Source: a virus. Taken from it: a stretch of DNA of 37,416 bases. A program made the position numbers and the translations under genes. Under the pieces are notes generated by a model, which made no database searches, was not told the origin of the DNA, and saw nothing but the letters and a program-made list of their open reading frames with translations. The stretch spans positions 1 to 37,416 of IMG/VR virus record IMGVR_UViG_3300021185_001151; one strand, 5' to 3'. Shown one piece after another: positions 1 through 37,416 of the stretch; the stretch's first letter is position 1, and the number at the start of each line of letters is the position of its first letter.

Positions 1-1
1 T

Positions 2-2194
2 TTACCAAAGTTTCGTGATGCGTTCTATGCACGTAATGTCGATACCACTGATTTTGACAAGTTTCTATTGTACTTCAAAAATAAGTACATGGACAATCTG
101 CCGTTTGATTCGTCAACCGATTTACGATTTGTTATCAAACATATTACAGACTTCTATAGACGTAAGGGCACCGAGGAATCGTTGCGTCTTTTCTTTCGTA
201 TGTTTTTCAACGAAGAAGTCGAAGTATTCTATCCTAGTTCATCTATTCTAAAGCTATCTGATTCTATTTATGGATCAAGCCAGTACTTAGAAATGAAACC
301 AGTTTCTAGTATTAGAGATTATCCTATTGTTCGTGGCGCAAAGATTGTGGGCGATACGTCAAAAGCAGAAGCGTTTATAGATGAAGTGATATTCAAAAAC
401 TTCAATGGTTCTATTACACCAATCGCTTTCATATCAAATGTCAATGGTAAGTTTATATCGGATGACGTGTTGACTTCTACTTTAGGTGATATCGTAAATA
501 ATGTAGGTAAACTTATCAAGGGCAGTATTAGTAATGCAACAGTACAGAATGAAGCAAGACTTCCTGGTAACAACATCGGCGATGATCTAAAACTTATTTC
601 TACTGACAACGGTGTCTACGGCAAAGCAGTAGTAGATACAGTTCGTGAAACTACGACAGGCGTTATTGAGTTTGAAGTAGAAGATGGTGGCTATGGATAT
701 GCCGTGCAACAAGACGGTGTAAACAACGCAACTCTAAATGACTATTTGATCACTAATCAAGTTTTAGTTGTCGATACTAATAGTGGATATGACGTAAAGC
801 CATTCGATACTATTACATTTACTTCCGCAGAAGTTAGATATATCAGTAATGATCAGCAAGTACCTGGGTTTAGTGCAGTAAGCATAACTGTTACAGTGGT
901 AAAATTCGAAGGCTCTGTAATCTATTGTGTTGTGCCGAGTAACGATCTGCCTGTATTACCAGATAACTCGTACCTAGAAGGGACAAATGATAGAACTAGT
1001 GCAACTATTCGTACTACTAAAACATCTGCTTACTTACCTCAAGCACAGTATCGTGTTAGCACAATCAAGGATGCCGAAACTGTTACGTTGATTCCAGATA
1101 TATTATCTGATTTCTTGAACGTAACGCTAAACTCAAGTGACTATGGCATGTCTGGCTCTGGTGCTGAAACTGTCAACACAACTATTCGTGATGCATTTAC
1201 TCCTGTCACATATCAGATTGGACAAATTGACACTATCAATGTATTAGACTCCGGACAAGGATATCAAAACGATCTTCCATCAATTGTTAGAATGCCTGAG
1301 ATCAATAACTTCTTACACAAAGATATCGGACTCACTTTCAACAACACTGAGTTTCTACTTCTAGTCGGAGATGTGATTACTCAGGTAAGACAGATTGAAG
1401 ACTTGAGCGATTGGACTACCTCTAATACTACAACGTATGTGAACTATACTGTAAAGCTGAAGTTCTTACGTAGAGACGGTGATATATTTTACTTCAAGCC
1501 TCTGTCATTCTATCAAATAGACCCAGAAGTTCAGATAAACATCAAGGGCAATATGTACGATATCGTTGATTCTTTCGAAGATGTCAATTCATTGCCTATG
1601 GGACGAAATGCAAATATAACTGGCACAGCATTTTTTGCTTCTGGTCAAATAGATACTATTACCGTCACTGACACAGGATATAAATATAACAATGGTGAAA
1701 GACTTTCTATAGTAAATAATAATCCCGATAGCGATCTATACGGTACTGCGGTAGCAACAGTTGAAGTTGAGACACGTGGTAGTGGATTTACTGAAGGAAA
1801 GTGGCAGACAACTACATCATTTTTGAATGAAAAGACTAAGGTTATTAGAGATAATGATTACTATCAAGAGTACTCGTATGACATATCCTCTATTGTAAAT
1901 CCAGATAAGTATGAAAGTTTAGTAAAAGAAGAAGTTTCTGTAGCAGGCACAAAACTGTTCAGTTCTCCTCTCATAAATAGTGTAAACAAGTTTGAAACAG
2001 ACGTGAATATTGATTTTGAAGTATTCACATTAGACGAAGAATTGAACGTTGCAAATAACTTTGTGGAAGTTGGTCCTCTATACAGAAGACAATTCTTTGC
2101 TCCACCAGTTGTTGGCACAGACGAATTGGTTGCAACAGTGGCGAACATCGTATCAGATGTCACGCTAAGAGTTCAATCAGATATAAACAGCTAA
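2..2194 (+). CDS. Baseplate-region virion structural protein, 5' truncated by the window
   Basis: The reading frame is already open at base 2 and has no stop until TAA at 2192-2194, so the first codon lies left of the window and about 730 residues are visible. The start of the visible part resembles a conserved segment of marine T4-like phage structural proteins that sit next to gp6 and gp8: a helical DFYRRKGTEESLRLFFRM stretch followed by VEVFYPSSSIL. The rest is beta-rich, with at least four short Gly-x-Gly-Tyr-like units (near 676-703, 1249-1270, 1672-1698 and 1771-1797), a pattern common in phage wedge and fibre proteins. It lies 10 bases upstream of gp8, so a baseplate wedge role is likely; it occupies the place of T4 gp7. 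I do not see enough to call it gp7. The TTG at base 68 is internal and is not the start. Confidence 0.8.
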   Translation, partial: LPKFRDAFYARNVDTTDFDKFLLYFKNKYMDNLPFDSSTDLRFVIKHITDFYRRKGTEESLRLFFRMFFNEEVEVFYPSSSILKLSDSIYGSSQYLEMKPVSSIRDYPIVRGAKIVGDTSKAEAFIDEVIFKNFNGSITPIAFISNVNGKFISDDVLTSTLGDIVNNVGKLIKGSISNATVQNEARLPGNNIGDDLKLISTDNGVYGKAVVDTVRETTTGVIEFEVEDGGYGYAVQQDGVNNATLNDYLITNQVLVVDTNSGYDVKPFDTITFTSAEVRYISNDQQVPGFSAVSITVTVVKFEGSVIYCVVPSNDLPVLPDNSYLEGTNDRTSATIRTTKTSAYLPQAQYRVSTIKDAETVTLIPDILSDFLNVTLNSSDYGMSGSGAETVNTTIRDAFTPVTYQIGQIDTINVLDSGQGYQNDLPSIVRMPEINNFLHKDIGLTFNNTEFLLLVGDVITQVRQIEDLSDWTTSNTTTYVNYTVKLKFLRRDGDIFYFKPLSFYQIDPEVQINIKGNMYDIVDSFEDVNSLPMGRNANITGTAFFASGQIDTITVTDTGYKYNNGERLSIVNNNPDSDLYGTAVATVEVETRGSGFTEGKWQTTTSFLNEKTKVIRDNDYYQEYSYDISSIVNPDKYESLVKEEVSVAGTKLFSSPLINSVNKFETDVNIDFEVFTLDEELNVANNFVEVGPLYRRQFFAPPVVGTDELVATVANIVSDVTLRVQSDINS

Positions 2195-2204
2195 AGGCAT
2201 ATAG

Positions 2205-3974
2205 ATGGCTAAGATTATTACAGAAAATTTTAGAGTGCAAACCACGAACGAACTATATCGTTCGTTTACCGAGGGCAATCAAACTATCGTTACAGACTTT
2301 ACTGCCGACATGAATACTTATGTCGATAGTGGTGCTATTAGCCTTTCGAACTCAGACAAGACTACACTCTTCAATTACTTTCCAGCATCTCTATTAGAGA
2401 TTATGAATGCGTCTCAACCAGACAGTACGTATTACGTAATGGCGTCCTCGATTACTAAAGGCGCTACAATTGAAAACACACAGTTTCAAAAGCGAGAGTT
2501 TCAACGCAGGGTTATCTTTGGCAATAAAGTTACGCAATCAGACATTCGATATATGTTTGACATCAATGCTTGGAATAGTGGCACTGTCTATGACGCTTAT
2601 GATGATAGAGAAGACATCTCTACCCTCAATATGTATGTAACAGTTCTTGATGGCACAATAAACGAAGGTTCCTATAAAGTGTATAAGTGCTTAGGAAACA
2701 ACGGTGGTACTGCGTCAGTAGCCGCACCATCGACTAGTGACGTAGATGCAGTGTATGAGATACAATCAGACGATGGATATGTTTGGAAATATATGTTCTC
2801 GGTACCGCCAGCTGAATACATTACTTATGCCACAGCAACATCTTTGCCTTACTACGCTGATGCTACAGTAGTATCTGCGGCAGTTGAATCTATCTCTGAC
2901 ATTATAATTACAAAAACAAAGAATCAATTGTTCGGTGCAAACACTGGTGCATACAATTTAGGAAATCTAACTATACAAGCTGTGAACTTGGTCGATAGTG
3001 TTTCGAACAGATGGGAAATTGAAGTAAAAACAGATTCTTCTGCTAGTACTCCAACACATGAACCTAACGCATACACTAACATGTATATTAGAACAGACAA
3101 TGGCGCACTTTATGACATCGATGCTTCTGACTCACCAGCTGGCGCTGATGCATCAACTAAAACATTCTTTGTTTATATAACTTCAGTTGGTGCACCTTCA
3201 CTGAGTTCCGATCAAGCCGCATTCATTGTACCGAAAGTAGAAGTAAGTGCTTCAGGCGGTACAAGAGCGTTAGCATACGGAGAGTTGAATGCAAGTGGTA
3301 CACTTATAGATGTAAAGATTGATACTAAAGGTACACATTATAAGTATGCAACATCGACATTGAAATTGCCACCAGCACTACAAGATCAATCAGCAACAAC
3401 AGAACTTAGAGCAATCATGTCACCTCGTGGAGGGCATGGCTCTGATCCAATTTCAGAACTGTATATGTCAAAGTTAGCAGTTATCACAAACTTCTTTACG
3501 AGTAGTTTGAATAACATTCCTGACAGTAACACATATACACGTGTAGGTCTAGTGAAGAATCCAGTATTCGCAGACGCCACTTCACCTACATCTTTAGATA
3601 ATAGAATGGAAGTTCGTGTATCGGGAGACATTAGTTCTGCCGTAAATGCAAATCAAGTCATCGTTCAAACAGTCGGAAGCGAGACTTTTTCTGCCAAAAT
3701 ACATGAAGTAAAGTACACAACTGGGAGCCCTGGCTATACGTCATTGTTCCTAGTAGACTACGTAGGCGACCATAACGCTACATTTGCTACAGGCAGTATT
3801 GACATAAAAGATTCGGTAACTTCGGATGTTACTGGTACGTATAGCATAAATAATGTTGTGAACACAGGTAAATACGTAGACTACAGCGGCGATCTTCTTC
3901 ACTTTGTGGATTTCGATGCAATTGCAAGAGAACCAGAAAGACGTGAGAAAATCAAATTCGTTTTCGACTTCTAG
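2205..3974 (+). CDS. 8: Baseplate wedge subunit, gp8-like
   Basis: This 589-residue protein starts MAKIITENFRVQTTNELYRS, matching the N-terminal style of gp8 in marine T4-like phages. It carries the hallmark segment DDGYVWKYMFSVPPAEYI at about residues 189-206, preceded by a VYKCLGNNGG strand. In T4, gp8 is a dimeric component of the baseplate wedge that joins gp10, gp7 and gp6. T4 gp8 is about 334 residues; this protein is longer, as is usual in the marine relatives, with extra beta-rich sequence in the C-terminal two thirds, including a KIDTKGTHYKYA repeat-like unit. The gene follows the truncated structural gene by 10 bases and precedes the DUF4815 gene by 15. Its ribosome site is weak (AAAGG), so coupled translation from upstream is possible. 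Confidence 0.85.
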   Translation: MAKIITENFRVQTTNELYRSFTEGNQTIVTDFTADMNTYVDSGAISLSNSDKTTLFNYFPASLLEIMNASQPDSTYYVMASSITKGATIENTQFQKREFQRRVIFGNKVTQSDIRYMFDINAWNSGTVYDAYDDREDISTLNMYVTVLDGTINEGSYKVYKCLGNNGGTASVAAPSTSDVDAVYEIQSDDGYVWKYMFSVPPAEYITYATATSLPYYADATVVSAAVESISDIIITKTKNQLFGANTGAYNLGNLTIQAVNLVDSVSNRWEIEVKTDSSASTPTHEPNAYTNMYIRTDNGALYDIDASDSPAGADASTKTFFVYITSVGAPSLSSDQAAFIVPKVEVSASGGTRALAYGELNASGTLIDVKIDTKGTHYKYATSTLKLPPALQDQSATTELRAIMSPRGGHGSDPISELYMSKLAVITNFFTSSLNNIPDSNTYTRVGLVKNPVFADATSPTSLDNRMEVRVSGDISSAVNANQVIVQTVGSETFSAKIHEVKYTTGSPGYTSLFLVDYVGDHNATFATGSIDIKDSVTSDVTGTYSINNVVNTGKYVDYSGDLLHFVDFDAIAREPERREKIKFVFDF

Positions 3975-3989
3975 GAAAGAGACTTATAC

Positions 3990-6900
3990 ATGGGCATTAA
4001 TAAAGACCTAAACATTGATCCTTACTATGAGAATTTTTATGATTCTGCTAACCCTCAGTATAAGCAGTACAATAAAGTTCTCTTTAGACCAGCACGTGCT
4101 GTACAAGCCCGTGAACTGACTCAATTGCAAACAATCCTGCAGGAGCAGGTTGAACGCTTTGGTTCAAATGTCTATCAAGAAGGAACAGTAATTACTGGTA
4201 TCAACGTCACTGAGCGTACAGATATCTTCTACGTAAAAGTGAATGACACAGCGTCTTTGCCAGACCCTACTCTATATGAGCCATCAACTTCAGTTGACGT
4301 AAATACTGGAGAAGAAGTCACAACAGAATACACGCTGAGAACTTTAGTCGGTACCCAATATCTTACTGCTAAAATTCTAAAAGCCTCTAACGGCTTCCAA
4401 ACACGTGACCCTAATCTCAAAACATTTTTCGTCAACTATCTAACTACAGTTCAGGCAGCCGACGGAACAGACATCAAGCAATTTTCTCCTGGTGATGTGC
4501 TAGAAGTTCTTGATAGCGATGGTAATCCAGTTAGCGGTGTATCTGCTACTGTTGCATCAGTGAACAATCCAGTTGGACACGCTTTTGGTGCCTCTGTAGA
4601 TGAAGGTGTTATCTTTCAGAAGGGACACTTCGTATTCGTAGAAGATCAATTGATCATCATCGAAAAGTATTCTTTGACTCCTAGAGATGTTGCTCTTGGT
4701 TTCAACATTCAAGAAAATATTATCACATCTGGTCAAGACTCGACACTGCTTGACAACGCACAGGGATACAATAATGATAATGCCCCTGGTGCGGACAGAT
4801 TACAACTCAAGCCAATTCTTACAGCATATGAAGCGGCAGATGAGCCAGACGATTTCTTTGCTCTAGTTCGCTTTGAAAATGGCGAAGCAGTTACTATTCG
4901 TAACGTAACACAGTTCAACTCTATTGCACAAACAATGGCACGTAGAACGTTTGAGGAATCAGGCGACTATGTAACACGTGGCATGAACTTGTCGCTAGAA
5001 GATGACGGCACTAATATTCAAGCCGTAGTATCTCCTGGTAAAGCATACGTGAACGGTTATGAAGTAGAGTCAGTCGGTAAGAGATACTTAGACGTTGCAC
5101 CTTTAGGATCTAGTGACACGATCACTAGAAATAATGAAGGTACAGGCGCACATTTTGGTCAATACTTAGAGTTCAGTTGGCAAGCGCCCACAGGTACTAC
5201 TAATAGTGCAATTAGACTAAACCCATTTGAGATGGACGGTACTCGTTACCCCATGTATGATAATGGTAACAATCAGATAGGTACATGTTCTATAGGTAGC
5301 GTCTCACAAGGAACATCAATAAATGGAACTCAGCAAGGTAGACTGTATATCTATGCAGTAGATAAAGATCCTCTGTATATCAATACTGACATATACAGAA
5401 TAGGCGGTAACTCTGATAACACTGTACCTGGAACTATTATAACTGCCGGTCTGTTTGATGTCAATAATTCTGCTCTAGTATTTCCTCTCGGAAGTAATCA
5501 CGTAAAACAGATTAGTGATCTTGTGTTTGTTAGACGTGTACGTGAGACAATAAGTACAGCAACAGGTGCATTCGTACTTGAGCCTACTCCTACAACTCAG
5601 CCATTAGCAGAAAACATTCTAATGGTGAACACAGTCGCACAGTTAGTACCACCTATCACTGGCGGTAATTCTGGTATCACTACTTCGACATATCCAAGTG
5701 GCGGAACTCAGATCAACATTGCCGCACCTGATCAATTAGGCGATGGCGTATTACAATTTGTGTATTATGATCGTCTAGAAAAAGAAGTGGCAGCCGACTC
5801 ACTCTCTGCTATCGATGCTTATATGACCCTTACATATGATGAGACCGCTGATAGAGGTAATATTGGTCTACCAAATGGTGTCAAATTGCTAGAAGTGATT
5901 GACGATAATGGTTCTGGTGAAAACATCACAGAGAGATTCAGACTTGTAAACAATCAAAAAGACAGTTACTATGATCTTTCATATATTCAGTTGAAGAAAG
6001 GTCAAGCACTAAACAATACAACAGGAACAGGTCAAGCACTACGAGTACGAGTGACAGTTCTACGTAGAACCTCTACTGTAGGTAATGGATATCTGACCGT
6101 AGATAGCTACTCAGGAATCGATAAGAAACTCCTGAAACGCTTTAGTACATTATCTGGTCTTGCAATTGACTTGCCAAATGCAATCGATTTCAGACCATAC
6201 GCAACACCGGCTATCATCTACTCGACCGGTATTGCTGGCGCACCCGCAGTTCAAGCAGTCACAAAGAGTATTGTGCCTAATGTTGCTCTCGCTGATAGAT
6301 CAACAATTCTTGCAACGCACGAAGTATTCCTTCCACGAATTGACTCTGTAGTAGTTGACTCACGTGGTGAATTTGACATCGTTCAAGGTTCACCCTCAGA
6401 GAAGCCTAGTATTCCAGAAGTCAAAGATGTATTTCAACTAGGAGAAATTTATATCCCAGGAGCGGCATTGACGCTCAAGGGTTCGAACCCAGTGAAGATT
6501 AGTACGAAGACTATTCGTAACTACACTATGAAAGACATCACTCATTTCGACACTAGAATAAAAAGACTTACAGAAGCAGTAGCACTAAATGCTCTTGAAA
6601 AAGCGGCATCTGAGATGTTCATTCCAGATTCGTCTGGCGATAACAGATTCAAAAATGGTTTCTTAGTAGATACGTTTGGTAGCTTTGCAACGTCCGATGT
6701 TGCAGATCCAGAATTCAAAATGGCTATTGATCCCTCATACAAAGTTGGTATGCCTGCGCTCAAGACATTCAACGTTGATTTGAAAAGACGTACAACTACA
6801 TCGTCTGGAATCTCTCCATTTGGAGAGTTTACAACCCTAGCAGAAGACGGTTCACGTACTGTACAGATTGAACAGCCATATGCAACAAACTTTAGAAACT

Positions 6901-9500
6901 GTGTATCTAACTTCTATAACTATGAAGGCTCAGTAGATATCAGTCCTAAGTTTAGTTCAGACTATGATACTATCAGAAATCCTGACACAAACATTAGTAT
7001 AGACCTTGCTACTCCTATGATAGATTTCATGGAAAATCTACAGGAGTTTCTCCCTCTGACAACTGATAGAGAAGTAGGTGACGTTTTCTTAGCAGGCAGT
7101 TCTACTGCACCAGATAGAAGAGAAGGAAATACCATAATTGGCGGTGTAAACGAAACATGGCGCCAAGAGTGGGAAACCCTATCTATGGGTGTAGACACAA
7201 ACGAAAACACTCAAGAAGGCGTTGGAGATTTCGTAACGGATATTTCACTACGTCCATACGTCAAAGCAAAAGAAGTAAAGGTACTTGTAACTGGATTACG
7301 TCCTAACACACGTCACTATTTCTACTTTGCAGATGGTGTAGATGTAAACGCACACGTAACACCAGGGCAATACGTTGCACAAGATAACGGTGACGGCACA
7401 CTAGCTGTTGGTGTTCAAAATGTATTTGCTAAGAAGGGACAATCAGGTGCGACTACAGCTCCAGGTCAAGCAGTAACTAGTGACAACAAAGGCGTTCTGG
7501 CAGCTATCTTCAACATCCCAGGTGGAACATTCTTTGCTGGCGAAAACAAATTAGAAGTAAGTGACGTATCACAGTACTCAAGTATTGAGTCTGCTGGTAC
7601 ATCTTACGGTACAGTAACATACCGTGCATACAGCTTTGGTATTAGTAAGTCTGCACTAGATGTTACAACACGTAGTCCAGATTTTAGAACAGATGTTGTT
7701 GACACATTCTCTACAGATAACGTATCATTCCGTGAAACATGGAGAAGAAGAACTGATCCATTGGCACAAACATTCTTTATCAAGTCTGGTATGGGTCAAG
7801 GCGCTAAGTCAATCTACGTAAAAGATATCGACTTGTTCTTCAAGAGAAAAGATGCTGTTGTAGGATTTACTTTAGAAGTACGTGAAGTCATCAACGGATA
7901 TCCATCATCTAAGGTTTTACCATTTGGTCGTAAGTACATGACTTCATCTGAAGTAGCTGTGTCAGACACTGGTACTGCCGCAACAACTGTATCGTTTGAC
8001 AATCCAATCAAGTTGGATGTTGAGCGTGAATATGCATTCGTTGTTCTACCAGATGCTAACTCACCTGAGTACTTGATCTGGACATCTAAAGTTGGCGGTA
8101 CTGATCTAGCATCAGGCGCTGGTACTCCAGTCACACAGGACTGGGGTGAAGGTGTACTATTCACATCTACAAACAACAGAGCATGGAAGTCTTACCAAGA
8201 TGAAGACGTGAAGTTCAGAATCAAGAAACTAAACTTTGCAACGTCAACTGGTTATGTTGATCTTGTGCCAAATAATCCAGAGTTCTTGACTATTACTAGT
8301 TCTGTGGGTGCCTTCGAAGACGGAGAATTTGCATATGTCAAGAAAACTAGTGGCGGATCATATACATCTAGTGGTAACAACACACTGACTGGAGATGGAC
8401 GTGAAGTAACAATCAATCAATCTACTGCATTCGCAGTGGGCGACTACATTGTATTAGAAAAAGGCTCTGAAAAGAAAGTCACTAAGATTCTCGCCAAATC
8501 AGAAGTCTCGGGTATCACTACACTTACAGTAGATAGTCCTGTGATCTTCAATACGGCAGTTGTCGGTAGCATTACAGCGACATTTGTTGTAGGTGGTTAC
8601 GTACAGTTCTTCAACTCTAGTAAGCCCACAGAACTACACTTGACAGAATCTTCTGCAAGACAGAACTTTAGAATTATTGGTAACGGCACTGAGACTATCA
8701 CGGGTGAAAAATCTGGAGCTGGTGCTACAGTATCAAATGTATTTGACGCTGATATCTCATACTTCCAGCCAATCATTCACAAGTTCAACTCACTCAAGAC
8801 TTCTACAAAACTGAAGCTTATGTCTGGTGACCCAACACTAGATGGTACTCCTGGCAGTCAAATGGTTTCAGACAAGAGTATTGCTGGTAACAGTTCAGTA
8901 TATCTGACTGGTAATCCTAGAAGTATTCCAAGTCAATCTAATATTGTTGATGCTGGACAAAGTGTATCAGAAGACTTTGCTATTCGTATAGACATGAACA
9001 ATAACGCATACACATCAACCTCACCTTCGGTAGATGATGATCTATCGATGTTGACAGTTTATCAATACGATATTACAAATTCAGACTTGACATCATCAAC
9101 TTACGTATCTAAAAAGGCAACCTTGTCAGATAGAATGTATGCTGTTGGCTTGAAAGTTTTAGTGGGAGCATATAGACCTGCGGGTACAATGCTTGACGTA
9201 TATGCAAGATTTGTTATTCCAACAAACGTTGAGAATTTCACTGACTGGATGCAACTGTCCCAGGAAACTACAGAAGTATTCTCTTCATCACATAATATTC
9301 GTGATCATAGAGAAATTGAGTATAACTTGCCAGAGGCAGATGCAAACTTCTTGGGTACAAATGAATATAGCGCATTTCAGATAAAAATTGTCATGAGGCA
9401 CATGACACAAACAGAGTTAGATGCTAACTCTCAGCCAATCACTACAGGTGCTCATTTATATCCACATATAGCAGATTATAGGGCAATAGCGATCACATGA
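3990..9500 (+). CDS. Large tail/baseplate structural protein with N-terminal DUF4815 domain
   Basis: At 1836 residues this is the largest gene in the window. The N-terminus contains the DUF4815 signature: YNKVLFRPARAVQARELTQL followed by QTILQEQVERFGSNVYQEG, about residues 27-66. DUF4815 proteins are phage tail or baseplate structural proteins of unknown detailed function. Recognisable later parts are a long beta-rich middle and a C-terminal section (about residues 1250-1836) with fibre-like strands such as LAQTFFIKSG and FQPIIHKFNSLKTSTKLKL. The start is supported by an AGGAAAGAG ribosome site ahead of ATG. A CATAAATA element at 3845-3852 could be a weak late promoter. The stop codon overlaps the next start as ATGA. 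Its size and place after gp8 suggest a peripheral baseplate role, such as the fibre-connecting part that gp9/gp10 supply in T4; that role is inference. Confidence 0.85.
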   Translation: MGINKDLNIDPYYENFYDSANPQYKQYNKVLFRPARAVQARELTQLQTILQEQVERFGSNVYQEGTVITGINVTERTDIFYVKVNDTASLPDPTLYEPSTSVDVNTGEEVTTEYTLRTLVGTQYLTAKILKASNGFQTRDPNLKTFFVNYLTTVQAADGTDIKQFSPGDVLEVLDSDGNPVSGVSATVASVNNPVGHAFGASVDEGVIFQKGHFVFVEDQLIIIEKYSLTPRDVALGFNIQENIITSGQDSTLLDNAQGYNNDNAPGADRLQLKPILTAYEAADEPDDFFALVRFENGEAVTIRNVTQFNSIAQTMARRTFEESGDYVTRGMNLSLEDDGTNIQAVVSPGKAYVNGYEVESVGKRYLDVAPLGSSDTITRNNEGTGAHFGQYLEFSWQAPTGTTNSAIRLNPFEMDGTRYPMYDNGNNQIGTCSIGSVSQGTSINGTQQGRLYIYAVDKDPLYINTDIYRIGGNSDNTVPGTIITAGLFDVNNSALVFPLGSNHVKQISDLVFVRRVRETISTATGAFVLEPTPTTQPLAENILMVNTVAQLVPPITGGNSGITTSTYPSGGTQINIAAPDQLGDGVLQFVYYDRLEKEVAADSLSAIDAYMTLTYDETADRGNIGLPNGVKLLEVIDDNGSGENITERFRLVNNQKDSYYDLSYIQLKKGQALNNTTGTGQALRVRVTVLRRTSTVGNGYLTVDSYSGIDKKLLKRFSTLSGLAIDLPNAIDFRPYATPAIIYSTGIAGAPAVQAVTKSIVPNVALADRSTILATHEVFLPRIDSVVVDSRGEFDIVQGSPSEKPSIPEVKDVFQLGEIYIPGAALTLKGSNPVKISTKTIRNYTMKDITHFDTRIKRLTEAVALNALEKAASEMFIPDSSGDNRFKNGFLVDTFGSFATSDVADPEFKMAIDPSYKVGMPALKTFNVDLKRRTTTSSGISPFGEFTTLAEDGSRTVQIEQPYATNFRNCVSNFYNYEGSVDISPKFSSDYDTIRNPDTNISIDLATPMIDFMENLQEFLPLTTDREVGDVFLAGSSTAPDRREGNTIIGGVNETWRQEWETLSMGVDTNENTQEGVGDFVTDISLRPYVKAKEVKVLVTGLRPNTRHYFYFADGVDVNAHVTPGQYVAQDNGDGTLAVGVQNVFAKKGQSGATTAPGQAVTSDNKGVLAAIFNIPGGTFFAGENKLEVSDVSQYSSIESAGTSYGTVTYRAYSFGISKSALDVTTRSPDFRTDVVDTFSTDNVSFRETWRRRTDPLAQTFFIKSGMGQGAKSIYVKDIDLFFKRKDAVVGFTLEVREVINGYPSSKVLPFGRKYMTSSEVAVSDTGTAATTVSFDNPIKLDVEREYAFVVLPDANSPEYLIWTSKVGGTDLASGAGTPVTQDWGEGVLFTSTNNRAWKSYQDEDVKFRIKKLNFATSTGYVDLVPNNPEFLTITSSVGAFEDGEFAYVKKTSGGSYTSSGNNTLTGDGREVTINQSTAFAVGDYIVLEKGSEKKVTKILAKSEVSGITTLTVDSPVIFNTAVVGSITATFVVGGYVQFFNSSKPTELHLTESSARQNFRIIGNGTETITGEKSGAGATVSNVFDADISYFQPIIHKFNSLKTSTKLKLMSGDPTLDGTPGSQMVSDKSIAGNSSVYLTGNPRSIPSQSNIVDAGQSVSEDFAIRIDMNNNAYTSTSPSVDDDLSMLTVYQYDITNSDLTSSTYVSKKATLSDRMYAVGLKVLVGAYRPAGTMLDVYARFVIPTNVENFTDWMQLSQETTEVFSSSHNIRDHREIEYNLPEADANFLGTNEYSAFQIKIVMRHMTQTELDANSQPITTGAHLYPHIADYRAIAIT

Positions 9501-9691
9501 TACATACAGACGCATATCTTTCAAGAACGGACTCTAACAATATTATCAATAATGACAGAACTGGTTATGCGGCTGCCAAACTGCGCCGTCAACGTGAAGG
9601 TTATATTGCTGGTTTAGAGGTTCGAATAAATAAGCTTGAAGACTGCGTAAACTGTTTGCAACAAACATTAGAAGAGATTAGAAACAAATGA
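9497..9691 (+). CDS. Small coiled-coil protein between two tail genes
   Basis: This is a 64-residue charged protein. Residues about 38-64 show heptad spacing of hydrophobic residues (LEVRINKLEDCV then CLQQTLEEIRNK), which predicts a short coiled coil and therefore an oligomer. It contains a Cys-x-x-Cys pair (DCVNC). The start overlaps the stop of the DUF4815 gene as ATGA, and its own stop overlaps the next start as ATGA, so it is translationally coupled on both sides. I do not recognise a family. Possible roles are a fibre trimerisation or assembly factor, or a small structural connector. It is unlikely to be a chance ORF because both junctions are perfect four-base overlaps. Confidence 0.7.
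   Translation: MIHTDAYLSRTDSNNIINNDRTGYAAAKLRRQREGYIAGLEVRINKLEDCVNCLQQTLEEIRNK
9625..9632 (+). promoter_or_regulatory. Possible late promoter, AATAAATA
   Basis: One mismatch to TATAAATA at the first base, 55 bases before the S74 fibre start and inside the preceding gene. Confidence 0.4.
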
Positions 9692-11007
9692 GTGAAAATT
9701 TAGATCCAATCGTAACTACAGGAACCTTTGGCACCTGGATTACTCGTACAAACGAAATCATAACTGAGTTGCAAACTACAGTTCAGCTAGGCGGTAGTGC
9801 AACGAATGCTTCGGGTAATCTATACATCAACGGTGATATAAGTTCATCTGCTAATTTGAACGTAGACGTAATCAACAAACTAGATAGTGGATTATCGGCA
9901 ATCACTTTCGATGCTGGTCTTACCGCTGACGGTGATATCACAACAACTGGTGTTCTTGTATTGGGCAGTGGTAGTACAGGTAGCCCATCTTCTATTCAAC
10001 TAAGAGACGGTACAACTAACACTTGGTCGATTGAAACTACTACGTCACACAATGAGATTGATATCAAGAAGGGCTCAAAGTATCTGAGAATCGATACAGG
10101 CAACTCAGAGATTACTGGTAACGGTCTTACTATCTCAAGCACAATCTTACCCGATAGTGGTAGCATTTCAGAAGGCACTAATAAGTACTTTACAGATTCA
10201 CGTGCAGTAACAGCAATTGCAAACGCAATCAAAGATGGTAGTGATCTAACATACGATGCAGAAGGTAACGGCAAGTTTGATATTGCTGTGCCTGATGTTC
10301 CTGTCTATCGTGGGACAGCAAACGAAGTTGATGTTGATGCGGATCCAAACAATGTCGGCGATTACATTATCAGTCTTGCACAAGGACTAACGACTACAGA
10401 CGATGTTCAATTCGGTGACGTTACTGCAAATGATATCATACTCAATGAATCCAAAACTGGCACTAATGGTGTTGCTTACATCAAAGGTGCAAATAGTGGA
10501 AGTAGTCCACAGATACAGCTTTGGTCAAAACTTGATGGTGAGACCGCACTGAAGGCTCTAACTATTGCGGGTACTGGACACACAACAGTAGAAAATAATT
10601 TATATGTCTCTGGCAAATCTTATTTAGGTGACGATATAAGTGTAAGAGACGGCGCTAATACTACTATTTCATTTGATGCTTCAGCGGGTTCTATTGTTGC
10701 AGAAGGCGATATTACTGCATTCGGTAGCGCATCTGAAAGACACCTAAAAGAAAACATCGAAGTTATTCCAAATGCGCTAGAGAAAGTCTCAGCGATTACG
10801 GGTTACACATTCAACTACCTCGGTAATGAAGAAAGACTGTCTGGTGTCATCGTAGATGAGATTGAGCCAGTACTACCTGAAGTAGTTTACACAGCTAATA
10901 AACAATCTCGCACTAAAGCTGTAAGATACGGAAATATAGTTCCTCTACTTATCGAAGCAATAAAAGAATTGCAGGCGCAAGTAGAAGAGTTGAAAGAAAA
11001 AAGATAA
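9688..11007 (+). CDS. Short tail fibre with C-terminal S74 intramolecular chaperone domain
   Basis: This is a 439-residue protein. Its N-terminal 340 residues are beta-rich and repeat-like (for example LYINGDISSSANLNVDVINK). The C-terminal 90 residues match the peptidase S74 / intramolecular chaperone of endosialidase family: SERHLKENIEVIPNALEKV at residue 349 onward, then YTFNYLG, LSGVIVDEIEPVLPEVV, the conserved VRYGNIVPLLIEAIKELQ, and a terminal coiled coil. In this family the chaperone drives trimer folding and then cleaves itself off just before the Ser of the S-[DE]-x-x-x-K motif; here that is Ser349 with Lys354. The mature fibre would then be about 348 residues. The gene starts in an ATGA overlap, and AATAAATA at 9625-9632 may be a late promoter. 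Most likely it is a homotrimeric fibre or spike on the baseplate. Confidence 0.85.
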   Translation: MSENLDPIVTTGTFGTWITRTNEIITELQTTVQLGGSATNASGNLYINGDISSSANLNVDVINKLDSGLSAITFDAGLTADGDITTTGVLVLGSGSTGSPSSIQLRDGTTNTWSIETTTSHNEIDIKKGSKYLRIDTGNSEITGNGLTISSTILPDSGSISEGTNKYFTDSRAVTAIANAIKDGSDLTYDAEGNGKFDIAVPDVPVYRGTANEVDVDADPNNVGDYIISLAQGLTTTDDVQFGDVTANDIILNESKTGTNGVAYIKGANSGSSPQIQLWSKLDGETALKALTIAGTGHTTVENNLYVSGKSYLGDDISVRDGANTTISFDASAGSIVAEGDITAFGSASERHLKENIEVIPNALEKVSAITGYTFNYLGNEERLSGVIVDEIEPVLPEVVYTANKQSRTKAVRYGNIVPLLIEAIKELQAQVEELKEKR

Positions 11008-11010
11008 ATA
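11003..11010 (+). promoter_or_regulatory. Possible late promoter, GATAAATA
   Basis: One mismatch to TATAAATA at the first base. It overlaps the stop of the S74 fibre gene and lies 32 bases before the ATG at 11043. Confidence 0.55.
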
Positions 11011-11042
11011 CAATAAAGTTGTTATAGACAAAGGTTCAAAAT

Positions 11043-14000
11043 ATGCCTATTACCATTACTGATCTAAATCCAATCATTGCACCGGTCGATGCCGATATTT
11101 TGGTTTTGGATGACGTATCCGAAGGTACTACGAAACACATTACCTTCCTCAACCTGAAGAATTCTATTCTTAGTCAGGCAGCATTTGACTCGAATGCATC
11201 CGAACTTGTAACAGCATTGAATGCATACGATGACGGTACAGGATCTAACGGACTAAAATCGACTACGCTCTGGTATGGTAACGCATACAGAGAAGGCTCA
11301 TACTTTCTAAATTACACTAACTTTAGTAACAAGCCTACAATCCCAACTAACTTAGACAATCTAACAAATGATAGCGGATTCGTCAAGCTTCTTGATGCTA
11401 CAGTGGATCTACCTCCTCGTTTAGCGTATGTAGACAACTCGGGCGTTGGTGATCCAACAACGAATCCAATCTCTACAAATAACGTACCAGAAGCAATTGG
11501 TTCTTTGTACTACACCGATGATCGTGTAGAAGCTTTCTTAGACGCAAACTTCGCTACTTACTACAATGCTTTCTCATCTACATTTGATCAAGGTAATGTA
11601 CGAGACAGTCTGATTGGTGTAACTGCTACGGTTACAGATACCAACTTAGACTCAGGTGACTATCAAGGTCGTATTCTAAGAATTTCAGATTCGACTATTC
11701 ACAACAACTACTCTGTTGGTCAGACCGTAAGAGTTTATGGTGCTGATTTAGAAGGAAGTGTGCTATCAGCAACCAACGCTTCACTACAGACTGTAAGAGT
11801 GGGTTTTGCTACTTCTGCCACAGACACTACAAATCATCAAAAAGATTTTGCTTATCGTATTGCAGAGTTCAACTATACAACAGGTCAAATTGCACCAGCT
11901 GGCGTTATTCGTGCATTGACCATTGCTACGCCTACACAGCTTTTGAATAGCGTATCGAACACATACGAAGCATTCAACACAGACAACTTTATTCGCCTAA
12001 CAATTAGTGGAGTTACTGCTGGTAATGGCGTTCTAGTTTATCGTAGAACTCCAGAGACAAGCGACCAATTTATTCTATGTGCAGTCTTAGGACCTAAAGA
12101 GGTATCTGAAGGCACATTCATCGACTATTATGCATTTGACTGGGTACCTTGGTCTGGTAGAATAGAAGCAGATAACACATATCCTACAGATGTCATTCAC
12201 TTCCCACGTATAGCGCCTGGCACATCTAAGCGTGGATGGGTAGACATGACCATTCAAGCAAAAACTGTGACCGGCAATAATATGGATCTGACTTTGAATG
12301 ATGTTGTCTTTATTTCATCTGATCAACAGACTGTCTCACTTGCACACAATGACACCTCTGCTATCACACAAGCGATATCTACAAACTCAGCAATTGATAG
12401 AAAGTCTGTAGTACTGAACGCAAAGACATACGTATCATCCCTAATCTCTCTTCCGAATAACTTTGGACTAGTCGGTACTCCTTACATCACTAAGATCACA
12501 AAGTTACCTTGGTCTGGTGGTGAAGCGGGCACATCTTCTGCTAAGATGATCAAAACACAGATTGCAACTGGTGCTACTAACGTATCTCTAGTTGGAGTGG
12601 ATTTAGAAGGTAGTGCTATCAACCAATTCAGATTCCCAGATACAACTGATGACACACGTAACTATACAGTAGACTTTGGTGTACAACCAGATGGACCTCT
12701 CATCGATAAAGTACGTATTAGAAACGTAATCGGTGGTGGTATCTATGCAGATAGACCAATCGATCTACGTGTAGCCGCATCTGAAGTTCTGAATAGTGGC
12801 GTAGATGATAGACTAGCATACTCACCTATCTTTGCATACGGTGGACAGAAGACACAAATCACTGCAAACAAATTCGAAAACTTTGGTGAAGGTCTAGATG
12901 TATCCAACACCGATAAAGGTATTGTATCAGATAACTTACTGAATAACATTGGATCCGGTCTTATAGTATATGGATCTAAGTTCTTCATCTCTTCACAGAA
13001 CGTGTTGATTGGACCAGCGGGAGAGTTCTTGCCAACTCCAGATACTCTCAACTCTGAGTTTGATATGCTAAACATCGATCTCACAGCTAAATACTTAGCG
13101 ACAGCGCAGTTTGATAGTGACGTTCACGTGTATCAAGAAAACGGATTAGTATATGACCTAACACAAACAGACGGAACTATTAGCAACATTTCATATGAAG
13201 CATACTACGTAGAGAAGTTGCCTAATGGTGGCGAACAGTTCTGGACTCCAGCAAACGCTTCTACGATCACATTCAGCCCTAGATCAGTTGTACCAGCAGA
13301 TGGTCAATTTGCATTTACCATTCCTTACGCTGATGTTGCAGATATCAAAGAAAGAACTGGTAGCAACTCTTACACATCCCTAACTCAGAATACGGTTCTT
13401 TGGGATAACGTTGCGACTGACATAACAGTGATCGTCAACGGTGGATCATTAGATTCAGACTTGACATCTTTCTTGACTCAGAGTCTAGGAGGTAATGCAA
13501 GAGCAGACGTGACTGATAATGGCGTAATCGAAGCAAGTGATGCTACGGCAGTTACTGCATACGGTCTTGGCGGATCTACAAGAGCGGCTTTGCCTGCTGA
13601 TCAAATTTATAGAATAAGAAGATTTTTAGAAGAGGCACTTTTGGATGATGCCTCGCTTGCAACACCAACTTTGAATTCAGATGTTCTTGCGAGATATGTA
13701 AACTTAGGTAATCCAAATCACCAAGGTATTGTGTATAGAGCATCTTATGAACACGAAGTATCTGCAGGTAACGTAGCAACAGTGGTAGTACCATCTGAAG
13801 CGAATGGACTTGACCCAGACTTCTTGAATAGTTCAGGATATTATCACATTACCGTAACTGGGGTACTACCCTATCTATCGATGGGAGCAGGGGTTACATT
13901 AGCTGACCACGGCTCATCTGTTGATGGTCAACGTGGTACAATTACTAATTTAGTCACTAGCGGATCTGGTGCGGGTAGCACTACAAATATTTCTATCAGG

Positions 14001-14111
14001 TATCTAGACGGTTCAAATAACCCAATAAATATCTCTACTTTAGGAGCCAGCGGGCAGGGTAGTATAAATATTATTGACAAATTCGTATTGGCGCAAGGAA
14101 GGATATTATAA
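11043..14111 (+). CDS. Beta-helix structural protein with a dockerin-like calcium loop
   Basis: This 1022-residue protein begins with a short adaptor-like segment (MPITITDLNPIIAPVDADIL). The middle (about residues 440-680) has the short-turn pattern of a right-handed parallel beta-helix: INQFRF, VRIRNVIGGGIYADRP, TQITANKFENFGEGLDVSN, GIVSDNLLNNIGSGLIVYG. Such helices occur in phage spikes and adhesins. Residues 822-833 form a dockerin/EF-hand-like calcium loop (Asp822, Thr824, Asn826, Gly827, Ile829, Asp833) followed by a helix. The gene follows a 35-base gap carrying GATAAATA, and the AAAGG ribosome site precedes ATG. The next gene begins three bases after its stop. A tail spike or receptor-binding role is probable; a polysaccharide-cleaving role is possible for a beta-helix, but I cannot identify catalytic residues. 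Confidence 0.75.
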   Translation: MPITITDLNPIIAPVDADILVLDDVSEGTTKHITFLNLKNSILSQAAFDSNASELVTALNAYDDGTGSNGLKSTTLWYGNAYREGSYFLNYTNFSNKPTIPTNLDNLTNDSGFVKLLDATVDLPPRLAYVDNSGVGDPTTNPISTNNVPEAIGSLYYTDDRVEAFLDANFATYYNAFSSTFDQGNVRDSLIGVTATVTDTNLDSGDYQGRILRISDSTIHNNYSVGQTVRVYGADLEGSVLSATNASLQTVRVGFATSATDTTNHQKDFAYRIAEFNYTTGQIAPAGVIRALTIATPTQLLNSVSNTYEAFNTDNFIRLTISGVTAGNGVLVYRRTPETSDQFILCAVLGPKEVSEGTFIDYYAFDWVPWSGRIEADNTYPTDVIHFPRIAPGTSKRGWVDMTIQAKTVTGNNMDLTLNDVVFISSDQQTVSLAHNDTSAITQAISTNSAIDRKSVVLNAKTYVSSLISLPNNFGLVGTPYITKITKLPWSGGEAGTSSAKMIKTQIATGATNVSLVGVDLEGSAINQFRFPDTTDDTRNYTVDFGVQPDGPLIDKVRIRNVIGGGIYADRPIDLRVAASEVLNSGVDDRLAYSPIFAYGGQKTQITANKFENFGEGLDVSNTDKGIVSDNLLNNIGSGLIVYGSKFFISSQNVLIGPAGEFLPTPDTLNSEFDMLNIDLTAKYLATAQFDSDVHVYQENGLVYDLTQTDGTISNISYEAYYVEKLPNGGEQFWTPANASTITFSPRSVVPADGQFAFTIPYADVADIKERTGSNSYTSLTQNTVLWDNVATDITVIVNGGSLDSDLTSFLTQSLGGNARADVTDNGVIEASDATAVTAYGLGGSTRAALPADQIYRIRRFLEEALLDDASLATPTLNSDVLARYVNLGNPNHQGIVYRASYEHEVSAGNVATVVVPSEANGLDPDFLNSSGYYHITVTGVLPYLSMGAGVTLADHGSSVDGQRGTITNLVTSGSGAGSTTNISIRYLDGSNNPINISTLGASGQGSINIIDKFVLAQGRIL
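14063..14070 (+). promoter_or_regulatory. T4-type late promoter inside the preceding gene
   Basis: An exact TATAAATA 44 bases before the ATG at 14115, within the last codons of the beta-helix gene. A related AATAAATA lies at 14024-14031. Confidence 0.7.
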
Positions 14112-14114
14112 GAT

Positions 14115-17100
14115 ATGTCTAGTATCACGAACATCAATAACAACTCAGCGGTAGTAAACGTAGGACGCACTACGCCAGTATCACCTGGTCAACAACCTGC
14201 GTCACGATCTATCCCAGTAGTTTTAGCATCTGACCAAGCTGCCGTACCTGTTGAAGAACAGAACAAAGTACAGTCAGAAGTCGCACTATCTCTACTTGGT
14301 ATTCCACGTGCCGAAGTTGCTCTCGGTATTTTCGCAGACGTAAACACGTATGACGTGAACCCAACTGAGTGGTCAAAATCACCACAGGCTTACGTAGACG
14401 GACACGGTGTAAAGCATTTGCCCACAGAAGCAGGCGCACTCGTAGAAGCACCACGAAATAAATCAGCAGTTCTAACATCGAAGCGTTTCTTCAGATATCA
14501 GCCTGGTCGTGTATCAGCCGCAACGTTTGGTGTCAAGTCAACTGTATCACAAAAGAATTTCTCTCAGAACCCAGTAGTTCGTAAGTTCGGTATTTACGAT
14601 AACTTTGATGGCTACTTCTGGGAAACTCGTAACAACGGTAAAGGCGATAACTTCTCTGTTGTACGTAGAACACAATCATTACTCAATGCACCTACTTCTC
14701 CTTTTGGATCATCTGGACAAGTATTACGTGGATCAAACGTAAACTCATCAACAGATATTCTAGATATCGCTCAGTTAGATGACTATCGTATTATCGGTAA
14801 AGCCGCAACAGCGCCAGTCGTATCACCAGATTATAAAAAGAAAGATCGTAAGGTAGTACAAGAAGCACGTTTCACTATCGCAAATGCCGCTCTAGCGGCT
14901 GCCGCAAGTGGTTACGGTACATCTGGTACAGACTCTAACGGACGCACATACTACGAAGCATTAGCATTTCTAATCCACGGAAGTTCATTTACGCCAGATC
15001 AGGTTGCAACAATCACTGCAAAATGTAAGCGTGATGTTGACTATTGGCTAGACTTCATTCTACTCGACATGGAGTGGGGTGGCAACGCACACGTAATTTA
15101 TAACACATATAACTTCAGAGGTCAAGATAACACAGGAACTAACAGATCAATTCTTCCTGACAGCAATACCTTTGAAAAGCCAGTCTATGATTCATTGAAA
15201 GTACAAATTGATAATCTAGGACTTACAGACGATGAAGCTGGCACATTAGCACTAGTAGATCAAATCATTGCATATTATGCAACTGCACAGAGTGATCCAG
15301 TTTATAGTTCAGCTAACTTAGGCTCTAAGACCAAGATCGATACTCTCTATGATGTGAAGGCACATTACTGGGGATACTGGGCTGCAAAAGCAATATCATA
15401 CGATATGACACTCGTACCTTCAGGATTCACTGAAGCAGATATCAAGTTCAAATGTCAACGTGACACGAAGTATCTCGTAGATGGATATAAGAATGATATC
15501 GTAGGTGGTGGTAACGCAGAAACAGTTTATAACGCATCTATGTACATGAAGGCTTCTGGTCTATCTATCTACTCTCAATTAGACGGTAGTGGTCAGCCCA
15601 TCGAAGTAACAAGACAGACTGCATTGAAAGCAGAAATTTTACATACACTCACTGAGTTTGGCTACAGTAGCTCCGATTCAGTTTACACTAGACAATCAAC
15701 TCTTGCTGATCTAATCATCGGTAACTTCACAGTAGAAAGCACTGAAAAACTAGTTGTAGGTAATCGTGGCTTTGCTGGTAACTTAGTATGTCTACGTGAC
15801 GGTTTGCTTATGACTCATGCAGCCGCATTCGATACATCTTTGCTGAAAACCGCAGAAAGTATTGTGACTGTTACTGAAGCAGACAACGTATTCCGTCTAT
15901 CAAAGGGTATTGTTACATTTGGTCAACACGTAAGACACGTAAGCGGTATTAGTGAATTGACAAATGGTCAAGTATATAAGATCGTAAAAGTTATCGGTCC
16001 TAAAGGCAACGAATTTACTCTACAAGAAGAAGACGGCACCGCAGTAACTGTGGCGGCAAGTCAATCAGGTTTCTTTGAGACTGTTGTACCATTTATCTTC
16101 CCAACTGATTATGACCCAGAGCATTATGCTGGCGACGGAGCAAGTTCAAGAGCAGTCAAGCCAAACAGCGCCGTACTAGCAGACGTTTCAAAAGATGCAG
16201 ATCCATTTGTACAGGGTATGACATTCCCGCTTATGTACTCATCTAATGATAATCTACGTGATGACTCAGATGGTGTATTCAAAATTGGTTACATCAACAC
16301 AGCAAGTAGCGATCTTGAAACTGATTCACAACTTGTTACTAGATACAGAACACAAATCGATGACGTGAACTTCATTCCAGAATACATCAACTGGATCAAG
16401 AACAACGTCAAGCCAGAGTTTTGGGGTGTATACGAATATCGTATTCCACGCTCACGCTTCTCACATGATAAGCTAGACGGTATCACTGGTGGTACTAGAG
16501 TCTACAGTGACAGAGCAACTGGCGAAGGTGGTCAAGTAAACCCAGGTGAGATTGTAACAGATGCCGACGATAACGCAGTAGACGCTGATTCTGAATACAA
16601 CTTCGACTTCTCTAAAGTTACCATGCTCAAGATTGAATTCTCATGGTATGGTGCTGTTGGTGCATTGTTCTTAGCATATGTTCCTATCGGTAACGGTGAA
16701 GCACGATGGGTGCGTGTACACCACTTGAGAGCCTCAAATCAGTTGAAGATTGCGTCTCTTGGTAATGCTACATTGCCTATCACATACACTACTTACGGTG
16801 GTGGTGATCAGTATTCACTAGGTGATGGAGAAGATGCGAATACTCCAGTAGGCGCAAACTACTCAACTACATCACATAACATTGTGAAGTATGGTGCTTC
16901 TTACTACATCGATGGTGGTGATAGAGGTACAGTAAGATTGTACTCACACAACAATGATCAGTTAGTATCAGCATTCGGTAAACAATTTACCGCAAGCGGA
17001 TATAGTGCCTCTGGTGGTACTGTAACTGTTACTACACCAAACTCTATTCCTGCTGTATTCTTTATGGGTGCAAAAGTATCTACCAACAACGCAACAGATC

Positions 17101-17942
17101 AAAATATTACTGTTGTTTGGGCAAGTGGTACCACTTGTGAACTATCTGGACCACTGACTGATCAGACTAACATCACATTGATTCCTGATCGTGCCGCATC
17201 AGTATTCGGTATCGAAACTAAGAGAGAAATCCTTAGCACAGTTGATTCGAATGCTGTACGTAATCGTGTACAGGTATATCCAACAAAACTGTCCACATCT
17301 AATCTGAGTACATCAAGACCTGTTCGTCTAAGAATGAAGAAGACTCCAATCTTCCAGACAGACGTGACACCATCAGGAACATTGACAATCAATGCTTCTT
17401 ATGATATCACTTCAGAGAACTTGCCGTTGCCAGTAACAGAAAGTGCGACTTATTTGCAGAACGATGAGACTGTATATGGATGGCTACAAGCACTAGTGGG
17501 TGTGAATGAGATATCAGCATTTGGTAGACTGTATAAAGAGTCTGGTTCATACTACTTCGAACTGCTTGAATCATACAATGGCACAGTAACACTGAAGTCA
17601 AGTGAAAACTTCTTAGCAGATGGCGTATTCACTGCACAAGGTCTAACAGGCTCAAGTAACGTAGGCACAAAATCTTCTATTGAAAAAGAAGGATTGAGTT
17701 CTGTTACTATCGCCACAAATAATCAAGTTCCTATTCCTGGAACAGGTATAAATATAGCTACGTTATATCTGCAACAAGGAACTGAGCAAATCGATCTTTC
17801 AGCGTACTTTGACTATAATAAAGAATATTTGTCTTTCCCGCTGACCGATGTCGCTGACACACTGTATTTTGCAGTAGACACCGATTCAGCTTCTAGTAAC
17901 TCAGATGACGTTAGCTTAGGTTGCACATGGGAAGAACAGTAA
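14115..17942 (+). CDS. Large virion structural protein, paralogue A of a tandem pair
   Basis: This 1275-residue protein is shared in style with marine T4-like phages: early RSIPVVLASDQAAVPVEEQ, then SEVALSLLGIPRAEVALGIF at about residue 55 and FFRYQPGRVSAATFGVKS at about 125. A second conserved block at about 834-940 contains MLKIEFSWYGAVGALFLAYV, NGEARWVRVHHL and KYGASYYIDGGDRGTVRLY. These blocks recur in the next gene, so the two are paralogues. Unique to this copy is an inserted helical region (about residues 250-560) with an internal duplication, CKRD...GGNAHVIYN (residues 289-334) and CQRD...GGNAETVYN (435-478). A TATAAATA late promoter lies 44 bases before the ATG, and GGAAGG supplies a ribosome site. 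The function is unknown; a baseplate-rim or fibre structural role is likely from position. Confidence 0.8.
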   Translation: MSSITNINNNSAVVNVGRTTPVSPGQQPASRSIPVVLASDQAAVPVEEQNKVQSEVALSLLGIPRAEVALGIFADVNTYDVNPTEWSKSPQAYVDGHGVKHLPTEAGALVEAPRNKSAVLTSKRFFRYQPGRVSAATFGVKSTVSQKNFSQNPVVRKFGIYDNFDGYFWETRNNGKGDNFSVVRRTQSLLNAPTSPFGSSGQVLRGSNVNSSTDILDIAQLDDYRIIGKAATAPVVSPDYKKKDRKVVQEARFTIANAALAAAASGYGTSGTDSNGRTYYEALAFLIHGSSFTPDQVATITAKCKRDVDYWLDFILLDMEWGGNAHVIYNTYNFRGQDNTGTNRSILPDSNTFEKPVYDSLKVQIDNLGLTDDEAGTLALVDQIIAYYATAQSDPVYSSANLGSKTKIDTLYDVKAHYWGYWAAKAISYDMTLVPSGFTEADIKFKCQRDTKYLVDGYKNDIVGGGNAETVYNASMYMKASGLSIYSQLDGSGQPIEVTRQTALKAEILHTLTEFGYSSSDSVYTRQSTLADLIIGNFTVESTEKLVVGNRGFAGNLVCLRDGLLMTHAAAFDTSLLKTAESIVTVTEADNVFRLSKGIVTFGQHVRHVSGISELTNGQVYKIVKVIGPKGNEFTLQEEDGTAVTVAASQSGFFETVVPFIFPTDYDPEHYAGDGASSRAVKPNSAVLADVSKDADPFVQGMTFPLMYSSNDNLRDDSDGVFKIGYINTASSDLETDSQLVTRYRTQIDDVNFIPEYINWIKNNVKPEFWGVYEYRIPRSRFSHDKLDGITGGTRVYSDRATGEGGQVNPGEIVTDADDNAVDADSEYNFDFSKVTMLKIEFSWYGAVGALFLAYVPIGNGEARWVRVHHLRASNQLKIASLGNATLPITYTTYGGGDQYSLGDGEDANTPVGANYSTTSHNIVKYGASYYIDGGDRGTVRLYSHNNDQLVSAFGKQFTASGYSASGGTVTVTTPNSIPAVFFMGAKVSTNNATDQNITVVWASGTTCELSGPLTDQTNITLIPDRAASVFGIETKREILSTVDSNAVRNRVQVYPTKLSTSNLSTSRPVRLRMKKTPIFQTDVTPSGTLTINASYDITSENLPLPVTESATYLQNDETVYGWLQALVGVNEISAFGRLYKESGSYYFELLESYNGTVTLKSSENFLADGVFTAQGLTGSSNVGTKSSIEKEGLSSVTIATNNQVPIPGTGINIATLYLQQGTEQIDLSAYFDYNKEYLSFPLTDVADTLYFAVDTDSASSNSDDVSLGCTWEEQ
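17747..17754 (+). promoter_or_regulatory. Possible late promoter far upstream of paralogue B
   Basis: An exact TATAAATA 191 bases before the ATG at 17946. The distance is longer than for the others, so chance occurrence is possible. Confidence 0.4.
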
Positions 17943-17945
17943 GTC

Positions 17946-20900
17946 ATGCCAAAACAGATAAAGATTGGTTACGATAAGGTACCATCTCCAGTAACGACCC
18001 AATTTCCACAGCTTGTGGACATTCAAGGCTCAAGATTATTTGATGCCGCTGGTAACCCTCTGCGAACTCAAGAGCCGGGGTTTCTTGACGCATTCAATAA
18101 TGCAGAGAACTCTTTATCTCTTGTAGCAAACAACGTCGGCAAGAAAGAAGCTATACCTGTCGTAGAGCAATTTCCCGATTCATCTGAAGTATCTCTTAGT
18201 CTATTAGGTATACCAAGGGCTGAAGAACAACTCAGCCTTTTTTCTGATGTTGCTGTTTATGGACTAGACGAAGAGAACTGGAACTTTTACACATATGATT
18301 CTAACTGGAACTATCCGTTTGGATGGTACTACAGAAATAATCCTACGTTCGGTCAAAGAGGTAGCCCAGAGTTCGTTGAAGAATCAACTGAGCAAGCACT
18401 CTATCTAAAAACTTTTCCCGTACCGTACACATATCCATTCGGCCCTAAATGGACAAATGATACGCCCTCTTCTAATATGAAAGCGTACATGAACTTCATT
18501 GCAGTCGGACAATATTTGTATAATCAGTACATCAACTTTGAGCCTAGATTTGCTAAAGATAACTTTATTGGTCCAGAGATCACTCTCAAGGATCTGACTT
18601 ATAGTGACATCACTATATCAGCAAATGATTTTATAGCTAACGGTGAATTCTCTCAAATGAATGGTTCTGGTAGTTACTATGACGTGTTTTATGGAGACGA
18701 TGAAGCGGCTTCATACGATCAGATCGAAAGATGGACACTGTTCTGGAAAAAGATTACTACTGATGTTGCACAGTTTCCTCTGAATCAAGACGGAACTTCT
18801 AGATACGAAACTACAAGAGAGTATAGGGATCTAAGAACATTTTTGATCAATGAGAGTAGACCTGGCAACAGTACTACGGCTGAACGATTTGGTATTTTAG
18901 AAAGTAAGAGATCATTCAGATATCAGCCTGGTCGTGTATCTGGTTTCACATATGGTATTCGAATGAATACTGATCCATCATCACTCGCTAACTTTGTAGA
19001 GTGGGGTGCGTCTAACAGCACAGATGAATATATGTTTCAGTTGCGTGGCATCGAACTGAACATTGTACGTAGAAGTACGATTCCTTTACCTGTATCACTA
19101 CTAGAGAGAATGGGTCTGACGGCAGACGATCAGAAGCAAGTTTATCCCGTATCACTTGATAGTGAAAATCAGCTATGGGAAACTATCATCCCGAGAAGTA
19201 AGTGGACTGGTGACGCACTGGACGGCGGTGGTGCAAGCAGATACTCGCTAAATCTCAAGAACGTTACTATGTTCAAGATCGAATTCTCATGGTACGGTGC
19301 CATCGGCGCTAAGTTCTATGCGTACATTCCAACTGGTAATGGAGATTGTCGTTGGGTACTTATGCACACACTCGTTATTGAGAATGGCCTAGAAGAGCCG
19401 ATTCTACAAAACCCAGATTTCAAATTCAAGTATTTGCTCTATAGTGCAGATACTACAAACATGAATGAACCCGTATACGTTTATAAGTATGGGTCATCTT
19501 ACTATATTGATGGTGGTGATGAAGGCACATTACGTCTCACTTCTAATAGTGGTGACACAAAGTCATTCACCACTGGCAATGCTGTTATGGGTATCTTGCC
19601 TAAGAATAGTATTCTAAACAGCGAAGGTATACCAGTAGATAACAACCGTAAAACATATCCTAGTACAGTATCAGTCAATTCAAGCGCAGATGTTCGTATT
19701 GATTTAGAAGAGATAACAGGATCACCTGACGGAATACATTACGTGTATTCATCTTCTCTATCTAAAGGTACCGGCGATACTAGTGAAACGTTGACGCTGA
19801 AGTTCAGCGAAGACGGATCCTCACTAGCAAAATCTGATGATTCGGCATTTACTGCTAGCCAGCTAGATGCTAAAATAATTGCGAATGGTGTCTACAACAT
19901 CTTTACTAGCCCAACAGATGATGCAACAGTTGCACAAGTACAACGCAGAAACGATTCATTCGGTCTTTCTAATGGATCGATTGGTGAAGAGACTAGAAAA
20001 TATGACGGCACAACATTTACTCCTAGAGATGGAACATCTACATTCTCTGGTAGACTGTCGAAATATTCTATCGCAGCCTCTACAACTGGCATCTATGCTA
20101 ACGAGTTCAAAATTCATTGGCTGAATCCAAACAGTAGAGATACCTCTCAAGAAAAAGCAGAGTATTACATTGGTCTTTCATACGAAGCGCCAGGGTTCGA
20201 TGCTAATGGCGATCTAAAATTTGGTACGCTTGAAGAAGACTACGACATCGATAAAGTCATGCATGTTGAGTGGTGTGACAGTTCAGTTATATTTGATACG
20301 ATCAATAGAGAATCAAGTTCAGCAGAAGGCGGCGCAGGTGGTTCAAGACTTCAAACAGATTTTAGACTAGAGCGACCATTTGGAGATAGATCAGGTAATA
20401 TATCTGCTATCAAAGGTTTTGTCGATATTCAAAACTTCCCAATTGAGACTACAGTAGTCAATAACGGCGACGGAACATTTAGACTCAACTTTACTGGCGG
20501 CTTGACTCCGCCAATTGATCCTCGGGATGTGGGTGTCGCTGAAGTAGGAATCAATAGAGTAGTTGCCACTAAAGCAGATGGCGTTACTCCAGTGAAGTAT
20601 ACATCTATAGTTCAATACGATAATGCCGCACAGAAATATTATGTCAATATTGACTTTGACATCTCTGTTGGAGGTACTGTAAACGTAACCCATATTCAAT
20701 CTAAGACACTGAAGCTTCAAGACGATTGGCAGTTGAACTCATTTACTCAGAGTGGTGGGGCTAGATTTACTGAGAAGAAATTTACTATTCAACGTGCATT
20801 ACGATTCAACATTCAGCCACTATACTTGATAGTGGGACTACGTGATAATGCAAACGTAAATAACATTATTATTGAAGAGATTACTCCTGAGACGATAAGC

Positions 20901-21254
20901 ACATTTACTCCGTCATTTATTACAGAAGATAGTGCTATTAGTGTCGTAAACACAGCTGGCTCAAGTGACATCGAAGCACCATCTGCATTCAACTCAGATG
21001 ATAGACTGTCTAGTATTAGATTCGATACAACTACACGCCAGCCTCTACGTAGACCTACAGATAAGAGTAATGTAATATATTCATTCTATGTCGGAGCAAA
21101 TACTCCGCAACTCATCAACCTAGAAAATATTTTCGGACAAGATAGAAAAGGTGTTACCCCTGGTTTGCTAAATAATAAAGCAGTGTTCTTTACCGCAACT
21201 GGCGTAGATGGTGGTGGTAATGTAGAGATGACGTTGACTGTAAAGGAACAGTAA
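17946..21254 (+). CDS. Large virion structural protein, paralogue B of a tandem pair
   Basis: This 1102-residue protein shares the conserved blocks of the preceding gene in the same order: SEVSLSLLGIPRAEEQLSLF (about residue 79), FRYQPGRVSGFTYGIR (about 323), MFKIEFSWYGAIGAKFYAYI (about 441), NGDCRWVLMHTL, and KYGSSYYIDGGDEGTLRL (about 514). The helical insertion of the paralogue is missing; in its place is a Tyr/Trp-rich region (about residues 100-300). The C-terminal half is unrelated by eye and beta-rich. The conserved blocks probably form a common fold that packs at the same symmetric site on the virion. The start is three bases after the previous stop, the ribosome site is weak, and TATAAATA lies 191 bases upstream inside the previous gene. 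The specific role is unknown. Confidence 0.8.
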   Translation: MPKQIKIGYDKVPSPVTTQFPQLVDIQGSRLFDAAGNPLRTQEPGFLDAFNNAENSLSLVANNVGKKEAIPVVEQFPDSSEVSLSLLGIPRAEEQLSLFSDVAVYGLDEENWNFYTYDSNWNYPFGWYYRNNPTFGQRGSPEFVEESTEQALYLKTFPVPYTYPFGPKWTNDTPSSNMKAYMNFIAVGQYLYNQYINFEPRFAKDNFIGPEITLKDLTYSDITISANDFIANGEFSQMNGSGSYYDVFYGDDEAASYDQIERWTLFWKKITTDVAQFPLNQDGTSRYETTREYRDLRTFLINESRPGNSTTAERFGILESKRSFRYQPGRVSGFTYGIRMNTDPSSLANFVEWGASNSTDEYMFQLRGIELNIVRRSTIPLPVSLLERMGLTADDQKQVYPVSLDSENQLWETIIPRSKWTGDALDGGGASRYSLNLKNVTMFKIEFSWYGAIGAKFYAYIPTGNGDCRWVLMHTLVIENGLEEPILQNPDFKFKYLLYSADTTNMNEPVYVYKYGSSYYIDGGDEGTLRLTSNSGDTKSFTTGNAVMGILPKNSILNSEGIPVDNNRKTYPSTVSVNSSADVRIDLEEITGSPDGIHYVYSSSLSKGTGDTSETLTLKFSEDGSSLAKSDDSAFTASQLDAKIIANGVYNIFTSPTDDATVAQVQRRNDSFGLSNGSIGEETRKYDGTTFTPRDGTSTFSGRLSKYSIAASTTGIYANEFKIHWLNPNSRDTSQEKAEYYIGLSYEAPGFDANGDLKFGTLEEDYDIDKVMHVEWCDSSVIFDTINRESSSAEGGAGGSRLQTDFRLERPFGDRSGNISAIKGFVDIQNFPIETTVVNNGDGTFRLNFTGGLTPPIDPRDVGVAEVGINRVVATKADGVTPVKYTSIVQYDNAAQKYYVNIDFDISVGGTVNVTHIQSKTLKLQDDWQLNSFTQSGGARFTEKKFTIQRALRFNIQPLYLIVGLRDNANVNNIIIEEITPETISTFTPSFITEDSAISVVNTAGSSDIEAPSAFNSDDRLSSIRFDTTTRQPLRRPTDKSNVIYSFYVGANTPQLINLENIFGQDRKGVTPGLLNNKAVFFTATGVDGGGNVEMTLTVKEQ

Positions 21255-21255
21255 C

Positions 21256-23724
21256 ATGGCAAACTTTCGTGGTCTAAATATAGCATTCGATCTTGCTGAT
21301 ATCGACAGCAAGTCTGAGGCGCTTCTAAACCTCGGTCTAGATGTAAGAGACTTAGATCCTATTCGTGGATTATCAGCCGGTGGTGTTACGCAAAGAGAGT
21401 TGCGTATGATCTCTGGTTTAGACTTAGATCAAAAGAAAGAGTTTTATGCGTTGTCACGCACAAGTTCCACGATAGGTAACTTACTACGTGACATGCGAGA
21501 TATACAAGTTGGATTAGATTTCAACATGCGTATCAATAATCAGATCAAAGCTGGCGCAATCAAGTATGACTTTATTGACTGGGCAGCACCTACTGCAACT
21601 AAGTCGGCTGACATTTCAACATCACGTGTATCATCTTGGTCGTCTACAGCTAATCCAGTAGTTTCTACTTCTCCAATCTTCTATGGTGGTCAAGTAAAAG
21701 TAATTGGCAACAAAGTAACAGCAACTAATATTGAAACGCTGAGTGCTCCTGTTCAGAGAAGATATCCTTCGGAAGTACCAACGCATCTCATTGAGATTGA
21801 CGTAAATGGTGTGACTAAACAAGTTCACGCTATGAAGGGTATACCTTTGATCTATGAAGGCTTCTTCAAGAACGCAAACTTAGGACACAGAGTCAATAAT
21901 ACAAACTCTATACTTCCCGTTTGGACAGTACAGAACTTAGATGATAGTAGATTCTACGAAACATTTGACGGCACTAATCCAACAGTTGGCGCAGATGACA
22001 CATACAGATTTAGAGATAGTAGACCTCATCCACGTGAGATTTCATTCTACTATGACCCATCAAAGATTCAAAGACTAAGCCTAGAGTATCTAAACTTGAC
22101 AGAGTTGCCAAACGTTTCGTTGCCCGCTCTCGTAGATTACAATTTAGTGTTCAACGACTTCTACGATCTGCCAAACTTTGAAATCATCGCTCCTGCATTG
22201 CAGACTATAAACATGACTGGTAATAACTTGTCAAGAAGTTCAGACGTTGCAAACGTACAGTTACAGCGTATGCCTACGTCTATGACATCTATGACTTTCA
22301 ATGGCTGTTTTGCTGATAGCACAGATATAGACTTGACGAAGTACACTAGCCTACAGACGCTAAACTTCAACTCGTACTATAGTAGTTATGGTGCTAGAAG
22401 AATGACTGGAGGCACAGTAACTCCTAAAGTCACAAATGCGATTGTCAACTATAATGTGACACATCAGCCATATAGCAAATTATCAAGCAGTGTTTCAGAA
22501 GCACCGGGGTTAGTAAACATCAGTATTTCTGCACTAAACGTTACGGCAGTCAGAAACGATTCGACTAGTGTTGAAGAAGACTTATACTTTGACTCTACTG
22601 CACTAAAAGATTTTGTGTCATACAGCAACAATCACAACATCGTCAAGATGAATGCTGGACAAAACGGTGGAGGCACAGGACCTAGAGATACGTTAGAGAG
22701 ATATTATCACACATACTCTAGTCCAAGAGAAGCGCCTTCTTTGAGTGCTGGCGCAGATATGACGGGTAAGTTCACTAACTGTAGTAAACTCAATAATATA
22801 AATGTTTACGCTACATCTGCAAGCGGTGATATCAATAACATCTTTAGAAATATCCCCGAATTAGATACTGTCGAAGCACGTTGGACTAGCATTAGCGGTA
22901 ATCTATCAGCAACTTCTTTCACTGGTACAGAAAAGCTTAGAAGACTTCATCTAGCAGGCAGTGCATTAGGAACAAGTGCGGCACTGGATCATACTAACCA
23001 TTTCTTTGGGACAGAGTTTCAAGCAGATAACACTACAGTTTTACAGAGAGGACAGTGTTTCTCAGACCTGACTAACTTCCAAGTTTTATATCTGTATAGT
23101 AATAGAAGCGTAAAAGGATTCTTACCAGACTTTAGCTCTAATAGACAACTACGTGTTATATACATGCCTGTATTAGGTCTATCTGGTACTGTGGGTAACT
23201 TCTCACAAAATCCATATATCTCGGGCATCTATCTGCATAACAACTATTTCGTCGGCAGCATTCCTGGCTTCAATGGAGATCAGTTCTACTACTTGTACTT
23301 TCAAAACAATCAGTTCAGTGGTACTATTCCTGTACAGTCTGGTTCGAACATAAGACGTTTCTATGTTCATTACAACAACTTATCGGGTACTATTCCTTCG
23401 TTCTCATTCTGTCCTAGACTAGAATACGCATACTTCAATAACAACTCATTGACTGGTTGCTTCACAGGATCATTCTCTACTAACACTAGACTAAGAAGAC
23501 TAGAACTATCGAACAATAACTTATCACTAGGAGCTATCAGAAATATCATTCAAGATATGGCTGACAACTACCTCGCTAATCCTAGAGGCGGTGTTACTGT
23601 AAACATGTTAGGACAAACTTCAGATGGTCAAGCAATGACTGAAGCGTTGGTAATAGAAGACGAAACAACTAAAGACAACTTAGCACTTCTCAGACTTGCT
23701 GGTTGGACTGTACTGGTATCATAG
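21256..23724 (+). CDS. Leucine-rich-repeat virion protein, probable adhesin
   Basis: This is an 822-residue protein. The N-terminal about 60 residues (FRGLNIAFDLADIDSKSEAL, then QRELRMISGLDL) resemble the N-termini of the two following proteins and may dock onto the virion. Residues about 270-375 are leucine-rich and irregular. Residues 608-757 contain seven clear leucine-rich repeats with a period near 23 residues and the pattern LxxLYLxxNxFSGxIPxF, for example IYLHNNYFVGSIPGF, YLYFQNNQFSGTIP and FYVHYNNLSGTIPSF. Repeats of this form fold as a curved solenoid that binds proteins or glycans. The gene begins one base after the previous stop, with AAGGA as ribosome site. A host-surface-binding role is inferred; no enzymatic motif is visible. 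Confidence 0.8.
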   Translation: MANFRGLNIAFDLADIDSKSEALLNLGLDVRDLDPIRGLSAGGVTQRELRMISGLDLDQKKEFYALSRTSSTIGNLLRDMRDIQVGLDFNMRINNQIKAGAIKYDFIDWAAPTATKSADISTSRVSSWSSTANPVVSTSPIFYGGQVKVIGNKVTATNIETLSAPVQRRYPSEVPTHLIEIDVNGVTKQVHAMKGIPLIYEGFFKNANLGHRVNNTNSILPVWTVQNLDDSRFYETFDGTNPTVGADDTYRFRDSRPHPREISFYYDPSKIQRLSLEYLNLTELPNVSLPALVDYNLVFNDFYDLPNFEIIAPALQTINMTGNNLSRSSDVANVQLQRMPTSMTSMTFNGCFADSTDIDLTKYTSLQTLNFNSYYSSYGARRMTGGTVTPKVTNAIVNYNVTHQPYSKLSSSVSEAPGLVNISISALNVTAVRNDSTSVEEDLYFDSTALKDFVSYSNNHNIVKMNAGQNGGGTGPRDTLERYYHTYSSPREAPSLSAGADMTGKFTNCSKLNNINVYATSASGDINNIFRNIPELDTVEARWTSISGNLSATSFTGTEKLRRLHLAGSALGTSAALDHTNHFFGTEFQADNTTVLQRGQCFSDLTNFQVLYLYSNRSVKGFLPDFSSNRQLRVIYMPVLGLSGTVGNFSQNPYISGIYLHNNYFVGSIPGFNGDQFYYLYFQNNQFSGTIPVQSGSNIRRFYVHYNNLSGTIPSFSFCPRLEYAYFNNNSLTGCFTGSFSTNTRLRRLELSNNNLSLGAIRNIIQDMADNYLANPRGGVTVNMLGQTSDGQAMTEALVIEDETTKDNLALLRLAGWTVLVS
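23077..23526 (+). repeat. Array of about seven leucine-rich repeats
   Basis: Within the 822-residue protein, consecutive units of 21-24 residues begin FQVLYLYSN, LRVIYMPVL, ISGIYLHNN, YYLYFQNN, IRRFYVHYN, LEYAYFNNN and LRRLELSNN. Three of them carry the Gly-[ST]-Ile-Pro turn typical of plant-type repeats. The array ends with a helix-like cap (IRNIIQDMADNY). Confidence 0.8.
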
Positions 23725-23733
23725 GGGAGTAAT

Positions 23734-24681
23734 ATGGCACAAGGTTATGTAAAATCACTCAACTTGTTAGAAAGTGACTCAGCATCAGATGCTGGTATAC
23801 TTGAGAACATTGGTGGTGCCGGTATTGTTGCAGACATGCAATTGCTCTCTGGTAACTTATCAAGAGTAAGTACAGTACCCGCATCGGCTTATACGACAAG
23901 TGGAAATAAAATTACGATGACTGGTGATGGATATGTTGCCTTTGCAAATCGTAATGTTGTAACTCACGCTGGAACAAAATACACAGTAACGGCTTCAGAC
24001 GGAGAGTTAGAATTCGAATTACGTGACTCACTTGGCAATCCATTCGTACCCACAGGTACACTCACTCGTTCAGATGCCATCAGCAATCCAAACTTAGAAA
24101 ACATGGATGTCGAAAGACTTATTGCAGTTAGAGATAGTAGTTCTGGTGTTTCTGGCGGCGGAGATATCGATACAGAAACAGGAATATATAACCTCAGAAG
24201 CATTTCATCTAATATCGACTTGATTGAAGAAGGTCTGGGAATCTACGCTTATAAGAAGAGTCGTATTCCCCTCACCTATAAAGATTCAGAGTTTAGAAAA
24301 AGAATCACATTCAACGGCAACATTAGAATCACAAACGACAGTCTTGTCAATGTTGGCGATGCTGGCGCACCTGGTCTATTCATTCAAGGACCATCAGGCA
24401 CTGCCGTAAGAGCGTTTTCAGATGTATCTAATCCTTGGTCAAAAGAAGGTACAGGAAATGGCGGTACAACATCACGTATCGAAACTACTGCCAGCAAATC
24501 ATCTGTGTATGAACTTGTACTGAATGAGCCTAACTTTGCTGTACCAGGATCACTGCTACAGTCAGAGAGTGGTAATGCGAGTGATGACTATACACACAAA
24601 ATGAAAGTGTCTGTGAAGAGTGGATCAGATAGTGATACCAACTCTTCTTACGAGACGTTCTTTATTCTACTAAAAGCCTAA
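23734..24681 (+). CDS. Virion structural protein of unknown function, 315 residues
   Basis: The protein starts MAQGYVKSLNLLESDSASDA and continues with IVADMQLLSGNLS, a segment that resembles the N-termini of the leucine-rich-repeat protein upstream and the reverse-strand protein downstream. The rest is beta-rich with glycine and serine loops, and includes IDTETGIYNLRSISSNIDLIEEGLGIYAYKK split over two strands. No catalytic motif or membrane segment is visible. GGGGAG precedes the ATG by a few bases, giving one of the better ribosome sites in the window. Its TAA stop directly abuts the stop of the convergent gene. A structural or fibre-associated role is inferred from position and the shared N-terminus. 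Confidence 0.65.
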   Translation: MAQGYVKSLNLLESDSASDAGILENIGGAGIVADMQLLSGNLSRVSTVPASAYTTSGNKITMTGDGYVAFANRNVVTHAGTKYTVTASDGELEFELRDSLGNPFVPTGTLTRSDAISNPNLENMDVERLIAVRDSSSGVSGGGDIDTETGIYNLRSISSNIDLIEEGLGIYAYKKSRIPLTYKDSEFRKRITFNGNIRITNDSLVNVGDAGAPGLFIQGPSGTAVRAFSDVSNPWSKEGTGNGGTTSRIETTASKSSVYELVLNEPNFAVPGSLLQSESGNASDDYTHKMKVSVKSGSDSDTNSSYETFFILLKA

Positions 24682-26955
24682 TTACTGAATCAGCATCTTA
24701 TAGTTAGTACCGTTATACTCTAACGTTAGATACTCGCTATAAGCCATGTTTGTATTGGTAGTTGCTGTAGTATTATTTACCTTCAACTCAGTAAACGCTA
24801 CATCATTGAATTCAATATTCGGATAGTTTGTGATAGTGGCAAGACCTTCTGGTGTACCAGCAAATGGTGGAGCAGTATTCAGTGGTAACACACAACCCTC
24901 AAATGCATACGAAGAACCTTCTCTAACATAAGCACTGTTGGGAACAAATACGATTGTAGCACCTGGTTCAATAGTACCATTCGCAAGACCAGATAATTCT
25001 ATAGTGTTAGCGCCTGTATTCACGTCATAAATTGTCAAGCCCGCTGGAATCTGTACAGGTGATGAAGAGCCTGTGAGATAGTAAGCATACATGTTGGGTG
25101 AAGTTACTAATCCATTTGTATCTGTTAGTGTAAGAGTAGTTCTACCACCAGAGTTTGTACTTGAAGCAGTTACTTCTTTACCAAATACACCTTCGCACTG
25201 TACTTCAGACGATGAGTCAACTAGACCGAATGATGCACATACTACGACTATTTCTGTGCCACTATATGCTTCTGCACCAGCTTCGCCTTCACCATGAACA
25301 GGTTCTGTAGTAATTTCGCCACTAGAAAGGTTGACAATTCGCTTGAACTTTGTCATACTACTAGAACAAGCAAGCATGTCGAGTTTCACTTCAGACACAG
25401 CTGGTCCATTTGTCATAGCACTCAAAGTTGTCTGATCAGCATCAACAGATACGCCTTTATAAACGCCAATAACTCCTAAATGATCGATGATTGATACTGA
25501 AACTGTACCACCAGTGTTTAGGTTCATTGCTGTAGCAAAACCAGAATAGTTCACAAAGATAGCGTCTGGTCTGTTATATGATCCGTCACCATCAATGATT
25601 TGTTCTACCTGATAGCAAACATATGTTGCACCGTTGTTAGCAACTACCCAGTCGCCAACAGAGATGTTGCTGATATCTCCTTCTAGTTTGCCTAGTCCAC
25701 TATACGTAAACGTTCTGCCTGTCACCTTGACTTTATCTGTAGTGTTTACAGGAGGGTCGTACTGAATAGCAATAGTATTTGATGTGGATAAAACAGCAGT
25801 GGAACGTTGTGCATTAGGTCCAGCCTTGTTCTTATTGAAGTGTTCGAATGTACCTACTACGGGTGTTTGACCACGTGTGTAAGACTTGTAGACATAAGAG
25901 AATGGATATCTCTCACTATCTATATCATAGAACTCAAAGTTCTTGAATGGTAATCTGTCGCTGTCACCACGATCTTGCCACCACACAGTGAGACGAATCC
26001 TGAACATATCTCCTGTATAAGTCTGTCTGAGTCTGATTTCTTCTGATAGCGTCTCGACCTCTGACTGTTGCATTTTGAATGCTACAGTTCCACCGCTGGC
26101 ACTAATATTACTTGTAGTTCCATCAAGTGTGAGATGGTGTACACCAGCACCTCCCGCATCTCGTTCTATTTTAGAAACTACAACGTGAGTTGTATTATCA
26201 GAACCCAATACATACTGACCAGTAGTAACGTACTTCAAATTTGCTTCGTCTACGCTCACGATGGTCGTAGTGCCGTCATCTGATACAAAATTATAATCTA
26301 CATCGATTGATTCAGCGTAGATAGATTTGACTATTTCATAGCCAGTTCCTAAAGGATCATACTCAATAATATATTTACCAGTCGAGCCGATATTGAACGT
26401 TGTTAGGTTAGTGTAGCCTTCCCACTGTATTCCTCCATAAGTATCTATGAACGTGTCGTTGACTTTTAGACCTAATCGCCAATTACCGTTATCCCAAAAG
26501 TCTACTGGGCCAATAACATCTGCGCCACTAATATCAAGAACATCTGCACCCGTAGAAGTTTCGTCTATAGAACTCGCTGATGTGACATGATTAGATGGTA
26601 CGAACCAAGCTGAACCTCCATCACCACCATTGATAAATGGGGGAGTGCCAGTAATAGTCTTATAGTTTTCGATTCTGTCTACAAGTCTGATGAGGGGCAC
26701 AGTCGGAAGTGGATTATTTGGGTCATTCACAGGACTATAAGTAGTTAGTATATTATCATTGCCAACCTGAATGAGATCAGATTGATCGACTTCAGTGTTA
26801 CGTAACCCAGAAACAACCAGTAAGTCGCCTGGAGCAAAACCGGTATCATCTGTTTTGATGCCGTCTAGAGTGTTAGCTAAAGCGACTTGCTTATTATCTA
26901 GATCAGCGAGATTTTTGTCGGCTCTGAGTCCAAACTTTTGATATTTATTTGCCAT
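24682..26955 (-). CDS. Reverse-strand virion structural protein, 757 residues
   Basis: This is the only convincing gene on the minus strand. The N-terminus MANKYQKFGLRADKNLADLD followed by NKQVALANTL and DLLVVSGLRN is a pattern I associate with structural proteins of marine T4-like phages, and it resembles the N-termini of the genes at 21256 and 23734. The remainder is beta-rich; features include GDMFRIRLTVWWQDRG, FEFYDIDSERYPFSYVYKSY and a C-terminal YLTLEYNGTNYKMLIQ. Transcription would start at the minus-strand TATAAATA reading 27008 to 27001, 45 bases before the ATG, with a weak GGA ribosome site. Its stop abuts the stop of the convergent plus-strand gene with no gap. A fibre or adhesin role is inferred. 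No flanking inverted repeats were found that would indicate an invertible segment. Confidence 0.8.
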   Translation of the reverse strand: MANKYQKFGLRADKNLADLDNKQVALANTLDGIKTDDTGFAPGDLLVVSGLRNTEVDQSDLIQVGNDNILTTYSPVNDPNNPLPTVPLIRLVDRIENYKTITGTPPFINGGDGGSAWFVPSNHVTSASSIDETSTGADVLDISGADVIGPVDFWDNGNWRLGLKVNDTFIDTYGGIQWEGYTNLTTFNIGSTGKYIIEYDPLGTGYEIVKSIYAESIDVDYNFVSDDGTTTIVSVDEANLKYVTTGQYVLGSDNTTHVVVSKIERDAGGAGVHHLTLDGTTSNISASGGTVAFKMQQSEVETLSEEIRLRQTYTGDMFRIRLTVWWQDRGDSDRLPFKNFEFYDIDSERYPFSYVYKSYTRGQTPVVGTFEHFNKNKAGPNAQRSTAVLSTSNTIAIQYDPPVNTTDKVKVTGRTFTYSGLGKLEGDISNISVGDWVVANNGATYVCYQVEQIIDGDGSYNRPDAIFVNYSGFATAMNLNTGGTVSVSIIDHLGVIGVYKGVSVDADQTTLSAMTNGPAVSEVKLDMLACSSSMTKFKRIVNLSSGEITTEPVHGEGEAGAEAYSGTEIVVVCASFGLVDSSSEVQCEGVFGKEVTASSTNSGGRTTLTLTDTNGLVTSPNMYAYYLTGSSSPVQIPAGLTIYDVNTGANTIELSGLANGTIEPGATIVFVPNSAYVREGSSYAFEGCVLPLNTAPPFAGTPEGLATITNYPNIEFNDVAFTELKVNNTTATTNTNMAYSEYLTLEYNGTNYKMLIQ

Positions 26956-27000
26956 GTTTTATCCGTTCCAAAGTTGTAGGGAAATCTGTGTAGTCTAGAG

Positions 27001-27008
27001 TATTTATA
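27001..27008 (-). promoter_or_regulatory. T4-type late promoter for the reverse-strand gene
   Basis: The minus strand reads TATAAATA, the exact T4 late promoter octamer, ending 45 bases from the ATG of the 757-residue gene. It overlaps the plus-strand octamer at 27005-27012. Confidence 0.75.
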
Positions 27009-27012
27009 AATA
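27005..27012 (+). promoter_or_regulatory. T4-type late promoter for the fibre cassette
   Basis: An exact TATAAATA lies 27 bases before the ATG at 27040. A GGAG ribosome site at 27029-27032 follows. This is the only true intergenic promoter region between divergent genes in the window. Confidence 0.8.
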
Positions 27013-27039
27013 GAGATAGTAGATAAGTGGAGAAAAATA

Positions 27040-27372
27040 ATGGCAATCAAAGCTAATTTGGTTCTAGAGCAAGGTGTAGAATTTTCTGCACTCATAGATG
27101 TGACAGACAACTCAAACAACCCGTTCAACTTGACAGGATATACAGTAGACTCCCAAATGAGGAAGAACTATATGTCAACAAGTGCTATTACATTTGTAGG
27201 TGGGCATAACGGAGTATTGGGTCAAATAAATCTAACATTAGATAACACCGTTACAAATGATATTGAGCCAGGCCGTTATATGTATGATGTTGAGATCACT
27301 TCAGCAGGCGGTGGTAAAACCCGTGTTGTGGAAGGGATTGTAACAGTAACCCCAGGAATTACAAGAGTGTAA
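27040..27372 (+). CDS. Small beta-sandwich structural protein, fibre-cassette adaptor
   Basis: This 110-residue protein starts MAIKANLVLEQGVEFSALID and contains FNLTGYTVDSQMRKNY and IEPGRYMYDVEITSAGG, ending VVEGIVTVTPGITRV. This strand pattern is common in small virion proteins of marine T4-like phages, and it resembles the N-terminal domain of lactococcal BppU baseplate proteins (an immunoglobulin-like fold). It is the first gene after the bidirectional late promoter and is followed one base later by a 72-residue gene. It may connect fibres to the baseplate; that role is inferred from resemblance and position only. Confidence 0.75.
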   Translation: MAIKANLVLEQGVEFSALIDVTDNSNNPFNLTGYTVDSQMRKNYMSTSAITFVGGHNGVLGQINLTLDNTVTNDIEPGRYMYDVEITSAGGGKTRVVEGIVTVTPGITRV

Positions 27373-27373
27373 A

Positions 27374-27592
27374 ATGGCTAATATCAAAGCAAAGGTCACA
27401 CCACAGAATAAACTTCTGGTGACAAATTATCAAATCAATGCTTCCACTATCAAGTTGGGAGATTTGTTCGATGTTGACGGCACCGGCCAAACTGATGGCG
27501 CTGTTATCTTGTACAACGGTACAGATAATAAGTGGGAAGCCACAACACAAATGGACAATATAAATACAGTTATTAACGGAGGCAATTTCTAA
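27374..27592 (+). CDS. Small fibre-cassette protein, 72 residues
   Basis: The sequence contains IKLGDLFDVDGTGQTDGAVI followed by LYNGTDNKWEATTQMDN. This L-x-D-L-x-D-V-D ... G ... Y/W-N ... K-W-E module occurs both alone and inside N-termini of tail fibres of marine T4-like phages. The gene starts one base after its neighbour's stop, and its own TAA overlaps the next ATG. A late promoter for the next gene sits inside its last 35 bases. It is probably a small structural or adaptor protein; its exact function is unknown. Confidence 0.7.
   Translation: MANIKAKVTPQNKLLVTNYQINASTIKLGDLFDVDGTGQTDGAVILYNGTDNKWEATTQMDNINTVINGGNF
27559..27566 (+). promoter_or_regulatory. T4-type late promoter inside the preceding gene
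   Basis: An exact TATAAATA lies 25 bases before the ATG at 27592. A strong GGAGG ribosome site at 27578-27582 lies between them, so the predicted leader is about 20 bases. Confidence 0.75.
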
Positions 27593-29814
27593 TGTCAATC
27601 ATCAAGATCAAACGATCAGGTTCCACAGGTGCACCGTCTGCTCTCGCTCAAGGTGAGTTCGGATATTCGTATCTGGGTGGAACACTCTCGAATGGCGGTG
27701 ACAGACTCTATATCGGTACAGGCATCGAAACGAACGGTGCGGCTGCGAATGTAGAGGTCATCGGCGGTTCATATTTCACAGATAAACTAGATCACACTCT
27801 TGGTACGCTCACAGCGTCCAGTGCAGTACTAGTAGACTCTAACAGCAAAATAGATCAATTCCTCGTTGATGATCTAAAATTAGACGGATCAACTCTGTCT
27901 GTCAACTCAACGAGTTTAGCAAATACTAACCTAACAATTGAAGCTGGCTCGACTGGCGAAATCATCTTAGCATCTAATACTCGTTTCTCGGGTACAGTTG
28001 ATTTTGATGGTAGCGTAACAGTAGCAAGTTTGAATGTCGAAGACCTAACTGACAATAGAATCACTATTGCTGGCGCTAGTGGCGAACTAGAAGATGATGG
28101 TAACTTTACGTTTGACGGTACAACATTCACTGTTGGTGCCGCAACAATCGCACAAGCAACTGGTAACTTTGAAACAGATGGCACAATTGGTGCAGACGGT
28201 AATGTTAGAGTTGGCTCATCAGGCGCTTCTAACTTTACGATAGACGCAACAAATGGTGATATAGGTACGGCAGGCGATCTTACTGTTGGCGTTGATGCAA
28301 CGTTTGGCGCTACAAGTCAACTAGCATTTGCAAGTGCAAACAGTACTGTTACACTAACTGGTGATCTAGATATCACTGGTAGTGCTAGTATTGATAATAT
28401 CGATATCAACGGAAACACAATCAGTTCTACTGATACTAACGGAAATATCACACTTACTCCTAATGGTACTGGCTATGTCCAAATCTCTGGCACTAACGGA
28501 TTAGTAGTACCAGTAGGAACAACTGGACAACAAGGACCAGCAGTCAATGGTGCTGTTCGACTGAACTCTACAAGTGGTCAGTTCGAAGGTTACTCAAATT
28601 CTAACTGGTCATCTTTGGGTGGCGTAAGATCAGTTGATGGTCTAACGTTCATTATCGCAGAGACATCTCCAGGCAACTCAGACGATACTCTACATTTTCA
28701 CGTAGCAACAGGTGCAACAACTAACAAAGAGGCAATGACTCTAGATGAGACTAGCCTTCATGTTCTAAACACAACCGCATCGTCTAACACTACAACTGGT
28801 TCTATCATCGCTGATGGCGGGGTAGGTATCGCAGGTGACGTAAACATTGGTGGAGATACAATTCTCACCGGTGATCTAGCAGTCAATGGTGGTGATATCA
28901 CTACTTCACAGGCTACTTTCAACCTGATCAATGCTACTACAACTACGTTGAACATTGGTGGGGCAGCTACGGCAGTCAACATCGGTACTGGCGGTGAAGG
29001 TGGTGGTACAACTACTATCGGTCATGATATTGAAATTACTGGTGACCTAAGTGTAAACAGCGGACAATTCTCTGTAGACGCTACAACAGGTAATGCTGAA
29101 ACTGCTGGTAATATGATCGTCGGTGGTGATCTAACCGTAAATGGTGCAACTACAACTATTGACGTATCTACGCTAACTGTTGAAGACGCACTTATCAGAC
29201 TAGCATCTGGCAACACATCTGGTGATGCTGTAGACATTGGTTTTGTAGGTAACTACAACGATGGTACTGACACTCATCTTGCTGGTATGTTCAGAGATGC
29301 AACGACTGGTGAATTCCACATCTTTGATGAGTATGTTGACTCAGACGTTACAGACAACGTAATCGATATTTCGGATGCTACGTTCAGTCTCGCAGACGTA
29401 AACATCAACAAACTGAAAACTGCTAACCAAACAATCACACTGAGTGGCGATGTTGCTGGTACAGTAACTATCACTGAGTTTGGTGGTGGAACAACTGCAT
29501 CAATTACTACTACTATACAACCAGACTCTGTTGCTCTAGGCACTGATACTACAGGCGACTACGTTCAAGAAGTTGACGAAGGCGCAAACGTAACTGGCGC
29601 AACTGCGGGTGGCAATGCACAAACATCTATCTATGTTACTGGTACTGGCGAATCGGCTGTTGTTACAGTTCAAGCAGTTATTGCTGATCAAGTAGGACAA
29701 GTTGGTGTCGCAACATTTGATGCCTTATCAAATGGAGCTGGAACAAATAGAAACTTTGATGTGAGTGCAACTGGTAGTGTCTCTATCAACACCATTGATG
29801 GTGGAACGTACTAA
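27592..29814 (+). CDS. Tail fibre protein with Mtd-like N-terminus, 740 residues
   Basis: The N-terminus (IIKIKRSGSTGAPSALAQGE, then GDRLYIGTG) matches the major tropism determinant N-terminal style, a small domain that attaches fibres to the baseplate. The body is a long series of beta-repeats in the pattern N/D-G-T-I-x-x-x-D, for example NITLTPNGTGYVQISGTNG. Near residues 305-345 is a fibre module GQQGPAVNGAVRLNSTSGQF followed by EGYSNSNWSSLGGV. Around 510-530 is the module GDLTVNGATTTIDVSTLTVE, also present in two later fibres. These are stem-type repeats that normally form trimers. A late promoter and a GGAGG site precede the start. Host recognition or stem function is inferred. Confidence 0.8.
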   Translation: MSIIKIKRSGSTGAPSALAQGEFGYSYLGGTLSNGGDRLYIGTGIETNGAAANVEVIGGSYFTDKLDHTLGTLTASSAVLVDSNSKIDQFLVDDLKLDGSTLSVNSTSLANTNLTIEAGSTGEIILASNTRFSGTVDFDGSVTVASLNVEDLTDNRITIAGASGELEDDGNFTFDGTTFTVGAATIAQATGNFETDGTIGADGNVRVGSSGASNFTIDATNGDIGTAGDLTVGVDATFGATSQLAFASANSTVTLTGDLDITGSASIDNIDINGNTISSTDTNGNITLTPNGTGYVQISGTNGLVVPVGTTGQQGPAVNGAVRLNSTSGQFEGYSNSNWSSLGGVRSVDGLTFIIAETSPGNSDDTLHFHVATGATTNKEAMTLDETSLHVLNTTASSNTTTGSIIADGGVGIAGDVNIGGDTILTGDLAVNGGDITTSQATFNLINATTTTLNIGGAATAVNIGTGGEGGGTTTIGHDIEITGDLSVNSGQFSVDATTGNAETAGNMIVGGDLTVNGATTTIDVSTLTVEDALIRLASGNTSGDAVDIGFVGNYNDGTDTHLAGMFRDATTGEFHIFDEYVDSDVTDNVIDISDATFSLADVNINKLKTANQTITLSGDVAGTVTITEFGGGTTASITTTIQPDSVALGTDTTGDYVQEVDEGANVTGATAGGNAQTSIYVTGTGESAVVTVQAVIADQVGQVGVATFDALSNGAGTNRNFDVSATGSVSINTIDGGTY

Positions 29815-29905
29815 ATAGATTAGAGGAGTGAGATCCAAAGTATATACTGTAGACTCACTTCTTTACAAAAAGGCTATATAGCCATTATACATATTGTGAG
29901 GACAC
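29811..29905 (+). promoter_or_regulatory. Structured intergenic leader upstream of the 319-residue gene
   Basis: This gap, about 91 bases after the stop, is the largest plus-strand non-coding stretch. CTAAATA at 29811-29817 is a degenerate late-promoter-like element. Arms at 29825-29832 and 29854-29861 pair over eight positions with one G-U pair, around a 21-base loop holding the palindrome AGTATATACT. A second perfect palindrome, GGCTATATAGCC, lies at 29872-29883. GAGG at 29898-29901 is the ribosome site. No strong U-run follows either hairpin. Confidence 0.4.
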
Positions 29906-30865
29906 ATGTCAACCATTAAGCTAAGACGTAGTGGGGTCGGTGGAAAGATACCTACTACTGCACAATTAGACTTAGGTGAAGTCGCTCTCAACACATTCGA
30001 TGGTCGACTCTATGTAAAGAAGTCGGTCAATAGTGTTGAATCCATTGTTGGACTATACGGCTCACCAGTAAACGAAGAATCGATTTACATCGACTCGTAC
30101 ACTGGTGACGGCACAACAACTGACTTTGCTCTATCTTATATTCCTAAAGCAGATCAGTACGCATACGTTGCAATCAACGGTGTACGACAACACGTTAGCG
30201 AATATTCCATAAGTGGCAACATTCTTACGCTTACTCCGGCACCCCTCTCAACAGATGAAATAGAAATACGTGTTCATGATACTATTACAGATAGTGTCGT
30301 AGTTCGTGATTATCAACAATATGTGTATAGTGGCTTATCAAGCGCATCCTCAGTCTCTGGTGCAGACGATAATAGTAGAACACTTGCTTACGATATAAAC
30401 AAAGTAGAAGTCTACGCAAACGGTGTTAGGCTCGTTGACGGTTCTGACTACTTAGCAACAAATGGTACAAGCATTGTATTCCAAGGATCACAAACGGTCA
30501 CTGGCACAGTAGAAGTTGTATCTTTATCACGTGCTTCTTTCGCAGATAGTTCAGCACTTACTCCTGGTACGACAGCACTTACTGGCACAGGAGCGAATCA
30601 AGTAGTCGATAGTTTTCAGACAGCATCATATAGAACAGCGAAGTACTTAGTTCAGATGACAGCAGGCACAAACTACCATTCAACAGAAATTCTTTTGATA
30701 CATGACGGAACAACAGTATACATGACAGAGTATGGCACAATATTCACAAGCGCAAGTTTAGGGACTTTTGATGGAGACATTTCTAGTGGTCTAGTAAGAC
30801 TGTTAGTTACGCCCGCCAATATAAATACTACAGTAAAGATTCAACGACTTTCGGTAACGGTGTAA
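29906..30865 (+). CDS. Fibre-associated protein with Mtd-like N-terminus and two beta modules
   Basis: This 319-residue protein starts STIKLRRSGVGGKIPTTAQL and continues GEVALNTFDGRLYVKK, the same attachment-domain style as the preceding fibre. Two related beta modules follow: about residues 63-125 (YTGDGTTTDFALSYIP, AINGVRQHVSEYSISGN, LSTDEIEIRVHD) and about 155-210 (INKVEVYANGVRLVDGSDYL, TVTGTVEVVS). This domain is frequent in phage structural proteins. The last 100 residues form another beta-rich domain (YRTAKYLVQMTAGTNYHSTE) resembling small capping domains of marine phage fibres. GAGG gives the ribosome site. It is likely a connector or short fibre; function is inferred. Confidence 0.75.
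   Translation: MSTIKLRRSGVGGKIPTTAQLDLGEVALNTFDGRLYVKKSVNSVESIVGLYGSPVNEESIYIDSYTGDGTTTDFALSYIPKADQYAYVAINGVRQHVSEYSISGNILTLTPAPLSTDEIEIRVHDTITDSVVVRDYQQYVYSGLSSASSVSGADDNSRTLAYDINKVEVYANGVRLVDGSDYLATNGTSIVFQGSQTVTGTVEVVSLSRASFADSSALTPGTTALTGTGANQVVDSFQTASYRTAKYLVQMTAGTNYHSTEILLIHDGTTVYMTEYGTIFTSASLGTFDGDISSGLVRLLVTPANINTTVKIQRLSVTV
30820..30827 (+). promoter_or_regulatory. T4-type late promoter inside the preceding gene
   Basis: An exact TATAAATA lies 41 bases before the ATG at 30869, within the last codons of the 319-residue gene. Confidence 0.7.
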
Positions 30866-30868
30866 AAC

Positions 30869-33800
30869 ATGGCAACTAGAATAAAATCAAATCAGATATC
30901 GGATAACAGTATTGTAGCCGCAGACTTGCACTCAGCAATTACAGTAAACACAACTTCATCAGGAACGTTCGGTTCAGTTATTGTTGATGATATCACATTA
31001 GACGGAAGTTCACTTGTCACATCAGGCACAAATAATTTCACAGTAGACTCTGGTGGTCTTATAATACTTGATGCTGACTCTAATGGAGATATTAGACTTG
31101 CGAACTCTGCTGGTCAATATGCTGCCTTATATAACTCCGGTGATCACCTTTACGTCAAATCCATTATCAATGAAGGAGACGTATATCTTTCGGGTAAAGA
31201 TTCTAATGGCGCTCATATCAATGCTCTAAGATTAAATATGGGAAATGGTGGTCATGCAACATTCAATGAAGGTATTATTGCAGGCGGGGACGTCTCTATC
31301 AATAGTACAGGTGGAAGTCCATTAGCTGTTCATGGTGCAATTTCTGGCGATGTATATGTTCAAGTTGTAAACACACAAGCGGCTTCAACTAACAATCAGA
31401 GTTCCGTAGAACTTAGAGCAAATTCTTCTACGCAAGAAAGACAGACAGTAAAAATCACAGGTGATTTTACTGACATAACAGATGCATCAAGAGATAGTAG
31501 ACTAAGATTTTATACATTTGCTAACGGAACACAAGTAATACCTCTTACATTGAATCAACTCGATGCGGCGTTTGCAGGAGATGTTGTTATTACGGGCGAT
31601 CTTACGGTAGAAGGCTCGCAAGTCACACTCAACACTACAGCCCTTGATGTTGAAGATAAAAATATCACACTCAACTATCACGCAAGTAATGATACGTCTG
31701 CTAGTGCAGATGGTGCGGGTATTACGATTCAAGATGCAGTTGATGCTTCTACAGATGCAACTATTTTGTGGGACGCTACAAGCGACAAGTTCGACTTTTC
31801 TCATACAGTAAACATAGCTGGCGATGGAAAACTAGGTATTGGAGTATCGAATCCAACTTCAACTATAGACCTAACTAGAACTTCCGATACTGGTGAAAGA
31901 GCAATTCGTATCGAAAATAGTAGTGCTAGAGTTTACGTTGGTGTAGAAGGCAGTTCTGGAAATAGATTTGTTGGTAGTGCTGTAGACAATGCTTTTATAG
32001 GTACGACAACTGCCGACGGCTTAGAACTTGCTACAAATAATAATGTTAGAATGGTTATCGATACTGCGGGTAAGGTTGGTATTGGCGATACTAGTCCATC
32101 TGTTATTTTAGAAGCAAACGGTCAAATTTCTTCGCACGTTGGTGGTGGTGGCGCTACATACACTACTGGTATTTTAGAGATAAACAGTGGTTCTACTCCC
32201 ACTCAGGTAAAAATCACAACACCAATTAAATATGAAGGTGATGGCTCTTATACTCATGCTCACACTGTAACAATCAAAGGGTTTCAATACGGTGGTCTAA
32301 ATACTGTAGACTTGAAAATATCTTGGCACGTGTATCTAAATCAGTTTTATAATCGTACATGTTCAAGTAGTGGTGGTTGGGCTCCTGTTATTACTTTAGG
32401 TGTAGAAAATAATTATGTCGTAATTCATCTAACTGGTCCACAGTATTGGCCAAAAATGTATGTTGAAAGTCACTATACTCCATACGGCGGAGCGGCTCTA
32501 TCTACTGGATGGAGCTGGTCAGACGCTGCCATAAGTAATGATTCGGGCAAACCAGAACAAGTTGTTTCATATAAAATAAACTTTGGTAACAGCTTCTTGA
32601 TGGACTCCAACGGCAATATTGGTATTGGAGGAGACACTATTCCTGATTCAAAATTAGATATAAACTCTGCCTCTACAGCCGCAGGATCAAATTTTGGAAC
32701 AAAGTCAATAATATCTAGATTGCCCCTTACAAGTGGCTATCAAACACAAATAGCTTCTGCACATGCAATTCATGATAGTAGCATATATGCTGCCGACATT
32801 GGATACAAGTATAGAAACCAAGGATATGATCTAACATTTTCAACCAACAATAATACGACTGGCGATCCCACTCAGCATATGGTCATAGATAAAATTGGCA
32901 ATGTTGGTATAGGCACAGATAATCCAGGTACGGACTTACATGTAAATAGTACCGCAGATACTCAGATAATAGTGAGTGCTGACAATAGTATGGCATTACA
33001 CCAAGATTCAGCATGGAATAGTAATTTGTACTTTGGTGCATATCACGATGGTGCTACCGCTGTTTACGGAAAAACCGGTCGTGGTGCTTTCAGAATGGTA
33101 AATCTTCATGACGGAGATTCAAGCCCGCAGTATATATCACTTTATGGAGCTAATGCTGGTACAAAGGGAGACACTATTACCTGGAATACCGTCGGACTAG
33201 CTATGGACGAAGATGGTAATGTTGGTATTGGGACGACTGATCCTCAAGCTTTGTTAGAGATATCTAAGACAACTGCTGGTCTTATTTCAGGAGGTACTGG
33301 TAATAAAGGTGCTACAATTAGACTTCATCATGAAGCGCAGTGGGAAGGCGGTTACGGAAATGCTCCTACTAATCCAGACTTCTTAGGTTCTATAGATTTC
33401 TCAACAGGAGATAGTTCAAGTGGTGAAGGTATAAAGGCTTCGATACGTACTAGTGTTGAAAGTTATTATAATACTAATCATTTGAACTTTTATACGGCAG
33501 ATGGATCTGGCTCTACTAGTATGGTAGAACGATTATCTATACAGCAAAATGGTCGAATTGTACTCAATAGAGGTACAACTGACTATGAACCCACGCATAG
33601 TGGCGTTGTAAAGAACCATTTTACAGTACACACAGATTATAATACACAAGGTACACAACACGTTAGTTTATCTAATCTAAATGGTAACTGGCTAGATGGC
33701 ACAACTGGACCAGATTCACAATACGGAATGTTGTTTGGATATAACAACCAAACCCGTGGCGGAATAATATACGATCATCGTAGCACAGAAATGATGACAA

Positions 33801-34360
33801 TGTGGTCTAGCTATGCGCCAATTAGATTTATGGTGCCAGATGCCGCAGATGGCGACGGTGTTCCAACTGATACTAATATCAATACTGCACTAACACTCGA
33901 AAAAAGCGGTAAAGTCGGTGTACGTACAGAAAGTCCTAAAGCGGAGTTTCATGTTGATACGGGTGGCGGTTCTGACGGATTTGCGGTTGGCGGTAAAAAT
34001 GTAAGTTTGAATACATCATTTCAAACAGGCGCTCAATTAGAAATAACATTAGGTGATCACCAAGCGTGTTACGTAAAAGTATTTCTCACTGGAGACTGGA
34101 GTGGTCACAGTGCAATGGCGTTCCTTGGAGAATATTTTATACAAAACGGCGCAAACCAATATGCAGAAGCTGGGCAGATAATAAGAGAGGTCGACAATAC
34201 TAGTAGTATAGATTATGTATCTTCTCAGATATATGACGGTGGTAACTACGACTCTTTTCAGATTCAATTCAAACTAAATGTGCCATCAGGAGCAAGCGTT
34301 CAAACAGCGGCGGGTAATATAACATATCAAGTGATGGGTCAGTTTGATGCTATCACATAG
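30869..34360 (+). CDS. Long tail fibre protein, 1163 residues
   Basis: The N-terminus MATRIKSNQISDNSIVAADL is typical of phage fibres. The stem contains six copies of a G-[NK]-[VIL]-G-[IV]-G...P...[LF]-x-[IV] repeat (starting near bases 31826, 32070, 32611, 32898, 33213 and 33908), which is common in trimeric fibre stems. At residues 243-312 is a module (GDLTVEGSQVTLNTTALDVE) duplicated in the last fibre of the window. An aromatic domain at about residues 447-550 (VTIKGFQYGGLNTVDLKISW) resembles the distal domain of the next gene. The last about 115 residues (ACYVKVFLTGDWSGHSAMAF, LGEYFIQNGANQYAEAG) look like a separate terminal domain. It probably forms a host-recognition fibre. It begins four bases after the previous stop. 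Confidence 0.8.
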   Translation: MATRIKSNQISDNSIVAADLHSAITVNTTSSGTFGSVIVDDITLDGSSLVTSGTNNFTVDSGGLIILDADSNGDIRLANSAGQYAALYNSGDHLYVKSIINEGDVYLSGKDSNGAHINALRLNMGNGGHATFNEGIIAGGDVSINSTGGSPLAVHGAISGDVYVQVVNTQAASTNNQSSVELRANSSTQERQTVKITGDFTDITDASRDSRLRFYTFANGTQVIPLTLNQLDAAFAGDVVITGDLTVEGSQVTLNTTALDVEDKNITLNYHASNDTSASADGAGITIQDAVDASTDATILWDATSDKFDFSHTVNIAGDGKLGIGVSNPTSTIDLTRTSDTGERAIRIENSSARVYVGVEGSSGNRFVGSAVDNAFIGTTTADGLELATNNNVRMVIDTAGKVGIGDTSPSVILEANGQISSHVGGGGATYTTGILEINSGSTPTQVKITTPIKYEGDGSYTHAHTVTIKGFQYGGLNTVDLKISWHVYLNQFYNRTCSSSGGWAPVITLGVENNYVVIHLTGPQYWPKMYVESHYTPYGGAALSTGWSWSDAAISNDSGKPEQVVSYKINFGNSFLMDSNGNIGIGGDTIPDSKLDINSASTAAGSNFGTKSIISRLPLTSGYQTQIASAHAIHDSSIYAADIGYKYRNQGYDLTFSTNNNTTGDPTQHMVIDKIGNVGIGTDNPGTDLHVNSTADTQIIVSADNSMALHQDSAWNSNLYFGAYHDGATAVYGKTGRGAFRMVNLHDGDSSPQYISLYGANAGTKGDTITWNTVGLAMDEDGNVGIGTTDPQALLEISKTTAGLISGGTGNKGATIRLHHEAQWEGGYGNAPTNPDFLGSIDFSTGDSSSGEGIKASIRTSVESYYNTNHLNFYTADGSGSTSMVERLSIQQNGRIVLNRGTTDYEPTHSGVVKNHFTVHTDYNTQGTQHVSLSNLNGNWLDGTTGPDSQYGMLFGYNNQTRGGIIYDHRSTEMMTMWSSYAPIRFMVPDAADGDGVPTDTNINTALTLEKSGKVGVRTESPKAEFHVDTGGGSDGFAVGGKNVSLNTSFQTGAQLEITLGDHQACYVKVFLTGDWSGHSAMAFLGEYFIQNGANQYAEAGQIIREVDNTSSIDYVSSQIYDGGNYDSFQIQFKLNVPSGASVQTAAGNITYQVMGQFDAIT
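31595..31804 (+). repeat. Fibre module, copy 1 of a 210-base direct repeat
   Basis: This block aligns without gaps to 35965-36174 in the same codon phase. By hand count 39 of 210 bases differ and 8 of 70 residues differ, so most changes are silent. The longest identical runs are 20 and 23 bases. Confidence 0.85.
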
Positions 34361-34370
34361 GAGATTATAA

Positions 34371-35129
34371 ATGGCAAGTATAACAATTCCAAACATCGTT
34401 TCAGAAGAAGAAAAAGTTGGTATGGGCGTCAGACCTTACACCAACACAAAACTGACATTAGGCGGAACTACCACTTCGTACAATGCTACTTTGATGTTCG
34501 ATAATAATACTGCTGGCGGTGCTGAATTCTTTATGCTTGCCACAGATAATACCTGGAGTGCTGGCGCTGATAAATTTATTATGGGACATGGTTCACCTAG
34601 TAGTAGTAATTCGGATTTAGAGATTGACGGTGATGGCTATATACACATGGCAAGAAACCGCTTGAGTGTTGGTAATGGCTATCATGCTTCTACAGGAAAA
34701 AGAGGTGTGCGAGTTGGTCGTACTGTATACAACTGGTTCAATTATGGAAGAAATGACGGACACAATTATCTTCACATAAAAACGAATCTAAACTTCGGTG
34801 CTTCAACTAATTCGCAACCCACGATGTCCCTTTTTCATATCAAAGGATACACGTATTCAGCACAGACTATTGATTCTATGGTTGGCTTTCATAACTGGTC
34901 TGGGCAGCCTTATCAAATTAGATACACGAATAATGGTTCTGCAACAAGTGTTGTGAGTAGTAGCTATCCTCCATATGGTTCCAGTGACGGTAAAGTAGTT
35001 CTAGTGCTAAATATTGGCAATAACTATCCAGGAGTTTCTATCGATCATCATCAAGCTTACGAATACACTTGGGTAGATGTTGAGGTTTCAGCATACTCTA
35101 AGACAGCAAGTACAAATGGAGTTTATTAA
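34371..35129 (+). CDS. Fibre-tip-like protein, 252 residues
   Basis: The protein starts MASITIPNIVSEEEKVGMGV and has a short N-terminal part plus a distal domain at about residues 134-232: LHIKTNLNFGAS, SLFHIKGYTYSAQTIDSMVG, DGKVVLVLNIGNNYPGVSID and AYEYTWVDVEVSAYS. The domain is aromatic and beta-rich, and aligns by eye with an internal domain of the preceding fibre. Its small size and place directly after a long fibre suggest a separate receptor-binding tip or short fibre. AGGAGA gives a good ribosome site ten bases after the previous stop. The TAA overlaps the next ATG. Receptor binding is inferred; no database search was possible. Confidence 0.75.
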   Translation: MASITIPNIVSEEEKVGMGVRPYTNTKLTLGGTTTSYNATLMFDNNTAGGAEFFMLATDNTWSAGADKFIMGHGSPSSSNSDLEIDGDGYIHMARNRLSVGNGYHASTGKRGVRVGRTVYNWFNYGRNDGHNYLHIKTNLNFGASTNSQPTMSLFHIKGYTYSAQTIDSMVGFHNWSGQPYQIRYTNNGSATSVVSSSYPPYGSSDGKVVLVLNIGNNYPGVSIDHHQAYEYTWVDVEVSAYSKTASTNGVY

Positions 35130-35278
35130 TGGAAGAATATACAGCAGAAGAAGCGTTACAGTTAGTTAGAGACTTGGTATTTCCTCAGGCGGTGAATGGA
35201 GAAACTGTTCAGCAGTTCGGTCATTGGTTTATCATGGAAAACGATCAGTGGGAACACACTGAAGAAATACCCGAGTGA
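35129..35278 (+). CDS. Small acidic protein, 49 residues
   Basis: A short ORF begins at the ATG that overlaps the previous stop (TAATG) and ends with TGA at 35276-35278. It starts MEEYTAEEALQLVRDLVFPQ, then has VQQFGHWFIMENDQWEHTEE, so it is strongly acidic with an aromatic core. The overlap points to coupled translation with the fibre-tip gene. I do not recognise a family. A fibre-assembly helper is a reasonable guess because such genes often follow fibre genes, but nothing in the sequence shows it. Confidence 0.6.
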   Translation: MEEYTAEEALQLVRDLVFPQAVNGETVQQFGHWFIMENDQWEHTEEIPE

Positions 35279-35292
35279 TACTAATTGTAGTT

Positions 35293-35300
35293 TATAAATA
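35293..35300 (+). promoter_or_regulatory. T4-type late promoter for the terminal fibre gene
   Basis: An exact TATAAATA in a true 59-base intergenic gap, 37 bases before the TTG start at 35338. Confidence 0.8.
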
Positions 35301-35323
35301 AGAGTAATGAATAAAACGCTATT

Positions 35324-35329
35324 GGGGAG
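35324..35329 (+). promoter_or_regulatory. Ribosome binding site supporting a TTG start
   Basis: GGGGAG lies eight bases before TTG at 35338. No ATG is present at suitable spacing, and the GTG at 35331 is out of frame with the long ORF. Confidence 0.7.
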
Positions 35330-35337
35330 AGTGAACC

Positions 35338-37416
35338 TTGGCAACAACTAAAGCTTTTGAGTTAGCACAACTGAGTGGATTGACTACGGTCGATACATCC
35401 GGTAACGTGACTACGAATACCAGCCAAATCGCAAACGCTAGTGGCGACCTAACTTTCGATAGTGTAGCGGGTGACATCGTTCTAGATGCACACGGAAATC
35501 AAATAATTTTTAAAGGCAGTGGCGGTCAAGTAGGGTTTATAGACTTGGCTACAGGTAGAATGGACATCAAGTCTAGTACTGCTGATTCGCAAATCAGATT
35601 TCAAGGTAACGATAATGGGACGCCAATTGATGCATTGGTTCTCGATATGGCGACAAGTGGCGCCGCAACATTTCTCGATCAAGTAACCATTGGCGGTAAT
35701 CTAATTCACGCAGGCAATCTGACTATTGATGCTGGTGGCGACATCACATTGAATGCAGATGGTGCAGATGTTATTCTAGCAGATGGCACTGTTGACTTTG
35801 GTAGATTCAAACGAGACAATGGTCATTTAGTAATCAAGTCTGAGACCATTGATAAAAGTGTCATAATCAGAGGTACTACTACATCTAACGCAACAGTCAC
35901 CGCACTGACATTTGACATGGCGAATGGTGGTCGTGCAACGTTCAATGAGAATGTAGTCATTCAAGGCGATCTTACGGTTGAGGGTACTCAAGTCACCCTA
36001 AATACAACTACCCTTGATGTTGAAGACAAGAACATTACCCTAAACTACCATGCAAGCAACGATACGTCTGCTAGTGCAGACGGTGCGGGTATTACGATTC
36101 AAGACGCAGTGAATGGGACTACTGATGCAACTATTTTATGGAATGCTACAAACGATGAGTTCGATTTCTCACACAATATACACGTAGATACAATACTAAC
36201 TGATACTGGTATTGTTCATTCAGGCGACACTGACACATACATCAAATTCTTGGCTAATAGAATTTATATGGACGTTGGCGCTAATAGAGTGTTTGATGCA
36301 CAAGCCGGGGACGTCTCAATCAATGGTCCTGACGGAGCATCTGGCATCAAAATTGATACTGGTGGTAATGTTGGTATCGGTGGTATTAGTAATCCAGCGA
36401 CTGCGCTTCATGTCGACCCAGGCTATGTAACGTTAGGCGGATCTAGTGGAACAGACAACTCTTGGATAAACAACGTAGAAGACGGTAACTTAGAATTAGT
36501 CAACGAAGGTAGATCGACTAATGACGGTGCTGTTAGAATAAACAGAAAAAATAATCCTGCTGGAGATACTACGTACTTCAGAGATACGGCCATATATGAT
36601 GGTAAGAGTAATATAGTTCTTTTCGTAGACGGCTCTGAAGGCAACGTTGGTATCGGCACAGACATCCCAGAAACCAATCTGGACGTGAGAGTTGATTCTA
36701 ATCTTGCTTATACTTCTACTATGGTTGGTGCACCTTCATATACACCTGGTGCTAGTGATATAATTCAAGTAAGAAATATAGAGACCGGAGTAGATGATAT
36801 CTATGCTGGTATTTGGTTTGAGACTGGTACTGGAGCAACGAACACTACAGGTACGGATAGATCAGGTCGTATTGCGCTTGTTGTAGATAACGATAGTCCA
36901 TACTCATCTAACTTCGTATTTCAGACTAGAGGTAGTGCAGGAACACTTACCGAAAAGATGCGTATTACCAATGACGGTAATGTCGGTATGGGAACGACTG
37001 TTCCCACATCAAAGCTAGAAGTTTTTACTACTGATCAAGATTTTGAAGATGGTTCTAACGCAATTCGCATTACACATCCAGCAGGTCCAGCACAAAATAA
37101 TGTTGGAGGAGGTATTGTATTTGCTCAAAGATGGTATGCTAGTTCAACTCAAGATGTAAGAACTGGCGGTATATATGGTTTCAAAACTATTGGTAGTGGA
37201 GCATATGGAGGCGGTTTAGCTTTTTACAGTCAACCTAATTCTGCCGCCGCTATGAACCGATCTATGATCATAAACCACGCTGGCAACGTTGGTATAGGAG
37301 CAGATACTCCAGGTTCTATGCTTACTATTCAAGGAAATGAAATAGGTGGTCAAACGGTTACGTATTTGCACCTGAATTCTGGGAATAATACAACAAGTTA
37401 TCCATTTTTAGCATCT
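35338..37416 (+). CDS. Tail fibre protein, 3' truncated by the window, TTG start
   Basis: An open frame of 693 codons runs off the right edge with no stop. It starts at TTG, giving MATTKAFELAQLSGLTTVDT, a fibre N-terminus I associate with marine T4-like phages. The start is fixed by GGGGAG and a late promoter upstream. The body shows beta-repeats (LTFDSVAGDIVLDAHGNQII), the GDLTVEGTQVTLNTTTLDVE module at residues 210-279 shared with the 1163-residue fibre, and four stem repeats of the form GNVGIG...P...L (near residues 343, 436, 547 and 651). Such repeats normally precede a C-terminal tip or an S74 chaperone, which would lie outside the window. It is a likely host-recognition fibre. Confidence 0.8.
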   Translation, partial: MATTKAFELAQLSGLTTVDTSGNVTTNTSQIANASGDLTFDSVAGDIVLDAHGNQIIFKGSGGQVGFIDLATGRMDIKSSTADSQIRFQGNDNGTPIDALVLDMATSGAATFLDQVTIGGNLIHAGNLTIDAGGDITLNADGADVILADGTVDFGRFKRDNGHLVIKSETIDKSVIIRGTTTSNATVTALTFDMANGGRATFNENVVIQGDLTVEGTQVTLNTTTLDVEDKNITLNYHASNDTSASADGAGITIQDAVNGTTDATILWNATNDEFDFSHNIHVDTILTDTGIVHSGDTDTYIKFLANRIYMDVGANRVFDAQAGDVSINGPDGASGIKIDTGGNVGIGGISNPATALHVDPGYVTLGGSSGTDNSWINNVEDGNLELVNEGRSTNDGAVRINRKNNPAGDTTYFRDTAIYDGKSNIVLFVDGSEGNVGIGTDIPETNLDVRVDSNLAYTSTMVGAPSYTPGASDIIQVRNIETGVDDIYAGIWFETGTGATNTTGTDRSGRIALVVDNDSPYSSNFVFQTRGSAGTLTEKMRITNDGNVGMGTTVPTSKLEVFTTDQDFEDGSNAIRITHPAGPAQNNVGGGIVFAQRWYASSTQDVRTGGIYGFKTIGSGAYGGGLAFYSQPNSAAAMNRSMIINHAGNVGIGADTPGSMLTIQGNEIGGQTVTYLHLNSGNNTTSYPFLAS
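35965..36174 (+). repeat. Fibre module, copy 2 of a 210-base direct repeat
   Basis: Partner of 31595-31804, offset by 4370 bases with no gaps. Both copies start at codon position one of their genes. Confidence 0.85.

Follow-up and report, generated by a model that had tools for sequence, protein, structure and literature searches.

A 12-bp palindrome as a probable bidirectional late promoter in an uncultivated marine T4-like phage

Genomic context of the palindrome

The DNA analysed here (henceforth the window, i.e., the whole 37,416-base record) comes from a marine T4-like myophage and represents its baseplate and fibre region; baseplate wedge proteins and a fibre-assembly gene were found in it. 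The gene order resembles that of Pelagibacter phage HTVC008M (Kyanoviridae), while comparison of the region with cultured phages at the DNA level returned two short, unrelated fibre matches only. The source is an uncultivated marine T4-like phage, and the closest cultured relatives of the T4-type phage carrying the palindrome described below are Kyanoviridae. The record is a 37-kb fragment from which both gp55 and gp45 are absent; its two largest palindrome-bearing near relatives (131 and 144 kb) encode homologues of gp55 (47% identity to gp55 of HTVC008M) and of gp45 (38%).

Among the plausible long ORFs a single one lies on the minus strand (24682-26955), and together with the plus-strand gene at 27040-27372 it forms the sole divergent pair of the window, as the initial annotation had stated. 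The reverse gene encodes a 757-aa protein (N-terminus KYQKFGLRADKNLADL) of no known family: PHROGs, Pfam, NCBIfam and 50,697 phage records yielded no match. All members of its own family found here, which share a conserved N-terminus (KYxKFGLRADKNLADL), come from uncultivated viral contigs. The AlphaFold model of the protein was beta-rich and of low confidence (pLDDT 59), its Foldseek matches were not meaningful (TM-scores of about 0.1), and on this modelling the product can be said only to appear beta-rich and virion-like. The predicted late promoter (see below) and the fibre neighbourhood suggest that it is a virion protein. At its distal end the reverse gene meets a convergent gene stop-to-stop at 24681/24682; an intrinsic terminator was looked for at this junction and none was found, and late transcripts from the two convergent genes may run into each other.

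On the plus strand, the fibre cassette opens with a 110-aa gene annotated as 'L-shaped tail fiber protein assembly' (27040-27372; phrog_1084 and phrog_3304). It is followed by a 72-aa gene (27374-27592; phrog_13853) and by a gene for a virion structural or fibre-like protein of 740 aa (27592-29814), which has an octamer of its own at 27559.

Overlapping octamers in the divergent intergenic region

The 84-bp region between the divergent genes (26956-27039) holds a perfect 12-bp palindrome, TATTTATAAATA (27001-27012, both strands), made of two back-to-back copies of the octamer TATAAATA. The palindrome is its own reverse complement and its octamers overlap by four bases, exactly as first annotated. 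Both are exact matches, one on the plus strand (27005-27012) and one on the minus strand (27001-27008), and the TATA at 27005-27008 is part of each, meaning that the same -10 DNA is read on both strands. We found a single copy of TATTTATAAATA in the record; the expected number in the window is 0.007 (first-order) or 0.009 (third-order Markov), on which a chance origin was rejected, and the expectation for the 84-bp gap alone is about 1.4e-5 (Markov).

Because the octamer of T4-type late promoters occupies positions -13 to -6 (PMC1524935), the predicted starts are 27018 on the plus strand and 26995 on the minus strand, 23 bp apart. The initial annotation had put them near 27019 and 26994, one base further out on each side. 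The forward octamer begins 35 nt before the ATG of the fibre-assembly gene, the reverse octamer lies 53 nt from the start codon of the reverse gene, and the predicted leader of the latter runs for about 40 nt to the ATG at 26955.

Octamers of this kind are enriched across the window, with 8 copies of TATAAATA vs. 2.6 expected from shuffled sequences (1 of 100 shuffles reached as high a number). Six of the eight lie 15-70 nt ahead of a gene start, a zone that takes up 1.4% of the record (p of about 2e-10, for a distance range picked after the distances had been seen). This placement argues that TATAAATA behaves as a T4-type late promoter. The octamers at 1679-1686 and 17747-17754 fall within genes and not near a start, the one at 17747 being 199 nt upstream of a gene at 17946. 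We also observed two variant octamers, AATAAATA at 9625 (63 nt upstream of the gene at 9688) and GATAAATA at 11003 (40 nt upstream of the gene at 11043), both of which are possible candidates for late promoters of the form NATAAATA. For T4 itself, the authors of a review have cautioned that not every listed late site is proven to be active in vivo (PMC2988020).

Conservation of the palindrome among relatives

Relatives of the 110-aa fibre-assembly protein were pulled from viral contigs using protein patterns, blind to the promoter, and removal of near-duplicates left 43 distinct loci in which the upstream gene is co-directional. The octamer position before the orthologous gene was kept in nearly all of them, with a forward NATAAATA in 41 of the 43 and a forward TATAAATA in 36, and a reverse octamer was found in none (0/43). 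Within this fibre-assembly set, palindromes were confined to a single lineage (L008-L010), where the fibre-assembly gene is preceded by a divergent homologue of the reverse gene of the window. Four distinct loci in which the fibre-assembly gene faces a different divergent gene had no palindrome (0/4). In L040 and L042, where the divergent partner is a different reverse gene of roughly 200 aa with no Pfam match, two separate late octamers lie 29 bp apart instead of overlapping (upstream of 4001), and overlap is therefore not obligatory.

Relatives of the reverse protein were retrieved using patterns in its N-terminus, a search that is likewise independent of the promoter. The absence of the palindrome from relatives with the same gene order had been named beforehand as a finding that would speak against the proposed promoter pair; all 12 loci in which a homologue of the reverse gene is divergent to the fibre-assembly gene keep the perfect 12-mer. 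Since some of these loci are close relatives, the count amounts to five independent flank groups. The reverse protein of the window shares 30-35% identity with that of L008 and 25-34% with those of the others, and identity across the 20+20 flanking bases is 25-50% from one flank group to another, while the palindrome is 100% identical. In 4 loci where the reverse homologue is not divergent to the fibre-assembly gene, the 200 bases preceding the homologue contained no palindrome. The palindrome is strictly linked to divergent gene order, and is conserved while its surroundings diverge.

Recurrence at other divergent gene pairs

The genome of T4 (AF158101) contains exactly one copy of TATTTATAAATA (116450-116461), which sits between the divergent late genes 26 and 51, themselves 50 bp apart; thus the arrangement is not unusual among T4-like phages. 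Among gp51 relatives in viral contigs, 9 of 10 keep the 12-mer, and the tenth (L318) has one base changed in the reverse octamer. We did not find the T4 site described as a shared promoter in the literature searched, although the older literature may contain such a description.

More widely, viral contigs yielded at least 120 stretches in which the 12-mer is flanked by CTCC and GGAG, the cores of ribosome sites. When 80 loci of the 12-mer were read, 45 (26 distinct) had a start codon, a ribosome site and an ORF on both sides, compared with 11 of 80 for a control palindrome of identical dinucleotide make-up that occurred in 84 stretches in all (Fisher p = 2e-8). An octamer pair of the same pattern spaced by 4 bp was found in 7 stretches, 5 of which represent one locus. 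The viral-contig counts, together with the T4 and gp51 copies, indicate that overlapping back-to-back late promoters are recurrent. Given that divergent gene pairs unrelated to one another carry these same 12 bp, we consider overlapping two-way late promoters a design that recurs and is selected in T4-like phages, and not a curiosity.

At another divergent gene pair we observed a nested cluster, TATAAATATTTATAAATA, which comprises two forward octamers and one reverse octamer and lies near a further reverse octamer (L221, 1122-1250; L223, 1340-1470; L224, 2229-2360; L225, 1252-1380).

A probable symmetric promoter and its possible workings

The best explanation of these observations, to which we assign a probability of about 0.85 on the sequence evidence, is that the 12 bp form a symmetric bidirectional late promoter of a T4-type phage. 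The overlapping, divergent late promoters first proposed for this site thus appear strongly supported, both by the genomic context and by the comparison with relatives. Within these 12 bp, the phage-modified RNA polymerase carrying gp55 would recognise TATAAATA on either strand and start transcription either near 27018, into the fibre cassette, or near 26995, into the reverse gene. With contacts at -13 to -6, positions -13 to -10 of one promoter would coincide with positions -10 to -13 of the other, and the open complexes would melt the DNA on opposite sides of the dyad, one side per direction. From this geometry the polymerase footprints should overlap almost fully, and so a genome copy would accommodate one polymerase at a time. 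That two polymerases could not occupy the site together, as was originally argued, seems sound on steric grounds, and mutually exclusive binding has been stated for bidirectional promoters of E. coli (PMC12825309). The shared TATA core would tie the promoters together, such that mutating it would damage both. Across the many replicating genomes of a cell, both genes would be made late as a co-regulated pair, and the palindrome may split output between them.

It is also conceivable that both promoters work without meaningful competition and that their overlap reflects sequence economy (12 vs. 16 fixed bases in a short gap), which is a variant of the bidirectional late promoter and not exclusive of it; we find this plausible while leaning slightly against it. 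Late in infection each cell contains many genome copies, which speaks for this variant, as does the occurrence of separate divergent late promoters in relatives. The behaviour of bidirectional promoters in E. coli bears on both sides: there is no competition at basal activity, and it appears only when transcription rises to high levels (PMC12825309). Clamp-activated late promoters are strong, which speaks against the variant. The predominance of the overlapped form over the 4-bp-spaced pair likewise argues against mere economy, although a site with 12 fixed bases instead of 16 also evolves more readily and is matched more often by chance.

We judge it improbable that only the forward octamer works and that the reverse octamer is a by-product of the self-complementary TATA in an AT-rich region. 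While the symmetry of TATA supplies 4 of the 8 reverse positions for free, leaving a TATT with a chance of about 0.7% by base composition, the reverse octamer is missing from every one of the 43 co-directional relatives with the same forward promoter and present in all divergent loci with the reverse-gene family of the window; in the window itself, no other octamer lies ahead of the reverse gene. It is highly improbable that, instead of being a promoter pair, the dyad is an operator bound by a symmetric regulator or forms a cruciform or RNA hairpin: the perfection and strong conservation of the palindrome would suit an operator, but co-directional loci keep the octamer and lose the dyad (an operator predicts the opposite), conservation covers only the 12 bp needed by two octamers, the flanks in the window do not extend the symmetry (G/G at 27000/27013), and the RNA folds of both leaders were no stronger than those of shuffles.

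Other roles of the palindrome were also considered. A terminator or RNA hairpin was unsupported by the searches and the leader folds, and a sigma-70 promoter was rejected, as a search for a sigma-70 promoter-like match on the palindrome found none.

The activator of T4 late transcription is the gp45 sliding clamp, which is oriented according to the strand that carries the 3' end. Given that perfectly symmetric promoter DNA provides no direction of its own, the clamp might set it: the orientation of the clamp would determine the strand that fires, and the palindrome would read the polarity of forks or nicks, with each passing clamp firing one gene. We raise this idea tentatively and consider it rather doubtful; if true, a direction set by the clamp would be new and testable. 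Its perfect symmetry makes the palindrome a clean natural probe of polymerase orientation at a clamp-activated promoter, and the copy between T4 genes 26 and 51 makes the question of orientation testable at once in a laboratory phage and with purified proteins.

Comparison with known promoter classes

Ordinary T4-type late promoters (TATAAATA, served by gp55/gp33/gp45) resemble the site in the window in having an exact octamer and no -35 element and in lying near the starts of structural genes; unlike that site, they are one-directional. The bidirectional promoters of bacteria described by Warman, Grainger and colleagues share a symmetric -10 element and are defined by divergent starts 7-25 bp apart (PMC10268837), a range that includes the 23 bp predicted here. 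These bacterial promoters, however, depend on sigma-70 and TATAAT, and their starts are most commonly 18 bp apart, whereas the site in the window would rely on gp55 as the late sigma and on a longer octamer with a 4-base overlap, with starts about 23 bp apart and both RNAs predicted to be mRNAs.

A close counterpart is the T4 26/51 site, which shares with the window an identical 12-mer in a single genome copy, divergent late structural genes separated by a short gap, and ribosome sites on either side of the 12-mer. The gene pairs differ: in T4 they are the baseplate hub genes 26 and 51, while in the window a gene for a beta-rich protein without a known family is paired with a fibre-assembly gene. 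They are separate occurrences of the 12-mer, at gene pairs with no relation to each other, and the palindrome in the window is a well-supported new example of a kind already known.
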